The notes under the pieces were generated by a model, which was given only the letters and a program-made list of their open reading frames with translations, searched no databases and was not told where the DNA came from. From NCBI RefSeq assembly GCF_000373145.1, contig NZ_KB890602.1, forward strand, positions 338,483 to 402,482: 64,000 nt of DNA, written 5' to 3'. The DNA is from Thermus oshimai DSM 12092. Its GTDB lineage: Bacteria > Deinococcota > Deinococci > Deinococcales > Thermaceae. Each line of letters begins with the position of its first letter. The stretch's first letter is position 1. A program made the position numbers and the translations under genes. Shown in pieces: positions 1 to 64,000 of the stretch.

Positions 1-720
1 GACTACCCCACGGCCCGCCTGGCGGAGGAGGCGGGGGTGGACGCCATCCTGGTGGGGGACTCCCTGGGGATGGTGGTCCTGGGCTACCCCTCCACGGTGC
101 CCGTGACCCTGGAGGAGATCCTCCACCACACCAAGGCCGCCCGCCGGGGGGCTCCGGAGACCTTTTTGGTGGCCGACCTTCCCTACCTCTCCTACGCCAC
201 CTTGGACCGGGCCCTTTCCGCCGCGGAAAGGCTTCTGAAAGAGGGCGGGGCGGACGCGGTGAAGCTGGAGGGGGGCGAGGAGGTGGCGGAGATCGTCCAG
301 GGGCTCACCCGGGCCGGGGTGCCGGTGATGGGCCACGTGGGCCTCACCCCCCAGACGGCAAGCCAGCTTGGGGGGTTTAAGCTCCAGGGGAAGCGCCCCG
401 AGGAGGCGGAGCGGATCCTTAAAGGGGCCTTGGCCCTCGAGGCCGCCGGGGCCTACGGGGTGGTCCTGGAGATGGTCCCGGCCCTTCTCGCCAAGGAGAT
501 CACGGAGCGGCTTTCGGTGCACACCGTGGGCATAGGGGCCGGGCCCCACACCGACGCCCAGGTGCTGGTCTTCCACGACGCGGTGGGGCTTTACGGCGAG
601 TTCAAGCCCCGCTTCGTCAAGCGCTACCTGGAGGGGGGGAAGCTCATCCGGGAGGCCCTCCAGCGTTACGCGGAGGAGGTGCGCCAGGGGGTGTTCCCAG
701 GGGAGGAGCACAGCTTTTAG
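1..720 (+). CDS. panB: 3-methyl-2-oxobutanoate hydroxymethyltransferase PanB (5' partial)
   Basis: First committed enzyme of pantothenate synthesis: transfers a one-carbon unit from methylenetetrahydrofolate to 2-oxoisovalerate to give ketopantoate, in the cytoplasm. The frame is open from base 1 (DYPTARLAEEAGVDAILVGD), so the true start lies upstream. The visible 239 codons compare with about 264 residues for the family, so roughly 25 N-terminal residues are missing. Family motifs seen: VGDSLGMVVLGY (Mg2+ and substrate loop), a GADAVKLEGG segment, VMGHVGLTPQ, and IGIGAGPHTDAQVLV near the C-terminus. A GTG at 37 lies inside the conserved N-terminal region and is not the real start. A strong hairpin follows the stop. 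Confidence 0.95.
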   Translation, partial: DYPTARLAEEAGVDAILVGDSLGMVVLGYPSTVPVTLEEILHHTKAARRGAPETFLVADLPYLSYATLDRALSAAERLLKEGGADAVKLEGGEEVAEIVQGLTRAGVPVMGHVGLTPQTASQLGGFKLQGKRPEEAERILKGALALEAAGAYGVVLEMVPALLAKEITERLSVHTVGIGAGPHTDAQVLVFHDAVGLYGEFKPRFVKRYLEGGKLIREALQRYAEEVRQGVFPGEEHSF

Positions 721-723
721 GTA

Positions 724-751
724 CCCCGCCGAAGCTTGCGCTTCGGCGGGG
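724..751 (+). terminator. Rho-independent terminator of panB
   Basis: A perfect 12-bp stem (724-735 with 740-751) closed by a 4-base TTGC loop lies just after the panB stop. No long T-run follows, which is common in GC-rich Thermus. Confidence 0.7.
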
Positions 752-792
752 GCCCCAGAAGGCTGTCGGCACGCTGGGCGCCCGAGGGGGGT

Positions 793-798
793 TACAAT
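793..798 (+). promoter_or_regulatory. -10 element TACAAT for rluD, leaderless start
   Basis: TACAAT ends 8 bases before the GTG at 807, and no Shine-Dalgarno sequence lies between. Transcription would begin at or next to the start codon. The -35 box is not obvious. Confidence 0.6.
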
Positions 799-806
799 GG
801 GTCTTC

Positions 807-1721
807 GTGGTGCGCTTTCGTAAAGAAGGCGTCCGGCTGGACCAGGCCGTGGCCGAGGCCCTAGGGGTGAGCCGGGCCCGGGCCCAGGCCTGGATCGCCG
901 AGGGCCGGGTGCGGGTGGGGGAGAAGGTGGTGGAAAAGCCCGCCTACCGGCTTAGGGGGGAGGAGGTCCTGGTGGAGCCCCCGGAGGAGAAGCCCATGGT
1001 GGTGCCGGAGGACCTCTCCATCCCCGTCCTCTACGAGGACGAGGACATGCTGGTCCTGAATAAGCCCCCGGGCCTCCTCACCCACCCGGCCCCCGGGGTC
1101 TACACGGGCACGGTGGTGAACGCCCTTCTGGGCCGGTACTACGAGGTGGAGGAGGCCGAACCCCCTGAACGGGTGCGCCCCGGCATCGTCCACCGCCTGG
1201 ACAAGGACACCAGCGGGGTCCTGGTGGTGGCCAAGCACGGGGGGGCCCTCGAGGCCCTGGCCCGGGCCTTCCGCGACCGCCTGGTCTTCAAGCGCTACCT
1301 GGCCCTCACCGAGGGCCACCCCAAGGAGGGGACCCTCATCGCCCCCATCGGCCGCCACCCGGTGGAGCGGCACCGGATGCACGTGGGGGGGATCGCCGCC
1401 CGGTACGCGGAGACGGACATCGCCCTTCTCGCCACCCAGGGGCCCTACGCCCTGGTGGAGGCCCGGCCCCACACCGGGCGCACCCACCAGATCCGGGTGC
1501 ACCTGAAGCACCTCCGCGCCCCCATCCTGGGGGATGAGCTCTACGGGAGGAAAAGCCCCCACATCCCCCGCCAGGCCCTCCACGCCTACGAGCTCCGCCT
1601 GCCCCACCCCCGCACGGGGCGCATCCTGGAGTTCCGGGCCCCCGTTCCTCAGGACATGGTCCGGGCCTGGGAGGCCCTGGGGGGGGTGTGGCCGGAAGGG
1701 CTGGTGCTGGAGCCTTCTTAA
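807..1721 (+). CDS. rluD: RluA/RluD-family 23S rRNA pseudouridine synthase
   Basis: Isomerises uridines in rRNA, most likely the helix 69 sites of 23S rRNA handled by RluD. 304 residues: an N-terminal S4-like RNA-binding domain (about 1-60), then the RluA catalytic domain with the signature HRLDKDTSG at 129-137 whose Asp132 is the catalytic residue, and the conserved RPHTGRTHQIRVHL motif. Length suits RluD. GTG at 807 is chosen because of the -10 hexamer eight bases upstream; GTG at 810 is an alternative. RluA-family members cannot be told apart with certainty by eye, so RluB/C-like specificity is possible. Its stop codon overlaps that of convergent lysN. Confidence 0.88.
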   Translation: MVRFRKEGVRLDQAVAEALGVSRARAQAWIAEGRVRVGEKVVEKPAYRLRGEEVLVEPPEEKPMVVPEDLSIPVLYEDEDMLVLNKPPGLLTHPAPGVYTGTVVNALLGRYYEVEEAEPPERVRPGIVHRLDKDTSGVLVVAKHGGALEALARAFRDRLVFKRYLALTEGHPKEGTLIAPIGRHPVERHRMHVGGIAARYAETDIALLATQGPYALVEARPHTGRTHQIRVHLKHLRAPILGDELYGRKSPHIPRQALHAYELRLPHPRTGRILEFRAPVPQDMVRAWEALGGVWPEGLVLEPS

Positions 1722-2917
1722 CGGGCTCTTAGGGGCAGAAGGCTCTCCAGGGCCCGGGCAAGCCGCTTAACCCCCTCCTGGATCCGCGCCCGGTCCATGG
1801 TGGCGTAGGAGAGCCTTAGGGTGTTCTCCCCGCCCCCGTTTGCGAAGAAGGGCCCTCCGGGCACGAAGGCCACCCCTTCGGCGATGGCCTTTTGGAATAG
1901 CTCCTCCGAAGAAACCCCCTCGGGGAGCTCCATCCACACGAACATCCCACCCTGGGGCCGGGTGTAGCGCACCCCTTGGGGCATGGCGCTGTCCAGGGCC
2001 TCCAGCATGGCCTGGGCTTTCTCGCGGTACACCTGGCGCACCCGTTCCAGGCGGGCGGGAAGGCCCTCCTTGAGGAGCTCTAGAACCAGCATCTGATTGA
2101 GGGTGGGGGTGTGCAGGTCCACCCCCTGCTTGGCCTGGACCAGCTTCTTTAGCGCCTCCTTGGGGGCCACGGCGAAGGCCACCCGGAGGCCTGGGGCCAG
2201 GATCTTGGAGAAGCTGGAGAGGTAGATGACCCCCTCGTACCCCGCGCTCCGGGCCAGCTCAAAGAGGCTTGGAAGGCGCCTCTCCCCGAAGTAAAGCTCC
2301 CGGTAGGCGTCGTCCTCTACCACCACCACGCCCGCTTCCATGACCAGCTCCAGAAGCTTTTGCCGTTTGGCGAGGGGCATGAGGCCGGAGGCGGGGTTCT
2401 GGAAGGAGGGGATGAGGTAGAGGAAGCGGGGCCGCTCCCGCAGGAGGGCTTCCCTTAGGGCCTCGAGGTCCGGACCCTCCTCCCCCGTGGGCACGGTGAG
2501 GAACCTCGGCCCGTAGGCCCGGAAGGCCTGGATGGCCCCCAGGTAGCTTGGGGCCTCTAGGAGCACGGGGCTTCCCTCCTCCAGGAAGACCTTGCCCAGG
2601 AGGTCCAGGGCCTGCTGGCTCCCCGTGGTGATGAGGACCTCCTCGGGATCCACCCCGAGCCACGCCCCCACGAAGGCCCTTAGGGGGGTGTACCCCTCCG
2701 TGGGGCCGTACTGGAGGGCCACCTCCCCCCGCTCCCGTAGGAGCTTGGCCGCGGCCTCCGCCGCCTCCTCCTTGGGGAAGAGCTCGGGGGCGGGAAGCCC
2801 CCCGGCGAAGCTGAGGATCCCGGGCCTTTGGGTGAGCTTGAGGAGCTCCCGGATGGTGGAGGCCTGGATCCTTTCCGCCCCTTGGCCGAAAAGGCTAGAC
2901 CAATCTACGGGTTTCAC
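1718..2917 (-). CDS. lysN: 2-aminoadipate / branched-chain aminotransferase LysN
   Basis: PLP-dependent class I/II aminotransferase closely resembling Thermus LysN, which transaminates 2-oxoadipate to 2-aminoadipate in the AAA lysine route and also accepts leucine and aromatic substrates. 399 residues. Visible features: IQASTIRELLKL and FAGGLPAPELFP at the N-terminus (the mobile substrate-recognition helix region), VVVEDDAYRELYF for the PLP pyridine-binding Asp, and SSFSKILAPGLR with the Schiff-base Lys238. Starts with GTG at 2917, six bases after a TAGACT hexamer. Convergent with rluD; the two stop codons share a TTAA palindrome. Confidence 0.92.
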   Translation of the reverse strand: MKPVDWSSLFGQGAERIQASTIRELLKLTQRPGILSFAGGLPAPELFPKEEAAEAAAKLLRERGEVALQYGPTEGYTPLRAFVGAWLGVDPEEVLITTGSQQALDLLGKVFLEEGSPVLLEAPSYLGAIQAFRAYGPRFLTVPTGEEGPDLEALREALLRERPRFLYLIPSFQNPASGLMPLAKRQKLLELVMEAGVVVVEDDAYRELYFGERRLPSLFELARSAGYEGVIYLSSFSKILAPGLRVAFAVAPKEALKKLVQAKQGVDLHTPTLNQMLVLELLKEGLPARLERVRQVYREKAQAMLEALDSAMPQGVRYTRPQGGMFVWMELPEGVSSEELFQKAIAEGVAFVPGGPFFANGGGENTLRLSYATMDRARIQEGVKRLARALESLLPLRAR

Positions 2918-2923
2918 CTTATC

Positions 2924-2929
2924 AGTCTA
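2924..2929 (-). promoter_or_regulatory. -10 element TAGACT for lysN, leaderless start
   Basis: On the minus strand TAGACT is followed by 6 bases and then the GTG start of lysN. No Shine-Dalgarno sequence fits in this space. Confidence 0.55.
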
Positions 2930-2945
2930 CGCCTCCTGGAGGGGC

Positions 2946-4073
2946 CTAGGGTGAGAGCCTGCGGTATTCCTCCAGGGCGAAGCGGTCCGTCATCCCCGCC
3001 AGGTAGTCGCAGACCGCCCGGTATAGGCCCTCCTCCCCGATCCGCTCCTGGACATGGCGGGGGAGGAGTTCGGGGGCCTCGGTGTAGGCCTTGAAAAGCC
3101 CCTCCAGCACCGCTTCCGCCTTGCGCCTTTCCCGTAAGACCTCGGGGTGGCGGTAGAGCCGTTCCATCAGGAAGGCCTTGAGGGCCCTGTGGTGCCCCTC
3201 CACCTCCTCGGAAAGCCCGGCGAGCCTTCGTGGGTGGCGGCGCACCTCCTCCGCGCTCTTTACCCCTGCGGCCTCCACCCGCCGGTGGGTGGCCAGGGTG
3301 GCGTCGGTGATGAGAAGCCCCAGGAGTTCCCGAATAAGGACGCGCCGGGAAAGCTCCTCCATCCCTTCCAGCCTCACCCCCGCCTCTTGGGCTAGGGCCT
3401 TCAGGAAAGGCACCTCCTGGAGCTCCTTAGGGTTTAGGAGGCCGCTCCTAAGCCCATCGTCCAGGTCGTGGGCCGCGTAGGCGATGGCGTCCGAGAGGTC
3501 CACCACCTGGGCCTCGAGGGTCCCCTGCCCCTGGTAAGCGGGCTTGAAGGCTGGGGCGTAGGGGGTCTCGTGGGTGGCGATCCCCTCCAGGACCTCGTGG
3601 GTGAGGTTCAGACCCCGGAAGCCGGGGTAGCGCACCTCCAGGTGGGTGAGGATGCGGAGGGCCTGGGCGTTGTGCTCAAACCCCCCGTGGTCCCGCATGA
3701 GCTCGTCCAGGACCTTCTCCCCCGTGTGGCCGAAGGGGGGGTGGCCCAGGTCGTGGGAGAGGGCGATGGCCTCCGTGAGGTCCTCGTTGAGGCCGAGGGC
3801 CCGGGCGATGGACCGGGCCACCTGCACCACCTCCAGGGTGTGGGTGAGCCGGGTGCGGTAGTAGTCCCCGGCCCAGTTGGGGAAGACCTGGGTCTTGTAC
3901 TCCAGGCGGCGGAAGGCGGTGGTGTGGAGGATGCGGTCCCGGTCCTTCTGGTAGGGGGTGCGGTAAGGGGATTCGGGCTCTGGATGGGCCCGCCCCCGGG
4001 TGTCCTTGGCCTTTTGGGCGTAGGGGGCGAGGCGCTCTTCCAGTTCCAGAAGCCTTTCCCGGGGAAAGAGCAT
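2946..4073 (-). CDS. dgt: Deoxyguanosinetriphosphate triphosphohydrolase (HD-domain dNTPase)
   Basis: Hydrolyses dNTPs to the deoxynucleoside plus tripolyphosphate; Thermus homologues are dNTP-activated and broad in specificity. 375 residues. HD-domain metal ligands are visible: H78 in TRLTHTLEVVQ, H107-D108 in SHDLGHPPFGHTGE, and a later D in VVDLSDAIAYAAHDLDD. The N-terminal DRDRILHTTAFRRLEYKTQV segment is typical of the family. Its ATG overlaps the fabF stop by one base (TGATG), so it is probably translated with fabF from the same mRNA, an odd pairing of dNTP control and lipid synthesis. Confidence 0.9.
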   Translation of the reverse strand: MLFPRERLLELEERLAPYAQKAKDTRGRAHPEPESPYRTPYQKDRDRILHTTAFRRLEYKTQVFPNWAGDYYRTRLTHTLEVVQVARSIARALGLNEDLTEAIALSHDLGHPPFGHTGEKVLDELMRDHGGFEHNAQALRILTHLEVRYPGFRGLNLTHEVLEGIATHETPYAPAFKPAYQGQGTLEAQVVDLSDAIAYAAHDLDDGLRSGLLNPKELQEVPFLKALAQEAGVRLEGMEELSRRVLIRELLGLLITDATLATHRRVEAAGVKSAEEVRRHPRRLAGLSEEVEGHHRALKAFLMERLYRHPEVLRERRKAEAVLEGLFKAYTEAPELLPRHVQERIGEEGLYRAVCDYLAGMTDRFALEEYRRLSP

Positions 4074-5302
4074 CAGACCCTCTTGAAGAGGAGGACCGCG
4101 TTCTGCCCGCCGAAGGCGAAGGAGTTGGAGAGGGCGTAGTCCACCTTGGCCTCCCTGGGGGTGAAGGGGACGAAGTCCAGGTCCAGCTCGGGGTCGGGGT
4201 CCTCGAGGTTGAGGGTGGGGGGGATGACCCCATGGTGGAGGGCCTGCACCGTGGCGATGGCCTCCACCGCCCCCGCCGCCCCCAGGAGGTGGCCGATCAT
4301 GCTCTTGGTGCTGGAGACCATGAGCCTTCTGGCGTGGTCCCCGAAGACCCGCTTGATGGCCAAGACCTCCGCCCGGTCCCCCACGGGGGTGGAGGTGCCG
4401 TGGGCGTTGATGTAGCCCACCTGCTCCGGGGCCACCCCGGCGTCCTTCAGAGCCCTTTCCATGGCCAAGGCCGCCCCCAGGCCCTCGGGGTGGGGCTCGG
4501 TGATGTGGTGGGCGTCGGCGCTCCGGCCAAAGCCGATGAGCTCGGCGTAGATCCGGGCCCCCCTACGCTTCGCGTGCTCGTACTCCTCCACCACCAGAAC
4601 CCCCGCCCCCTCGCCCATCACGAACCCGTCCCGGGAGCGGGTGAAGGGGCGGCTGGCCTTCTCGGGTTCCTCGTTCCGGGTGGAAAGGGCCCGCATCACC
4701 CCGAAGGCCCCGATGGCCATGGGGGTGATGGCGGCCTCCGTGCCCCCCGCGAGGACGATGTCCGCCTCGCCCAGCTGGATCATCCTCAGGGCGTTTCCGA
4801 TGGCGTCCGAGCCCGTGGCGCAGGCGGTGACCACGGTGGAGGAGGGCCCGTGGAAGCCGTAGCGCATGGCGATGTGGGCCGAGGCCATGTTGGCGATCAT
4901 CATGGGGATGAAGAAGGGGCTGATGCGGTTTGGCCCCTTTTCCAGGAAGACCTTGCTCTGGGCCTCCCAGGTCTCCATCCCCCCGATCCCCGTGCCCACC
5001 AGGGTGCCCACCCGCTCGGGGTTGAGCTTTTCCGGCTCCAGCCCCGCGTCCTTAAGGGCCAGCTCCGCGGCGATGAGGGCGTACTGGACGAACCGGTCCA
5101 GGCGCCTCAGTTCCTTTTTGTCCAGGTAGTCCTCGGGGTTGACGTCCACCTCCGCGGCGATCTGCACGGGGAGGCTGGAGGCGTCAAAGCGGGTGATGCG
5201 GCGGACCCCGCTTTGCCCCGCAAGCTGGGCCTTGTGGAAGGCTTCGGCCCCAAGCCCGATGGGGGTGAGGGGCCCAAGCCCGGTGATGACCGCGCGGCGC
5301 AT
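4073..5302 (-). CDS. fabF: 3-oxoacyl-[acyl-carrier-protein] synthase II FabF
   Basis: Condenses malonyl-ACP with acyl-ACP in fatty-acid elongation. 409 residues, the normal KAS II length. Catalytic triad motifs: Cys in [14 protein letters not shown], His in [13 protein letters not shown], His in [15 protein letters not shown]. It is the last fab gene of the cluster and has its own TATACT element six bases from the start codon, after a hairpin that separates it from acpP, so it can be expressed independently. It is coupled downstream to dgt. Confidence 0.96.
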
Positions 5303-5308
5303 GGGGGT

Positions 5309-5314
5309 AGTATA
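5309..5314 (-). promoter_or_regulatory. -10 element TATACT for fabF, leaderless start
   Basis: Near-consensus TATACT on the minus strand ends six bases before the fabF ATG. Together with the acpP terminator just upstream, it marks a separate fabF-dgt transcription unit. Confidence 0.65.
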
Positions 5315-5338
5315 CCAGCCCCCCTAGGGCCAAAAGGG

Positions 5339-5369
5339 TTAGGCCCCCACCCTAGGGCGGGGGCCCTAA
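5339..5369 (-). terminator. Hairpin between acpP and fabF
   Basis: TTAGGCCCCC (5339-5348) pairs with GGGGG-CC(C)TAA (5359-5369) with one bulged base, and CCC/GGG in the middle extends the stem. On the minus strand CCCTTTT follows, so it probably terminates acpP transcripts. Confidence 0.5.
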
Positions 5370-5381
5370 GGGGCCAAGCCT

Positions 5382-5624
5382 TTAGCCCAGCTTGGCCTTG
5401 ATGTACTCCACCGCGTCCTTGACGGTGCGGATCTTTTCCGCTTCCTCGTCGGAGATCTCCAGGCCGAACTCGTCCTCCAGGCCCATGATGAGCTCCACCG
5501 TGTCCAGGCTGTCCGCCCCCAGGTCCTCAATGAAGCGGGCCTCGAGGGTCACCTTCTCCGGCTCCACGGAGAGCTTGTCCGCGATAACCGCCTTCACCTT
5601 TTCAAAGATCTCCTGCTCGCTCAT
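5382..5624 (-). CDS. acpP: Acyl carrier protein
   Basis: Small acidic carrier of growing acyl chains, 80 residues as expected. The phosphopantetheine attachment Ser lies in the classic [12 protein letters not shown] motif, preceded by FIEDL. The ATG at 5624 follows a GGAGG Shine-Dalgarno sequence eight bases upstream; a longer in-frame upstream extension has no family similarity and was rejected. It follows fabG by 28 bases and has its own extended -10 element, in keeping with the high amounts of ACP that cells need. Confidence 0.97.
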
Positions 5625-5643
5625 GCAAAACCTCCCGCGAGGG

Positions 5644-5652
5644 ATTCTATCA
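5644..5652 (-). promoter_or_regulatory. Extended -10 element (TGATAGAAT) for acpP
   Basis: Minus-strand TG-A-TAGAAT overlaps the fabG stop region. It lies about 20 bases before the acpP ATG, which has a Shine-Dalgarno sequence. No good -35 box is seen, as is usual for extended -10 promoters. Confidence 0.45.
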
Positions 5653-6390
5653 CTAGTGGGGCGCAAGCCCCCCGTCCACGCAGATCGTCTGCCCGTTCAC
5701 GTAGCCCGCGGCCTCGGAGACCAAGAAGGCCACCACCTCCGCCACCTCCTCCGGTTTCCCGAAGCGGCCTGCGGGGATCTGGGCCAGGTAGGCCTTCTTC
5801 ACCTCCTCAGGGAGGCCTTCTGTCATTTCCGTCTCGATGAAGCCGGGGGCCACCGCGTTCACGGTGATGCCCCGGGCGGCGTACTCCTTGGCCACGGCCC
5901 GGGTGAAGCCGATGAGCCCGGCCTTGGAGGCCACGTAGTTGGCCTGGCCCGGGTTTCCGAGAAGGCCCACCACGCTGGCGATGTTCACGATGCGGCCGAA
6001 GCGGGCCTTCATCATGAGCTTCACCGCCTCCCGGGTGGTGCGGAAGGCGGAGGAGAGGTTGGCCTCGAGGACCGCCTCCCAGTCCTCGTCCTTCATGCGC
6101 ACGAGAAGGGTGTCCCGGGTGATCCCGGCGTTGTTCACCAGGGTGTCCAGGCCCCCGAGGGCCTCCGCCGCCTGGTGGACCAAGGCGCTGGCCGCCTCCG
6201 CTTCCAGGAGGTTGGCCCCCAGGACCGCCACCAAGGGGCTTCCCAGGCGGCGGGCCTCCTCGGCCACCTCCTCCGCCTTTTCCCGGTTCTTGCCGTAGTG
6301 GATCGCCAGGGCAAAGCCTTCCCGGGCAAGCCTCAAGGCGATGGCCCGGCCGATGCCCCGGCTGGCCCCCGTGATGAGCGCTTTACGCAT
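5653..6390 (-). CDS. fabG: 3-oxoacyl-[acyl-carrier-protein] reductase FabG
   Basis: NADPH-dependent ketoreductase of fatty-acid elongation. 245 residues, classic short-chain dehydrogenase: [12 protein letters not shown] nucleotide-binding glycine motif, NNAGITRD, Ser in NIASVVG, and the YVASK catalytic Tyr-Lys pair. The C-terminal GGLAPH is close to the usual FabG GGM ending. The start codon lies within the end of fabD (8-base overlap), so the two are translationally coupled. Confidence 0.95.
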
Positions 6391-7300
6391 CCGCCACCTC
6401 CTTGGCCTTTTCCAGGTCTTCCGGTTCCCCCACGCTCAGGGCCTCGGCCCCTTCCAGGGTGCGGGCCACGAGGCCCTTTAGGACCTCCCCCGGGCCGAAC
6501 TCCAAAAACCGCCTTAGGCCCCGCGCCTCCATGTCCTTCAGGATCTCCACCCAGCGCACGGGGTGGGTGATCTGCTCCAGGAGGAGGGCCTTGATGCGCT
6601 CGGGGTCCTCCTCGGGCCTTGCGGTGACGTTGGAGTAGACGGGGAAGCGGGGCCTCCTAAAGGGCACCCCTTTCAGGTCCTCCGCGAGCCGGGCTTTGGC
6701 GGGCTCCATGAGGGAGGAGTGGAAGGGGGCGGAGACGGGCAGGAAGACCACCCGGGCCCTTAAGGCCTTAAGCCGCTCCGCCGCCTCCTCCACGGCCTCT
6801 TTTAGCCCCGAGATCACCGTCTGTTCCGGGGCGTTCAGGTTGGCGACCTCCACCCCGGAAAGGCCCTCCAGGGCCTTCTTGATCCCCTCCAGGGGAAGCT
6901 TCAGCACCGCGGCCATGGCCCCCCGGCCAGGGGGCACGGCCTCCTGCATGTACCGCCCCCTTAGGCGCACGAGCCGAAGGGCGTCTTCCAGCCCCAGGGC
7001 CTCCGCCGCCACCAGGGCCGTCCACTCCCCTAAGGAGTGCCCCGCGGCCAGGTGGGGCAAGGGCCCTCCCCTTTCCAGAAAGGCCCGGTAGGCGGCGTAG
7101 CCCACGGCGAGGAGGGCGGGCTGCTGGTTTTCCGTAAGGCGGAGCTCCTCCTCGGGGCCTTCCCACATGAGCTTGAGGAGGCCGGGGAGGGCGGCCTCGG
7201 CCCGGTCCAGCACCTCCCGGGCGGCAGGGGAGGCCCGGTAAAGGCCCTGGCCCATCCCCACCCTCTGCGAGCCCTGGCCGGGGAAGAGCGCGGCGTACAT
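6383..7300 (-). CDS. fabD: Malonyl-CoA:ACP transacylase FabD
   Basis: Loads malonyl units onto ACP. 305 residues with N-terminal FPGQGSQRVGMG, the nucleophile motif GHSLGEWTAL, and a conserved His in SAPFHSSLM. Start codon and fabH stop share a base (TGATG). Gene order rpmF-fabH-fabD-fabG-acpP-fabF matches the standard bacterial arrangement except that plsX is absent between rpmF and fabH. Confidence 0.95.
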   Translation of the reverse strand: MYAALFPGQGSQRVGMGQGLYRASPAAREVLDRAEAALPGLLKLMWEGPEEELRLTENQQPALLAVGYAAYRAFLERGGPLPHLAAGHSLGEWTALVAAEALGLEDALRLVRLRGRYMQEAVPPGRGAMAAVLKLPLEGIKKALEGLSGVEVANLNAPEQTVISGLKEAVEEAAERLKALRARVVFLPVSAPFHSSLMEPAKARLAEDLKGVPFRRPRFPVYSNVTARPEEDPERIKALLLEQITHPVRWVEILKDMEARGLRRFLEFGPGEVLKGLVARTLEGAEALSVGEPEDLEKAKEVADA

Positions 7301-8268
7301 CAGGCCCCTCCCCAGGTGAGGACGGCCGCGGCCCAGGTGAGCCCGGCCCCAAAGGACACCAGAAGGACGTGGTCCCCCTCCCGGATGCGCCCGTCGTCCA
7401 CCGCCTCCTTCAGGGCCAAGGGGATGGAGGCGGTGGAGGTGTTGCCGTAGCGGTCCACGTTCACCACCACCCGCTCCCAGGAGAGGCCGAGCCTTTCCCG
7501 GGCGGCGTCGATGATGCGCAGGTTGGCCTGGTGGGGCACGAAGGCCTTGATGTCCTCCGGGGTGAGCCCGGCCTTCTCTATGGCCTCGAGGGTGGCGGTG
7601 TTCATCACCCGCACCGCGAACTTGAAGACCTCCCGGCCGTTCATGTAGAGCCGGTTTTTCATGCTGGTGCCGTCTGGGAGCCTGGGGGCCACGCAGGCGT
7701 GGTAGAGCTCCTTAGCCCCGCTTCCGTCCGCCCCCAGCACGAAGGAGCGGAAGCCGAACCCTTCCCTCACGGGCCCCACCACCGCCGCACCTCCCCCGTC
7801 CCCGAAGAGCACGGCGGTGGCGCGGTCGTTCCAGTCCAGGATCTTGGAGAGGGCCTCCGCCCCCACCACCAGGACCTTCCGGGCCAGGCCTGCCTCCACC
7901 AGGGCGTGGGCCTGGGCCAGGCCGTAGAGCCAGCCGGGGCAGCCCGCAAGAAGGTCGTAGGCGAAGGCGTTCAGGCCGAAGCGGGCCTGGACCAAAGCGG
8001 CGGTGTCGGGGAAGAGGGCGTCCGGGGTGTTGGTGGCCACGATGACCCCCTCCACCCCTTCCAGGGCGCCCGGGTGGCGCTTCAGGAGGTCTTCCACCGC
8101 CTTGAAGGCCAGGTCCGAGGTGTACTCGTCCTCCGCGGCGATGCGGCGCTCGCGGATGCCCGTGCGGGTGACGATCCACTCGTCGGAGGTGTCCAGGTAG
8201 GCCTCAAACTCCTCGTTGCGCATGACCCTCTCCGGGGCGTAGGCCCCCAGGGCCAGGATGCCGCTCAT
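7300..8268 (-). CDS. fabH: 3-oxoacyl-[acyl-carrier-protein] synthase III FabH
   Basis: Starts fatty-acid synthesis by condensing acyl-CoA with malonyl-ACP; in Thermus branched primers are expected. 322 residues from ATG 8268, which has a purine-rich Shine-Dalgarno stretch. Catalytic motifs: Cys in LLAGCPGWLYGL, His in VPHQANLRI, Asn in DRYGNTSTAS. A longer in-frame upstream extension crosses the promoter and has no KAS III similarity, so it was rejected. First gene of the fabH-fabD-fabG(-acpP) unit. Confidence 0.95.
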   Translation of the reverse strand: MSGILALGAYAPERVMRNEEFEAYLDTSDEWIVTRTGIRERRIAAEDEYTSDLAFKAVEDLLKRHPGALEGVEGVIVATNTPDALFPDTAALVQARFGLNAFAYDLLAGCPGWLYGLAQAHALVEAGLARKVLVVGAEALSKILDWNDRATAVLFGDGGGAAVVGPVREGFGFRSFVLGADGSGAKELYHACVAPRLPDGTSMKNRLYMNGREVFKFAVRVMNTATLEAIEKAGLTPEDIKAFVPHQANLRIIDAARERLGLSWERVVVNVDRYGNTSTASIPLALKEAVDDGRIREGDHVLLVSFGAGLTWAAAVLTWGGA

Positions 8269-8292
8269 CCTCTCCCTCCCGTCATGGGCTTT

Positions 8293-8298
8293 ACTATA
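8293..8298 (-). promoter_or_regulatory. -10 element TATAGT for the fab operon
   Basis: Minus-strand TATAGT with a weak -35 (TTCCCA, 16-base spacer) lies about 25 bases before the fabH start, giving a short leader with a Shine-Dalgarno sequence. No FapR-like palindrome was recognised. Confidence 0.5.
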
Positions 8299-8355
8299 CC
8301 CAACCGTCCAAGTTTGGGAAGGAGAGGCCCATAAGGGGCGGGTTTTGGGACAAGG

Positions 8356-8383
8356 AAGGCGCCCCACCAGTGTGGGGCGCCTT
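8356..8383 (-). terminator. Terminator between rpmF and fabH
   Basis: Perfect 12-bp stem (8356-8367 with 8372-8383) and a CAGT loop. On the minus strand it ends with CTTCCTTGTCCC. It separates rpmF from the fab operon. Confidence 0.75.
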
Positions 8384-8397
8384 GGGGGCGTGAAGGC

Positions 8398-8580
8398 CTA
8401 GACCTCCAGGACCTTCCGCCCGTCGTAGTACCCGCACTCGGGGCAGACGGTGTGCGGGGGCTTCATCGCCTTGCACTCGGGGCAGGGGACCAGGGTCGGG
8501 GGGGTGAGGGCGTGGTGGCTCCGGCGGGCGTCGCGCCGGGCCTTAGAGGTCTTCTTCTTGGGTACAGGGTGCTTGGCCAT
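8398..8580 (-). CDS. rpmF: 50S ribosomal protein L32
   Basis: 60-residue basic protein of the large subunit. N-terminal [20 protein letters not shown] is the L32 signature. Two CxxC pairs (CPEC and CPEC) form a zinc ribbon, the zinc-binding version of L32. It has a GGAGG Shine-Dalgarno sequence and sits downstream of DUF177/YceD, the standard bacterial pairing, with its own TATACT element between. Confidence 0.97.
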
Positions 8581-8624
8581 CTCCTATCCTCCACAAGGGG
8601 CCCAAGGGCCCCTAAACCCCAAGC

Positions 8625-8630
8625 AGTATA
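8625..8630 (-). promoter_or_regulatory. -10 element TATACT for rpmF
   Basis: Minus-strand TATACT with a TTCCCG hexamer 17 bases upstream. It gives a leader of about 40 bases that contains a GGGGCCC/GGGCCCC hairpin (8597-8612) ahead of the Shine-Dalgarno sequence. Confidence 0.5.
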
Positions 8631-8639
8631 GCAGACCCC

Positions 8640-9176
8640 CTAGAGTTCGGGAAGGAGGTTCTTGAGAGCGGTGAAGGGGTGGAAGCCTTCTTCCTCGTGC
8701 CCGCAGTCCACCAGGTTGCGGTCCGCCCCGCACACCGGGCAAAGCCCCTTGCACCCCTCCTGGCACAAGACGGTGTAGGGCATCTCGGTGACGAAGGCCT
8801 CGGTGAGGAAGGGGAGGAGGTCCAGGTCCGGCTTGCCGAAGGCGTAGTACTCGTCCTCCGCTTCCTCGTGGAAGGCCACGGCCTCGAGGCCCTGCTCGTA
8901 GCGGAGCATGTGCTGGAAGTAGGCGTGGATGGGGGTGGGGGTGGGCTTCAGGCAGCGGCGGCACTCCATGAGGGCCACGCCCTTCACCTCTCCCGAAAGC
9001 CAGTACTCGTCCCCGCCCACGGAGGAGACGGAAACCTGCCAGGTGGCCTCCCCTTCCAGGGGAAAGCGCTCTTCGCCCACCAGAAAAGCTTCCCTCACCA
9101 CCCCCGAGGCGCGGACCGTTCCCCCCTCCTTTAGGAGGCGGGCCAGATTGATGCTCATCACCTCGCGGTGCTCCAT
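8640..9176 (-). CDS. DUF177 / YceD family protein, 23S rRNA accumulation factor
   Basis: 178 residues. Family members are linked to 23S rRNA accumulation and ribosome assembly and are almost always next to rpmF, as here. The typical cysteine pattern is present: CRRC near the middle, then VLCQEGCKGLCPVCGADRN toward the C-terminus. The ATG at 9176 is seven bases after a TACACT hexamer, which argues for a leaderless start here; ATG 9158 (MSINLARLL) is the alternative but its GAGGTG directly abuts it. Confidence 0.85.
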   Translation of the reverse strand: MEHREVMSINLARLLKEGGTVRASGVVREAFLVGEERFPLEGEATWQVSVSSVGGDEYWLSGEVKGVALMECRRCLKPTPTPIHAYFQHMLRYEQGLEAVAFHEEAEDEYYAFGKPDLDLLPFLTEAFVTEMPYTVLCQEGCKGLCPVCGADRNLVDCGHEEEGFHPFTALKNLLPEL

Positions 9177-9183
9177 CCTTATA

Positions 9184-9189
9184 AGTGTA
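9184..9189 (-). promoter_or_regulatory. -10 element TACACT for the DUF177 gene, leaderless start
   Basis: Minus-strand TACACT ends seven bases before the ATG at 9176. It faces the divergent arginase promoter 62 bases away. Confidence 0.55.
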
Positions 9190-9251
9190 GCGCGAAGGGC
9201 GCCCTTTTCCTAGGGGCATAAACTTCCCAAGCGATGCAAAGGGGTTTCTGC

Positions 9252-9257
9252 TACCAT
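9252..9257 (+). promoter_or_regulatory. -10 element TACCAT for arginase, leaderless start
   Basis: TACCAT ends seven bases before the ATG at 9265. The hexamer contains the upstream ATG at 9256, so that ATG would not be transcribed. Confidence 0.6.
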
Positions 9258-9264
9258 GGCCCGC

Positions 9265-10134
9265 ATGGACCGGGTGGCCATCTTGGGCGTGCCCATGGAC
9301 CTGGGGGCGGGGCGGCGTGGGGTGGACATGGGGCCTTCCGCCCTGCGCTACGCCAGGCTTCTGGAGGGCCTCGAGGCCTTGGGGTTTTGGGTGGAGGACC
9401 TGGGGGATGTCCGGGTCCCCCTGGCGGAGACCCTGCGCCGCAGGGGGGGCATGGCCTACCTGGAGGAGATCCGCCAGGCGGCCCTGGAGCTCAAAGAGAG
9501 GCTCCGCGCCCTCCCCGAAGGGGTCTTTCCCATCGTCTTAGGGGGCGACCACTCCTTAAGCATGGGCTCCGTCTCCGGGGTGGCCCGGGGGCGGGTGGGG
9601 GTGCTCTGGGTGGACGCCCACGCGGACTTCAACACCCCCGAGACGAGCCCCTCGGGGAACATCCACGGGATGCCCCTGGCGGTCCTCTCGGGCCTTGGGC
9701 ATCCCCGGCTGGTGGAGGCCTTCGCCGCGGTGGACCCTAAGGACATCGTCCTCATCGGGGTGCGGAGCGTGGACCCCGGGGAGGCCCGCCTGCTTAGGGA
9801 GCAGGGGGTGAAGGTCTACACCATGCACGAGGTGGACCGCCTGGGGGTCGCCCGCATCGCCGAGGAGGCCCTGGCCCACCTGGAGGGCCTCTCCCTCCAC
9901 GTCTCCTTAGACGCGGACGTCCTGGACCCCGCCTTAGCCCCCGGGGTGGGCACCCCCGTGCCCGGGGGGCTTTCCTACCGGGAGGCCCACCTCCTCATGG
10001 AGATCCTGGCGGAGTCGGGCCGGGTGAAAAGCCTGGATCTGGTGGAGGTGAACCCCGTTCTGGACGAGCGGAACCGCACCGCGGAGATGATGGTGGGCCT
10101 GGCCCTAAGCCTTCTTGGAAAGCGGATCCTCTAG
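9265..10134 (+). CDS. rocF: Arginase (ureohydrolase family)
   Basis: Mn-dependent hydrolysis of arginine to ornithine and urea. 289 residues. Metal ligands appear in GGDHSLSMGS, WVDAHADFNTP and SLDADVLDP. The SPSGNIHGMPLAVL stretch is typical of true arginases rather than agmatinases, and the C-terminal DLVEVNPVLDERNRTAEMMVGL also fits. Start at 9265 rather than 9256 because the earlier ATG lies in the predicted -10 box. An agmatinase-like role in Thermus polyamine synthesis is less likely but not excluded. Confidence 0.88.
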   Translation: MDRVAILGVPMDLGAGRRGVDMGPSALRYARLLEGLEALGFWVEDLGDVRVPLAETLRRRGGMAYLEEIRQAALELKERLRALPEGVFPIVLGGDHSLSMGSVSGVARGRVGVLWVDAHADFNTPETSPSGNIHGMPLAVLSGLGHPRLVEAFAAVDPKDIVLIGVRSVDPGEARLLREQGVKVYTMHEVDRLGVARIAEEALAHLEGLSLHVSLDADVLDPALAPGVGTPVPGGLSYREAHLLMEILAESGRVKSLDLVEVNPVLDERNRTAEMMVGLALSLLGKRIL

Positions 10135-10172
10135 CCGGTGCAGACCTCACCGGGGGAGCCTCCGGGAAAGGG

Positions 10173-10178
10173 TACCCT
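10173..10178 (+). promoter_or_regulatory. -10 element TACCCT for the DUF2939 gene, leaderless start
   Basis: TACCCT ends seven bases before the ATG at 10186. No Shine-Dalgarno sequence is present. Confidence 0.5.
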
Positions 10179-10185
10179 GGTCCCT

Positions 10186-10668
10186 ATGAAACGGTACCTT
10201 TTTCTCGCGGGGGTGTTGGTCCTTTTGGGGGTGGGGGCTTACTTTGCCGCTCCCTACCTGGCCCTAAGGGGATTGGCCCAGGCGGTGGAGCGGCAGGACC
10301 CCCAGGCCCTGGAGCGCTACGTGGACTTCCCCCGGGTGCGGGAGGCCCTGAAGGCCGATCTCAACGCGGCCCTGGTGAAGGAGATGGGGAAGACCCAAGA
10401 CCCTTTTGCCGGGCTCGGCCTCCTCTTCGCCATGGGGATGGTGAACACCCTCACCGACGCCCTTCTCACCCCCGAGGGCCTGGCGGCCTTGGGTACGGGG
10501 ATGGAGCCAGGGGAGGCCCCTCCGGAGGAGGCCCGGAAGTGGCGGCTTAGGTGGGAGGGCCTGGGGCGGGTCTTCGTCCACCACCCCGAGGACCCCTCCA
10601 CGGGCCTGGTCATGGAGCGGCAGGGCCTCCGCTGGAGGGTGGTGCGGCTTCGCCTTCCCCCGCCCTGA
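10186..10668 (+). CDS. DUF2939-like membrane-anchored protein
   Basis: 160 residues, function unknown. One N-terminal hydrophobic segment (about 5-25) suggests an uncleaved anchor or signal peptide. The next part (RGLAQAVERQDPQALERYVDFPRVREALKADL) resembles DUF2939 proteins, which are found at the cell envelope. An upstream in-frame GTG start would add residues that cover the -10 box, so ATG 10186 is preferred. The last 59 bases overlap the convergent RDD gene. Confidence 0.65.
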   Translation: MKRYLFLAGVLVLLGVGAYFAAPYLALRGLAQAVERQDPQALERYVDFPRVREALKADLNAALVKEMGKTQDPFAGLGLLFAMGMVNTLTDALLTPEGLAALGTGMEPGEAPPEEARKWRLRWEGLGRVFVHHPEDPSTGLVMERQGLRWRVVRLRLPPP

Positions 10669-11050
10669 CCACCAGGGTGTCCGCGATGAGGTCGTGCCAG
10701 GCCTGGCGCTTTGGGTGGAAGAAGGCCCAGAGGTAGCCGAGGCCTAGGGGCAGGGTGGAGAGGGTCTTGCCCACCACCTCCCTTAAGAAGGCGGTGAGGA
10801 GGTCCATGGGCCTGCCGTCTTCCCGCACCACCTTAAGCCCCAGGAGCATCTTCCCCGGGGTGGCCTCGAGGTAGGCGGTGAAGAGGGTGAAGTAGGCCCA
10901 GCTGGGGATCCAGTTGAAGAGGAGGTCCTGGAGGAGGGTGGCGTTCAGGGGGTCGGCCCCGGCCAGCCGGGCTAAGAGGAAGGAGAGGGGGATGAGGAGG
11001 AAGCTGTCCACCACCGAGGCCACCAGGCGGCGCCAGGGGCTGGCTACCAT
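10610..11050 (-). CDS. RDD family membrane protein
   Basis: 146 residues with three predicted membrane segments. The family pattern is present: PWRRLVASVVDSFLL at the N-terminus (Arg and Asp of the name) and PGKMLLGLKVVREDG plus QAWHDLIADTLVV. RDD proteins are poorly understood; some relate to Na+/Li+ tolerance. The start codon overlaps the sppA stop by seven bases, so it is co-translated with sppA. The C-terminal tail (GEGEAAPPSSGGPAAP) is low complexity and antisense to the DUF2939 gene. Confidence 0.82.
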   Translation of the reverse strand: MVASPWRRLVASVVDSFLLIPLSFLLARLAGADPLNATLLQDLLFNWIPSWAYFTLFTAYLEATPGKMLLGLKVVREDGRPMDLLTAFLREVVGKTLSTLPLGLGYLWAFFHPKRQAWHDLIADTLVVRAGEGEAAPPSSGGPAAP

Positions 11051-11976
11051 AGCCCACCCCCTAGGTAGCGGTACTCCAGGCGGAGGCCTGGGCCCCGGAG
11101 GGCCTCCAGCAGGGCCTCCACCTCGCCCTTAGCCTGTAGGCCGAACACCTCCTCCCCCAAAAGCCCTTCCAACAGGCCCCGGGGCTTCTCGTAGCGCACC
11201 AGGCGGAAGCCCTCCAGCCCGGCCAGCTCCGCCGCCCTCCTGGCCGCGTCCTCCAGGTACCCCTCCCGGTCCGCCAGGCCCAGGGCCACCGCCTGCTTCC
11301 CGGTGTAGATCCGCCCGTCCGCCAGGCGCCGGACCTCCCCTAGGGGTAGCCCCCGCCCCTCGGCCACCCGGCTTAGGAAGAGCTCGTAGGCCTCCTTTAG
11401 GAAGCCCTGGAGCACCGCCCTTTCCTCGGGGCTGAGGGGCTTCAGCCCCGAGGCCATGTCCTTTAGGGCCCCTTCCTTCAGCACCTCCACCCGCACCCCC
11501 AGCTTCTCTAGAAGCCCCCCGACCTCGGGCATCACCGAGATGACCCCGATGGAGCCGGTGACCGCGGTGGGCGGGGTGAAGATCTCCCGGGCGGCCAGGG
11601 CGGCGTAGTAGCCCCCGCTGGCGGCCACGCTCCCGAAGGCGGCCACCAGGGGCTTTTCCGAGGAAAGGGCCTTGAGTGCCCGGTAGAGGGCCTCCGTTTC
11701 CGTCACCCCGCCCCCCGGGCTTTCCACGAAGAGCACCGCGGCCCGCACGCTCCCGTCCTCCCGGGCCTGGCGGATCTGGGCGAGGAGGTCTTCCAGGGCT
11801 TTCCCCGTGGGGATGCTTCCCTTAAGTTCCAGGAGGACCACCTTTTCCCCTGCCCCAAAGACCGTGGCCTCCCGCCAGGGGCCCTTCTCCCTTCCCGGAA
11901 GGGCCCGCCCCAGGAGCGCCAGGCCCACCAGGACCAGGAGGAAAAGGAGGAGGGCCAGCCACCGCTTGCGGTTCAT
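11044..11976 (-). CDS. sppA: Signal peptide peptidase SppA, short S49 form
   Basis: 310-residue membrane-anchored peptidase that degrades cleaved signal peptides. An N-terminal membrane segment (about 6-23) is followed by one S49 domain, as in archaeal and Bacillus SppA rather than the doubled E. coli form. Catalytic Ser120 lies in [12 protein letters not shown] and the general-base Lys172 in [11 protein letters not shown] 11976 follows a TAAACT hexamer by six bases; a CTCC-rich rather than GGAGG spacer rules out a Shine-Dalgarno sequence. Confidence 0.92.
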
Positions 11977-11982
11977 GGGAGG

Positions 11983-11988
11983 AGTTTA
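11983..11988 (-). promoter_or_regulatory. -10 element TAAACT for sppA, leaderless start
   Basis: Minus-strand TAAACT followed by CTCCTCCC-type bases and the ATG after 6 bases. Divergent from the rlmO promoter. Confidence 0.55.
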
Positions 11989-12012
11989 CCATGGCTCCAA
12001 AGTGGTCTGGCG

Positions 12013-12018
12013 TATGGT
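12013..12018 (+). promoter_or_regulatory. -10 element TATGGT for rlmO, leaderless start
   Basis: TATGGT ends six bases before the GTG at 12025. Only about 25 bases separate it from the opposed sppA element, so the two promoters are back to back. Confidence 0.55.
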
Positions 12019-12024
12019 GAAGGG

Positions 12025-13170
12025 GTGCTGAGGGTTCTCGCCAAGCCGGGCAAAGGGCGCAAGGTGCAGAACTTCTACCCCCACCTCTACCGGGACGAGA
12101 TCGCCGAGGCCCCGGAAGGGGCGGGGGTGGCGGAGGCCTACGGGGCGGAAGGGGAGTTTTTGGCCGTGGGCTACTACGACCCCCAAAGCCGCATCCCCTT
12201 CCGGGCCTTCCGCTTTGACCGGGGGCCCTTGAACCGGGCCTTCTTCCTGGCCCGCTTTGAGAGGGCCCTGGCGCGGCGGGCGGGGCTGGGTTCCGCTTAC
12301 CGCCTGGTCCACGGGGAGGCGGACGGGCTTCCCGGCCTCGTGGTGGACCGGTTTGGGGAGATCTTGGTCCTCCAGGTGCGGGCCCGGGCCATGGAGGCCC
12401 TAAGGGAGGTCTGGTTCCCGGCCCTCCTCGAGGCCGTCCGCCCCAAGGGGGTCTACGAGCGGAGCGACCTCGAGGCCCGCCGCCAGGAGGGCCTCCCGGA
12501 CCGCACCGGCCCCCTCTTCGGGGAGGTGCCGGAGGTCTTGGAGGTGGAGGAGGACGGCCTCCTTTTCCCCATCCCCCTGGCCTTGGCCCAGAAGACGGGG
12601 TTTTATCTGGACCAGCGGGAAAACCGGAGGCTTTTGGAGGCCATGGTACGCCCCGGGGAGCGGGTTTTGGACGTGTACAGCTACGTGGGGGCCTTTGCCC
12701 TAAGGGCCGCCCGGAAGGGGGCCTACGCCCTGGCGGTGGACAAGGATCTGGAGGCCCTGGCCGTCCTGGACCGGGCCGCCCTAAGGATGGGCCTCAGGGT
12801 GGACATCCGCCACGGGGAGGCCCTGGAGGTGCTGAGGGGCCTGGAGGGGCCCTTCCACCACGTCCTCCTGGACCCCCCCACCCTGGTGAAGCGGCCCGAG
12901 GAGCTTCCCGCCATGAAGCGGCACCTGGTGGACCTGGTGCGCCTGGCCCTAAGGCTCCTCGCCCCCGAGGGGTACCTTTGGCTTTCCGCCTGCAGCTACT
13001 ACCTGAGGCTGGAGGACCTCCTGGAGGTGGCCCGCCGGGCGGCAGGGGACGAAAGGCGGCGCCTCCGGGTCCACCGGGTCACCTACCAGCCCCAGGACCA
13101 CCCCTGGAGCCTCCACATCCCGGAAAGCCTTTACCTGAAGACCCTCATCCTCCAGGACGACCCCCTTTAA
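12025..13170 (+). CDS. rlmO: 23S rRNA m5C methyltransferase RlmO (RlmI-like)
   Basis: SAM-dependent RNA methyltransferase with an N-terminal PUA-like domain (about 1-75) and a C-terminal Rossmann domain with [19 protein letters not shown]. The [15 protein letters not shown] motif and the late SACSYY cysteine are typical of the RlmI/RlmO group. The sequence closely resembles the T. thermophilus enzyme that makes m5C1942 in 23S rRNA. 381 residues, GTG start placed six bases after TATGGT. A hairpin terminator follows directly. Confidence 0.88.
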
Positions 13171-13172
13171 GG

Positions 13173-13198
13173 CGCCCATCCCAAAGGAGGGGTGGGCG
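13173..13198 (+). terminator. Bidirectional terminator between rlmO and ftsH
   Basis: CGCCCATCCC (13173-13182) pairs with GGGGTGGGCG (13189-13198) with one G-T pair and is followed by TTT. It lies between two convergent genes. Confidence 0.65.
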
Positions 13199-13199
13199 T

Positions 13200-15080
13200 T
13201 TAGGCCCCGCCTAGGGCTCCCCCCGGCTTCACCTTGGGGACCACCCGGGGGGCCTCCCGCTCCTCCTTGGCCTCCTGTGGCGCGGGCTCCTCCAGGGGCA
13301 GGCCCTCCACCACCCTCTGGAACTCCTCCGCGGTGAGGGTTTCCCGCTCCAAAAGGGTTTCCGCCACCCGTTCCAGGACCTCCCGCTTCTCTTCCAAAAG
13401 GGCCTTCACCCGGGCGTACTGCTCCTCTATGAGGCGGCGCACCGCCTCGTCAATGCGCCTTGCGGTTTCCTCGGAGTACTGGCGCACGTCGTACCCGCCC
13501 AGGTAGGTGTCCTCCCTTAGGGCGTAGGCCACGGGCCCGAACTCGGGGTGCATGCCCCACTCGGTGATCATCCGGCGGGCCAGCTCCGTGGCTTGGCGGA
13601 AGTCGTTCTCCGCCCCCGTGGTGATGTCCTCAAAGATGAGCTCCTCCGCCGCCCGCCCCGCCAGGGCCACGGCGATCTGGTCTAAAAGGCGCTTTTTCGT
13701 CCAGTGGAGCATGTCCTCCCGCCTGGGCATCATGAAGCCCAGGGCGCGGCCTCGAGGCACGATGGTCACCTTGTGCACCCCGTCCGCGTGCTCCAGGAAG
13801 TGGGCGGCCAGGGCGTGCCCCGCCTCGTGGTAGGCGGTGATGCGGCGGTCTCTTGGGGTAAGGACCAGGCTCTTCTTGGCCGGGCCCATCATCACCCGGT
13901 CCGCGGCCTCCTCCAGGTCCTTCATGGTGATCTTCTTCCGCCCCTCCCGGGCGGCCAGGAGGGCGGCTTCGTTGAGGAGGTTTTCCAGGTCGGCCCCCAC
14001 GAAGCCCGGGGTGCGTTTGGCGAGAAGGGCCAGGTCCACGTCCTCCGCCAGGGGCTTGCCCCGGGCGTGGATCCTCAAGATCTGCTCCCTTCCCCGCACG
14101 TCGGGGGCGTCTATGGCCACCTGCCGGTCAAACCGGCCCGGGCGGAGGAGGGCGGGGTCCAGGACGTCGGGGCGGTTGGTGGCGGCCATGACGATGATGG
14201 TGGAGTCCTTCTCAAACCCGTCCATCTCCACCAGGAGCTGGTTGAGGGTCTGCTCCCGCTCGTCGTTCCCGCCCCCCACGCCGCTTCCCCGCCTGCGGCC
14301 CACCGCGTCGATCTCGTCTATGAACACGATGCAGGGGGCGTGGCGCTTGGCGGTCTCAAAGAGGTCCCGCACCCGGGCCGCCCCCACCCCCACGAACATC
14401 TCCACGAAGTCCGAACCCGAGGCGGTGATAAAGGGAACCTTGGCCTCCCCGGCCACCGCGCGGGCGATGTGGGTCTTGCCCACCCCAGGAGGGCCCACCA
14501 GGAGGACCCCCTTGGGGATGCGGGCCCCCATCTCGTGGAAGCGCCCGGGGTTTTTCAGGAACTCCACGATCTCTTTGAGCTCCTCCTTGGCCTCCTCGGC
14601 CCCCGCCACGTCCTTAAAGGTCACCTTGGGGGCCTCGGTGAGAACCTTGGCCCGGCTTTTGGTGAAGCTGAAGGCCCCGTCGGAAGGCCCGGTGCGGGCG
14701 GTGCGGGAGAAGTAGAAGAGGGCCCCCAGGAGAAGGCCCACCAGAAGGAGAGGCCAGAGGAAGCCCAAAGGGCTCTGCCCCGCGGGGGGTTCCACCCGCA
14801 CCGCCACCCCGAGCCGCCCCCAGTCCTCCAGGAGGCGGGTGTCCGGGGGGGTGGGGGCGTAGGTGGTGAAGGTGGAGCCGTCGGTGAGGGTGCCCTGGAT
14901 GCGGGTTTCCCCCGAGCGCACCGCCACCTCCTTGACCCGGCCCGCCTTGAGGTCCTCGAGGAAGGTCGTGTAGTTCACCGTGCCCGTGCTTCCCCCCACC
15001 GTGCCCGCCAGGCTGATGGCCCAGGCCAGGAGGAGAAGCCCCAGGATGAGCACCAGGAAGTTTAAGGGTACGCGGGACAT
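13200..15080 (-). CDS. ftsH: ATP-dependent zinc metalloprotease FtsH
   Basis: Membrane-bound AAA+ protease that degrades misfolded membrane proteins and short-lived regulators. 626 residues: two N-terminal membrane segments (about 6-25 and 105-125) flanking a small extracytoplasmic domain, the AAA+ module with Walker [14 protein letters not shown] and Walker [14 protein letters not shown] plus the SRH region, and the protease domain with zinc motif [11 protein letters not shown]. Divergent from dnaK, so two proteostasis genes share one intergenic region. Confidence 0.97.
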
Positions 15081-15088
15081 CCCACCTC

Positions 15089-15094
15089 AGGGTA
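15089..15094 (-). promoter_or_regulatory. -10 element TACCCT for ftsH
   Basis: Minus-strand TACCCT is eight bases from the ftsH ATG. A GAGGTGG also lies just before the ATG but is too close to act as a normal Shine-Dalgarno sequence. Alternative promoters further upstream cannot be excluded. Confidence 0.4.
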
Positions 15095-15144
15095 CACCCT
15101 GGCCCCGGGCCTGGGGTAGCGGGCCGCACAATGATAAAGATACG

Positions 15145-15184
15145 CTCAACTCTCTTGACAAATGATTGGATGGAAGCTTACACT
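15145..15184 (+). promoter_or_regulatory. Heat-shock promoter of dnaK
   Basis: TTGACA (15155-15160), an 18-base spacer and TACACT (15179-15184). CTCA at 15145-15148 followed after five bases by CTTGACAA is repeated exactly at the clpB promoter. A TCAA-N5-TTGA inverted repeat overlaps the -35 box. No CIRCE element (TTAGCACTC-N9-GAGTGCTAA) was found. Confidence 0.75.
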
Positions 15185-15201
15185 GGGCTCTGAGGTGAAG
15201 T

Positions 15202-17046
<1,845 letters not shown>

Positions 17047-17052
17047 GCCTGC

Positions 17053-17092
17053 CCCTTCCCCCGCCGCGGGGTCCCTCGCGGCGGGGGAAGGG
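17053..17092 (+). terminator. Strong hairpin between dnaK and grpE (attenuator or RNA stabiliser)
   Basis: Perfect 16-bp GC-rich stem (17053-17068 with 17077-17092), 8-base loop, no T-run, located in the 61-base gap. It may act as a partial terminator or protect the dnaK message 3' end, giving more DnaK than GrpE. Confidence 0.6.
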
Positions 17093-17107
17093 CCCAAGGA
17101 GGAAGGC

Positions 17108-17647
17108 ATGGAACGGGAAAACCACCTGGAGGAAACCCTGCAGGAAGACCTGAAGGAGGTGGCGGAGGAGACCCTTCGCCTGGAGGAGCGCCTGGCCCAG
17201 ACGGAGGCCGAACTCCAGGCCCTAAAGGACCGGTACCTCCGCCTCCTGGCCGACTTTGACAACTACCGCAAGCGCATGGCCGAGGAGCTCAAGGCGCGGG
17301 AGGAGGAGGGGGTTTTGAAAGCCCTAAGGGCCCTCCTTCCCGTGCTGGACGATCTGGAAAGGGCCTTGGAGTTCGCCGAGGCCAAGCCCGAGACCATCCT
17401 CCAGGGGGTGAGGGCGGTGCGGGAGGGCTTTTACCGCATCCTCTCCACCCTAGGGGTGGAGGAGGTGCCCGGGGAAGGGGAGGCCTTTGACCCCCGGCAC
17501 CACGAGGCCATCGGCCTCCTCCCGGGGGAGGCGGGCAAGGTGGCCAAGGTCTTCCAGCGGGGCTTCCGCCTGGGGGCGCACCTGGTCCGCCCGGCCCGGG
17601 TGGCCGTGGGCCAGGAGAAAAGCCCCGAGGAGGAGGGCGTGGAGTAG
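17108..17647 (+). CDS. grpE: Nucleotide exchange factor GrpE
   Basis: Releases ADP from DnaK and acts as a thermosensor in the cycle. 179 residues: a long N-terminal coiled coil (about 5-70, Glu/Leu/Arg heptads including RYLRLLADFDNYRKRM) and the C-terminal beta domain ending in PARVAVGQ. An AGGAGGAAGG Shine-Dalgarno sequence precedes the ATG. dnaJ follows after three bases. Confidence 0.96.
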   Translation: MERENHLEETLQEDLKEVAEETLRLEERLAQTEAELQALKDRYLRLLADFDNYRKRMAEELKAREEEGVLKALRALLPVLDDLERALEFAEAKPETILQGVRAVREGFYRILSTLGVEEVPGEGEAFDPRHHEAIGLLPGEAGKVAKVFQRGFRLGAHLVRPARVAVGQEKSPEEEGVE

Positions 17648-17650
17648 GCC

Positions 17651-18490
17651 ATGAAGGATTACTACGCCATCCTGGGCGTGCCTAAAAACGCCACCCAAGA
17701 GGAGATCAAGCGGGCCTACAAGCGCCTGGCCCGCCAGTACCACCCCGACGTGAACAAGAGCCCGGAGGCGGAGGAAAGGTTCAAGGAGATCAACGAGGCC
17801 TACGCCGTCCTCTCCGACCCCGAGAAGCGGAGGATCTACGACACCTACGGCACCACCCAGGCCCCGCCCCCTCCGCCCCCTGGGGGGTACGACTTCTCGG
17901 GCTTTGAGGTGGAGGATTTCTCCGACTTCTTCCAGGAGCTCTTCGGGGGCGGGCTCTTCGGGGGGTTTGGCCGGAGGCGGGGCCCTAGGCGGGGCCGGGA
18001 CCTACGGGCCGAGCTCCCCCTCACCCTGGAGGAGGCCTTCCGGGGCGGGGAAAGGGTCTTGGAGGTGGGGGGGCGGCGGGTCGCGGTCTCCATCCCGCCC
18101 GGGGTGGGGGAGGGGGCTACCCTCCGCCTTTCGGGGATGGGAGGCCCTGGGGAGCCGCCGGGGGACCTCCTCCTCACGGTGCGCCTCCTGCCCCACCCCC
18201 GCTTCCGCCTCGAGGGCCAGGACCTCTACGCCACCTTGGACGTCCCCGCGCCCATCGCCGTGGTGGGGGGCAAGGTGCGGGCTGAAACCCTGGAGGGGCC
18301 GGTGGAGGTCACCATCCCCCCCAGGACCCAGGCCGGGCGGAAGCTCCGCCTAAAGGGGAAGGGCTGGCCGGGGCCCGGGGGGCGGGGCGACCTCTACCTG
18401 GAGGTGCGCATCACCATCCCCGAGCGCCTCACCCCCGAGGAGGAGGCCCTTTGGAAGAAGCTTGCGGAGGTGTACCATGCTCGCGCGTAG
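17651..18490 (+). CDS. dnaJ: DnaJ co-chaperone without zinc finger
   Basis: Stimulates DnaK ATPase and delivers substrate. 279 residues: J domain (1-68) with HPD at 31-33, a short Pro/Gly/Phe-rich linker ([15 protein letters not shown]...[15 protein letters not shown]), then two beta-sandwich C-terminal domains. There is no CxxCxGxG repeat, so this is a type B/CbpA-like DnaJ, as known for Thermus DnaJ. Its last 14 bases overlap dafA. Confidence 0.95.
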
Positions 18491-18713
18491 CGCTTTCCTC
18501 TCCCTGGAGGCCCTGGAGGCCTACGGCCTCTCCTTGGGGGCGGTGCGGGCCTACGTGGAGATCGGCTTCGTGGAGCCCGTGGAGGTGGAGGGGCGGTGGT
18601 ACTTCCGGGAGGCCGATCTCCTGCGCATGGCCAAGGCGGAGCGCATCCGCCGCGATCTAGGGGCCAACCTCATCGGGGCGGCCTTGGTGGTGGAGATCCT
18701 GGAGCGTTCCTAG
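18477..18713 (+). CDS. dafA: DnaK-DnaJ assembly factor DafA (CbpM-like)
   Basis: 78 residues, matching T. thermophilus DafA, which holds three DnaK and three DnaJ molecules in one complex. ATG at 18477 follows GGAGG by six bases and lies inside the dnaJ end; an earlier in-frame start would lack a ribosome site. The sequence ([17 protein letters not shown]...[35 protein letters not shown]) looks like the MerR_2/CbpM family, whose members inhibit the DnaJ paralogue CbpA. This suggests DafA and CbpM are homologous; that link is my inference from pattern, not a search. Confidence 0.9.
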
Positions 18714-18816
18714 GGACATTCCTCCCAGCCTTTTTCCCTTAAAATCCCTCTTGAGACCTCCCCTTTCCTTCTCGCGTTGCCCCCCTGGTTGCTCCCCACC
18801 TTCTCTAGCGGCTTTC

Positions 18817-18855
18817 CTCATAAAACTTGACAATATGTTTGTTAGGTGATATGCT
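18817..18855 (+). promoter_or_regulatory. Heat-shock promoter of clpB
   Basis: TTGACA (18827-18832), exact 17-base spacer, TATGCT (18850-18855). CTCA at 18817-18820 followed after five bases by CTTGACAA matches the dnaK promoter. An inverted repeat GTTAG-N8-CTAAC (18841-18858) covers the -10 box. The 18714-18876 gap is locally AT-richer than its surroundings. Confidence 0.8.
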
Positions 18856-18876
18856 AACATCAGCAGGAGGTAAGGG

Positions 18877-21441
18877 ATGAACCTGGAACGCTGGACCCAA
18901 GCCGCGCGGGAAGCCCTGGCCCAGGCCCAGGTCCTGGCCCGGAGCATGAAGCACCAGGCCCTGGACCGGGCCCACCTCTGGGCCGTGCTCCTTAAAGATC
19001 CCACGGGCCTCCCCGCGCGGCTTCTCGCCAAGGCCGGGGTGGAGGCGGCCGCGGTGCGCAAGGAGGCGGAGGCCGCCCTGGCCCGCCTCCCCCGGGTGGA
19101 GGGGGCCGAAGGGGGGCAGTACTTGACCCGCGAGCTCGCCGCCACCCTGGACCGGGCGGAGGCCCTCATGGGGGAGCTCGGGGACCGCTTCGTGGCCCTG
19201 GACACCCTGGTCCTGGCCTTGGCGGAATCCACCCCAGGCCTCCCGCCCCTGGAGGCCCTTAAGGCCGCGCTCAAAGAACTTAGAGGAGGTAAGACCGTGC
19301 AGACGGAACACGCGGAGGGCACCTACAACGCCTTAGAGCAGTACGGCATTGACCTGACCAGGATGGCCGCGGAGGGGAAGCTGGACCCGGTGATCGGCCG
19401 GGACGAGGAGATCCGCCGGGTGATCCAGATCCTCCTCAGGCGCACCAAGAACAACCCCGTGCTCATCGGCGAGCCGGGGGTGGGGAAGACGGCCATCGTG
19501 GAGGGCCTGGCCCAGCGCATCGTCAAGGGGGATGTGCCCGAGGGGCTGAAGGGGAAGCGCATCATCTCCCTGCAGATGGGCTCCCTCCTCGCCGGGGCCA
19601 AGTACCGCGGCGAGTTTGAGGAGCGCCTGAAGGCGGTGATCCAGGAGGTGGTGGGGAGCCAAGGGGAGATCATCCTCTTCATCGACGAGCTCCACACCGT
19701 GGTGGGGGCGGGCAAGGCGGAAGGGGCCGTGGACGCGGGCAACATGCTGAAGCCCGCCCTGGCCCGGGGGGAGCTCAGGCTCATCGGGGCCACCACCTTG
19801 GACGAGTACCGGGAGATTGAGAAGGACCCGGCCCTAGAGCGGCGCTTCCAGCCCGTCTATGTGGACGAGCCCAGCGTGGAGGAGACCATCTCCATCCTCC
19901 GGGGCCTTAAGGAGAAGTACGAGGTCCACCACGGGGTGCGCATCTCGGATAGCGCCCTCATCGCCGCGGCCACCCTTTCCCACCGCTACATCACGGAAAG
20001 GCGCCTGCCCGACAAGGCCATTGACCTCATTGACGAGGCCGCGGCCCGCCTGCGCATGGCCCTGGAAAGCGCCCCTGAGGAAATAGACGCCCTGGAGCGC
20101 CGGAAGCTCCAGCTGGAGATTGAGCGGGAGGCCCTGAAGAAGGAGAAGGACCCCGAGGCCCAGACCCGCCTTAAGGCCATAGAGGAGGAGATCGGGAAGC
20201 TTGCCCAGGAGATCGCCACCCTCCGGGCGGAGTGGGAGAAGGAGCGGGAGGTCCTAAGGCGCCTCCGCGAGGCCCAGCAGCGCCTGGACGAGGTGAGGCG
20301 GCAGATTGAGCTGGCGGAAAGGCAGTACGACCTGAACCGGGCCGCCGAGCTCCGCTACGGGGAGCTGCCCAAGCTCGAGGCCGAGGTGGAGGCCTTAAGC
20401 CAGGAGCTCAAGGGGGCCCGCTTCGTGCGCCTGGAGGTCACGGAGGAGGACATCGCCGAGATCGTCTCCCGCTGGACGGGCATCCCCGTGTCCCGCCTCC
20501 TGGAGGGGGAAAGGGAAAAGCTCTTGAGGCTTGAGGACGAGCTCCACAAGCGGGTGGTGGGGCAGGACGAGGCCATAAGGGCGGTGGCCGACGCCATCCG
20601 CCGGGCCCGGGCCGGCCTCAAGGACCCGAACCGCCCCATCGGGAGCTTCCTCTTCCTGGGCCCCACGGGGGTGGGGAAGACGGAGCTGGCCAAGACCCTG
20701 GCGGCCACCCTCTTTGACACCGAGGAGGCCATGGTGCGCATTGACATGACGGAGTACATGGAAAAGCACGCGGTCTCCCGGCTCATCGGGGCCCCGCCCG
20801 GGTACGTGGGCTACGAGGAGGGCGGCCAGCTCACGGAGGCCGTGCGCCGCAGGCCCTACACCGTCATCCTCTTTGATGAGATTGAAAAGGCCCACCCCGA
20901 TGTCTTCAACCTCCTCCTGCAGATCCTGGACGACGGCCGCCTCACGGACAGCCACGGGCGCACGGTGGACTTCCGCAACACGGTCATCATCCTCACCTCC
21001 AACCTGGGTAGCCCACTGATCCTGGAAGGGCTCCAGCAGGGTCTCCCCTACGAGGCCATCCGGGATCGGGTCTTCCGCGAGCTCCAGCGCCACTTCCGCC
21101 CCGAGTTCCTGAACCGTTTGGACGAGATCGTCCTCTTCCGGCCCCTCAGCAAGGAGCAGATCCGGCAGATCGTGGAGATCCAGCTGGCCAACCTGCGGGC
21201 GCGCCTAGGGGAGCGCCGCATCAGCTTGGAGCTCACGGAGGCCGCCAAGGACTTCCTGGCGGAGCGGGGCTACGACCCGGTCTTCGGGGCGAGGCCCCTC
21301 AAGCGGGTCATCCAGCGGGCGCTGGAAACGCCCTTGGCGGAAAAGATCCTCTCCGGGGAGATCAAGGACGGGGACAAGGTGGTGGTGGAGGCCACGCCCC
21401 AGGGCCTGAGCTTCCAGGTGGCCGCCCGGATAGAGGCCTAA
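18877..21441 (+). CDS. clpB: Protein disaggregase ClpB
   Basis: Hexameric AAA+ machine that pulls proteins out of aggregates with the DnaK system. 854 residues: N domain (1-140), NBD1 with Walker [14 protein letters not shown], the coiled-coil M domain (about 390-520, Glu/Arg-rich), NBD2 with Walker [15 protein letters not shown], and the C-terminal small domain. AGGAGGT precedes the ATG. An in-frame GTG at 19297 has its own AGGAGGT (19284-19290), predicting a shorter form beginning at Val141 without the N domain. Confidence 0.97.
19284..19299 (+). promoter_or_regulatory. Internal ribosome binding site and GTG start inside clpB
   Basis: AGGAGGT followed by six bases and an in-frame GTG (codon 141), exactly at the border between the N domain and NBD1. 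E. coli clpB makes a short form from an equivalent GTG. Confidence 0.7.
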
Positions 21442-21451
21442 GGAGGAGCCT

Positions 21452-21841
21452 ATGCGGCTGGAGGAGTTCCTCGCCAAGGCTTACCAGGACGAGCTTCTGG
21501 ACGCCTTCCGGGCGGAGCGGGCGGCGGAAGGGGTGCCCTACCCCCATGTCCGCGCCCTCCTCCTGGAGGTGGCGAAAAGGGAGCGGGCCCACGCGGAGGC
21601 CATCGCCGAGGCCCTAAGGGCCCGTTCCCTGCCCCTTCCCCCAAGCCCTAAGGCGGAGGAGATCGCCCCCGAGGCCCTCCTCCGCCTCCTCTCGGAGGAG
21701 GGGTTTGACCGGGCCCACTATTTGGAAAGCACCTTCCCCGACCCCGCACTGGAGGCCCTCTTCACCCGCATCGGGCGGGAGGAGGCCCTGAACCAGGAGG
21801 CGGTGCGCAAGGCGGTGGTGCTGATGGGAGGTAGCCTATGA
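21452..21841 (+). CDS. Unknown helical protein, possibly ferritin-like
   Basis: 129 residues, not recognised as a named family. It is predicted all-helical, with LLLEVAKRERAHAEAIAEAL and IGREEALNQEAVRKAVVL helices that carry Glu/His in ferritin- or rubrerythrin-like spacing; this is weak evidence. Good Shine-Dalgarno sequence (AAGGAGGAG). It follows clpB by 10 bases and its stop overlaps the next ATG (ATGA), so it is part of the heat-shock operon and may work with the eRF1-like protein. Confidence 0.6.
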   Translation: MRLEEFLAKAYQDELLDAFRAERAAEGVPYPHVRALLLEVAKRERAHAEAIAEALRARSLPLPPSPKAEEIAPEALLRLLSEEGFDRAHYLESTFPDPALEALFTRIGREEALNQEAVRKAVVLMGGSL

Positions 21842-23022
21842 TCCGCAAAGAGGAGATTCGGCGCATTAAGGAGACCGTTCTGCCCAAGGAGGCCCCGGTC
21901 CTTTCCCTCTACCTGGATGTAAACCCCGCCCACCCCGAAAACGCGGGGCGGGCCTACGCCCTTCGGGCCAAGGACGCCATGAAGGCCCTGGGGGTGCCCG
22001 AGGGGCTTATGGAAAGGGTCTTGGAGGTGCTCAAGAACCAGGTGCTGGAGGCCAAGACCGCGGTCTTCTTCGTGGGGGAAGACCTGTTTGAGACCCTCCT
22101 CCTCCAGGTGGAGCTGCCCTTGGTGCGGAGCGTCGAGACCGCTTTCCTGGACGAGAAGGGGGGGCGCTACCTGGTGGACGGGGTTCTGGCCCACTGGGGC
22201 GAGCCCTTTGCCCTCCCCTTGGTCTACGCCCTGGACGAGTACGAGCGCTACGGCGTGGTCTACGTGGACGGGGAAAGGTGGCGGGTCTTTGAGATCTTCC
22301 TCGGCGAGATAGAGGAGGTGGAGGACGCCTTCTTGGCCCTGGATACCGAGGCCTGGCGGCGCCTCTCCCTGGATGCCCCCGGCCGGCGCTTCAACCTGGG
22401 AGGGATCGCCCGGGGTGGGGCGGGGCAGGACCTCTTCGCCAAGCGCCTCGAGGCCTGGGAGGGCCGCTTCTACAAGACCCTGGCCCACGAGCTGGAGCGC
22501 CTTTCTGAGGCGCGGGGCTTCACCCGCCTCATCCTCATGGGCCCCCTGGAGCACACCGCCCTCTTCAAGGCCCACCTCTCCAAGCGGCTCAGGGAGCGGG
22601 TGGTGGCGGAGCTCCCCTCCCTGCCCCACCCCGGGGCCACCCCGGGCCAGGTCTTAAAGCGCCTGGAGCCCGAACTTTCCAAGATTGAGCGGGAGGCGGA
22701 GCTCAGGCTCCTTAAGGAGCTGGAGGAGGCCTACCCCAAGGCCCTCTTCGGCCCCGAGGTGCTGGAAAGGCTCCAGGAGGGCCGGGTGGAGCTTTGGGTT
22801 CTCCCCTGGAGCCTGGGGGAGGAGGTGTACCTCTGCGACGGCCTGGCCTTTGCGGAGGAGGCCAGGGCCTTGGCCTTCTGCGAGGCCCCTTTGAAGAAGC
22901 CCCTCGCCCTTCTGGTGCCGGAGCTTTCCGCGGGCTACGGCGCCAAGGTGGAGTTCGTGCGGGGCGAGGCGGAAAAGGAGCTGCTGGAGCGCGGCGGCAT
23001 GGCCGCCCGCTTGCGGTGGTAA
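21838..23022 (+). CDS. Bacterial eRF1-like protein (baeRF family)
   Basis: 394 residues resembling bacterial relatives of archaeal/eukaryotic release factor eRF1. N-terminal VLSLYLDVNPAHPENAGRAY is typical of baeRF families. Residues 193-197 read GGAGQ in a basic/aromatic setting (IARGGAGQDLFAKRL), like the peptidyl-tRNA-hydrolysing GGQ loop of eRF1. The C-terminal part (LWVLPWSLGEEVYLCDGLAF...) resembles the eRF1 domain 3 region. Its place between clpB and hsp20 suggests a role with stalled ribosomes or misfolded nascent chains during heat stress. Activity is unproven; some family members may be inactive. Confidence 0.7.
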   Translation: MIRKEEIRRIKETVLPKEAPVLSLYLDVNPAHPENAGRAYALRAKDAMKALGVPEGLMERVLEVLKNQVLEAKTAVFFVGEDLFETLLLQVELPLVRSVETAFLDEKGGRYLVDGVLAHWGEPFALPLVYALDEYERYGVVYVDGERWRVFEIFLGEIEEVEDAFLALDTEAWRRLSLDAPGRRFNLGGIARGGAGQDLFAKRLEAWEGRFYKTLAHELERLSEARGFTRLILMGPLEHTALFKAHLSKRLRERVVAELPSLPHPGATPGQVLKRLEPELSKIEREAELRLLKELEEAYPKALFGPEVLERLQEGRVELWVLPWSLGEEVYLCDGLAFAEEARALAFCEAPLKKPLALLVPELSAGYGAKVEFVRGEAEKELLERGGMAARLRW

Positions 23023-23037
23023 AGGAGGTGAGGAAGG

Positions 23038-23451
23038 ATGGTGCGGTTTGACCCCTTCAAGGAGCTGGAGGAGCTTCAGGAGCGGCTGGCCCGGGCCCTG
23101 GGGGCCCAGGGGCAGGGGCCCAGGACCTACGCCCCCCCGGTGGACATCGTGGAGGACGGCGAGGGGCTTCACATCCTGGTCTACCTCCCGGGGGTGGACC
23201 CGGAGAAGGTGGAGGTGGTGGCCGAGGAGGGCGTGCTCTCCGTGAAGGCGGAGCGGCCTTTTGAGAAGCGGGAGGGCGCCACCTACCACCGCCTGGAGGG
23301 CCCCTACGGCACCTTTGCCCGGGGCTTCAACGTGCCCAACACCTTCGACCTCTCCAGGGTGCAGGCCCGCTTCCGCCACGGGGTGCTCCACCTTCTCGTC
23401 CCGCGGGCGGAGGCCACCCGGCCCAAGAAGATCCAGGTGCAGGTGGAATGA
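23038..23451 (+). CDS. Small heat-shock protein, Hsp20/alpha-crystallin family
   Basis: ATP-independent holdase. 137 residues: a short N-terminal arm (MVRFDPFKELEELQERLARALG), the alpha-crystallin domain (about 38-125) with VDIVEDGEGLHILVYLPGV and the signature FARGFNVPNTFDLSRVQARFRHGVLHLLVPR, and a short C-terminal tail. Strong Shine-Dalgarno sequence AAGGAGGTGAGG. Fourth gene of the clpB operon. Confidence 0.93.
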   Translation: MVRFDPFKELEELQERLARALGAQGQGPRTYAPPVDIVEDGEGLHILVYLPGVDPEKVEVVAEEGVLSVKAERPFEKREGATYHRLEGPYGTFARGFNVPNTFDLSRVQARFRHGVLHLLVPRAEATRPKKIQVQVE

Positions 23452-23462
23452 GGAGGTGAGGT

Positions 23463-24149
23463 ATGCGGCGCACCACGCGGTACATCCTGGCCACCTCCAA
23501 CCCCATGGGGGACTTGGAGGCGTTGGAGAAGCTGGTCCGCCTGGCCCCGGACACGGGGGCGGACGCCATCGCCCTGGTGGGCAACCTCATGCCCAAGACG
23601 GCGAAGAGCCGGGACTACGCGGCCTTCTTCCGCATCCTCTCCGAGGCCCATCTCCCCACCGCCTACGTCCCGGGCCCCTTGGACGCCCCCATCTGGGAGT
23701 ATCTCCGGGAAGCGGCCAACGTTGAGCTCGTCCGCCCGGAGATGCGCAACGTCCACGAGACCTTCACCTTCTGGAAGGGGCCCTACCTGGTGGCGGGCAT
23801 TGGGGGCGAGATCCTGGACGACGGGGAGCCCGAGGAGAAGGAGGCCCTCCGTTACCCCGCCTGGGTGGCGGAGTACCACCTGAAGGCCCTCTGGGACCTC
23901 AAGGACTACCCCAAGATCTTCCTCTTCCACACCATGCCCCACCACAAGGGGCTGGGCGAGGGGGGGAGCCACGAGGTGGCCCACCTCATCAAGACCCATA
24001 ACCCCCTCCTGGTCCTGGTGGCCGGCCGGGGGCAGAAGCACGAGATCTTGGGGGCGAGCTGGGTGGTGGTCCCGGGGGACCTTTCCGAAGGGGAGTATAG
24101 CCTCTTGGACCTCCGCTCCAGGAAGCTGGAGACGGGGAACGTGCGCTAG
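23463..24149 (+). CDS. Degenerate calcineurin-like phosphoesterase
   Basis: 228 residues, matching the T. thermophilus protein TT1561 that I recall as a solved calcineurin-like fold. The normal metal motifs are altered: the first D-x-H is replaced by ATSNPMGDLEAL, and the GDxxD motif reads GNLMPK, while later HTMPHHKG and GRGQKHE remain. Metal binding or catalysis may therefore be lost or unusual. AGGAGGTGAGG precedes the ATG. It is the last gene before a strong terminator, so it belongs to the heat-shock operon. Confidence 0.8.
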   Translation: MRRTTRYILATSNPMGDLEALEKLVRLAPDTGADAIALVGNLMPKTAKSRDYAAFFRILSEAHLPTAYVPGPLDAPIWEYLREAANVELVRPEMRNVHETFTFWKGPYLVAGIGGEILDDGEPEEKEALRYPAWVAEYHLKALWDLKDYPKIFLFHTMPHHKGLGEGGSHEVAHLIKTHNPLLVLVAGRGQKHEILGASWVVVPGDLSEGEYSLLDLRSRKLETGNVR

Positions 24150-24154
24150 GGACC

Positions 24155-24190
24155 GGCCCCCCACTGAAGCGAAAGCTTCGGTGGGGGGCC
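24155..24190 (+). terminator. Terminator of the clpB operon
   Basis: 16-bp stem (24155-24170 with 24175-24190, one G-T pair) closed by a stable GAAA tetraloop, just after the phosphoesterase stop. Confidence 0.8.
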
Positions 24191-24258
24191 AAAGGATAAG
24201 GTTTCGCGGCCGTTTTCTTCCGCGTGGGGATTTTCCCAGGGGAGGGTGTCTGGCCGAC

Positions 24259-24678
24259 ATGAGCGTGGCGATCTGTCCCAACTGCGGGGCCAAAAACCGC
24301 CTCGGCCGGCCGCCGGCGGGCCAGGTGCCCGTCTGCGGGGCCTGTAAGGCGCCCCTGCCCTGGGTGGTGGAGGCGGACGGGAAGACCTTCGCCCAGGAGG
24401 TGGGGGGTGCGCCCTTGGTCCTGGTGGACTTCTGGGCCCCCTGGTGCGGCCCCTGCCGCCTGGTGGCCCCGGTGTTGGAGGAGCTCGCCCGGGAGCACGC
24501 GGGCCGGCTCAAGGTGGTGAAGGTCAACACCGACGAGAACCCGGATCTGGCCGGGCGCTATGGGGTGCGGAGCATCCCCACCCTGGTCCTTTTCCAAAAG
24601 GGGCACCCGGTGGCCACCTGGGTGGGGGCCCAGCCCAAGCGGGTTCTTTGGGAGCGGCTTAAGCCCTACCTGGCGTAG
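24259..24678 (+). CDS. trxC: Thioredoxin 2 with N-terminal zinc ribbon
   Basis: 139 residues from ATG 24259. The N-terminal zinc ribbon (Cys 6, 9, 26, 29: CPNC and CGAC) is followed by a thioredoxin domain with WCGPC (Cys63, Cys66) and the cis-Pro segment VRSIPTLVLF. This is the TrxC/thioredoxin-2 architecture, linked to oxidative stress and zinc-sensitive redox control. A longer in-frame start at 24181 lies inside the terminator and was rejected. It heads a long stress/membrane operon. Confidence 0.9.
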   Translation: MSVAICPNCGAKNRLGRPPAGQVPVCGACKAPLPWVVEADGKTFAQEVGGAPLVLVDFWAPWCGPCRLVAPVLEELAREHAGRLKVVKVNTDENPDLAGRYGVRSIPTLVLFQKGHPVATWVGAQPKRVLWERLKPYLA

Positions 24679-24688
24679 GGGGTGGAGC

Positions 24689-25099
24689 ATGTTGGAGAAG
24701 ATCTGGCCTTTCCGTTCCCGGTTCCGTAAGGTGGTGGAGGAGGCTTTGGAGAAGGCCTTTGGGGAGGAAGGAGGGGTGCTGGAACCCCTTTCCGAGCTCT
24801 CCGAGGCGGAGGACCACTACCTCCTCCGGGTGGAGGTGCCGGGGCTCGGCCCCGAAAACCTCGAGGTCCGCCTGGAGGGGGACCAGCTGGTGATTGAGGG
24901 GGAGAAGAGGGAGGAAAAGCGCACCAAACACCTTTCCGAGATCGTCTACGGCCGGATCTACCGGGCCTACCTCCTGCCCAAGGACGCCAAGAAGGAGGGC
25001 CTCGAGGCCCGCCTCTCCAAGGGGGTGTTGGAGGTTAGGATCCCCCGGGAGAAGCGCCCCGAGGAGCCCCCGGTGCGGATTCCCGTCCAGGAAGGGTAA
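24689..25099 (+). CDS. Second small heat-shock protein, Hsp20 family
   Basis: 136 residues. ATG at 24689 with GGGGGTGGAG upstream; the longer in-frame reading is shadow of the thioredoxin gene. The alpha-crystallin domain shows LRVEVPGLGPENLEVRLEGDQLVIEG, YGRIYRAYLLPKDAKKEGLEARLSKGVLEVRIPRE and a C-terminal PVRIPVQ that holds an I-x-V-type anchoring motif. It differs strongly from the Hsp20 at 23038, so the two could form separate or mixed oligomers. Confidence 0.9.
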   Translation: MLEKIWPFRSRFRKVVEEALEKAFGEEGGVLEPLSELSEAEDHYLLRVEVPGLGPENLEVRLEGDQLVIEGEKREEKRTKHLSEIVYGRIYRAYLLPKDAKKEGLEARLSKGVLEVRIPREKRPEEPPVRIPVQEG

Positions 25100-25128
25100 G
25101 TGTTCAGGCCTATCTGGGAGGTGAACCC

Positions 25129-25575
25129 ATGCTGATGAAGGTGGCCGAGTTTGAGCGCCTCTTCCGCGAAGCCGCGGGGCTGGATGTGGACAAGAACGAC
25201 CTGAAGGTCCTTTCCGATTTCCTGCGGAACAAGCTCCACGACCTCCTTTTGCTGGCGGAGCGGAACGCCAAGTACAACGGCCGGGACATCGTCTTTGAGC
25301 CCGACCTCCCGGTCACCAAGGGCCTTTCCGAGACCCTCAAGGAGTTCCGAAAGCTTGGGGTGGCCCTGGAGCTTAAGCCCGTTCTGGAAGCCCTTGCGGC
25401 CTTGCCCCCTCTGGATCTCGCGATTTCCGAGGATGTGGAAAGGCTCCTTCCCGAGCTGGCGGGGGCCTTGGTGGTGGCCTACGCCCGGGTGATCCGGGAG
25501 CTGGACCCGGCGGTCAAAAACCCCACCCCCGAGCACCACGAGCGGGCCCGCCGGGTTTTTGACCTCCTCCTATGA
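25129..25575 (+). CDS. DUF1931 histone-fold protein
   Basis: 148 residues, very close to T. thermophilus TTHA1479 and related to Aquifex aq_328, both recalled as histone-fold structures in which two histone folds lie in one chain. First fold: SDFLRNKLHDLLLLAERNAKYNGRDIVFEPDLP. Second: LPPLDLAISEDVERLLPELAGALVVAYARVIREL. The protein is acidic and not rich in Lys/Arg, so classic DNA wrapping is doubtful. GGGAGGTGAAC precedes ATG 25129. The stop overlaps the next ATG (ATGA). Confidence 0.85.
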   Translation: MLMKVAEFERLFREAAGLDVDKNDLKVLSDFLRNKLHDLLLLAERNAKYNGRDIVFEPDLPVTKGLSETLKEFRKLGVALELKPVLEALAALPPLDLAISEDVERLLPELAGALVVAYARVIRELDPAVKNPTPEHHERARRVFDLLL

Positions 25576-25994
25576 GCCAGGTCCAGCTGGTCCGCCTGTT
25601 CCGCCTGGGGGTTCAGGCGGTGTTCAACCTGGTCATCGTGGCCCTCCTCATCGGGCTCTTCGTGGGGGTGGTCCGGACCTTTTTGGAGCTGGGCCTCACC
25701 CTCTCGGAGCCCACGGTGCGGCTGGGCCTGAAAGAGCTCATCACCAACGTGCTCAGCCTGGTGGTGGTCCTGGAGCTGGTCCGGGCTTTTGTGGAGTACT
25801 TTGAGTTTGAACGGGTGCGCCTGGAGATCCTGTTGGAGGTGGGGGTGGCCCTGGCCCTCCGGGAGCTCCTTCTCCTCCTCTTTGCCGAGAAGCTCGGGGG
25901 CCTGGAGGTCTTCTTATGGTCCTTGGGGATCCTGGCCCTGGTGGTGGGGCGCACCCTGGCGGTGTACTACTCCCCGGTTAGGAGGAAGGCGTGA
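25572..25994 (+). CDS. PsiE-like membrane protein
   Basis: 140 residues with four predicted membrane helices (about 15-38, 55-75, 85-100, 112-133). The pattern (VIVALLIGLFVGVVRTFLEL... ELVRAFVEYFEFERVRLEILLEVGVALALRELLLLL) fits the PsiE family, phosphate-starvation-inducible proteins of unknown function. Overlaps both neighbours by four bases, so translation is coupled to DUF1931 and the RCK protein. Confidence 0.7.
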   Translation: MSQVQLVRLFRLGVQAVFNLVIVALLIGLFVGVVRTFLELGLTLSEPTVRLGLKELITNVLSLVVVLELVRAFVEYFEFERVRLEILLEVGVALALRELLLLLFAEKLGGLEVFLWSLGILALVVGRTLAVYYSPVRRKA

Positions 25995-26464
25995 GGGTGG
26001 AGGAAGTGGTCCTGCCCGGCGTGGGGCGGAAGTTCACCGTGACCGTGGGCAGCGGGGACCGCATCGTCATCGTGGTCCACAACTCGGGCAAAAGGGAGCT
26101 CCAGTACTTTGAGGCCGGGGAGGAGGACGAGCCCGCCGCGGCCCTGGACCTCACCGACGAGGAGGCCCGGGAGCTTGGGGCCATCCTGGCGGGGGTCCTC
26201 TTCCATCCCGAGGCGGTGGGGGACACGGAGAGCAAGCTGGGGAGCAAGGTCATTGAGTGGGTGCGGGTCCTCCCCGGCTCCCCCCTGGCGGGGCGGCGCC
26301 TGGGGGAGATCGCCCTTCCCCCGGGGGCCCACATCCTGGCGGTGGACCGCCCCGGGGCCCCCCTCATCCCCCACCCCGGCCCCGAGGTGGTGCTGGAGCC
26401 GGGGGACACCCTGGTGGTGGCGGGGAGCCGGCAGGCGGTGGAGGCCTTGAGGAGGCAGTTCTGA
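25991..26464 (+). CDS. RCK_C (TrkA-C) regulatory protein, KhtT-like
   Basis: 157 residues. The N-terminal part (VLPGVGRKFTVTVGSGDRIVIVVHNSGKRELQYF) and the C-terminal TrkA-C domain (about 85-157, RVLPGSPLAGRRLGEIALPPGAHILAV...PGDTLVVAGSRQAVEAL) match KhtT, which binds a ligand and gates its antiporter partner. GTG start overlaps the PsiE stop; its own stop shares a base with the transporter ATG. KhtT-KhtU pairs respond to cyclic di-AMP or pH in Bacillus. Confidence 0.85.
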   Translation: MRVEEVVLPGVGRKFTVTVGSGDRIVIVVHNSGKRELQYFEAGEEDEPAAALDLTDEEARELGAILAGVLFHPEAVGDTESKLGSKVIEWVRVLPGSPLAGRRLGEIALPPGAHILAVDRPGAPLIPHPGPEVVLEPGDTLVVAGSRQAVEALRRQF

Positions 26465-27582
26465 TGCACCCTTCCCTCGAGGCCTTCGCCTTGGCCGCGG
26501 GGCTTCTGGCCCTGGGGGCGGCCTTGGTCCACCGCCTGGGCTTTCCCCCGCTTCCCGTCTACCTCCTCATCGGCCTCCTGGTGGGGGAGAGGCTTCCGGT
26601 GGAGGAGCTGGAGCCCCTGCCCTCCTTGGGGCTTTTGCTCCTCCTCTTCAGCGTGGGGCTGGAGTTCGGCCCGGACCGGCTTAGGTCCCTTTCAGGGAAG
26701 GCCTTGAGGGCGGGGTTTTGGGATGCCTTGGCCCTCCCTTTGGGGTTCCTCTTGGGGCTCCTTCTGGGCCTGGACCTGCGGGGGGCGGCCCTCCTGGCGG
26801 GGGTGGTCTACGTGAGCTCCAGCGCGGTCATCGTCAAGCTCATCGTGGACCTCCGCCGGGCGGCCAACCCCGAAAGCGAGGTGGTCCTGGGGGTCTTGGT
26901 CCTGGAGGACGTGGCGGTGGCCCTCCTCCTGGCCCTTCTGGGCGGGGAGGGGCCTTGGGGTTTCCTCCTTAGCCTTTTCCTGGCCCTGGCCTACCTGGCC
27001 TTCGCCCGGTACCTGGGCCCTCCCCTGGTGCGCGCCGTGGAGGCCTTTTCCGATGAGCTTGTCCTCCTCCTGGGGGCCGCCCTCACCACGGGCACCGCCC
27101 TCCTCTTCCACGCCGCGGGGGCTTCGGAGGGCGTGGGGGCCTTCCTCATGGGGGTGGTGGCGGCAAGCCTGGGCCTTAGGGAGCGCCTGGAGCACCTCTT
27201 CGGCCCGGTGCGGAACCTGGGGGTGGCCCTCTTCTTCCTGGTGGTGGGGGCCGAGGCGCTGAAGCTTCTTCAAGGCTTCTCCCCCGGGCTTTTCCTCTCC
27301 GTCCTCCTGGCCCTTCTCCTGAAGCTTCCCCTGAACCACCGGGGGGCGGCCTTGGCGGGGTTGGGCCTTCGCCGGAGGCTTTACGCCGCGCTTTACCTGG
27401 TGCCCCGGGGGGAGTTCAACCTGGTCCTGGGGACGCTGGCCCTGGGCCAGGGGTATCCCGTGGTGGCCCAGTTCGCGGTGCTTCTCGTGCTCATCTCCAT
27501 CCCCCTGGGGGCCCTGCTTATCCGCTTTGCCCCCGAGATCGGGGCGCGGCTTTACCCCCGCAAGGCCATGGGAACCGCTTAG
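26464..27582 (+). CDS. KhtU-like CPA2 K+(Na+)/H+ antiporter
   Basis: 372 residues, about eleven to twelve membrane helices. CPA2 features: PVYLLIGLLVGERLPVEEL near the N-terminus, GLEFGPDRLR, VVLGVLVLEDVAVALLL with the acidic ion-binding region, and VPRGEFNLVLGTLAL near the end. ATG 26464 overlaps the RCK stop (TGATG); a longer in-frame reading is a shadow of the RCK gene. With the RCK protein it forms a two-gene K+ efflux system. Confidence 0.87.
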   Translation: MHPSLEAFALAAGLLALGAALVHRLGFPPLPVYLLIGLLVGERLPVEELEPLPSLGLLLLLFSVGLEFGPDRLRSLSGKALRAGFWDALALPLGFLLGLLLGLDLRGAALLAGVVYVSSSAVIVKLIVDLRRAANPESEVVLGVLVLEDVAVALLLALLGGEGPWGFLLSLFLALAYLAFARYLGPPLVRAVEAFSDELVLLLGAALTTGTALLFHAAGASEGVGAFLMGVVAASLGLRERLEHLFGPVRNLGVALFFLVVGAEALKLLQGFSPGLFLSVLLALLLKLPLNHRGAALAGLGLRRRLYAALYLVPRGEFNLVLGTLALGQGYPVVAQFAVLLVLISIPLGALLIRFAPEIGARLYPRKAMGTA

Positions 27583-27622
27583 TAGGGCTTGGGAGAGCCG
27601 TTAAGATAGCCAAGGAGGCCCT

Positions 27623-28453
27623 ATGGAGGTGTTCTTCCAGCTTTTCTGGCTTTTTTTCATCCTTTCCGCCCTTTCCCCTTACTTCCAGCAGCAGTGGCTC
27701 CTAGGAGCCCGGGCGCGCAAGATGGCCGAACTGGAGCGGAAGCGGGGGAGCCGGGTCATCACCCTCATCCACCGGCAGGAGGCGGTGAGCTTTTTGGGGA
27801 TTCCCATCAGCCGCTTCATCAACATCGACGACTCCGAGCAGGTCCTTAGGGCCATCCGCCTCACGGACAAGAACGTGCCCATAGACCTCATCCTCCACAC
27901 CCCAGGGGGGCTGGTCCTGGCGGCGGAGCAGATCGCCGAGGCCCTCCTCCGCCACCCCGCCAAGGTCACGGTCTTCGTGCCCCACTACGCCATGTCCGGG
28001 GGGACCCTCATCGCCTTGGCCGCGGACGAGATCGTCATGGACGAAAACGCCGTCTTGGGCCCCGTGGACCCCCAGCTTGGCCAGTACCCCGCGGCCAGCA
28101 TCCTCAAGGTGTTGGAGAAGAAGCCCCTTTCGGAGATCGACGACCAGACCCTCATCCTGGCGGACGTGGCGGAGAAGGCCCTCAGGCAGGTGAAGGCCAC
28201 GGTGAAGAACCTGCTTCTCAAGCACATGCCCGAGGAAAAGGCCGAGGAGGTGGCCCACCTCCTCTCCCAGGGCACCTGGACCCACGACTACCCCATTGAC
28301 GTGGCCCAGGCCCGGGCCATGGGGCTTAAGGTGTCCACGGAGATGCCCCTGGAGGTCTACGAGCTCATGGAGCTTTACCCTCAACCCCAAGGGGGCAAGC
28401 CCAGCGTCCAGTACGTGCCCGTGCCCTACCGGGGGGAGCCCGGGGGGAGGTAG
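27623..28453 (+). CDS. SDH-type ClpP/crotonase-fold membrane serine protease
   Basis: 276 residues. An N-terminal membrane segment (about 3-20) is followed by an S49/ClpP-like domain of the serine dehydrogenase proteinase (SDH_sah) family: DLILHTPGGLVLAAEQIA forms the oxyanion region and Ser125 in HYAMSGGTLIALAADEIVMD is the likely nucleophile. Good Shine-Dalgarno sequence AAGGAGG. Probably degrades membrane or signal-peptide fragments. Followed after three bases by a rhomboid protease. Confidence 0.85.
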   Translation: MEVFFQLFWLFFILSALSPYFQQQWLLGARARKMAELERKRGSRVITLIHRQEAVSFLGIPISRFINIDDSEQVLRAIRLTDKNVPIDLILHTPGGLVLAAEQIAEALLRHPAKVTVFVPHYAMSGGTLIALAADEIVMDENAVLGPVDPQLGQYPAASILKVLEKKPLSEIDDQTLILADVAEKALRQVKATVKNLLLKHMPEEKAEEVAHLLSQGTWTHDYPIDVAQARAMGLKVSTEMPLEVYELMELYPQPQGGKPSVQYVPVPYRGEPGGR

Positions 28454-28456
28454 GGG

Positions 28457-29089
28457 GTGCTCCCCCTTTACGACGTCAACCGGGCCCGGCGCCCCGCCTT
28501 GGTGGTGAAGGCCCTGGTCCTCCTCAACGCTCTGGCCTTCCTCCTGGAGCTGGCCTGGGGTCCGGAGGCGGTGATCCAGGCCTTGGGCTTCATCCCCGCC
28601 CTCTTCTTCCAAGACCCCTTGGGGGAGGGGTACCGCCTCCTCACCAGCATGTTCCTCCACGGGGGGTTCTTCCACATCTTCTCCAACCTGTGGTTCCTTT
28701 GGATCTTCGGGGACAACGTGGAAGACCGCCTGGGCCACGGGCGCTTTCTCCTCTTCTACCTCCTTGGGGGGGTGGCGGCGGCCCTGGCCCAGGGGATCAT
28801 GGACCCCGCCTCTTCCGTGCCCATGATCGGGGCCAGCGGGGCCGTGTCCGCGGTGCTTGGGGGTTACTACGTCCTTTTCCCCCGGGCCTACGTGGTGGCC
28901 CTGGTGTGGTTCATCCTGCCCTTCACCTTGGCCCTGCCCGCGGGGTTCTACCTGGGCTACTGGGCCCTCTTGCAGCTCCTTCAGGGCCTCGCCGGGGTGC
29001 CCGGCATCGCCTTCTGGGCCCACCTCGGGGGGTTCCTCTTCGGGGCCTTCACCGTGCGGGCCTTTGCCCCCAGGTGGCGGCGCTGGTAG
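28457..29089 (+). CDS. Rhomboid-family intramembrane serine protease
   Basis: 210 residues, six membrane segments. Catalytic Ser in IGASGAVSAVLGGY and His in FWAHLGGFLFGAF; the HGGFFHIFSNLWFLWIFG helix is also typical. GTG start at 28457 with GGGGGGAGGTAGG upstream, four bases after the preceding stop. Intramembrane protease next to a membrane-anchored SDH protease suggests joint membrane protein turnover. Confidence 0.93.
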   Translation: MLPLYDVNRARRPALVVKALVLLNALAFLLELAWGPEAVIQALGFIPALFFQDPLGEGYRLLTSMFLHGGFFHIFSNLWFLWIFGDNVEDRLGHGRFLLFYLLGGVAAALAQGIMDPASSVPMIGASGAVSAVLGGYYVLFPRAYVVALVWFILPFTLALPAGFYLGYWALLQLLQGLAGVPGIAFWAHLGGFLFGAFTVRAFAPRWRRW

Positions 29090-29099
29090 ACTCCTAACC

Positions 29100-29552
29100 A
29101 TGAAAGTCCAGGACCTCATGACCCAAGACCCCGTCTGCGTGGGACCGGAGGAGACCCTGGAGCGGGCGGCGGAAATCCTTCTGGAAAAGCGCTACGGCGG
29201 GCTTCCCGTGGTGGACGGGGAGGGGCGGCTTCTGGGCCTCCTCCAGGTGGAGGACCTCCTGCCCCGACCCGAGAACATCCCCTTTTCCGACGTGGAGGCC
29301 TGGCAGCTCTTCGGGGAGTGGGTGGACGAGGGGGTGCTGGAGGAGATCTACCGGCGCTACCAGAAGACCCCGGTGGAGGCGGCCATGCAAAGGGAGATCC
29401 CCCGGGTCCACCCCGAGACCCCTCTGGGGGAGGCCCTTAGGATTCTGGTGACCACGGGGGTGCGCCACCTGCCGGTGGTGGACGGGGAGGGGCGGGTGGT
29501 GGGCATCATCACCCGGAGCGACTTCCTCAAGTTCTTCCTGCGGAGGGCCTGA
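29100..29552 (+). CDS. CBS-domain pair protein
   Basis: 150 residues made of two CBS motifs: VQDLMTQDPVCVGPEETLERAAEILLEKRYGGLPVVDGEGRLLG (1-45) and a second from about 95 (AAMQREIPRVHPETPLGEALRILVTTGVRHLPVVDGEGRVVGIITRSD), with an inserted helical linker between. CBS pairs bind adenine nucleotides and regulate enzymes or transporters. Its stop overlaps the napA ATG (TGATG), so NapA is the obvious partner; this is inferred from context only. Confidence 0.88.
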   Translation: MKVQDLMTQDPVCVGPEETLERAAEILLEKRYGGLPVVDGEGRLLGLLQVEDLLPRPENIPFSDVEAWQLFGEWVDEGVLEEIYRRYQKTPVEAAMQREIPRVHPETPLGEALRILVTTGVRHLPVVDGEGRVVGIITRSDFLKFFLRRA

Positions 29553-30715
29553 TGCACGGGGCGGGGCATATCCTCGAGGTCTTCTACCTTCTCCTGGCCG
29601 CCCAGCTCATGGCCTACCTCTTCCGCAGGCTGGGCCAGCCGGTGGTCATCGGGGAGGTCCTGGCGGGGATTCTGGTGGGCCCGGCCCTCCTCGGCTGGGT
29701 GCACGAGGGGGAGATCCTGGAGTTTTTGGCGGAGCTTGGGGCCATCTTCCTCCTCTTCATGGTGGGCCTCGAGACCCGCCTGAGGGACATCCTGGCCGTG
29801 GGCAAGGAGGCCTTTTTGGTGGCCGTCCTGGGGGTGGCCTTCCCCTTCGTGGGGGGGTACCTCTTTGGGCTCCAGATCGGGTTCCAAACCCTTCCCTCCC
29901 TTTTCCTGGGCACCGCCTTGGTGGCCACCAGCGTGGGCATCACCGCCCGGGTCCTGCAGGAGCTCGGGGTGCTCTCCCGCCCCTACGCCCGCATCATCCT
30001 GGGGGCCGCGGTCATTGACGATGTCCTGGGCCTCATCGTCCTGGCGGTGGTGAACGGCGTGGCCAAGACCGGGGCCGTGGAGTTTGGGGCCATCCTCCAG
30101 CTCATCCTCCTCTCCCTGGCCTTCGTGGGGGTGGCCGTGGCCCTGGCCCCCCTCTTCGCCCGCCTCCCCCTGGACCGCCTCCCCGTGGGGAGCCCCGTGG
30201 GCTTTGCCCTGGCCTTTGGGGTGGGGATGGCCGCCCTGGCGGCCACCATCGGCCTCGCCCCCATCGTGGGCGCGTTCCTGGGGGGGATGCTCCTCGCCGA
30301 GCTTCGGGAAAAGTACAAGTTGGAGGAGCCCATCTTCGCCATCGAGGGTTTCTTAGCCCCCATCTTCTTCGCCATGGTGGGGGTGAGGCTGGAGCTTGCG
30401 GCCCTGGTTCAGCCCGCCACCTTGGTGGCGGGGGCCGTGGTGAGCGTCATCGCCATCCTAGGGAAGGTCCTGGGCGGGTTCCTGGGGGCCCTCACCCAGG
30501 GGTACCGGGCGGCCACCGTGGTGGGGGTGGGCATGGCCCCCCGGGGGGAGGTGGGCCTCATCGTGGCCGCCTTGGGCCTGGCCGCGGGGGCGGTGAACGA
30601 GGAGGAGTACGCCATCGTCCTCTTCATGGTGGTGGCCACCACCCTCTTCGCCCCCCTGGCCCTGAAGCCCCTCATCGCCTGGGCGGAAAGGGCCAGGAGG
30701 GTGGGTGGGGACTAG
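29552..30715 (+). CDS. napA: Na+/H+ antiporter NapA (CPA2)
   Basis: 387 residues, closely matching T. thermophilus NapA, an electrogenic Na+/H+ antiporter that works by an elevator mechanism. The ion-binding pair Asp156-Asp157 is in AAVIDDVLGLIV, the conserved Lys in AILGKVLGGFLGAL, and the unwound-helix region in VATSVGITARVL. About thirteen membrane helices. Last gene of the stress/membrane operon; its stop codon and that of the convergent transglycosylase share a CTAG palindrome. Confidence 0.95.
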   Translation: MHGAGHILEVFYLLLAAQLMAYLFRRLGQPVVIGEVLAGILVGPALLGWVHEGEILEFLAELGAIFLLFMVGLETRLRDILAVGKEAFLVAVLGVAFPFVGGYLFGLQIGFQTLPSLFLGTALVATSVGITARVLQELGVLSRPYARIILGAAVIDDVLGLIVLAVVNGVAKTGAVEFGAILQLILLSLAFVGVAVALAPLFARLPLDRLPVGSPVGFALAFGVGMAALAATIGLAPIVGAFLGGMLLAELREKYKLEEPIFAIEGFLAPIFFAMVGVRLELAALVQPATLVAGAVVSVIAILGKVLGGFLGALTQGYRAATVVGVGMAPRGEVGLIVAALGLAAGAVNEEEYAIVLFMVVATTLFAPLALKPLIAWAERARRVGGD

Positions 30716-32331
30716 AGGGTTAGGGCCCGGTAGGCGGCGTAAGCGGAAAGGACCCCGGCCAGGTACTCCCGGGGCTCGTCCCTTTCCTGGAAGCGGAGAA
30801 AGGCCCAAAGGTCCCCCTCCCGGGCCAGACCCCTCAGGGTGTAGCCGATCCCGCCGTTGTAGGCGGTGACCGCGCAGGCCAGTACCCCTTCCGGGGGCAC
30901 GGCGTTTTGGCACCGGTCCAAGAGCCAGCGCAGGTAGCGGGCGGCGTAGCGGATGCTCGTCCTTGGGTCAAAGGGGTCTCCCGGGGCCTCCCCCAGCATC
31001 CGGGCCACGTCCCGCCAGGTGGCCTCCACGAACTGCCCAAGCCCCTTGGCCCCCGTGGGGCTCACCGCCAGGGGGTCAAAGCGGCTTTCCACGTGGAGGA
31101 GGGCGAAGAGAAGGTTGGGGTCTAGGCCTTCCCTCTGGGCGTACCCCTCCACCCAGGCCCGGTAGGGGCGGGGGTAGGCCAAGGCGCTGGGCCAACTGGC
31201 GCGGATCCCCTCCCGGTAGGCCCCGCCCTCGTAGAGGAGGGGGACCAGGGCGGGCCAGTCCCCGGGCCTCATCCAGAGGGCGTGGCGCACCACCCCCCGG
31301 GCCCATCCGTCCCGGTCGGCCTGCAGGAGGCCCCGGAAGAGGGGCGCTTCGGGCGGGGAAGGGGTCTTTGGGGCCGGGGGAGGTGGGGGCGGCCTCTTGC
31401 CCACCAAAAGGCCCAGCCCCCCTTCCAGGAGGGCCAGGGCCTGGGCTTGGGCCTCCCCTAAGCCCAGCCTCCCCGCCAGGAGGTAGGCCCGAAGGGCGGC
31501 GTCGTCCCGGTAGGGGCTTTCCCGCCGGGCAAGCTCCAGGTAAAGGGGCAGGGCCTCCTCCGCCCTTCCTGCCCGTTCCAGAAGGGCCGTGGCCCGCCAG
31601 AGGCCCCCTGGGGTGCTTTCCCGGTAGAGGGCCACCGCCTCCTCCCGGCGCCCCTGCCGCTCCCGGATAAGCCCCAGGGCGTAGCGGCTTTCGGGGTGGG
31701 GGTAGCGGCGGAAGGCGGCCTCGGCCTCCTCCAGCCGCCCGAGTTGGAAGAGGGCCCAGCCCAGGCCCAAAAACCCCCTGGGGTCCCGTTCCGCCCAGGC
31801 CCGGTAGTGGGGAAGGGCCTCCCGGTAGCGGCCCAGGCGGTAGAGGGCCTGGGCCCTAAGATCCGGACGCCCGCCTTCCGGGAGCACCTCCAGGAGCACC
31901 TGGTAGGCCCGGCCTTGGAAAAGGGCCTCGTAGAGCCTCTCCCCGCTTCCCAGGCGGAGGAGGGCAAAGGCGGCCTCCTCCTCCGGAAGAAGCCTCGCCC
32001 AGGCGGAGAAGGCCCGGGGGTCTTTGGCCTCCTCCAGGAGGCGGGCCGCTCTACGCCAAAAGGGCCTCGCCTCCCAGCCCGGCTCAAAGGCCCGCACCTC
32101 CTCCAGGAAAAGGGCGTAGCGCCAGGCGTACTCCGCCCGCTCAGCTAAGGGTAGGCCCTCCTCTTCCAGGAGGGCCACCCCCGCCAGGAGGCTGGCGTAC
32201 CCCTCCCCCCGGAGGGCCAGGTCCCTCAGGGCCACAGGATCGCTCCCCTCCAGGAGGTGGAAGGGCGGGGGGACCTCCTGGCCCCGGCAGGCGGAAAGGA
32301 GGAGGAGAAGGCCCAGAAGAAGGCGGCCCAT
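30712..32331 (-). CDS. Soluble lytic murein transglycosylase (Slt70-like), lipoprotein
   Basis: 539 residues. Lipoprotein signal LLLGLLLLLSAC with lipobox LSAC at the N-terminus. A long alpha superhelix with TPR-like repeats (GRYREALPHYRAWAERDPRGFLGLGWALF and similar) and a C-terminal SLT domain with catalytic Glu in LLHVESRFDPLAVSPTGAKGLGQF. It cleaves peptidoglycan by the GH23 mechanism, probably anchored to the outer membrane. ATG 32331 lies six bases after TAGGCT. Divergent from dnaB. Confidence 0.92.
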   Translation of the reverse strand: MGRLLLGLLLLLSACRGQEVPPPFHLLEGSDPVALRDLALRGEGYASLLAGVALLEEEGLPLAERAEYAWRYALFLEEVRAFEPGWEARPFWRRAARLLEEAKDPRAFSAWARLLPEEEAAFALLRLGSGERLYEALFQGRAYQVLLEVLPEGGRPDLRAQALYRLGRYREALPHYRAWAERDPRGFLGLGWALFQLGRLEEAEAAFRRYPHPESRYALGLIRERQGRREEAVALYRESTPGGLWRATALLERAGRAEEALPLYLELARRESPYRDDAALRAYLLAGRLGLGEAQAQALALLEGGLGLLVGKRPPPPPPAPKTPSPPEAPLFRGLLQADRDGWARGVVRHALWMRPGDWPALVPLLYEGGAYREGIRASWPSALAYPRPYRAWVEGYAQREGLDPNLLFALLHVESRFDPLAVSPTGAKGLGQFVEATWRDVARMLGEAPGDPFDPRTSIRYAARYLRWLLDRCQNAVPPEGVLACAVTAYNGGIGYTLRGLAREGDLWAFLRFQERDEPREYLAGVLSAYAAYRALTL

Positions 32332-32337
32332 GCCCCA

Positions 32338-32343
32338 AGCCTA
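32338..32343 (-). promoter_or_regulatory. -10 element TAGGCT for the transglycosylase, leaderless start
   Basis: Minus-strand TAGGCT ends six bases before the ATG at 32331. Confidence 0.5.
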
Positions 32344-32363
32344 GCCCCTTTTCTTGAGAGGGC

Positions 32364-32384
32364 GGTAAGGGTCCAATCCTTACC
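32364..32384. repeat. Inverted repeat in the transglycosylase-dnaB intergenic region
   Basis: Perfect GGTAAGG (32364-32370), 7-base spacer, CCTTACC (32378-32384). It lies just upstream of the leftward -10 box and next to a TTGAGA (32354-32359), so it may be an operator for one or both divergent promoters. Confidence 0.55.
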
Positions 32385-32440
32385 ACGGGGAAAGGCCCCC
32401 TGGCGGAAGGCGGGGGGGGCAGCTTAGCCTAGGAGGGCTT

Positions 32441-33772
32441 ATGGAAGGCCGGATTCCCCCCCATAACCTCGAGGCCGAGCAGAGCGTCCTCGGGGCCATT
32501 ATGCTGGACCACAGCGTTTTGGACGATATAGAGGGCCTCCTCCCTTCCCCCGAGGCCTTCTACGCGGAGGCCCACCGGAAGATCTACGCCGCCATCCAGA
32601 CCCTGAGGGCCCAGGGCCAGCCCGTGGACCTGGTCACCCTGCAGGAGGAGCTCCGCCGGAGGGGGGAGCTTGAAGGGGTGGGGGGGCTTTCCTACCTCCT
32701 GGAGCTCTCCGAGGCTACCCCCACCGCGGCCTACGCGGAGCACTACGCCCGCATCGTGGCGGAGAAGTGGGCCCTAAGGCGCCTCATCCAGGCCGCGGGG
32801 GAGGCCATGCGCCTGGCCTACGAGGAGGCGGGGGGCCTGGACGAGATCCTGGACCAGGCGGGGAAGAGGATCCTCGAGGTGGCCCTCGCCCAAAAGGAGG
32901 CGGAGGCCCGCCCCATGCGCGAGCTGGTCCACGACACCTTTGAGCACATCGAGGCCCTCTACCAGAGCAAGGGCCAGGTGGCGGGGGTGCGCACGGGCTT
33001 CAAGGAGCTGGACGAGCTCATCGGGGCCCTGGCCCCGGGCTCCTTAAACATCATCGCCGCCCGCCCGGCCATGGGCAAGACGGCCTTCGCCCTCACCATC
33101 GCCCAGCACGTGGCCTTGAAGGAGGGGGTGGGGGTGGGGATCTACTCCCTGGAGATGCCCGCGGCCCAGCTCACCTTACGCATGATGTGCTCCGAGGCCC
33201 GCATAGACATGAACCGGGTGCGCTTGGGCCAGCTCACGGACCGGGACTTCACCCGGCTGGTGGACGTGGCGGGCCGCCTTTCCGAGGCCCCCATCTACAT
33301 TGACGACACCTCGGACCTCACCCTCATGGAGCTCCGCGCCCGGGCCCGCCGCCTAAAGCACCAGTACGGGGTGGGGCTCATCGTCATCGACTACCTCCAG
33401 CTCATGTCCGGCCCCGGGGGGGGCAAGAACGGGGAAAACCGCCAGCAGGAGATTGCCGCCATCTCCCGGGGGCTCAAGGCCTTAGCCCGGGAGCTGAACC
33501 TGCCCGTCCTGGCCCTAAGCCAGCTTTCCCGGGCGGTGGAGAACCGCCCCAACAAGCGCCCCATGCTCTCTGACCTAAGGGAGTCGGGCTCCATTGAGCA
33601 GGACGCGGACCTGGTGATGTTCATCTACCGGGACGAGTACTATAACCCCCACTCGGAGAAGGCGGGCATCGCGGAGATCATCGTGGGCAAGCAAAGGAAC
33701 GGCCCCACGGGCACGGTGGAGCTCCAGTTCCACGCCCAGCACGTGCGCTTCAACGACCTGGCCAAGGAATAA
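32441..33772 (+). CDS. dnaB: Replicative DNA helicase DnaB
   Basis: Hexameric 5'-3' helicase of the replication fork. 443 residues: N-terminal domain ([20 protein letters not shown]), linker helix, and RecA-like domain with Walker [16 protein letters not shown], Walker [13 protein letters not shown], the [19 protein letters not shown] segment and the [15 protein letters not shown] motif. No intein interrupts these sites, although they are common intein targets. AGGAGG precedes the ATG. A hairpin terminator follows. Confidence 0.97.
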
Positions 33773-33774
33773 AG

Positions 33775-33802
33775 CTCCCCGGGGCCTTTAGGCCCCGGGG
33801 AG
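33775..33802. terminator. Bidirectional terminator between dnaB and nuoN
   Basis: Perfect 12-bp stem (33775-33786 with 33791-33802) and a TTTA loop. It serves dnaB on the plus strand and the end of the complex I operon on the minus strand. Confidence 0.8.
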
Positions 33803-33819
33803 GAAAGGGAAGCCTCTAT

Positions 33820-35106
33820 TTATTGGCCCCCTGCCGCCAGAGCGGGGAGGACGGTCCCCGGGAAGAGGCCGAGGAGGAGGAGCAGGAGCCCCACCAGGAG
33901 GGCCACGTTCCGGGCCAGGGGCCTGGGGGCGGCCTCCGCCTCCCCCTTCTGGAAGGGGGCCAGGGCCAGGGCCAGGTAGTAGTAGGCGCTCGCCGCGCTG
34001 GTGAGGAGGGCGAGGACCAAAAGCCCCCACTGCCCCGCCTTGGCGGCCTCGCTGAAGACCAGGTACTTCCCCCAAAACCCCGCCAAGGGGGGAAGCCCGA
34101 GGAGGGAGAGGGCGGAGAGGAAGAGGGCCAGGCCCAGGAAGGGGTCCTTATGGAAAAGCCCCTTGAGCCTTTCCAGGGGCACCCGGTCCGGGGAGACCTC
34201 CGAGAGCACCGCGAAGGCCAGGCCCGTGGCCAAGACGTAGGTGAGGAGGTAGAAGCCCAGGGCCTGGGCGTTATTGGTGTAGAGGGCCAGGGCCATGTAG
34301 CCCGCGTGGGCGATGGAGCTGTAGGCGAGAAGGCGCTTGGCCTCCTTCTGGACCAAAGCGGCCAGGTTCCCGAGGAGGACGGAAAGGGCCACGAGGAGGG
34401 CCAGAGCCTCGCTGGGCCCCGGGGTGGCGATCCGGAGCAGAGCGGCGAAGGCCGCGGCCTTGACCCCGGTGGCCATGAAGAGGACCACGGGGGTGGGGCT
34501 CCCCTGGTAGACGTCCGGGGTCCAGAAGTGGAAGGGGGCCAGGGCCACCTTGAAGCCCAGGCCCACCAGGAGGAGGCCCAGGGCCAGGGCGTAGAGGGGG
34601 CCCGCCCCGGGGGCGCCCGCCTCGAGGCTCCCCGTGGCCCCGAAGTGGAGGGCCGCCCCGAAGAGGAAGAAGGCCGCGGCCAGGGCCCCCAGGAGGAAGT
34701 ACTTGAGGGCGGCCTCCAGCCCCTCCCCCCGCCGCCAGGCGGCCAGGGCGTAAAGGGGGAGGGAGAGGGCCTCCAGGGCCACCAGCATGAGGATGAGGTT
34801 CTTCGTGGAGGCTAGGAGGTGCATCCCTAAGGCGGCGTAGAGGACGAGGAGGTGGAACTCAAACCGCCTGGAGCGCACCAGCCCCACCGTCCAAAGGGCC
34901 CCCAGGAGGGCGAGAAGGGTGAAGGTCTGGCTCACCCCGTCCACGCGGTAGGGGCCCACCTCCAGGGGCTTCCCCCAGGAGGCGAGGAGGGCCACCACCC
35001 CCAGGGAAAGCCCCAGGATGGTGAGCCGCTTCAGGAGGCTTGCCGAGACGAAGAAGCCCAAAAGGGTCAGGGCCACGGCGAAGAGGGCGAGGACAAGAAG
35101 GGTCAT
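33820..35106 (-). CDS. nuoN: NADH-quinone oxidoreductase subunit N (Nqo14)
   Basis: Antiporter-like membrane subunit of complex I, proton pathway closest to the peripheral arm among N/M/L. 428 residues, about fourteen helices. FHFWTPDVYQGSPTPVVLFMATGVKAAAFA holds the proton-antiporter signature, and the central Lys is in LAYSSIAHAGYMAL-type segments. Last gene of the operon; the ATG overlaps the nuoM stop (ATGA). Confidence 0.95.
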   Translation of the reverse strand: MTLLVLALFAVALTLLGFFVSASLLKRLTILGLSLGVVALLASWGKPLEVGPYRVDGVSQTFTLLALLGALWTVGLVRSRRFEFHLLVLYAALGMHLLASTKNLILMLVALEALSLPLYALAAWRRGEGLEAALKYFLLGALAAAFFLFGAALHFGATGSLEAGAPGAGPLYALALGLLLVGLGFKVALAPFHFWTPDVYQGSPTPVVLFMATGVKAAAFAALLRIATPGPSEALALLVALSVLLGNLAALVQKEAKRLLAYSSIAHAGYMALALYTNNAQALGFYLLTYVLATGLAFAVLSEVSPDRVPLERLKGLFHKDPFLGLALFLSALSLLGLPPLAGFWGKYLVFSEAAKAGQWGLLVLALLTSAASAYYYLALALAPFQKGEAEAAPRPLARNVALLVGLLLLLLGLFPGTVLPALAAGGQ

Positions 35107-36512
35107 GCGCCACCTCCTAAGGCCCGGGCCAGGGCCTCGGCCAGGGGCTCAAGGCCCTCCAAGAAGAAGCCCGGGAAGAGCCCGAGGGCGAGCAGGGCCA
35201 AGGCGGAAAGGCCGGCGAAGGCCCACTCCTCCCCCTTTAGGTCCGCCACCTCCTTGCCCCCCTCCTCCCAGAAGGCCTTCTGGAAGGGGGTAAGGGCGTA
35301 GGCCGCGGCGGCGATCACCGAGAGGAAGGCCAAAGCGGCGAGCCAGGGGCTTGCCTGATAGGCCCCAAGAAGGGTGAGGAGCTCCCCCGGGAAGCCCGCC
35401 AGCCCCGGAAGGCCGATCATGGCCAGGAAGAGGAAGAGGAAGAGCGCGGCAAGCCCCGGGGCGCTTCTCGCCAGGCCCCGGTAGCGCCCGATCTCCAGGG
35501 TGCTGGTCCGCTCGTAAAGCCGGCCTACCAGGAGGAAAAGGGCCCCGGTGTACACGCCGCTGGCCGCAAGGAGGAAAAGCCCCCCCAAAGCGCCCTCCTC
35601 CGTGCCGGAGAAGACCCCCAGGGCGGCCACCCCCATGTGGGATACCCCGGCGTAGGCCAGGAGGGTTTTGAAATCCGGGGCGCTGAAGGCCACCCAGGCC
35701 CCGTAGAGGGCGGAAAGGGCCGCCAGGAAGAGGAGAAGCCCCTGCACCTCGGCGAAGCCCTCCGGGGCCAAGGGCAGGGCGAAGCGGAAGAAGGCGAAGA
35801 CCCCCACCTTGTAGAGGGTGCCCAGGGCGTCCGCGAGCCCCGAGGGGTGGTTCTCACGGTGGAAGAGGGGAAGCCAGGCGTGCACGGGGAAAAGCGGGGT
35901 CTTCACGGCAAAGGCCAGGGCGAAGCCCAGGAAGACCCAGAAGGCGGCGCTGCCCTTCACGGGGTGGGCCAGGAGGTCCTCCAGGAGGAAGCTCGGGCTT
36001 CCCCCCAAGGCCTTCACCGCCAGGATGGCCGCCAGCATGGGCAAGGACCCCGCCAGGGTGAAGAGGAGGAAGGTGTAAAGGGCCCGCACCCGCTCCGCCC
36101 CCCCGTAGAAGAGGAGCATGAGGAGGGCGGGGATGAGGGCCGCCTCAAAGAAGAGGTAGAAGACGAGAAGGTCCCGGGCGGCAAAAAGCCCCAGGAGCAT
36201 CCCCTCCATGAGGAGGGCGAGCCCCAGGAAGCGCCCCTCCACCCGCGCAAGAAGCGCCCCCAGGAGGACCGTGAGGCTTACGGTGAGGAAGAAGAGGGCG
36301 GAAAGCCCGTCCAGCCCGAAAGCCCAGTAGACCCCAAGCCCGGGGAGCAGGGGGGCCTGGACCCCGTAGGCCACCCCGCCCGGGTGGGCCAGGAAGAGGT
36401 AGAGGTTGAGGAGGAAGGTAAGCCCCGCCCCCAGGAGGCCAAGGCCCCGGGGGAGTCCTAGGAGGAGGAGAAGCCCGAAGAGGACCGGTAGGAGGATGGC
36501 CAGGATTACCAC
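35103..36512 (-). CDS. nuoM: NADH-quinone oxidoreductase subunit M (Nqo13)
   Basis: Antiporter-like subunit of complex I. 469 residues, about fourteen helices. Conserved Glu in [18 protein letters not shown] and the Lys/His channel residues in [39 protein letters not shown] start, seven-base overlap with the nuoL end. A GTG start is common in this operon. Confidence 0.95.
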
Positions 36513-38335
36513 CGCATCACCCCCAGAAGGACCAGCACGCCCAGCACGAAGAGGAGGGCGTACACCCTAAGGTAGCCCGCCTGGAGCCGGGTTAGGCCCT
36601 GCCCCAGGTCCCGCACCGTGCCCCCAAGCCCGAAGAACCCCTTAAGGAGAGCCCCATCCCCCAGGAAGAGGGCCTCCGCCAGGGCCTTTAAGGGGTTCAC
36701 GATGAGGGCGTTGTAGATCCGGTCCGCGTAGAAGGCCTCCCGGGACCAGGCCTCAAAGGCCAGGTACCAGCCGGGAAGGGCCTTCTTCTGGAAGAAGGTG
36801 TACCCGGCCCAAAGGCCCAGGAGGGCCACCAGGGCCGAGAGGCCGATGAGGGCCCACTCCGCCCCCAGGGAGAGGTGGTGGGCTTCCACCTCCGCCAGGG
36901 CGGGCTTCAGGAAGGGCTCGAGGACGTTGGGCAAGGGGTGGGGCAGGGCCAGGTACCCCGCCAGCACCGAGCCCAGGGCCAGGAGGTGGTTGGGCCAGAG
37001 CATCACCGGCGGGGCCTCGTGGGGGTGGTGGTGATGGCCCCGCTCCTCCCCTAAGAAGACCAGGACGAACCAGCGCATGGCGTACATGGCGGTGAGGACC
37101 GCCACCAGAAGGGCCCCTACGTAAAAGCCCATCCCCCCGAAGGGGTAAGTGAGGGTGGCGGCGAGGATGGCGTCCTTAGACCAGAAGCCCGAGAGGAGGG
37201 GAAGCCCCCCCAGGGCCAGGGCCCCGATGAGGCCGTGCCAGCGCGTCTGGGGCAGGTGCTTCCAAAGCCCCCCCATCCTCCGCACGTCCTGCTCCCCGCC
37301 CAGGGCGTGGATCACGCTCCCCGAGGCCAGGAAGAGGAGGGCCTTGAAGAAGGCGTGGGTGAAGACGTGGAAGAGGGCCACCCAGTAGGCCCCCACCCCC
37401 GCGGCCAGGAACATGTAGCCCAGCTGGCTGATGGTGGAGTAGGCCACGATCTTCTTGATGTCCGTCTGGCCAAAGGCGGAAAGGGCCCCGTAGAAGGCGG
37501 TGAGGAGGCCCACCACCGCGATGGTGTAGGAGACGTCCGGCAGGGCGCTATAAAGGAAGGAGCTCCGGGCGATGAGGTAGACCCCCGCGGTCACCATGGT
37601 GGCCGCGTGGATGAGGGCGGAAACCGGGGTGGGGCCGGCCATGGCGTCGGGGAGCCAGACCATGAGGGGCACCTGGGCGCTCTTCCCCACCGCCCCAAGG
37701 AAGAGGAGGAGCCCGGCCAGGGCCAGGAGCTCGGGGTTCTTCAGGGGGCCTTCCAGGGCCTCTTTGAGCTCGCTGATGGAGAGGGTGCCGTAGAGGGCCC
37801 AGAGGATGGCCATGCCCAGCATGAAGCCCAAATCCCCGATGCGGTTCACGATGAAGGCCTTGCGGGCGCTGTCCGCGTACTGGACGTTTTGGTACCAGAA
37901 GCCGATGAGGAGGAAGCTCGCCAGGCCCACCCCCTCCCAGCCGATGAACATCACCGGGTAGCTGTCGGCCAGGACCAGGGTGAGCATCATGGCGATGAAG
38001 AAGTTGAAGTAGGCGAAGAAGCGGCTATAGCCGGGGTCCCCCGCCATGTAGCCGATGGCGTACACGTGGATGAGGAAGCCCACCCCGGTGACGATGATGA
38101 GCATGAAGCCGGAGAGGTTGTCCAGAAGGAGGCTAAAGGGGATCCCGGGGAGCCACTCCGCGTGGAAGTGGGCACCCCCCCTAAGGAGGAGGCCCACTCC
38201 CAGCAGAAACGAGGCCAGGACCAGAAGGGAGGCCAGCACGCCGGGCAGGGGCTCCTTCATCCTGCGGCCGAAAAGCCCCAGGAGGGCGAAGCCCAGGAGG
38301 GGAAGGAGGATGGTTCCGAGAAGCGCCATGTTCAC
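36506..38335 (-). CDS. nuoL: NADH-quinone oxidoreductase subunit L (Nqo12)
   Basis: Most distal antiporter-like subunit of complex I, whose long lateral helix HL links the three pumps. 609 residues. [39 protein letters not shown] is the proton-antiporter signature; a His-rich loop ([12 protein letters not shown]) lies toward the C-terminus. GTG at 38335 overlaps the nuoK stop (GTGA); ATG two codons later is the alternative start. Confidence 0.95.
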
Positions 38336-38619
38336 CCCCTAAGCTGGGACAGGTCGTCCACCGCGGTGCTCTCCCGGTGGCGGAACACGGCCACGATGAG
38401 GCCGAGGCCCACCGCCACCTCCGCGGCGGCCACCGCGATGACGAAGAGCGCGGCCACCTGGCCCGCAAGCCCGTAGGCCTTGGCCAGGGTGATGAAGGCC
38501 AGGTTGGCGGCGTTCAGCATGAGCTCAATGGAGAGGAAGAGGAGGATGGCCGTCCTCCGGGTGAGGACCCCATAGACCCCCAAGGAGAAGAGCAGGGCCG
38601 AGGCCAAGAGGTAGTTCAC
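38332..38619 (-). CDS. nuoK: NADH-quinone oxidoreductase subunit K (Nqo11)
   Basis: 95-residue membrane subunit with three helices. [14 protein letters not shown] holds the conserved proton-channel Glu, and [17 protein letters not shown] holds the second. GTG start overlaps the nuoJ stop by four bases. Confidence 0.95.
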
Positions 38620-39152
38620 CGCACCACCTCCTTTTCCTTGCGCTCCTCCTCCCTAAGGGCGTCCAGAGGCCTATTGGGCTGGACCAGGACCACGGCCACC
38701 ACCGTGGCGGCCATGAGGAGGAAGCCCACCGCGAGGAGGACGAGGAGCCAGTCCCCGTAGAGGAGGGGCCCTAGGGCCTGGGGGAGCCCCCCGCCCAGGT
38801 CCTTGTCCAGGGTAAGGCCCAGGCCCTGGAGGCCGCTGAAGAGGACCAGGAAGACCCCTAGGGCTAGGAGGGCCGCCAGGGGGCGGCTTCGCACCAGAGG
38901 GTCAAACCCCACCTCGCCCTGGGCGGCGAAGAGGAGCATGATGACGAAGAGGAAGAGGACCACGATGGCCCCCGCGTAGACGATGATCTGGGTGAAGGCC
39001 AGGAAGCGGGCCTCGAGGGCCACGTAGACCCCCGCCAGGACCAGGAAGTTCAGGATGAGGGCCAAGGCGGCGTGGATGGCGTTCCTGAGGGTGACCACCA
39101 GGACCCCGGTGAGGGCGAGGAGGAGGAGGGCCAAGGCTTCCCAGGGGCTCAC
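38616..39152 (-). CDS. nuoJ: NADH-quinone oxidoreductase subunit J (Nqo10)
   Basis: 178 residues, five membrane helices. [21 protein letters not shown] is the helix 3 segment whose pi-bulge rotates during coupling. The start overlaps the nuoI stop by four bases. Confidence 0.94.
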
Positions 39153-39697
39153 CGCTTACCTCCTTCCTTTGGGGCCTTGAAGCCCTCCAGCTCGGGGCGC
39201 ACGTAGGGCACGGTGTAGCCCGGCTTTACGGGCTTGCCCGTCATCTTGGCCTCCCGGCGCTGGGGCTTGGTGCCCACCACGTCCACCAGCATGTCCTCCT
39301 TGCCGTAGATGAGGTCGGAGTACTGGTAGTCCGCCATCTCAAAGTCGTACCCCAGGACGATGGCCCCCGTGGGGCAGGCCTCCTCGCAGAGCCCGCAAAA
39401 GATGCACCGGAGCATGTTGATCTCGTAGACCTTGGCGTAGCGCTCCCCGGCGGACACGGGGTTTTCCGGGTCGTTCTCCGCGGGCTCCACGTAGATGGCG
39501 TAGGCGGGGCAGGCGGCCGCGCAGAGGGAGCAGCCGATGCACTTCTCCAGGCCGTTGGGGTGGCGGGTGAGGACGTGGCGGCCGTGGAAGCGGGGCTTTA
39601 GGGGTACGGGGGCGTCGGGGTAGGGGATGGTGACCGGCTTGGAGAAGAAGTACTTCAGGGTGATCCCGAGGCTTTGGGCCAGGGCCTTTAGGGTCAT
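39149..39697 (-). CDS. nuoI: NADH-quinone oxidoreductase subunit I (Nqo9), 2 x 4Fe-4S
   Basis: 182 residues, the length I recall for Thermus Nqo9. Two ferredoxin motifs bind clusters N6a and N6b: [12 protein letters not shown] and [15 protein letters not shown] 39697 overlaps the nuoH stop (ATGA) and has AGGAGGT upstream; the longer in-frame reading into nuoH is a shadow. Links the NADH arm to N2 in NuoB. Confidence 0.96.
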
Positions 39698-40788
39698 AGG
39701 GCACCTCCTTTGGGGGCCTTCTTGGGGCTGTAGAGAAGACCGCCCAAGACCACCAGGAAGCTCAGGAGGGAGAGGTACTGCAGGTAGGCCCGGGGCAGGT
39801 CCAGGGCCACCACGAAGGCGGTCACCAGGAACCAGACCAGGGCCACGGGGAAGAGGAAGCCCCAGCCGAAGCGGAGGAGCTGGTCGTAGCGCAGGCGGAA
39901 CCAGGTGGCCCGGATCCAGATGAAGACGAAGAGGAAGAAGGCGATCTTCAGGAACATCCAGAGGTAGGGGACGTTCAGGAAGGGCATGGTCCAGCCCCCC
40001 AGGAAGAGGGTGGGGATGAGGGCGCTGGCGGTGATGAAGTGGATGTACTCCGTCATCTGGAAGAGGGCCCACTTGATGGAGCTGTACTCCGTGTGGTAGC
40101 CGCCCACCAGCTCCTGCTCGGCCTCCGGGAGGTCAAAGGGCGTGCGGGCGGCCTCGGCCAGGGCGGCGATGAGGTAGACCAGGAAGGCGGGGAAGGCGTA
40201 GAGGGCGAGCCAGCCGTTCTCCTTCTGCCAGTTCACGATGTCGTTCAGGTTGAGGCTCCCCACCAGGAGCACGGGGGCGAGAAGGGCGATGCCTAGGCCG
40301 AGCTCGTAGGAGATGAGGCTTGCCGAGGAGCGTAAGGAGCCCAGGAGGCTGTACTTGCTCCCCGAGGCCCACCCCGAGAGGAAGATGCCGTAGATGGCCA
40401 GCTCGCTCACCGCGAAGAGGTAGAGGAGGCCCAGGTCCAGGTTCACCACCCAGGGCTGGAAGCCGAAGAAGCTCCCCGGAGGGCCAAAGGGGATGGCCCC
40501 GAAGGCCAAGAGGGCGAAGACCACCCCGATGAGGGGGGCCAGGACGAAGAGGACCTTGTCCGCCCGCTCCACCACCAGGTCTTCCTTGAAGATGCTCTTG
40601 ATGGCGTCGGCGATGGGCTGGAAGAGGCCCGAAGGCCCCACCCGGTTGGGCCCCATGCGCACCTGGAAGCGGGCGAGGAGCCTCCTTTCAATGAGGGTCA
40701 TGAAGGCGAAGGCGGTGAGGAGGCCGACGACCACCAGAAGGGCCTTTAGGGCCACCATCCAGTAGGGGTCCAGGGGGTAGGGGTTCAC
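39694..40788 (-). CDS. nuoH: NADH-quinone oxidoreductase subunit H (Nqo8)
   Basis: 364 residues, eight membrane helices. It forms the floor of the quinone chamber and the E-channel; [26 protein letters not shown] and [25 protein letters not shown] are the quinone-site and Glu-rich loop motifs. GTG start overlaps the nuoG stop (GTGA). Confidence 0.95.
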
Positions 40789-43127
40789 GCTTCACCTCCT
40801 GCGGGCACCAGGATCTGGGCCGGGCTCAGGCGGCCCGCGTAGGGCCCTAAGGCGCTCAGGTAGAGGAAGCCCTGGGGCAGGGCCTCCTCCAGGGCCACCT
40901 GGGCCTCGAGGCGGCCGAAGGGGGTTTCCACCGCCACCCGCATGCCCTCTCTTAGGCCCTCCTGGCGGGCGGTCTCGGGGTGGACCTCCAGCCTGGGCTG
41001 GAAGGCCACCCGCCCCGTGAGCTGGTGGGCCTTCCACATGGTGGGCCGGAAGTAGAGCCGGCCCACCCGTTCCTTGGGCCTTAGGGTTTTGGTGCGGTGG
41101 GGGAAGACCTTGAGGGGCTCGGGGAACCTCCGCTTGAGGGCCTTTTCCGCCTCCAGCCGGAGCCGGAAGGGGGGCCTTACGGAGAGGGCCTCCGCCAAGA
41201 GGGCCAGGACCTGCAGGGCCTCCTCCGCCTCCCCGTTCTCTATGGGGGCGGGGCTTAGGGGGAGGAGGCGGCCTTCCAGGTTCAGGAGGTGCCCCCGCTT
41301 CTCGTAGTAGGTGGGGGCGGGCAGGACCACGTGGGCGTACCGTTCCGCCAGGGGGTGGAGGTGGGAGAGGTGGAAGAGGAGGAAACGCTTGCCCTTAAGG
41401 GCCTCCTCCGGGGGCACGTAGCCGTAGTAGGCCGCCTGGGCCCCGGCCTCGTCCCAGCCCGCGCCCCCCTCCCCGGGGAGGACGCCTAGGGCCTCGAGGC
41501 CCCGGGCGTTGGCGGCGGGGGGCATGGGGAGGACCTTGGCCCCCTTGCGCTCGGCCAAGATCCTCGCCCGCTCCGCGGCCACCGTGTCCTGGAGCACCCC
41601 GGCCCCCAGGATGAGGACGGGCCTTTCCGCCTTTTCCCAGGCGGCCTTGGCCCGCTGCACCGCCCCGCTCCCCTCCTTCTCCCCGAGGAGGGCCAGGAGG
41701 ACCTCCCGCTCCGCCCCCGGAGCGTGGACCTCCGCCACCCCCGCCCACTTCATGACCTCCACCGGGTGGGGGGCGAAGACGGCGAGCTTCTCCTTCCGCC
41801 TGGGCATCCTTTCCTTGATGGCGAGGTCGGCGAAGGGGGTGCCGTGGTGGAAGCGGAAGGGGGGCTTGAGGCCCCGCACGAACTCGGAAAGCCGGAGGTG
41901 GAGGATGGGGGCCTCCTCCGTGGGGTCCCCGAGGACCAGGGCGAAGTCCGCCTCCAAGAGCTCCTCTAAGGTGGCCGTGGGGAAGAGGCCCAGGGGGGCG
42001 GGGGTGCGGCCCTGGAAGTCCAGGTGGGGGGTGCCGAGGGCCTGGGCCAGCTCCGCGGCCATGAGGCCCTCCTCCAGCGTGGCGTCCCCCGAGAGGTAAA
42101 GCCCCACCTTCTCCTTGGGGACCTCCTTAAGCCCCTCCCGGATGGCCTGGAAGGCCTCCTCCCAACTGGCCTCCACAAGCCGCCCCTCCCGGCGCACCAG
42201 GGGGGTCTTGAGCCGGTTCTGGTCCGCCCACTCGTGGCCGAAGCGGCCCGCGTCGCAGAGCCAGATCTCGTTCACCTCGGGGATCTCCCGGGCGCGGATG
42301 CGGAGGAGTTCCCCGCTCCTGGTGTCCGCGGTGATCCCGCACCCCACCGCGCAAAGCGCGCAGTGGGTGGGGGTTTCCTCCATCTCCCAGTTCCGGGCCC
42401 GGAAGCGGGCGGTGAGGTCCAGTAGGGCCCCCACGGGGCAGATGTCCGTGATGTTGCCCGAAAACCCCGAGGGGAGGCCGAAGTCCATGGTGCCGATGAA
42501 GGTGTGCACCCCCCGCTCAATGAAGTCCAGGACCTCGTCCCCCGGGATCTCCTCAAAGTAGCGCACGCACCGCTTGCAGTGGATGCACCGCTCCCGGTCC
42601 AGGACGATGTAGGGGGAGAGGGGGTGGTGCTTGTCCACGTGGCGGCGGGTGAACTCAAAGCGGGTGTAGACGGGAAGCGCCAGGGGGTTTTCCTGGTAGT
42701 ACTTCTCGTAAAGCCCGTACTCCACCGTGCGGTCCTGGAGCTCGCAGGCCCCGCCCTTGTCGCAGGTGGGGCAGTCTAGGGGGTGGTTTAAGAGGGTGAA
42801 CTCCACCATCCCCGCCTGGGCCTGGCGCACCAGGTCGGAGAGGGTGTCCACCACCATCCCCTCGGCCACCGCGGTGACGCAGCTCGCCGCGAGCTTGGGT
42901 TGCCACTGGATCTCGGGCTCCCCCTTCTCGTTAAGAAGGGGTTTCCCGTCCGGGCCCCGCTTGGGGAGGCCGATGCGCACCAGGCACATGCGGCAGGCCC
43001 CGATGGGGGAGAGGTGGCGCTCGGAGCAGAAGAGGGGCACGTCGTACCCCGCGTGGAAGACCGCGTCCATGACGCTGGTCCCCGGGGGCACCTCCACGTA
43101 GCGGTCGTTGACCTTGACCCTTACCAT
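40785..43127 (-). CDS. nuoG: NADH-quinone oxidoreductase subunit G (Nqo3)
   Basis: 780 residues, largest peripheral subunit. N-terminal 2Fe-2S domain ([15 protein letters not shown]), His-Cys3 cluster and 4Fe-4S cluster ([13 protein letters not shown]), then a molybdopterin-oxidoreductase-like domain. [16 protein letters not shown] with a later [11 protein letters not shown] provides the extra N7 cluster seen in Thermus and E. coli but not in mitochondria. One-base gap from nuoF. Confidence 0.96.
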
Positions 43128-43128
43128 G

Positions 43129-44442
43129 CTACCTCCAGAGGCTCACCTTGGGCACGGGCCGCTTTTCCCGAGCCAAGGCCAGGTACTGGTCCTTGAAGTG
43201 GCGCAAGGACCCCCGCACGGGCCAGACGGCCGCGTCCGCCAGGGGGCAGAAGGAGCGGCCCTCGATGAGGTCCAGCAGGTTTTCCAGGTTGGCCACATCC
43301 TTTTCCTCCCCTTCTCCAGAGCCGATCTTGGCGAAGAGGTTCACCATGAACCCCGCCACCCCCTCCCGGCAGGGGGTGCACTTGCCGCAGGACTCGTGGG
43401 CGTAGAAGCGGGTCACGTTCCACATGGCGTCCACCATGCTCACCCGCTCGGGGATGAGGATGACCCCCCCGGTGCCGAGGAGGGAGCCCTTGGCCTGCAG
43501 GTGCTCGTAGCTCATGGGGGTGTCCAGGATCTCGTCCGTGAAGGGGAGGGGTGGGGTGGAGGACCCCCCGGGGATGAGGGCCTGGATGGGTTCCAAAGGT
43601 CCTCCCGCCCAGTCGTAGATGAGCTCGCGGAGGGTGGTCCCCATGGGGAGCTCGTAGACCCCAGGACGCCGCACGGGCCCCGAGATCTGGTAGAGCTTCA
43701 TCCCCTTGGAGCCCTCCGTGCCCATGCTGGCGAACCAGTCCGCGCCCCGCTCCAGGATGGGCACCACCGAGGCCAGGGTTTCCACGTTGTTGATGGTGGT
43801 GGGCTTCCCCCAAAGCCCGGACTGGGCGGGGAAGGGGGGTTTGAGGCGGGGGTTCGCCCTTAGGCCCTCCAGGGAGTTCATGAGGGCGGTCTCCTCCCCG
43901 CAGATGTAGGCCCCCGCCCCCCGGTGGACGTAGAGGCGGAAGCTGAAGTCCGTGCCGAAGAGGTTGTCCCCCAGGTAGCCCCGCGCCAAGGCCTCCTGGA
44001 TGGCCGCCTCGAGGCGGTCCGCCGCCTTCCGGTACTCCCCCCGCACGTAGATGTAGCCCACGGTAGCCCGGATGGCGTAGCCCGCCAGGATCATCCCCTC
44101 GATGAGGAGGTGGGGGACGTCCTCCAGGATGTACCGGTCCTTGAAGCTCCCGGGCTCGGACTCGTCGGCGTTGCAGATGAGGTAGTGCTGCCGCCCGTCC
44201 TTGGGCATGAAGCTCCACTTGACCCCGGTGGGGAAGCCCGCCCCGCCCCGGCCCCTGAGCCCCGAGCGCTTGACCTCCTCTATGACCTCCTCGGGGGTTT
44301 TCTCCTTGAGGACCTTCCGGGCCGTCTCGTACCCTCCGTGGCGGAGGTAGTAGTCCAGGGTCCAGCTCCCCTCCTTCCCCACGTGGGCGTAGAGGGTCCG
44401 CTCAAACCGGGGGTCTTTTCCGGAAACGATGGGCCCGGTCAT
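43129..44442 (-). CDS. nuoF: NADH-quinone oxidoreductase subunit F (Nqo1), FMN and NADH site
   Basis: 437 residues. Accepts electrons from [23 protein letters not shown] and [11 protein letters not shown] bind [19 protein letters not shown] with a later [10 protein letters not shown] ligates cluster N3. ATG overlaps the nuoE stop (ATGA). Confidence 0.96.
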
Positions 44443-44984
44443 ACCTCCACCTCGTGCACGTGGTGGCCGCAGCGGCCAGGAAGCTCAATCTCCTCAAGCC
44501 TTTTGCCCGCCCGAAGCCCTTCCAAAAGGGCCTTAAGCCGGGCGCGGGTCACGCATTCCACGTAGGGCTCGTCGTTCACCTGGATCACGGGGGCGGTGTG
44601 GCAGCTCCCCAGGCACTCCACCTTCTGCAGGCTGAAAAGCCCGTCCGGGGTCACCTCCCCGGGGCCGATGCCGAGCTCCTCCACCAGGTGGTCCCAAAGC
44701 TCGTCCGCCCCGGCCAGCTTGCAGCTTAGGGTGGCGCACACCTGCAGGTGGTACTTCCCGGTGGGCACGAACTGGTAGTAGGAGTAAAAGCTCGCCACCC
44801 CCAGGACCTCCGTGGGGGTGGTGCCCACCAGGTGGGCGATCTCCTCCACCCGCTCGGGGCGGATCCAGCCCTCTTCCTGCTGCACCCGCCTGAGGAGGGG
44901 CATGATGGCCGCCCGCCGCCCCTCCTCGGGGTACTTGGCGAAGGTTTCCTTCAGGAAGTCTTCCTTGTCGTCAAAGAACCCCAT
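44439..44984 (-). CDS. nuoE: NADH-quinone oxidoreductase subunit E (Nqo2), 2Fe-2S
   Basis: 181 residues, thioredoxin-like fold with cluster N1a. Ligands: Cys in [15 protein letters not shown] and in [16 protein letters not shown] conserved [16 protein letters not shown] helix lies at the N-terminus. GGGAGG Shine-Dalgarno sequence. Gene order nuoD-nuoE-nuoF is the Thermus nqo4-nqo2-nqo1 arrangement. Confidence 0.95.
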
Positions 44985-44992
44985 CTTCCCTC

Positions 44993-46210
44993 CTAGCGGT
45001 CCACGTCCCCCATCACTGGGTCCAGGCTGGCGATGATGGCCACCATGTCCGGCACCTGCTCCCCTTTGGAGGCGTAGGGGAGGCTTTGCAGGTTGACGAA
45101 GCTGGGGGCCCGCACCTTGACCCGGTAGGGCATGCTTCCCCCGTCGGAGACGATGTAGTAGCCGAGCTCCCCCCGGGCGGACTCCGTAGGTACGTAGACC
45201 TCGCCCTTGGGGGGGTGGAAGCCCTCGGTGTAGTGCTTGAAGTGGTAGATGACCGCCTCCATGGAGGTTTCCAGGAGGGGTCTTGGGGGCGGGGTGATCT
45301 GGGGGTTGGGGTCGCGCACCGGCCCGGGTTCCAGCCGTTCTAGGGCCTGCTTGATGATCTTCACCGACTCCCGCATCTCCCGGATGCGGATGATCATCCG
45401 GTCAAAGACGTCCCCGTGCTCCCCCAGGGGCACGTCAAAGGTGTAGGTCTCATAACCCCCGTAGGGGTAGGCCTTGCGCACGTCGTAGTTCACCCCGCTG
45501 GCCCTTAAGGAGCCCCCGGTGAGGCCCAGGTTGATGGCCACCTCGGGGGGGATGACCCCCACGCCCCGGGCCCGCTCGTAAAAGATGGGGCTTTCCGCGA
45601 AGAGGGCCTCGTACTCGTCTATACGGTGGGGCAGAACCTCCAAAAGCTTCTTGAGTTCGGGCACAAACTCCTCGGGCAGGTCCTCCTTGACCCCGCCGAT
45701 GCGGATGTAGTTGTGGTGGAAGCGCTGGCCCGTGACCCACTCAAAGAGGTCCAGGATGGCCTCCCGTTCCCGGAAGGCGTAGAAGAAGGGGGTGAGGGCC
45801 CCGAGGTCCAAAAGCCCCGTCCCCAGGAAGACGAGGTGGCTTGCAAGGCGCGAGAGCTCGTTCAGGATGATGCGGATGGTCTCGGCCCTGGGGGGCACCA
45901 CCGCCCCCACCAGCTTCTCCACCGCCAGGGCGTAGGCCAGGTCGTGGGCGAAGGAGTGGAGGTAGTCCATCCGGGGCGTATACGTGATGACCTGCGTATA
46001 CGTCCGGTTTTCCATGTTCTTTTCAAAGCCGGTGTGGAGGTAGCCGATGTGGGGGACGAGGTCCAAGACCTCCTCCCCCGATAGGGTCACCACCACCCGC
46101 AAGACCCCGTGGGTGGAGGGGTGCTGGGGCCCCACGTTCAGGGTCATGACCTCCGTGCGGAGCTCTTTGGGCTCCTCCAGGGTCTCCACCGGGTCCAGGT
46201 AGTCCTTCAT
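44993..46210 (-). CDS. nuoD: NADH-quinone oxidoreductase subunit D (Nqo4)
   Basis: 405 residues, 49-kDa subunit that, with NuoB, forms the quinone headgroup site. [17 protein letters not shown] contains the conserved His, and [14 protein letters not shown]-type segment ([21 protein letters not shown]) the Tyr region. Derived from the hydrogenase large subunit without its Ni ligands. ATG overlaps the nuoC stop. Confidence 0.96.
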
Positions 46211-46827
46211 TTGGCCTCCTTCGCCTTCACCAGGTCAGCCCAAAGCGCCCGATACCCCTTGCGGCTTCCCCCGCGGTAGCCGGTGAGGCCCGGGTCCTTG
46301 CCCGTGAGGGCTGCGCGGAACTCCGCGGGCACGATGTACCGCCCCTCCCGGAAGAGGGTGGGGGTTTCCCCCAAGGGGAAGTCCTTGCGCAGGGGGTGGC
46401 CCTCGAGGTCCTCCGGGGTGAGGATCTTGCGCAGGTCCGGGTGCCCCTCAAAGACGATGCCGAACATGTCGTAGACCTCCCGCTCCAGGAAGTTGGCGCT
46501 TCCCCAGAGGTCCGTCACCGTGGGCAGGCGGGGCTCTTTTTCCGGCACGTAGACCCGCACGAAAAAGCGGCTCCCGTCCCCGTCCTTCCACCCCGGCAAG
46601 GAGACCAGCTCGTACACCACCGCGAAGCGCTCAGGCCGGGGGTCGGGGTAGGTGAGGTAGTCTATCCCCACGATGTCCGCCAGGTAGTTGAAGCCCAGGG
46701 CCTGGTAGCGGGCCATGGTCTCCTTGAAGGCCTCCCGGGGCAGGACCACCCAGAGGTTGCCGAGGCCGTTGTCCTCCACGGGATAGCCCCGCGCCGCCGC
46801 CTCTTCCAGAACCTGCTGAAGCCGCAC
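46207..46827 (-). CDS. nuoC: NADH-quinone oxidoreductase subunit C (Nqo5)
   Basis: 206 residues, 30-kDa subunit. [52 protein letters not shown] carries the family signature (here given as overlapping pieces: [14 protein letters not shown] and [11 protein letters not shown]). GTG start at 46827, three bases after nuoB. The C-terminal [14 protein letters not shown] tail is typical of Thermus Nqo5. Confidence 0.95.
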
Positions 46828-46830
46828 GCT

Positions 46831-47370
46831 TCACCCCCTCTTCCAGGCGGCCACCGGGGGGAGCCTCTCCCCCCGTTCGTTGTAGGCCTGGCCGCGCACC
46901 TTCTTCTGAAGCTGCATCACCGCGTAGATGAGGGCCTCGGGGCGCGGGGGGCAGCCGGGCACGTAGACGTCCACGGGCACCACGGAGTCCACGTTCTGCA
47001 CGATGGCGTAGTTGTTGAACATCCCCCCCGAGCTGGCGCAGGCCCCCATGGAGATGACCCACTTGGGGTCGGGCATCTGTTCCCAGACCCGCCGCATCAC
47101 CGGGGCCATCTTCTTGGAAAGCCGCCCGGCCACGATCATCACGTCCGCCTGCCTGGGGCTTGCCCGGAAGACCTCGCTTCCGAAGCGGGCCAGGTCGTTC
47201 CGGGCATCGGTGGAGGCCATCATCTCAATGGCGCAACAGGCCAGGCCGAAGGTGGCCGGCCACAGGGAGTTGCTCCGCCCCCAGGCCACCAACTTCTCCA
47301 GGGTGGTGAAGAGGATGCCTTCCCGCTCCAGCTCCTGGACATCCCGCTCAAAAAGGTCCTTCAGTGCCAC
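46831..47370 (-). CDS. nuoB: NADH-quinone oxidoreductase subunit B (Nqo6), N2 cluster
   Basis: 179 residues from GTG 47370. Ligates terminal cluster N2 with adjacent cysteines in [10 protein letters not shown] plus Cys in [10 protein letters not shown] and [14 protein letters not shown] 47370 ([11 protein letters not shown]) matches Thermus Nqo6 and follows GGGGGTGAT; a start at 47391 would add seven residues within nuoA and is less likely. The start lies inside the end of nuoA. Confidence 0.94.
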
Positions 47371-47720
47371 CGCATCACCCCCTTCCACCACTCGTAGAGG
47401 AAGCCCGCCAGGAGGAGGAGGGTGAAGGCCAGAACCCCCAGGAAGCCGTAAAGCCCAAGCTCCCCCGCGCTCACCGCGTAGGGCCAGAGGAAGGCCACCT
47501 CCACGTCAAAGAGGATGAAGAGCATGGCCACCACGTAGAAGTGGACGGGAAAGCGCTTCACCTCCCCCGCGGGGTCGTTGCCCGATTCATAGGGCATGAG
47601 CTTGGCCCGCCCGGGCTTCTTGGGGCCGAGCAGGGCCCCCACCAAAAGGGCCGCCACCCCGATGAACAGGGCCACCCCCACGTAGATCAGAACGTTGATG
47701 TACTCCGCTATGGGCGCCAA
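47361..47720 (-). CDS. nuoA: NADH-quinone oxidoreductase subunit A (Nqo7), TTG start
   Basis: 119 residues, three membrane helices. [41 protein letters not shown] contains the conserved acidic helix and loop near the quinone site ([13 protein letters not shown] and [13 protein letters not shown]). The start codon is TTG at 47720, preceded by AGGAGGGG; no ATG or GTG fits the family N-terminus. First gene of the 14-gene operon. Confidence 0.94.
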
Positions 47721-47796
47721 GGTCCCCTCCTTTCGTGCCTACCTTCACGAGCTGGAGCCCCTAAACCCCCAAGGAGGCCCCGCCCGATTCCCGCCT

Positions 47797-47805
47797 ATCT
47801 TATCA
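47797..47805 (-). promoter_or_regulatory. Extended -10 element (TGATAAGAT) of the complex I operon
   Basis: Minus-strand TG-A-TAAGAT about 77 bases before the nuoA TTG. A TTGCGG lies 17 bases upstream of its first T. The leader of about 70 bases carries no obvious riboswitch. Confidence 0.45.
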
Positions 47806-47836
47806 CCTCCCCCTTTCCGCAAGCCGGGCGGGGTAC

Positions 47837-47870
47837 ACCAGGGGGTGGGCTATCGGTGTAAGCCCTCTGG

Positions 47871-47871
<1 letters not shown>
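47837..47871 (-). terminator. Imperfect hairpin after rsmA
   Basis: ACCAG (47837-47841) and CTGGT (47867-47871) enclose GGGCT (47847-47851) and AGCCC (47861-47865). It starts at the rsmA stop codon and precedes the nuo promoter, so it probably separates the two units. Confidence 0.45.
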
Positions 47872-49428
<1,557 letters not shown>

Positions 49429-49432
<4 letters not shown>

Positions 49433-50061
49433 CCCTTGAGGAGGTTCCTTAGCTCCCCGTAGAGCTTTTTGGTCTCCTCGGGGGTCTTGCCGTAGCCCCC
49501 GTACTTGGTGAGGATGCGGGCGGCCTCCTTACCCAGGCCCTTTTCCTTCAGCCTTTCCAGGAGCTGGTCTATGAGCCGGTGGGCTTCCGGTTTTTCTTCC
49601 TCCTCCACCGCCTCCTGCGCGGGAAGCCTAGGGGGGGTGAAGCGCCCCTTCTCCGCATCGTAGTCCACCCACTGCTTCTCCAGCCGGTAGAGGTAGCGCC
49701 CCACCCCAAACTTCACCGCGGCCCGCTTTAGGGCATCGGAGAAGGCGGCCTTTAGGGAGTCCCCCTCCCCCACGTCCTCCTTGGTCGTGCCGAGGACGGT
49801 GAGGCGGCACTTCACCTCCACCAGCCGCTCCCGCCTTTCCCCGCGCTCGTCCTTTAGGGTCCTTTCCGCGTCGGCCAGAACCTGGTACTCGTCGTGCCAG
49901 CCCTCGGGGCCCACCACCCGGTCCAGGCGGTCCAGGACGGTGCGGGCGTCCACGTAGGGGACCACCAGGGCTTTTTTCCGGTCCCGGGAGAGGGCCTCGA
50001 TGCGCCACTGGACCTCCTCCGGGGGGAAGGGCTCGGAAAGCTTCTGCCAAACTTCGTCCAT
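49429..50061 (-). CDS. ddrA: Rad52-family DNA end-protection protein, DdrA-like
   Basis: 210 residues. The N-terminal 140 residues follow the Rad52/DdrA pattern (QWRIEALSRDRKKALVVPYVDARTVLDRLDRVVGPEGWHDEYQVL, with the later VEVKCRLTVLG and SLKAAFSDALKRAAVKFGVGRYLYRL). DdrA proteins bind 3' single-stranded ends and are linked to damage tolerance in Deinococcus. The C-terminal part is a small helical domain (about 150-208). ATG 50061 is six bases after TACACT. Confidence 0.88.
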
Positions 50062-50067
50062 GCCTTA

Positions 50068-50073
50068 AGTGTA
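50068..50073 (-). promoter_or_regulatory. -10 element TACACT for ddrA, leaderless start
   Basis: Minus-strand TACACT ends six bases before the ddrA ATG. No 17-bp radiation/desiccation-type palindrome was recognised around it. Confidence 0.55.
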
Positions 50074-50112
50074 CTTCAGGGCCCTCTCACGAAGGGGGCG
50101 GGGGCTTTGGGG

Positions 50113-50118
50113 TAGGGT
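50113..50118 (+). promoter_or_regulatory. -10 element TAGGGT for the small secreted protein gene
   Basis: TAGGGT ends seven bases before the ATG at 50126, giving a leaderless start. Back to back with the ddrA promoter. Confidence 0.45.
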
Positions 50119-50125
50119 TAGGGGT

Positions 50126-50464
50126 ATGGGTAAGACCGTTTTCCTCCTCCCGTTTTTGGCCCTGGCCTTGGCCCTCGAGGTCCAGCTCTCCGCCTCCCTA
50201 AGCGTTACCCTCTTTCCCCAGGCGGTGGTGGTGGAGCGCATCCCTGAGCCCCAGGGGGTGGTGGTGGTCTACCAGGCCCGGGGGGCGGAGGCCATCTTCC
50301 GCTACCACGACGAGGACCTTAGGCGCCGGGGCTGGGTAAGGGTGAAGTACGAGGTGAAGAAGGACGAGTGGAAGGCGGAGTACCGCAAGGGGAAGGCCAA
50401 GGCCCGCCTTTCCGTCAAGGACAAGAAGGGCCGGGTGGAGGTGCGGCTTAGGGAAGGGGACTAG
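50126..50464 (+). CDS. Small secreted basic protein, unknown function
   Basis: 112 residues, family not recognised. Residues 1-17 form a clear signal peptide (MGKTVFLLPFLALALALE). The mature part has beta-rich segments followed by a Lys/Arg/Glu-rich stretch (KYEVKKDEWKAEYRKGKAKARLSVKDKKGRVEVRL), which may bind anionic surface polymers. An upstream in-frame start at 50069 would lie across two promoters and adds no recognisable signal. The stop codon lies within the -35 box of tRNA-Ala. Confidence 0.6.
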   Translation: MGKTVFLLPFLALALALEVQLSASLSVTLFPQAVVVERIPEPQGVVVVYQARGAEAIFRYHDEDLRRRGWVRVKYEVKKDEWKAEYRKGKAKARLSVKDKKGRVEVRLREGD

Positions 50465-50490
50465 ACAAGGAAAGGCCCCCTCGCTATCCT
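50462..50490 (+). promoter_or_regulatory. Promoter of tRNA-Ala
   Basis: TAGACA (50462-50467), exact 17-base spacer, TATCCT (50485-50490), ending 11 bases before the tRNA. Confidence 0.65.
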
Positions 50491-50501
50491 AAAGGGCGCG
50501 T

Positions 50502-50577
50502 GGGGCCGTGGCGCAGCTGGGAGCGCGCCTGAATCGCACTCAGGAGGTCACGGGTTCGAGTCCCGTCGGCTCCACCA
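50502..50577 (+). tRNA. tRNA-Ala(CGC)
   Basis: 76 bases with CCA encoded (50575-50577). Acceptor GGGGCCG pairs with CGGCTCC and includes G3-U70, the alanine identity pair. Anticodon stem CCTGA/TCAGG with loop ATCGCAC gives anticodon CGC (reads GCG). TTCGAGTC-type T loop is normal. Confidence 0.97.
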
Positions 50578-50583
50578 AGCCTA

Positions 50584-50609
50584 GGCCCTCCAGGGCTTCC
50601 TGGAGGGCC
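50584..50609 (+). terminator. Terminator of tRNA-Ala
   Basis: Perfect 11-bp stem (50584-50594 with 50599-50609), GCTT loop, followed by CTCTGCT. It can also end the leftward flavin reductase gene. Confidence 0.7.
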
Positions 50610-50632
50610 CTCTGCTCATGGATGGGGGCGCT

Positions 50633-51112
50633 TTAGCCCCCGTAGAACCAGCCCGTGTCCCACATGACCAGGGGCTTGGCCTCCTCCCTGACCCCCGCCT
50701 CCACCACCTCGGCCACCACCAGGCTGTGGTCCCCCAGGGCGAGGAGGGCCCGGACCTCGGCCTCGAGCCAGTAGGGGAGCTCGGTGAGGAGGGGGAGGCC
50801 AAAGGTGGGGGAGGGTTCAAAGGGGTGGCCGTTTAGGGTGTTCCCCTCCCTTTTGGTGGGCTTGAAGAAGTCCTGGGCGATGGCCTTCTGGTCCGCCCGT
50901 AGGGTCATGAGGGCGAGCCGGCCCGTCTTGGCGATGAGGGCGTGGAGGTGGCTTTCCCGCTTCACCCCCAGGGCGATGAGGGGGGGCTGGAAGGAGGCCT
51001 GGGTGACCCAGTTCACCGTGCCCGCGGCGAGGTCCTCCCCGTCTTGGGCCGTGAGGATGTAAAGGCCGTAGGTGAAGCTCCTCAGGGCTTTCTTCTTCGC
51101 TTCCTGGTCCAT
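50633..51112 (-). CDS. Flavin reductase-like FMN-binding protein
   Basis: 159 residues of the flavin reductase domain family (split-barrel). Typical segments: RSFTYGLYILTAQDG, VNWVTQASFQPPLIALGV, KPTKREGNTLNGHPFEPS and LGDHSLVVAEVVEAGV. Such proteins supply reduced flavin to a monooxygenase or simply bind FMN; no partner oxygenase lies nearby. A TAGATT hexamer is nine bases from the ATG. Confidence 0.85.
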   Translation of the reverse strand: MDQEAKKKALRSFTYGLYILTAQDGEDLAAGTVNWVTQASFQPPLIALGVKRESHLHALIAKTGRLALMTLRADQKAIAQDFFKPTKREGNTLNGHPFEPSPTFGLPLLTELPYWLEAEVRALLALGDHSLVVAEVVEAGVREEAKPLVMWDTGWFYGG

Positions 51113-51121
51113 AGCGGGGCC

Positions 51122-51127
51122 AATCTA
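51122..51127 (-). promoter_or_regulatory. Possible -10 element TAGATT for the flavin reductase gene
   Basis: Minus-strand TAGATT nine bases before the ATG at 51112. It overlaps the end of the upstream TPR gene region. Confidence 0.35.
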
Positions 51128-51131
51128 CCCC

Positions 51132-53024
51132 CTAGGGCCTTTCCCCCTCAAGGACCCAGTTCACGAAGGCGTTCACCGCGTCCTGGTCCCCAAGGAGCTC
51201 CGGGGCCTCCACCACCTTTTCGTAGAAGGCCCGGGCGAGCTCCGGGGTGGCCTCTCTTAGGAGCTCCTGGACGCTTTTCCCCGCGAAGGGCCCGCCCTTC
51301 AGGGGGCTTCTTAGGCGCTCGGAGGTGGCGAGGGGGGCGGCCTCCCTGAGGGCCTCCGCCGTCCTTTCCAGCAGGAGAACCTCGCCCCGTTCCCCCAGGG
51401 CCTCCTCCGGGGTGAGGAGGTCCCGCCCGGAGAGGTCCTTGGGCAGGAGGCCTAGGGCGTAGAGCTTTCGGGCCAGGCTCGGGGGGCCCACCTCCAGGGG
51501 GAGGCTTGCCCGGGCCGGGCCGTAGCGGACCTCCAGGGTGTACCGCCCGGGGGCCTTGGGGGTCACCGCGGGGCCCGTTTCCACCAGGGCGGTGGTGAGG
51601 GGAGGGAAGCCCAGGGGCTTGGCCTCCTCCGCCACGGGCCCTTCGGGGGCTAGGAGGGCCACCCGGAGCTCCCCTTTGGGGAGGAAGGGGCTTCCCTCCA
51701 GGCGCACCTCGGGGAAGATGGCCTCCCCGGCCCGGAAGGGCCTGGCGTCCCGGTCGCCCGGGATGAGGACCAGCCGGAGGAGGGTTAGGGCCACCCCGTC
51801 CCCTTCCAGCCGTTTTAGGGCTCTTTGGGCCAGGGGGGCGGCGGGGTGGCGGGGGCGGGCCTCCAGGAAGGCCCGGTAGAGGGCCTTGGCCTCGAGGCCC
51901 GCCCGCTCCGAGAGGTAGGCCCGGAAGAAGAGGGCGAGGGGCTCTTCCCGCTCCTCCAGGTCCTTGAGGGCGGCCTCCACGTCTTCCCCTTCGTCCAGCC
52001 TTAAGGCGCGGTCGTAGGCGGCCTTGGCCCCCAGGACGTCCCCATAGATCGCCCGGAAAAGCCCCAGGTTGTAGTAGGCGGTGGCGTTTGGGGCAAGCCT
52101 TACCGCCCGCTCCGAGGCCAGGATGGCCCGGGGGAGGTCCCCCGTGAGGTAGTGGGCCCAGCCCAGGTTGGTCCAGTAGAGCCAGTGGTCGGGCCGGAGC
52201 TTTAGGGCCTTGAGGAGGGCCTCCCGGGCCTCCTCCCCCCTTCCTTCCTCGAAGGCGGCGAAGCTCACCTCCTCCCAGGCGAAGGCCAGGTAGGGGTAGG
52301 CCTCCGCCAGGGCGCGGGCGCTTCCCTTCCAGCGCCCGTCCTCCAGGGCCCGGTAGAGGAGGTGGGCGGTGAGCCGGTCCAGAAGCCCCCCCTTCTCCAG
52401 GCCCTCCGCGGCCCGTAGGGCCTCCTCCTTCTTCCCCTGGGCCAGGAGGTCCAGGGCCTCGTAGGCCGCTGGAGGCCTCCCCTGCCAGAGGAGGAGGAGC
52501 CTCCCCGGAAGGAGGCCTTCCAAAAGCCCGCTTCCCCGGCCTTCCTTAAGGTCCAGGGCGGATCGGTGCAGGGGATCGGGGTCTTCCCCTTGGGCCAGGG
52601 CCCGGAGCCTCTCCTCGGGGAGAAGGGGCTCGGGGAGGGGACTATAGCGGGGGGCGAGGCCCTTCCCCTGGAGCCAGAGCCAGGCGAGCCCGGGGGTTGG
52701 GAAAAGCCCCTCCTCCACCCCGTCCCCCTTTGCCAGGAAGACCCTCAGGCCCCGTTCCTCCTCCCGGCCCAGGAGGACCCAGTCCGCGCCGGTGATCTCC
52801 CGGGCCAAGGCGGCCCCCGCTTGGGTGTACAGCCCTCCCACGAGCTCATACCCCTGCCGCCAGGGGGGCTCGGGGAGGAGGAGGGCGAGAAGGGTGGGCG
52901 GGGGGGCTTGGAGCCCCAGGGCGAAGGCCTGGGCCAGCTGGTACCCCCTAGGCCCCTCAAAGGGCAGAACCAGGCCCTGGGCCAGGGCCGGGACCAGGAA
53001 AAGGAGAAGGGCAAGCCGCTTCAT
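51132..53024 (-). CDS. Large secreted TPR-repeat protein, unknown function
   Basis: 630 residues. Signal peptide at 1-16 (MKRLALLLFLVPALAQ). Residues about 20-110 form a globular part (TPTLLALLLPEP..., TGADWVLLGREEERGLRVFLAKGD) that resembles domains predicting periplasmic carbohydrate or nucleotide binding only loosely. From about 240 to 400 there are TPR-like helical repeats (DHWLYWTNLGWAHYLTGDLPRAILASERAVRLAPNATAYYNLGLF). The C-terminal third has beta-rich extracytoplasmic domains (GRYTLEVRYGPARASLPLEVG). TPR part is clear; function is not known. Sits beside wecG, so an envelope-polymer role is possible. Confidence 0.75.
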   Translation of the reverse strand: MKRLALLLFLVPALAQGLVLPFEGPRGYQLAQAFALGLQAPPPTLLALLLPEPPWRQGYELVGGLYTQAGAALAREITGADWVLLGREEERGLRVFLAKGDGVEEGLFPTPGLAWLWLQGKGLAPRYSPLPEPLLPEERLRALAQGEDPDPLHRSALDLKEGRGSGLLEGLLPGRLLLLWQGRPPAAYEALDLLAQGKKEEALRAAEGLEKGGLLDRLTAHLLYRALEDGRWKGSARALAEAYPYLAFAWEEVSFAAFEEGRGEEAREALLKALKLRPDHWLYWTNLGWAHYLTGDLPRAILASERAVRLAPNATAYYNLGLFRAIYGDVLGAKAAYDRALRLDEGEDVEAALKDLEEREEPLALFFRAYLSERAGLEAKALYRAFLEARPRHPAAPLAQRALKRLEGDGVALTLLRLVLIPGDRDARPFRAGEAIFPEVRLEGSPFLPKGELRVALLAPEGPVAEEAKPLGFPPLTTALVETGPAVTPKAPGRYTLEVRYGPARASLPLEVGPPSLARKLYALGLLPKDLSGRDLLTPEEALGERGEVLLLERTAEALREAAPLATSERLRSPLKGGPFAGKSVQELLREATPELARAFYEKVVEAPELLGDQDAVNAFVNWVLEGERP

Positions 53025-53030
53025 GCCCCC

Positions 53031-53036
53031 ATGCTA
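53031..53036 (-). promoter_or_regulatory. -10 element TAGCAT for the TPR gene, leaderless start
   Basis: Minus-strand TAGCAT ends six bases before the ATG at 53024 and overlaps the wecG stop codon. Confidence 0.5.
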
Positions 53037-53738
53037 GCCTTTTTCCCTGAGGACCATGTAAGCGAAGCGGAAAAGCCTGGGGGCCCGGCGCCAGCGCTTA
53101 GGGTCCAGGCCCACCCGTAAGAGCCACTCCAGCCCCAGCCGCTGGGCCCAAAGGGGGGGGCGTTTGGCCTCCCCCGCCAGCACGTCCAGGGTGCCCCCCA
53201 CCCCCATGGCCACCCGGGCCCCTAGGTGGGCCTTGTTCCGGTGGATGAAGACCTCCTGCCGCTCCCCCATGCCCACCAGGAGAAGGTCGGGGGCTTTCTT
53301 TTGGATGTCCTCCAGGACAGGGCCTTCCTCCCGGAAGTAGCCGTGGTGGAAGCCCACCACCTCCCCCCCAAGCCGGGCCACCTCTTTGGCCGCCTTTTCC
53401 GCCACCCCGGGCCTTCCCCCAAGCAGGTAGACCCGGAGGCCGGGAAAACGCCCGAGGAGGGCCAGGGTGAGGTCTATCCCGGTGACCCGTTCCTTAAGCT
53501 CCACTCCGCAAAGCCTTTGGGCCGCCCAGAGGATCCCCACCCCGTCCGGGGTGACGAGCTCGGCCTCGAGGACCGCCCGCCTCAAGGCCTCGTCCTCCTG
53601 GGCCCGCACGGCGATCTCCGGGTTCAGGGTGACCACCTGGTGCGCCCCCCCCTCCTCCAGGAAGCGCCCGATGCGCTCCAAAGCCCCTTCCATGTCCACG
53701 GGGTCTAAGGGGAGGCCGAGGAGGGTTAGCCGTTCCAT
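53034..53738 (-). CDS. WecG/TagA/CpsF-family glycosyltransferase
   Basis: 234 residues. Family members add N-acetylmannosaminuronate-type or related sugars to a lipid-linked precursor for surface polymers. Motifs: VVTLNPEIAVRAQEDEALRRAVLEAELVTPDGVGILWAAQRL and GGRPGVAEKAAKEVARLGGEVVGFHHGYFR, and LLVGMGERQEVFIHRNKAHLGARVAMGVGGTLDVLAGEAKRPPLWAQRLGLEWLLRV near the C-terminus (quoted in pieces). The start overlaps the ComB-like gene by 13 bases, so the two are co-translated. Confidence 0.88.
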   Translation of the reverse strand: MERLTLLGLPLDPVDMEGALERIGRFLEEGGAHQVVTLNPEIAVRAQEDEALRRAVLEAELVTPDGVGILWAAQRLCGVELKERVTGIDLTLALLGRFPGLRVYLLGGRPGVAEKAAKEVARLGGEVVGFHHGYFREEGPVLEDIQKKAPDLLLVGMGERQEVFIHRNKAHLGARVAMGVGGTLDVLAGEAKRPPLWAQRLGLEWLLRVGLDPKRWRRAPRLFRFAYMVLREKG

Positions 53739-54442
53739 GGCGCGAAGCGGTAGGCCAGGCGGTCCTGGCTCAGGCCGTAGGCCGCCTTGGGGTAGCGGCG
53801 CTTTTCCACCAGCGTGGGCACCACCGGGTCCACCCCGATGAGGCTGGCTAGGGCCAGCTCCTCCGTGCGCCCCTGGCGGTGGAGGGCCTGCCCTTCCTCG
53901 CTCTGGAACAGGGCCTCCTGGGGGTCGGGGAAGGCCTTGAGGAGGAGGGCGGCCATGTGGGGGGGGCCTTCGGGCCGGAGGCGCTTTAGGAGGAAGCCCG
54001 CGGCCACCAGGGCCGAGAGGAGGGGCTCAGGGGCCCCCGCGGGCCTTAAGGTGAGGCCCTTTTCCCCGGAGAACCGTTCCAGGACGGCCTTGGCGTTGCG
54101 GAAGTTGGCCAGGTAGACCTCTTCCTCCTCCGGGAGGAGGCTTTCGTACAGGGTGGGGGCCGCCAGGATGGGGAGGCGGCCTTCCACCTGAAGCCCCGGC
54201 AGGTCCGCCAGGGCCAGGCGGCCGTGGAAGCCCTCAGGGGGGAACCCCTCCGCCTCTCCCAAAAGGAGGGCCTTGGCCCCGAGCTCCTCCGCCAGGAGCC
54301 GGGCCACCTTGGGCCCGGGGGCCACCCAGACCGCCTCCGCGCCCCGGGCGAGGAGGGCGGTGAGGAGGCTTCCCGCGGGGAGGACCTCCACCAGGAGAAG
54401 GGGGCCCTGGGCCGGGGTTCGGCACAGGTCAAGCCGGCACAC
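53726..54442 (-). CDS. ComB-like (2-phosphosulfolactate phosphatase family) protein
   Basis: 238 residues. The layout (VEVLPAGSLLTALLARGAEAVWVAPG, LLLGEAEGFPPEGF, NFRNAKAVLERF) resembles the ComB family, but the usual TTNGT-like active-site motif reads LAAPTLYESL, so catalysis is uncertain. Coenzyme M synthesis is not expected in Thermus. GTG start at 54442 is six bases after TATGAT. It is co-translated with the WecG gene, which suggests a role in surface polymer assembly instead. Confidence 0.55.
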   Translation of the reverse strand: MCRLDLCRTPAQGPLLLVEVLPAGSLLTALLARGAEAVWVAPGPKVARLLAEELGAKALLLGEAEGFPPEGFHGRLALADLPGLQVEGRLPILAAPTLYESLLPEEEEVYLANFRNAKAVLERFSGEKGLTLRPAGAPEPLLSALVAAGFLLKRLRPEGPPHMAALLLKAFPDPQEALFQSEEGQALHRQGRTEELALASLIGVDPVVPTLVEKRRYPKAAYGLSQDRLAYRFAPWNG

Positions 54443-54448
54443 GCCGCC

Positions 54449-54454
54449 ATCATA
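54449..54454 (-). promoter_or_regulatory. -10 element TATGAT for the ComB-like gene, leaderless start
   Basis: Minus-strand TATGAT ends six bases before the GTG at 54442. Faces the thiL promoter five bases away. Confidence 0.55.
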
Positions 54455-54459
54455 CCCTG

Positions 54460-54465
54460 TACCTT
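54460..54465 (+). promoter_or_regulatory. -10 element TACCTT for thiL, leaderless start
   Basis: TACCTT ends six bases before the thiL ATG. A TACCCT at 54453-54458 is an alternative. No TPP riboswitch motif is present: the space is only about 30 bases. Confidence 0.5.
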
Positions 54466-54471
54466 AGGGGC

Positions 54472-55407
54472 ATGCGGCTTCGGGACATCGGGGAAAGGGC
54501 CCTCCTCAAGGGGCTTGCCCCCCTGGGCTACCCGGAAGGAGCCCCCCTCCCTCCGGGGGACGACGCGGGGGGGGTGTGGGTGGGGGAGGGGGCCTGGCTC
54601 CTGAAGACGGACGGCTTCCTCTACCGGGAGGTGGCCCTAAAGGGGATGGGCCCCTTTGAGGTGGGCTTCCGGGGGGTGGCGGCCACGGCCTCGGACCTCC
54701 TCGCCAAGATGGCCCGGCCCCTGGGCTTCACCCTGGGCCTTTTCCTCCCCGAGGACCTGGAGGTGGACTTCGCGAGGCGGCTGGTGGAGGGGGCGGCGGA
54801 GGCGGCGAGGCGGCTTGGGGCCTTTCTCCTCGGGGGGGACACCAACCGGGGGCCTGAGGTGGCCCTCACGGTGAGCGGCTTTGGCCCCGCCCGGGCCCCC
54901 CTGCCCCGGAGGGCCCTCCCCGGGGACCTCCTCTACCTCGCGGGGGACCGCTGGGGGCGGGTGGGGGCCGCCATCCGGGCCCACTACCAGGGGCGGGCCC
55001 TCGAGGCCTTCCCCCTCATCCGGGAGGCGGCCTTCTACCCCCTGCCGCGCCTCGAGCTCCTGGCCCTAGAGGGCCTCCTCCGGGGGGCCTTGGACTCCTC
55101 CGATGGCCTGGCAGAAACCCTCTGGCAGGTCTCGGAGCTTGGGGTGCGGGTGGACCTCGAGGCCCTCCCCCTTCACCCCGATGTCCTGGCCTTCGCCGGG
55201 GGGGAGGGGGAGGCCAGGGCGCTGGTCCTCTATGGGGGCGAGGAGTTTGAGGCGGTGCTCCTGGTGCCCCCGGAAAGGGAGAGCGAGGTCCTGGCCCGCG
55301 CGGAAGGGGCCGGGCTTCCCCTCTTCCGCGCAGGAAGGGTGGGGGAGGGGGAGGGGGTGTACTTCTGGGGCGAGCTCGTGCCCCGGCAGGGGTACACCCA
55401 CTTTTAA
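54472..55407 (+). CDS. thiL: Thiamine-monophosphate kinase ThiL
   Basis: Phosphorylates thiamine phosphate to thiamine diphosphate with ATP. 311 residues with the AIR-synthase-like fold motifs LPPGDDAGG, LLKTDGFL, FLLGGDTNRG, DSSDGLAETLWQ and VLYGGEEFEAV. ATG 54472 follows TACCTT. Divergent from the ComB-like gene. Confidence 0.92.
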   Translation: MRLRDIGERALLKGLAPLGYPEGAPLPPGDDAGGVWVGEGAWLLKTDGFLYREVALKGMGPFEVGFRGVAATASDLLAKMARPLGFTLGLFLPEDLEVDFARRLVEGAAEAARRLGAFLLGGDTNRGPEVALTVSGFGPARAPLPRRALPGDLLYLAGDRWGRVGAAIRAHYQGRALEAFPLIREAAFYPLPRLELLALEGLLRGALDSSDGLAETLWQVSELGVRVDLEALPLHPDVLAFAGGEGEARALVLYGGEEFEAVLLVPPERESEVLARAEGAGLPLFRAGRVGEGEGVYFWGELVPRQGYTHF

Positions 55408-55413
55408 GCGCTC

Positions 55414-55431
55414 CCGGAGCTTTCGCTCCGG
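55414..55431 (+). terminator. Terminator of thiL
   Basis: CCGGAGC (55414-55420) TTTC loop GCTCCGG (55425-55431), followed by T-rich CTTCTGTTCTTTCGTT. Confidence 0.65.
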
Positions 55432-55479
55432 CGGGATCCTTCTGTTCTTTCGTTCACAAAAGCCCGCGCCCCTCCCCCT

Positions 55480-55485
55480 TACCCT
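55480..55485 (+). promoter_or_regulatory. -10 element TACCCT for the nitroreductase gene, leaderless start
   Basis: TACCCT ends eight bases before the ATG at 55494. Confidence 0.45.
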
Positions 55486-55493
55486 ATGGCCCT

Positions 55494-56111
55494 ATGACGA
55501 CCCTACCCAAGCCCGGCGACGTGCGCACCGCCGCCCTGGAAAGGCGCTCCATCCGCCGCTACAGGCCCGACCCCATCCCCGAGCCCCTCCTTAGGGAGGT
55601 CCTGGAACTGGCCCTGAAGGCCCCTTCCGCCTGGAACCTCCAGCCCTGGCGCATCCTGGCGGTGCGGGACCCGGAGCTGAAAAGGGCCCTCAAGGAAGCC
55701 TCCTTCGGCCAGCGCCAGGTGGAGGAGGCCCCGGTGGTCCTGGTCCTCTACGCGGACATGGAGGACGCCCTGGCCCACCTGGAGGAGGTCATCCACCCGG
55801 GCGTGCAAGGGGAAAGGCGCGAGGCCCAGAAGGCCAGCATCCTGAAGGCCTTCGCCGGGATGGACCCCAAGGCGCGGGCCCAGTGGGGGGCGGGGCAGAG
55901 CTACATCCTCCTGGGCTACCTCCTCCTTCTCCTCCAGGGGTACGGCCTGGCCAGCGTGCCCATGCTGGGCTTTGACCCCGAGCGGGTGAAGGCCCTTCTG
56001 GGCCTGCCCGCCCACGCGGCCATCCCCGCCCTCCTCCCCGTGGGCTACCCCGCGGAGGAGGGCTTCCCCCACCACCGCCTGCCCCTGGAGCGGGTGGTGC
56101 GCTTCCTTTAA
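55494..56111 (+). CDS. Nitroreductase-family flavoprotein
   Basis: 205 residues of the FMN-dependent nitroreductase superfamily: ALERRSIRRYRPDPIPEPLLREVLELALKAPSAWNLQPWRILAV holds the FMN-binding Arg-Ser-Arg cluster and the APSAWNLQPW motif. LLGYLLLLLQGYGLASVPMLGF is also typical. True substrate unknown; candidates include quinones, nitroaromatics or a role in cofactor synthesis. Confidence 0.9.
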   Translation: MTTLPKPGDVRTAALERRSIRRYRPDPIPEPLLREVLELALKAPSAWNLQPWRILAVRDPELKRALKEASFGQRQVEEAPVVLVLYADMEDALAHLEEVIHPGVQGERREAQKASILKAFAGMDPKARAQWGAGQSYILLGYLLLLLQGYGLASVPMLGFDPERVKALLGLPAHAAIPALLPVGYPAEEGFPHHRLPLERVVRFL

Positions 56112-56145
56112 GCGCCCCCGGCGGGTTGGGCAAGGGGGTTGCCCC

Positions 56146-56151
56146 TATACT
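56146..56151 (+). promoter_or_regulatory. -10 element TATACT for the his genes, leaderless start
   Basis: Near-consensus TATACT ends six bases before the hisC ATG. Confidence 0.65.
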
Positions 56152-56157
56152 TGACCC

Positions 56158-57201
56158 ATGAGGGCCTTTAAACCCCACCTCCGGGGCCTCGCCCCCTACC
56201 CCTACGCCTCCTTAGAGGCCCCCGTCAAGCTGGACCAGAACGAAAGCCCCTTTGACCTCCCCCCACCCCTTAAGGAGGAGGCCTTAAAGCGCATGGCCCG
56301 CCTCCCCTGGAACCGGTACCCGGAGATCCACGCGGAAGGCCTGAGGAAGAGGCTTTCCGCCCTTCTGGGCTGGCCCGAGGAGGGGGTGGTCCTGGCCCCG
56401 GGGTCCAACCTCCTCATCCTGGCCCTAGCCCTGGCCGCGGAGGAGGTCCTGGACCTGAGCCCCTCCTTCCCCCACTACGCCCACGCCGCCCGGGCCGCGG
56501 GCACCCCCTACCGGGCGGTGCCCCTCCTGGAGGGGTTTGGGCTTCCCTTGGAGGCCCTCCTGGAGGCCTTCACCGGCGGGGTCTTTTTCCTCCCCAACCC
56601 CCACGCCCCCACGGGGGCCCTCTTTCCGGAGGAGGCCCTAAAGGCCCTGGCGGAGCGGGCCGAGGAGGTGGGGGGGCTTCTGGTGGTGGACGAGGCCTAC
56701 CGGGAGTTTTCGGGCACGGACTTCCGGGCCCTCCTTGGGGCAAGCCCCCACGTGGCCTTCTTGCGCACCTTCTCCAAGGCCTTCTCCTTGGGGGGCATCC
56801 GGGCGGGCTACCTCCTGGCCCACCCGGAGGTGGCCCAGGCGGTGCGGGAGGTCCTGCCCCCCTTCGTCCTCCCCGCCCACACCGGGGCCGTCCTGGAGGT
56901 GGTCCTGGAGAACCCGGGCTACGCCGAGGAGGTGGCGGCCTACGTGCGCGCGGAGCGGGAAAGGGTGTACCGGAGGCTTCTGGAACACCCCACCTGGCGG
57001 CCCTACCCCAGCCACACCAACTTCCTCCTGGTGCGCACCCCCGACGCGGAGGAGGCCTTCCGCCACCTCCTCCGCCAGGGGGTTCTGGTGCGCCGGCAGG
57101 ACCGCTACCCCATGCTCCAGGGGTGCCTTAGGGTCACGGTGGGCCTACGGGAGGAGATGGAGGCCTTCCTGAGGGCGGCCTTTGAGGTGGCCTATGCGTG
57201 A
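56158..57201 (+). CDS. hisC: Histidinol-phosphate aminotransferase
   Basis: PLP enzyme of histidine synthesis converting imidazole acetol phosphate to histidinol phosphate. 347 residues. LDQNESPFDLP at the N-terminus, FFLPNPHAPTGAL, VVDEAYREF for PLP, and the Schiff-base Lys in RTFSKAFSLGGIRAGYLL. First gene of a compact hisC-hisB-hisH cluster with overlapping ends. Confidence 0.94.
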   Translation: MRAFKPHLRGLAPYPYASLEAPVKLDQNESPFDLPPPLKEEALKRMARLPWNRYPEIHAEGLRKRLSALLGWPEEGVVLAPGSNLLILALALAAEEVLDLSPSFPHYAHAARAAGTPYRAVPLLEGFGLPLEALLEAFTGGVFFLPNPHAPTGALFPEEALKALAERAEEVGGLLVVDEAYREFSGTDFRALLGASPHVAFLRTFSKAFSLGGIRAGYLLAHPEVAQAVREVLPPFVLPAHTGAVLEVVLENPGYAEEVAAYVRAERERVYRRLLEHPTWRPYPSHTNFLLVRTPDAEEAFRHLLRQGVLVRRQDRYPMLQGCLRVTVGLREEMEAFLRAAFEVAYA

Positions 57202-57778
57202 GGCCCTGGTGGAGCGGGCCACGGCGGAGACCTGGGTCAAGGTGCGCCTGGGCCTGGACGGCCCCGTGGGGGGGGAGATCGCCACGGGCCTTCCCTTCCT
57301 GGACCACATGCTCCTCCAGCTCCAGCGCCACGGGCGCTTCCTCCTGGAGGTCTCCGCCAAGGGGGATTTGGAGGTGGACGTGCACCACCTGGTGGAGGAC
57401 GTGGGGATCACCCTGGGCCTCGCCCTCAAGGAGGCCTTGGGGGAGGGGCGGGGCCTCGAGCGCTACGGGGAGGCCTACGCCCCCATGGACGAGACCCTGG
57501 TCCTCTGCGTCTTGGACCTTTCCGGGAGGCCCCACCTGGAGTTCCGCCCCGAGGACTGGCCGGTGGAGGGGGCGGCGGGGGGGATGAACCACTACCACCT
57601 CCGGGAGTTCCTGAGGGGCCTCGCCAACCACGGCCGCCTCACCCTCCACCTCAGGCTCCTCTCGGGTCGGGAGGCCCACCACGTCCTCGAGGCCAGCTTC
57701 AAGGCCCTGGCCCGGGCCCTCCACCGGGCCACCCGCCTCACGGGGGAGGGGCTTCCCAGCACCAAGGGGGTGCTGTGA
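57194..57778 (+). CDS. hisB: Imidazoleglycerol-phosphate dehydratase
   Basis: Dehydrates IGP in histidine synthesis. 194 residues, mono-functional form without the phosphatase domain. Mn ligands in FLDHMLLQLQRHG, DVHHLVEDVG, HLEFRPEDW and NHYHLREFLRG, and HHVLEASFKALARAL. ATG 57194 overlaps the hisC stop by eight bases; an earlier in-frame start at 57182 is less likely. Confidence 0.95.
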   Translation: MREALVERATAETWVKVRLGLDGPVGGEIATGLPFLDHMLLQLQRHGRFLLEVSAKGDLEVDVHHLVEDVGITLGLALKEALGEGRGLERYGEAYAPMDETLVLCVLDLSGRPHLEFRPEDWPVEGAAGGMNHYHLREFLRGLANHGRLTLHLRLLSGREAHHVLEASFKALARALHRATRLTGEGLPSTKGVL

Positions 57779-58371
57779 GGGCGCTTCTCATTGACTACGG
57801 CTCGGGGAACCTAAGGAGCGCGGCCAAGGCCCTGGAGGCCGCGGGCTTTTCCGTGCGGGTGGAGGCGGACCCCAAGGCCTTCCCCGAGGCCGACCTCCTG
57901 GTCCTCCCCGGGCAGGGCCACTTCGGCCAGGTCATGGCCGCCTTCCGCCAAAGCGGCTTTCTGGAAAGGGTTCTCTCCCACCTGGAAAGGGGCCTCCCTT
58001 TCCTCGGGATCTGCGTGGGCATGCAGGTCCTCTACCAGGGCTCGGAGGAGGCCCCGGGGGTGAAAGGCCTCGGGCTTTTCCCGGGGGAGGTGCGCCGCTT
58101 CCCCAAAGGCCGGGTCCCCCAGATGGGCTGGAACCGGCTCCGCTTCCAGGGGGCCTTCCAGCCCCTTTCCGGCCGCTACTTCTACTTCGCCAACTCCTAC
58201 TACGGGCCCCTTCTCCCCGAGGCCCTAGGGGAAGGGGAGTACGCGGGCACCCCCTTCGCGGCCCTCCTCGCGCGGGAAAACCTCCTTGCCCCCCAGTTCC
58301 ACCCGGAGAAGAGCGGGCGGGCGGGGCTTGCCTTCTTGGAGCTAGCGCGAGGCTACTTCCAGGTCCTCTAG
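57775..58371 (+). CDS. hisH: Imidazole glycerol phosphate synthase glutaminase subunit HisH
   Basis: Supplies ammonia to HisF. 198 residues, class I amidotransferase: LIDYGSGNLRSAAKALE, oxyanion and nucleophile Cys in FLGICVGMQVLYQGS, and the His-Glu of the triad in APQFHPEKSGRAG. GTG start overlaps the hisB stop (GTGA). Its last 30 bases overlap the convergent PfkB gene. Confidence 0.95.
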   Translation: MRALLIDYGSGNLRSAAKALEAAGFSVRVEADPKAFPEADLLVLPGQGHFGQVMAAFRQSGFLERVLSHLERGLPFLGICVGMQVLYQGSEEAPGVKGLGLFPGEVRRFPKGRVPQMGWNRLRFQGAFQPLSGRYFYFANSYYGPLLPEALGEGEYAGTPFAALLARENLLAPQFHPEKSGRAGLAFLELARGYFQVL

Positions 58372-59262
58372 CTTAAGAAGCCTTCCCTGGGCCCCGAAGG
58401 CCGTGGCCGCCAAAGCCCCCGCCAGGTTGGCGAGCCTCCCCGCCTCCAGGGGCCCTTTCCCCGAGAGGAGGGCGTGGGCGAAGGCCGCGGTGTAGGCGTC
58501 CCCCGCCCCCGTGGAGTCCACGATGTCCTCCACCGGAAAGGGTTCCAGAAGCTCTTCCCCTCCCGGGGTCACCACGATGGAGCCCATGGCCCCCACCTTG
58601 ATGGCGAGGTTCTGGAAGCCCTCCTGCCTAAGCCGGGCCACCCCTTCCGAGAGGGAGGCCGCGCCGGTGAGGGCCAGAAGCTCCGTCTGGTTCATGAGGA
58701 GCCAGGCCGCCCCCCGCAGGTACTTTAGAAGCTCCCGCCCCGCGGCCCGCACCGCCCCCGTGCCTAGGTCGGCGAAGATGGGAAGCTCCCGTTTCCTGGC
58801 GGCCTCCAAGACCTCCACCGCGTAGCTTCGGGAAGGCCCCCCCACCAGGGCGTAGGCGGAGAGGACCACCGCGTCCACCTCGTCCAGATAGCGGGGTTTG
58901 AAGAGGCCGGGGTCCAGGTAGCGGCTTGCCCCCTCGGCGCTCACCATGGCCCGCTCCCCTCCCGGCACCACCAGGATGAGCACGGAGCTCGTGGTGTGCT
59001 CCGGGTCCTCCTGCAGGTGGCGGAGGTCCACCCCCACCTCCCGCACCCGGCTTAGGGCGAGCTCGGCGAAGGGGTCCCGGCCCACCCGGCCCGCCAGGTA
59101 GACCCGGTGCCCTAGGCTGGCCAGCTGGGCCGCCAGGGTGCCCCCGGCCCCGCCCGGCTTCATCAGGGCCCGGCGGGAGGGGATCTCCTCCCCCGGCTCC
59201 GGTATCCGTTCCAGGAAGAACAAGAGGTCCACCGAGACATCCCCCAGCACGAAGAACCGCAT
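58342..59262 (-). CDS. PfkB-family carbohydrate/nucleoside kinase
   Basis: 306 residues of the ribokinase fold: GDVSVDLLFFLERIPEPGEE and RALMKPGGAGGTLAAQLASLG at the N-terminus (sugar-lid region), and the signature DSTGAGDAYTAAFAHALLSG with catalytic Asp. Substrate cannot be told; ribose, fructose, 2-keto-3-deoxygluconate or nucleosides are candidates. It has a Shine-Dalgarno sequence (AAGGAGG), unlike most unit-leading genes here. Tail overlaps hisH. Confidence 0.88.
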   Translation of the reverse strand: MRFFVLGDVSVDLLFFLERIPEPGEEIPSRRALMKPGGAGGTLAAQLASLGHRVYLAGRVGRDPFAELALSRVREVGVDLRHLQEDPEHTTSSVLILVVPGGERAMVSAEGASRYLDPGLFKPRYLDEVDAVVLSAYALVGGPSRSYAVEVLEAARKRELPIFADLGTGAVRAAGRELLKYLRGAAWLLMNQTELLALTGAASLSEGVARLRQEGFQNLAIKVGAMGSIVVTPGGEELLEPFPVEDIVDSTGAGDAYTAAFAHALLSGKGPLEAGRLANLAGALAATAFGAQGRLLKLEDLEVASR

Positions 59263-59288
59263 TCCGCCTCCTTCCCGACTTTGCCCTC

Positions 59289-59332
59289 ACTATACCCCAA
59301 GGAGGGCCATCCTGCCTTTAGGCCCCAGTATA
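59289..59332 (-). promoter_or_regulatory. Two candidate -10 elements for the PfkB kinase gene
   Basis: Minus-strand TATAGT (59289-59294) and TATACT (59327-59332) lie 38 bases apart upstream of the kinase. The nearer gives a leader of about 20 bases with a Shine-Dalgarno sequence. Tandem promoters would allow dual control. Confidence 0.45.
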
Positions 59333-59361
59333 CCCCGCTTTATGAGAAGAAAGTAACAAGA

Positions 59362-59410
59362 AGGGCGCCCCCGGGTTAGGCCCCCTGGGCAAATCGGAAG
59401 AAGGCGCCCT
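59362..59410 (-). terminator. Possible terminator structure after the ligase-like gene
   Basis: AGGGCGCC (59362-59369) and GGCGCCCT (59403-59410) pair around an inner imperfect CCCGGG/CCCTGG hairpin. Long loop makes this uncertain. Confidence 0.35.
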
Positions 59411-59419
59411 GCTACGCCC

Positions 59420-60556
59420 TTAAAACCGCCGGTCCTCCACCAAGGGCCCCGCGATCTCGCCCACGAGCTCCACCTCGTCCACCCGGAGGCCCGTGGCCTT
59501 CTGGATGGCCTCCATGAGGCCGGGGGGCACTTTTTCCCCTTTAAGCCGGAGCACCAGCTTGTCCGTGCCCTCGAGCTTCCTCTCCAGCACCACCTGGAAG
59601 CCCTTGGGGTCCAGCCCGAACCCCGCCAGGATGGGGGAGAGCTCCGTGGGGTAGAGCTTCACCCCCTTCACCTTCACCATGGCGTCCGTGCGCCCGAAGA
59701 CCCCCCGGGGGAGGACCGTGAGGCCCTCCCGCCTCTCCGCGATGGCCAGATCGCCGGTGCGGAAGCGGAGCATGGGCATGAGGGTGCGGCTTAGGGCGGT
59801 GACCACCAGCTCCCCCTTTTCCCCGTCGGCCACGGGCTTCAGGGTCTCGGGGTCCAGCACCTCCAGGATGGCCATCTCCGGGATCTCCCAAAGCCCGTCC
59901 TTGGCCATGGTCTCCCCGGCCACGATGCCGAGCTCGCTGGTGCCGTAGGCGTCCAGGGCCACCCCGCCCAGGAGGGCCTCCACCTTCTCCCGGAAGCCGG
60001 GCACGGAGGTGAAGGGCTCGCCCCCGGCGAGGAGGAGGGGGAACCTTCCCCCCGCCTGCCCCACCTTGAGGGCGAAGGAGGGGTTGGTGACCAGGACGTC
60101 AAACCCGTAAGCCTGGCCGATCTCCGCGATCCGCCCTGCCTCCCCGGGCCCGTGGGGGAAGACCAGGTTCCCGGCCCGCCACAGGGCCTGGTGGAAGAGC
60201 CACCCCCCGGCGAAGACGTGGTAGCTGAAGGCCACCAGGACCTTCTTCCCCACCAGGCCCAGCCGCCGGTAGTGCGCCGCCAGGGCCTCCGCCTGGTAGC
60301 GGAGGTCTTCTTGCGAGAGGTACTCCGGCATCCAGCCCATGAGGGGGCTTGGGGTGAGGTGCATGAGGCTTGCCCCCTCGGGGGGCCTGGGGTTTTCCCT
60401 GAGGTAGGCCACCCACTCCTCCCGGGTGGTGAGGGGGAGGGTTTGGAGGGTTTCTAGGCTCACCTCTTCCGGGCTTAGGCCCTTCAGCTTTTCCCGGTAG
60501 ACGGGGTGCTCGAGGGCCGCCTTCACCACTTCCCGAAGCCTTGCTTCCCGGTCCAT
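59420..60556 (-). CDS. Phenylacetate-CoA-ligase-like adenylate-forming enzyme
   Basis: 378 residues from ATG 60556, which follows AAGGAGG. PaaK-like motifs: YGTSELGIVAGE (adenylate-binding), FRTGDLAI and a C-terminal VFGRTDAMVKVKGVKLYPTELSPIL lid segment. It is shorter than PaaK (about 430), and the usual P-loop SSGTTGKP appears changed to MHLTPSPLMG, so ATP phosphate contacts may differ. A longer in-frame start at 60628 overlaps purK and was rejected. Activates an unknown aryl or acyl acid. Confidence 0.78.
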   Translation of the reverse strand: MDREARLREVVKAALEHPVYREKLKGLSPEEVSLETLQTLPLTTREEWVAYLRENPRPPEGASLMHLTPSPLMGWMPEYLSQEDLRYQAEALAAHYRRLGLVGKKVLVAFSYHVFAGGWLFHQALWRAGNLVFPHGPGEAGRIAEIGQAYGFDVLVTNPSFALKVGQAGGRFPLLLAGGEPFTSVPGFREKVEALLGGVALDAYGTSELGIVAGETMAKDGLWEIPEMAILEVLDPETLKPVADGEKGELVVTALSRTLMPMLRFRTGDLAIAERREGLTVLPRGVFGRTDAMVKVKGVKLYPTELSPILAGFGLDPKGFQVVLERKLEGTDKLVLRLKGEKVPPGLMEAIQKATGLRVDEVELVGEIAGPLVEDRRF

Positions 60557-60577
60557 CCTGGGCCTCCTTTGGCGGGG

Positions 60578-60583
60578 ATTATA
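60578..60583 (-). promoter_or_regulatory. -10 element TATAAT for the ligase-like gene
   Basis: Perfect consensus TATAAT on the minus strand, 21 bases before the ATG. It overlaps the purK stop codon TAA. Confidence 0.6.
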
Positions 60584-61670
60584 CCCCGGCCAAGGAGAGG
60601 AGGCGGGGCAGGGCCTCTTCCAGCTCAAGGAGGCCCTCCCGCCTCAGGGTGATGTGCCCCACCTTGCGCCCGGGGCGCACCGCCTTGCCGTACCAGTGGA
60701 GGTGGGCCCCTTCCAGGGCCAGGACCTGGGCGAGGTCGGGCCGGTGGCCGATGAGGTTCACCATGGCGCTGTGGCCCCTTGGGGCGGTGGAGCCCAGGGG
60801 CAGGCCCAGGACCGCCCGGAGGTGGTTTTCAAACTGGCTCGTCTCCGCCCCCTCTATCGTCCAGTGGCCGGAGTTGTGCACCCGGGGGGCCATCTCGTTG
60901 AAGAGGAGCGCCTCCCCCACCTGGAAGAACTCGAGGGCCAGCACCCCCACGTAGCCCAGGGCCTCCAAGGCCGCCCGGGCGTAGCCTTCCGCTTTGGCCT
61001 GGAGATCCGGGCTGAGGCCGGGCGCGGGGGCGCGGGAAAGCCTCAGGATCCCCCCCCGGTGGTGGTTCTCCACCAGGGGGTAGAAGGCCACCTCCCCCCC
61101 CAGGCCCCGCACCGCCAGGAGGGAGACCTCCCGGTCAAAGGGCACGAAGCCCTCCAGGATGAGCCCCTTTCCCCCGAGGGCCTCCAGGGCCTTTGGGGCT
61201 TCCTCCAGGGTTCGGATGAGGGCCTGCCCCTTGCCGTCGTAGCCCCCTCTTCGGGTCTTGAGGAGGGCGGGAAGGCCCACCCGCTTGAGGCCCTCCTCCA
61301 GGTCCTCGAGGCCCCCCACGGGGTGGAAGGGGGGGGTGGGCACCCCGAGCTCCCGGAAGAAGGTCTTCTCCCGAAGCCGGTCCTGGGCCACCTCCAGGGC
61401 CTTCGGGGTGGGGCGGACGGGGAGGAGGCCTTCCAGGAAGCGCGCGGCCTCCACGGGCACGTTCTCAAACTCGTAGGTGACGAGGTCTAGCCCTTCCGCG
61501 AAGCGCCTTAGGGCCTCCTCGTCCAGGAAGTCCCCCACGAAAAGCGCCCCCACCTGCCCGGCGCAGGCCTCCGGGGAGGGGTCCAGGAAGCGGAAGGTGA
61601 GGCCCAAGGGGTAGCCCGCCAGGGCCAGCATCCGCCCCAGCTGGCCCCCGCCCAGCACGCCCACCCTCAT
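60579..61670 (-). CDS. purK: 5-(carboxyamino)imidazole ribonucleotide synthase PurK
   Basis: ATP-grasp enzyme that carboxylates AIR to N5-CAIR in purine synthesis. 363 residues from ATG 61670: [69 protein letters not shown] overlaps the purE stop (ATGA). A much longer in-frame reading upstream runs antisense through purE and sbtA and is an artifact. Confidence 0.96.
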
Positions 61671-62161
61671 CCTTCCTCCCGGGGGTCGGGGTGGGCCAGG
61701 ACGGCCTCCGTCTGGGCCTTGCGGTAGGCCTTGAGCCGCTCCATCACCTCGGGGTGCTTCAGGCCCACGATGCTGGCGGCAAGAAGCGCGGCGTTCACCG
61801 CCCCCGCCCGCCCGATGGCCAGGGTGCCCACGGGCACCCCGGCGGGCATCTGCACGATGGAGAGGAGGGAGTCCAGCCCCTTCAGGGCCTGGCTTTCCAC
61901 CGGCACCCCGAGCACCGGCAGGGGGGTGTGGGCCGCGGTCATCCCGGGGAGGTGGGCCGCCCCCCCCGCCCCGGCGATGATGACCATGAGGCCCCGCTCC
62001 TCCGCCGTCTTGGCGTACTCCGCCATGAGGTCCGGGGTGCGGTGGGCCGAGACCACCCGCACCTCGTAGGGCACGCCCAGGGCTTCCAGGGTCTCCGCCG
62101 CGTGGCGCAGGGTGGCCCAGTCCGATTTGGAGCCCATGATGACGCCTACCAAGGGCCGCAT
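61667..62161 (-). CDS. purE: N5-carboxyaminoimidazole ribonucleotide mutase PurE
   Basis: Converts N5-CAIR to CAIR after PurK. 164 residues from ATG 62161. Class I PurE motifs: [66 protein letters not shown] lies eight bases after TACAAT; the in-frame upstream extension enters the divergent transporter region and was rejected. Confidence 0.96.
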
Positions 62162-62169
62162 CGTACCGG

Positions 62170-62175
62170 ATTGTA
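62170..62175 (-). promoter_or_regulatory. -10 element TACAAT for purE, leaderless start
   Basis: Minus-strand TACAAT ends eight bases before the purE ATG. It sits in a short 46-base region shared with divergent sbtA. No purine riboswitch can fit. Confidence 0.6.
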
Positions 62176-62207
62176 CAAGCCTTTCCCCTTTGGTAGAAGG
62201 AGGGCCT

Positions 62208-63164
62208 ATGGAGGCCCTGGAGCTCGTTCGGCTCAATCTCCTCTCCCCCATGGTCCTGGCCTTTTTCCTGGGGGTCTTCGCCCGCCTCATCAAAAGCGAC
62301 CTTGCCTTCCCCGAGGCCCTCTACACCGCCCTTTCCATCTACCTCCTCTTCGCCATCGGGTTTAAGGGCGGGGTGGAGCTCTCCCAAACCCCCCTGGCCC
62401 AGGTGGCCCTGCCCGCCCTGGCGACCCTCCTTTTGGGCCTGGTGCGCCCCCTTTTGGCCTACCCCCTGGCCCGCCGCTTCCTGCGGGTTTCCCGGCCCGA
62501 CGCCGCCGCCCTCGCCGCCCACTACGGCTCGGTGTCCGCGGTGACCTTCCTGGCGGCCCTCACCTTCGCCCAGGCCACGGGGGGACGGCCCGAGGGCTTC
62601 ATGCCCAGCCTGGTGGCCCTTCTGGAGATCCCCGGCCTCGTCCTGGCCCTCCTCCTGGCCAAGCGGGGCTCGAGGCGGATGGGGGAGGCCCTGCGGGAGG
62701 TCCTCACCGGTAAGAGCGTGGTCCTCCTCCTCGGGGGCCTCGTCATCGGCGTTCTTTCGGGGGAGGAGGGCATGGCCCGGGTGAAGGCCTTCTTCGCCGA
62801 CCCCTTCCAGGGGGCCCTGACCCTTTTCCTCCTGGACCTGGGCATGGTGGCGGCCTCCCGCCTTTCCGCCCTTAGGCAGGTGGGCTTCCGCCTGGTCCTC
62901 TACGGGGTGGGCCTGGCCCTCCTCCACGGGGCCTTTGGGGTGTACCTGGGCCACCTGGCGGGGCTTTCCCCTGCGGGGTCTGCGGTCCTTGGGGCCATGG
63001 CCGCCAGCGCCTCCTACATCGCCGCCCCCGCCGCGGTGCGCATCGCCCTGCCCGAGGCCAACCCCAGCCTGTACCTGGCGGCCAGCCTGGCGGTGACCTT
63101 TCCCTTTAACCTGATCCTGGGGATTCCCCTCTACCACGCCCTTGCGGGCCTCCTTGGGGGGTGA
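62208..63164 (+). CDS. sbtA: Sodium-dependent bicarbonate transporter, SbtA family
   Basis: 318 residues, about ten membrane helices in two inverted halves. Pattern fits the SbtA/DUF897 family: [47 protein letters not shown] at the N-terminus and [15 protein letters not shown] plus [48 protein letters not shown] near the end (quoted in parts). ATG 62208 with AGAAGGAGGG; longer upstream starts lie over purE and its promoter. A PII-like gene follows, as in cyanobacterial sbtAB. Expected to import bicarbonate with Na+. Confidence 0.9.
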
Positions 63165-63168
63165 GGGT

Positions 63169-63471
63169 ATGGAGCTGGTGCGGCTGAAGCTGGTGACCAT
63201 CGTGGCGGAAAGCCTCTTGGAAAAGCGGCTGGTGGAGGAGATCAAGCGCCTGGGGGCCAAGGGCTACACCATCACCCCCGCCCGGGGGGAGGGTTCCCGG
63301 GGCCTCAGGAGCGTGGACTGGGAGGGGCAGAACATCCGCCTCGAGACCATCGTAAGCGAGGAGGTGGCCCTAAAGATCCTGAAGAAGCTCCAGGAGGAGT
63401 ACTTCCCCCACTACGCGGTGATCGCCTACGTGGAGAACGTGGAGGTGGTGCGGGGAGACAAGTACATCTAG
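63169..63471 (+). CDS. sbtB: PII-like regulatory protein, SbtB type
   Basis: 100 residues with the PII fold pattern: LVRLKLVTIVAESLLEKRLVEEIKRLGAKGYTITPARGEGSRGLRS... and IRLETIVSEEVALKILKKLQEEYFPHYAVIAYVENVEVVRGDKYI. The T-loop is changed (no uridylylation Tyr in the normal position), which fits SbtB, a cyclic-AMP/adenine-nucleotide sensor that inhibits SbtA. Starts at ATG 63169, five bases after sbtA, so the two are made together. Confidence 0.85.
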   Translation: MELVRLKLVTIVAESLLEKRLVEEIKRLGAKGYTITPARGEGSRGLRSVDWEGQNIRLETIVSEEVALKILKKLQEEYFPHYAVIAYVENVEVVRGDKYI

Positions 63472-63492
63472 CCCCGCCCCAGCCCAAAAAGG

Positions 63493-63519
63493 AACCCCCC
63501 AGGAAGCGCCTGGGGGGTT
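63493..63519. terminator. Bidirectional terminator between sbtB and the CRISPR array
   Basis: Perfect 11-bp stem (63493-63503 with 63509-63519), AAGCG loop. Read leftward, it is followed by CC then TTTTT, ideal for ending the CRISPR precursor RNA; read rightward it ends sbtB. It abuts the first (degenerate) repeat directly. Confidence 0.8.
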
Positions 63520-64000
63520 TGGTGTAGCCCCTGACGGGGAAGCATCTCGTGCAACGCGGCGTGGGGTACATTCTCCGGGGCCTGGGGCGCGAGTCGCAAT
63601 CCCCTTACGGGGAAGCATCTCGTGCAACACCATGAACACGAGGACGCTTAGAAAAATCCTGTCCACGGTAGTCGCAATCCCCTGACGGGGAAGCATCTCG
63701 TGCAACTCGGCTCAACGCCATTCGTCGGGCTATCAACGTGGCCCATGAGTCGCAATCCCCTTACGGGGAAGCATCTCGTGCAACTGGCCCCTACGCGCAC
63801 GCAGGGTCCGCAGGGCGCGCGGTCGCAATCCCCTGACGGGGAAGCATCTCGTGCAACACACCTCGCGAATGGGGTACCCCTGGAAGTCCTCACGAAGGTC
63901 GCAATCCCCTGACGGGGAAGCATCTCGTGCAACGGGAGTCTGGAATAGCTCCAGCCTTGGAGCGGCTCCAAGCGTCGCAATCCCCTTACGGGGAAGCATC
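63520..64000 (-). CRISPR. CRISPR array, seven repeats seen, continues past the window
   Basis: 36-base repeats at 63520-63555 (degenerate), 63593-63628, 63671-63706, 63749-63784, 63822-63857, 63898-63933 and 63974 onward (cut by the window end). Six spacers of 37, 42, 42, 37, 40 and 40 bases. On the plus strand each repeat begins GTCGCAATCCCC and ends CATCTCGTGCAAC. Read on the minus strand the repeat ends in ATTGCGAC, the 5' handle of Thermus type III crRNAs, so transcription is probably leftward and the leader lies to the right. Subtype unproven: no cas genes are in the window. Confidence 0.97.

Follow-up and report, generated by a model that had tools for sequence, protein, structure and literature searches.

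The window analysed here is a 64,000-nucleotide stretch of the Thermus oshimai DSM 12092 genome (contig NZ_KB890602.1), and it carries a chaperone gene cluster on the + strand (Table 1). The genes run in the order dnaK, grpE, dnaJ, a small MerR-like gene, clpB, a ferritin-like gene, baeRF10, hsp20, a metallophosphoesterase gene, a thioredoxin-like gene and a second hsp20, mostly with short gaps between them; the translations served to identify clpB, dnaK, grpE, dnaJ, the thioredoxin gene and the second hsp20. The baeRF10 reading frame is intact in the window, with 394 codons and an ATG start. An earlier note on this DNA had described a 394-residue gene between clpB and hsp20, with ATGA coupling and GGAGQ at residues 193-197, which translation and the open reading frames confirmed; its location inside a heat-shock gene cluster was borne out by synteny in Thermus. 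The direct upstream neighbour of baeRF10 is the ferritin-like gene, not clpB, and 10 bases separate clpB from the ferritin-like gene. The 4-base ATGA overlap of the ferritin-like gene with baeRF10 was retained in nearly all Thermus loci.

Table 1. Positions of the genes and sequence elements of the cluster in the window
Feature	Position	Strand	Basis
dnaK-grpE-dnaJ	15202..18490	+	ORFs; synteny in loci L062, L063, L066, L067
CTTGACA-17-TATGCT promoter-like element before clpB	18826..18855	+	Scan: 2 sites in 10.2 kb vs 0.3 expected
clpB disaggregase	18877..21441	+	Translation; conserved synteny, 87-91% identity in Thermus
Ferritin-like/rubrerythrin-like protein, 129 aa	21452..21841	+	Pfam Rubrerythrin 25.5 bits; predicted structure
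GGAGGT Shine-Dalgarno-like sequence (21827-21832) and ATGA stop-start overlap	21827..21841	+	Sequence; couples ferritin-like gene to baeRF10
baeRF family 10/Balon-superfamily gene, 394 aa (subject of this analysis)	21838..23022	+	Pfam PF18854; profile matches
GGAGQ codons, residues 193-197	22414..22428	+	eRF1 GGQ-loop position (58-orthologue alignment; gap-free profile alignment to eRF1 RGGQSALRF)
Hsp20/alpha-crystallin small heat-shock protein	23038..23451	+	Pfam HSP20 E 1.8e-17
Calcineurin-like metallophosphoesterase, downstream	23463..24149	+	Pfam Metallophos_3 E 9.4e-68

The order clpB, ferritin-like gene, baeRF10, hsp20 and phosphoesterase gene was common to the Thermus-genus genomes with full-length loci. 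Both the ferritin-like gene and hsp20 adjoin baeRF10 in Thermus and also in a second family (f4), whose loci have no ClpB close by; in one genus (g4), the genomes carry baeRF10 but no ferritin-like gene next to it. The predicted structure of the ferritin-like protein had a pLDDT of 87, and its best structural match was the Dps-like PA4880 (Z 15.7). Almost all of its structural matches were ferritins, bacterioferritins, Dps-like proteins and rubrerythrins, with weak Foldseek E-values (7e-3 at best). The protein has conserved RExxHA and EExxN motifs, with Asn in place of the usual rubrerythrin His. Between dnaJ and clpB, positions 18462-18713 encode a small protein of the MerR_2 type, 83 aa long when counted from the listed start and with an HTH family match of 43.5 bits; we take it to stand where T. 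thermophilus has DafA.

The CTTGACA sequence before clpB was kept in all eight aligned loci. In T. oshimai, the promoter-like element overlaps a degenerate HAIR-like inverted repeat, and CTTGA-N11-TCAAG overlapping the -35 box was found in 6 out of 8 aligned loci, spaced as in HAIR, the operator of HspR (CTTGAGT-N7-ACTCAAG; PMC6102357). These promoter observations concern the window and loci L031, L048, L063, L066, L067 and L071. Within the window the HAIR-like pattern is not significant alone, the copy upstream of clpB having two mismatches and being 1 of 38 such matches. Upstream of dnaK (15120-15184), GCTCAA(G/C)TCTCTTGAC, a TCAAG-N3-CTTGA arrangement, was kept in 4 out of 5 aligned loci. 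We infer that the cluster is transcribed as one unit and is heat-induced.

Membership of the aeRF1 superfamily

The T. oshimai protein matched Pfam baeRF_family10 (PF18854) with 118 bits (E 5.3e-34; cut-off 27.1); the next-best baeRF family was family 5, with 73.5 bits. All 25 family members scanned matched baeRF_family10. When the single sequence was searched against the PDB, the sole credible match was Balon MSMEG_1130 (6e-5). A profile built from 25 orthologues (A1) matched MSMEG_1130 at E 1.5e-20 in the same database, in two stretches that correspond to the N-terminal part and to the middle and C-terminal part. Further matches were numerous eRF1 entries (the best at 2.2e-7), the peptide chain release factor subunit 1 structure 4af1 (6e-6), Pelota (4e-4) and Rv2629 (1e-3). 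The NCBIfam MSMEG_1130 hibernation-factor model was matched by 25 out of 25 members scanned, and the aRF1 model by 11. The scores of the T. oshimai protein against the NCBIfam Balon models were 56 bits for the MSMEG_1130 model (equivalog cut-off 480) and 15 bits for the other (cut-off 320), so it is a Balon homologue outside those equivalog groups. Because of the Pfam, PDB profile and NCBIfam matches taken together, we regard homology to the aeRF1 superfamily as secure by sequence, and the protein is eRF1-like (baeRF), as the earlier note had read it. The AlphaFold model of the T. oshimai protein, made with three sequences (the window protein and those of two other loci), reached a pLDDT of only 46; the fold assignment therefore rests on sequence profiles.

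NIKS was absent from the first 130 residues of the T. oshimai protein and of three relatives checked. The gene is present as one copy in the T. oshimai genome, and a baeRF10 match was present in 79 of the 111 genomes of the phylum. Searching the T. oshimai genome for acVLRF1 gave no match, and the acVLRF1 model matched 3 out of 25 family members weakly. Neither the viral-contig scan nor the phage records contained baeRF10 relatives, and the plasmid scan yielded just two, both from Deinococcus, whose loops read RSDSGTD and have no Gln at the aligned place. Family 10 members on Deinococcus megaplasmids (L078 and L079), which match baeRF_family10, are named "VLRF1 family aeRF1-type release factor" in the plasmid records.

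The protein resembles Balon (MSMEG_1130, Rv2629 and Psychrobacter Balon) in its aeRF1-type architecture, its similar length, the absence of NIKS and its best PDB and NCBIfam match, and in having stress-operon neighbours that include Hsp20, DnaK and DnaJ. However, sequence similarity to Balon is low, the Thermus orthologues bear GGAGQ, and baeRF10 adjoins a ferritin-like gene, not RaiA/HPF. With eRF1/aRF1 it shares homologous middle and C-terminal domains (E 2e-7) and the RGG, but it has Ala in the column aligned with the catalytic Gln and no NIKS, and RF1 and RF2 serve termination in T. oshimai. The profile match to Pelota raises the idea of a Pelota/Dom34-like non-catalytic rescue factor that would enter the A site of stalled ribosomes and, together with a GTPase or some other partner, would favour their splitting or recycling over their storage. 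The Dom34/Pelota family is likewise without the Gln (PMC6514570), and protein quality control is the theme of the operon. We nevertheless consider such a role quite unlikely: the match to Balon is much stronger, no dedicated GTPase or ABCE1-like partner was seen in the gene cluster, and tmRNA is present for rescue.

The GGAGQ loop across Deinococcota

The GGxGQ pattern appeared in 0.2% of shuffles of the baeRF10 protein, and GGQ, GGxQ and GGxxQ jointly in up to about 9%; strings of the GGQ/GGxQ/GGxxQ type occurred about 20 times among the long ORFs in the window. Given these rates and counts, the GGAGQ motif by itself is weak evidence, and the reality of the gene is carried by homology, not by the motif. 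Literal GGQ is absent from the T. oshimai protein. In the gap-free alignment of the profile (ARGGAGKDKF) with eRF1 (GRGGQSALRF), the catalytic Gln of eRF1 falls on Ala195, and Gln197 lies two places later. An alternative register, Gly-Gly-x-small-Gln, is possible, and its spacing in the Thermus loop is like that of GGxSQ in aVLRF-1/acVLRF-1, whose conserved Gln has been compared with that of catalytically active aeRF-1s (PMC6514570). The best matches of the T. oshimai protein, by contrast, are Balon-type.

The loop comparison covered 63 distinct sequences, all of them from Deinococcota, and column counts were taken from 25 Thermus-type and 33 other orthologues. The family signature around the loop reads R-G-G-x-G-x-D-x-F-x-x-R...W..RF. 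Column 197 held Gln in 25 out of 25 Thermus-type sequences, encoded by CAG in 23 and CAA in 2. The other 33 orthologues had Lys (14), Thr (5), Arg (5), Met (3), Gln (2), Ser (2), Ala (1) and Val (1), and the 31 without Gln included all other Thermaceae genera examined. Outside the Thermus-type group, D198 and R203 were each present in 33 out of 33 sequences and W207 in 32 out of 33. The loop from W173 to D198 was constant at 26 residues in Thermus and ranged from 23 to 35 residues elsewhere; in T. oshimai it has five Lys/Arg, two Asp/Glu and two aromatic residues. Five Thermaceae copies had AA(A/P)(D/N)(T/A)D and thus no Gly pair. In the tree, the Thermus-type rows formed one group (support 100/99), and the remaining Gln cases (L043 and L058) fell in distant groups. 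We also considered a Gln shifted elsewhere in the loop and rejected this, as 22 of the 33 non-Thermus-type orthologues had no Gln at any loop position and just two had one within six residues of D198. Within Deinococcota the loop Gln is essentially a Thermus trait. This differs from the published description of family 10, the family to which the domain match assigns the protein and which is said there to have a well-conserved Gln (PMC6514570), whereas in Deinococcota only Thermus and two isolated cases have it.

The expected conservation of GGAGQ therefore held in part: the Gln is fixed in Thermus, but the other Thermaceae and the other families of the order have mostly Lys, Arg or Thr, with five Thermaceae copies lacking the Gly pair. 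The same column, together with Ala195 in the eRF1 register, left nascent-chain release through GGAGQ, as the earlier note had proposed it, unsupported. An active peptidyl-tRNA hydrolase, with Gln197 acting like the Gln of GGxSQ in archaeal and actinobacterial VLRF1 and with ClpB and Hsp20 handling the released chains, would fit the position of GGAGQ in the homologous loop, the invariant Gln and constant loop length in Thermus, and the proposal that family 10 members are possible hydrolases (PMC6514570). We consider it unlikely, since Gln is missing from most other orthologues, including a syntenic Thermus copy with GGAGM (L027), and in the gap-free alignment Ala195 occupies the catalytic place of eRF1. 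A Balon-type loop could also have gained and fixed a catalytic Gln (GGxGQ) on the Thermus stem, which would have produced a factor with two functions, the parking of heat-stressed ribosomes and the release of their nascent chains to the ClpB and Hsp20 of the same gene cluster; this, too, seems rather improbable to us.

Several individual copies deserve mention. The syntenic copy with GGAGM (L027/L063; genome G069) is a strongly diverged Thermus baeRF10 with 57% identity, whereas identity is 75-92% for most of the genes around it. Two baeRF10 copies were found in several other Thermaceae genomes (G025, G027, G029, G035, G038, G041 and G043). Those of G041 have GGSGK and AAANT, the latter without the Gly pair, and those of G025 have GGSGK and GGADT; there is no Gln in any of the four. 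In Thermus sp. JCM 17653 (L031, 5001-6182), two compensating frame changes scramble the middle of the baeRF10 protein and are probably assembly errors.

A Balon-like reading of baeRF10

Our preferred reading is that baeRF10 probably encodes a non-catalytic, Balon-like A-site ribosome hibernation factor that is made with chaperones. Under heat or other proteotoxic stress, the protein would be made together with ClpB, Hsp20 and the ferritin-like protein. As a tRNA-shaped, three-domain protein that reads no stop codon, it would enter the ribosomal A site, where its middle-domain loop would reach the peptidyl-transferase centre and block or protect it with no hydrolysis of peptidyl-tRNA. EF-Tu may be its partner. 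Those of its relatives that are characterised best occupy the A site, do not read the mRNA, and either protect the ribosome or silence it; Balon, MSMEG_1130 and Rv2629 were described as hibernation factors without GGQ (PMC10901736). The same study counts T. thermophilus among the species with Balon homologues, and the Balon neighbourhoods that it shows, one panel of which is for Dein-Therm, include Hsp20, DnaK and DnaJ (PMC10901736).

We favour a Balon-like factor because MSMEG_1130 (1.5e-20) outscored eRF1 (2e-7) in the profile search. As GGAGQ is conserved only within Thermus, parking of ribosomes is likelier than cutting of nascent chains, and three features speak against the family functioning as release enzymes: no Gln is conserved among the orthologues as a whole, NIKS is missing, and loop length varies outside Thermus. 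Variation in loop length, or lack of constraint, has been tied to non-catalytic families (PMC6514570), and we therefore counted the range of 23 to 35 residues for the non-catalytic reading. RF1, RF2 and tmRNA are all encoded in the T. oshimai genome, so termination and rescue would not depend on baeRF10. HPF is also encoded there, on another contig than baeRF10. The observations that count against hibernation are the fixation of Gln197 in Thermus through both Gln codons, the resemblance of GGxGQ to GGxSQ, the singling out of family 10 for its well-conserved Gln (PMC6514570), and the matches to the NCBIfam Balon models far below the equivalog cut-offs. The protein might instead have left the ribosome for another role, such as RNA handling or work in a module with the ferritin-like protein and Hsp20. 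The triad of these genes, kept without nearby clpB in another family, would suit such a role, but R203 and R210, basic residues of the post-loop helix, are kept, as expected for LSU rRNA binding (PMC6514570), and we regard a role off the ribosome as very improbable.

Family 10 and the operon link were already known: Burroughs and Aravind (2019) described the family as possibly active, with a well-conserved Gln (PMC6514570), and the neighbourhood was reported with Balon (PMC10901736). What is new in this analysis is the restriction of the Gln to Thermus within Deinococcota and the conserved ferritin-like partner. The lineage-specific Gln makes the GGxGQ string a caution against inferring catalysis. 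The occurrence of GGAGQ, GGSGK, AAADT and GGAGM in one phylum offers a natural test series for the role of the loop at the peptidyl-transferase centre, and T. thermophilus, a tractable thermophile, provides ribosomes that are a standard structural model. If the Balon-like reading is true, an A-site hibernation factor in a chaperone operon would link heat shock to ribosome storage.
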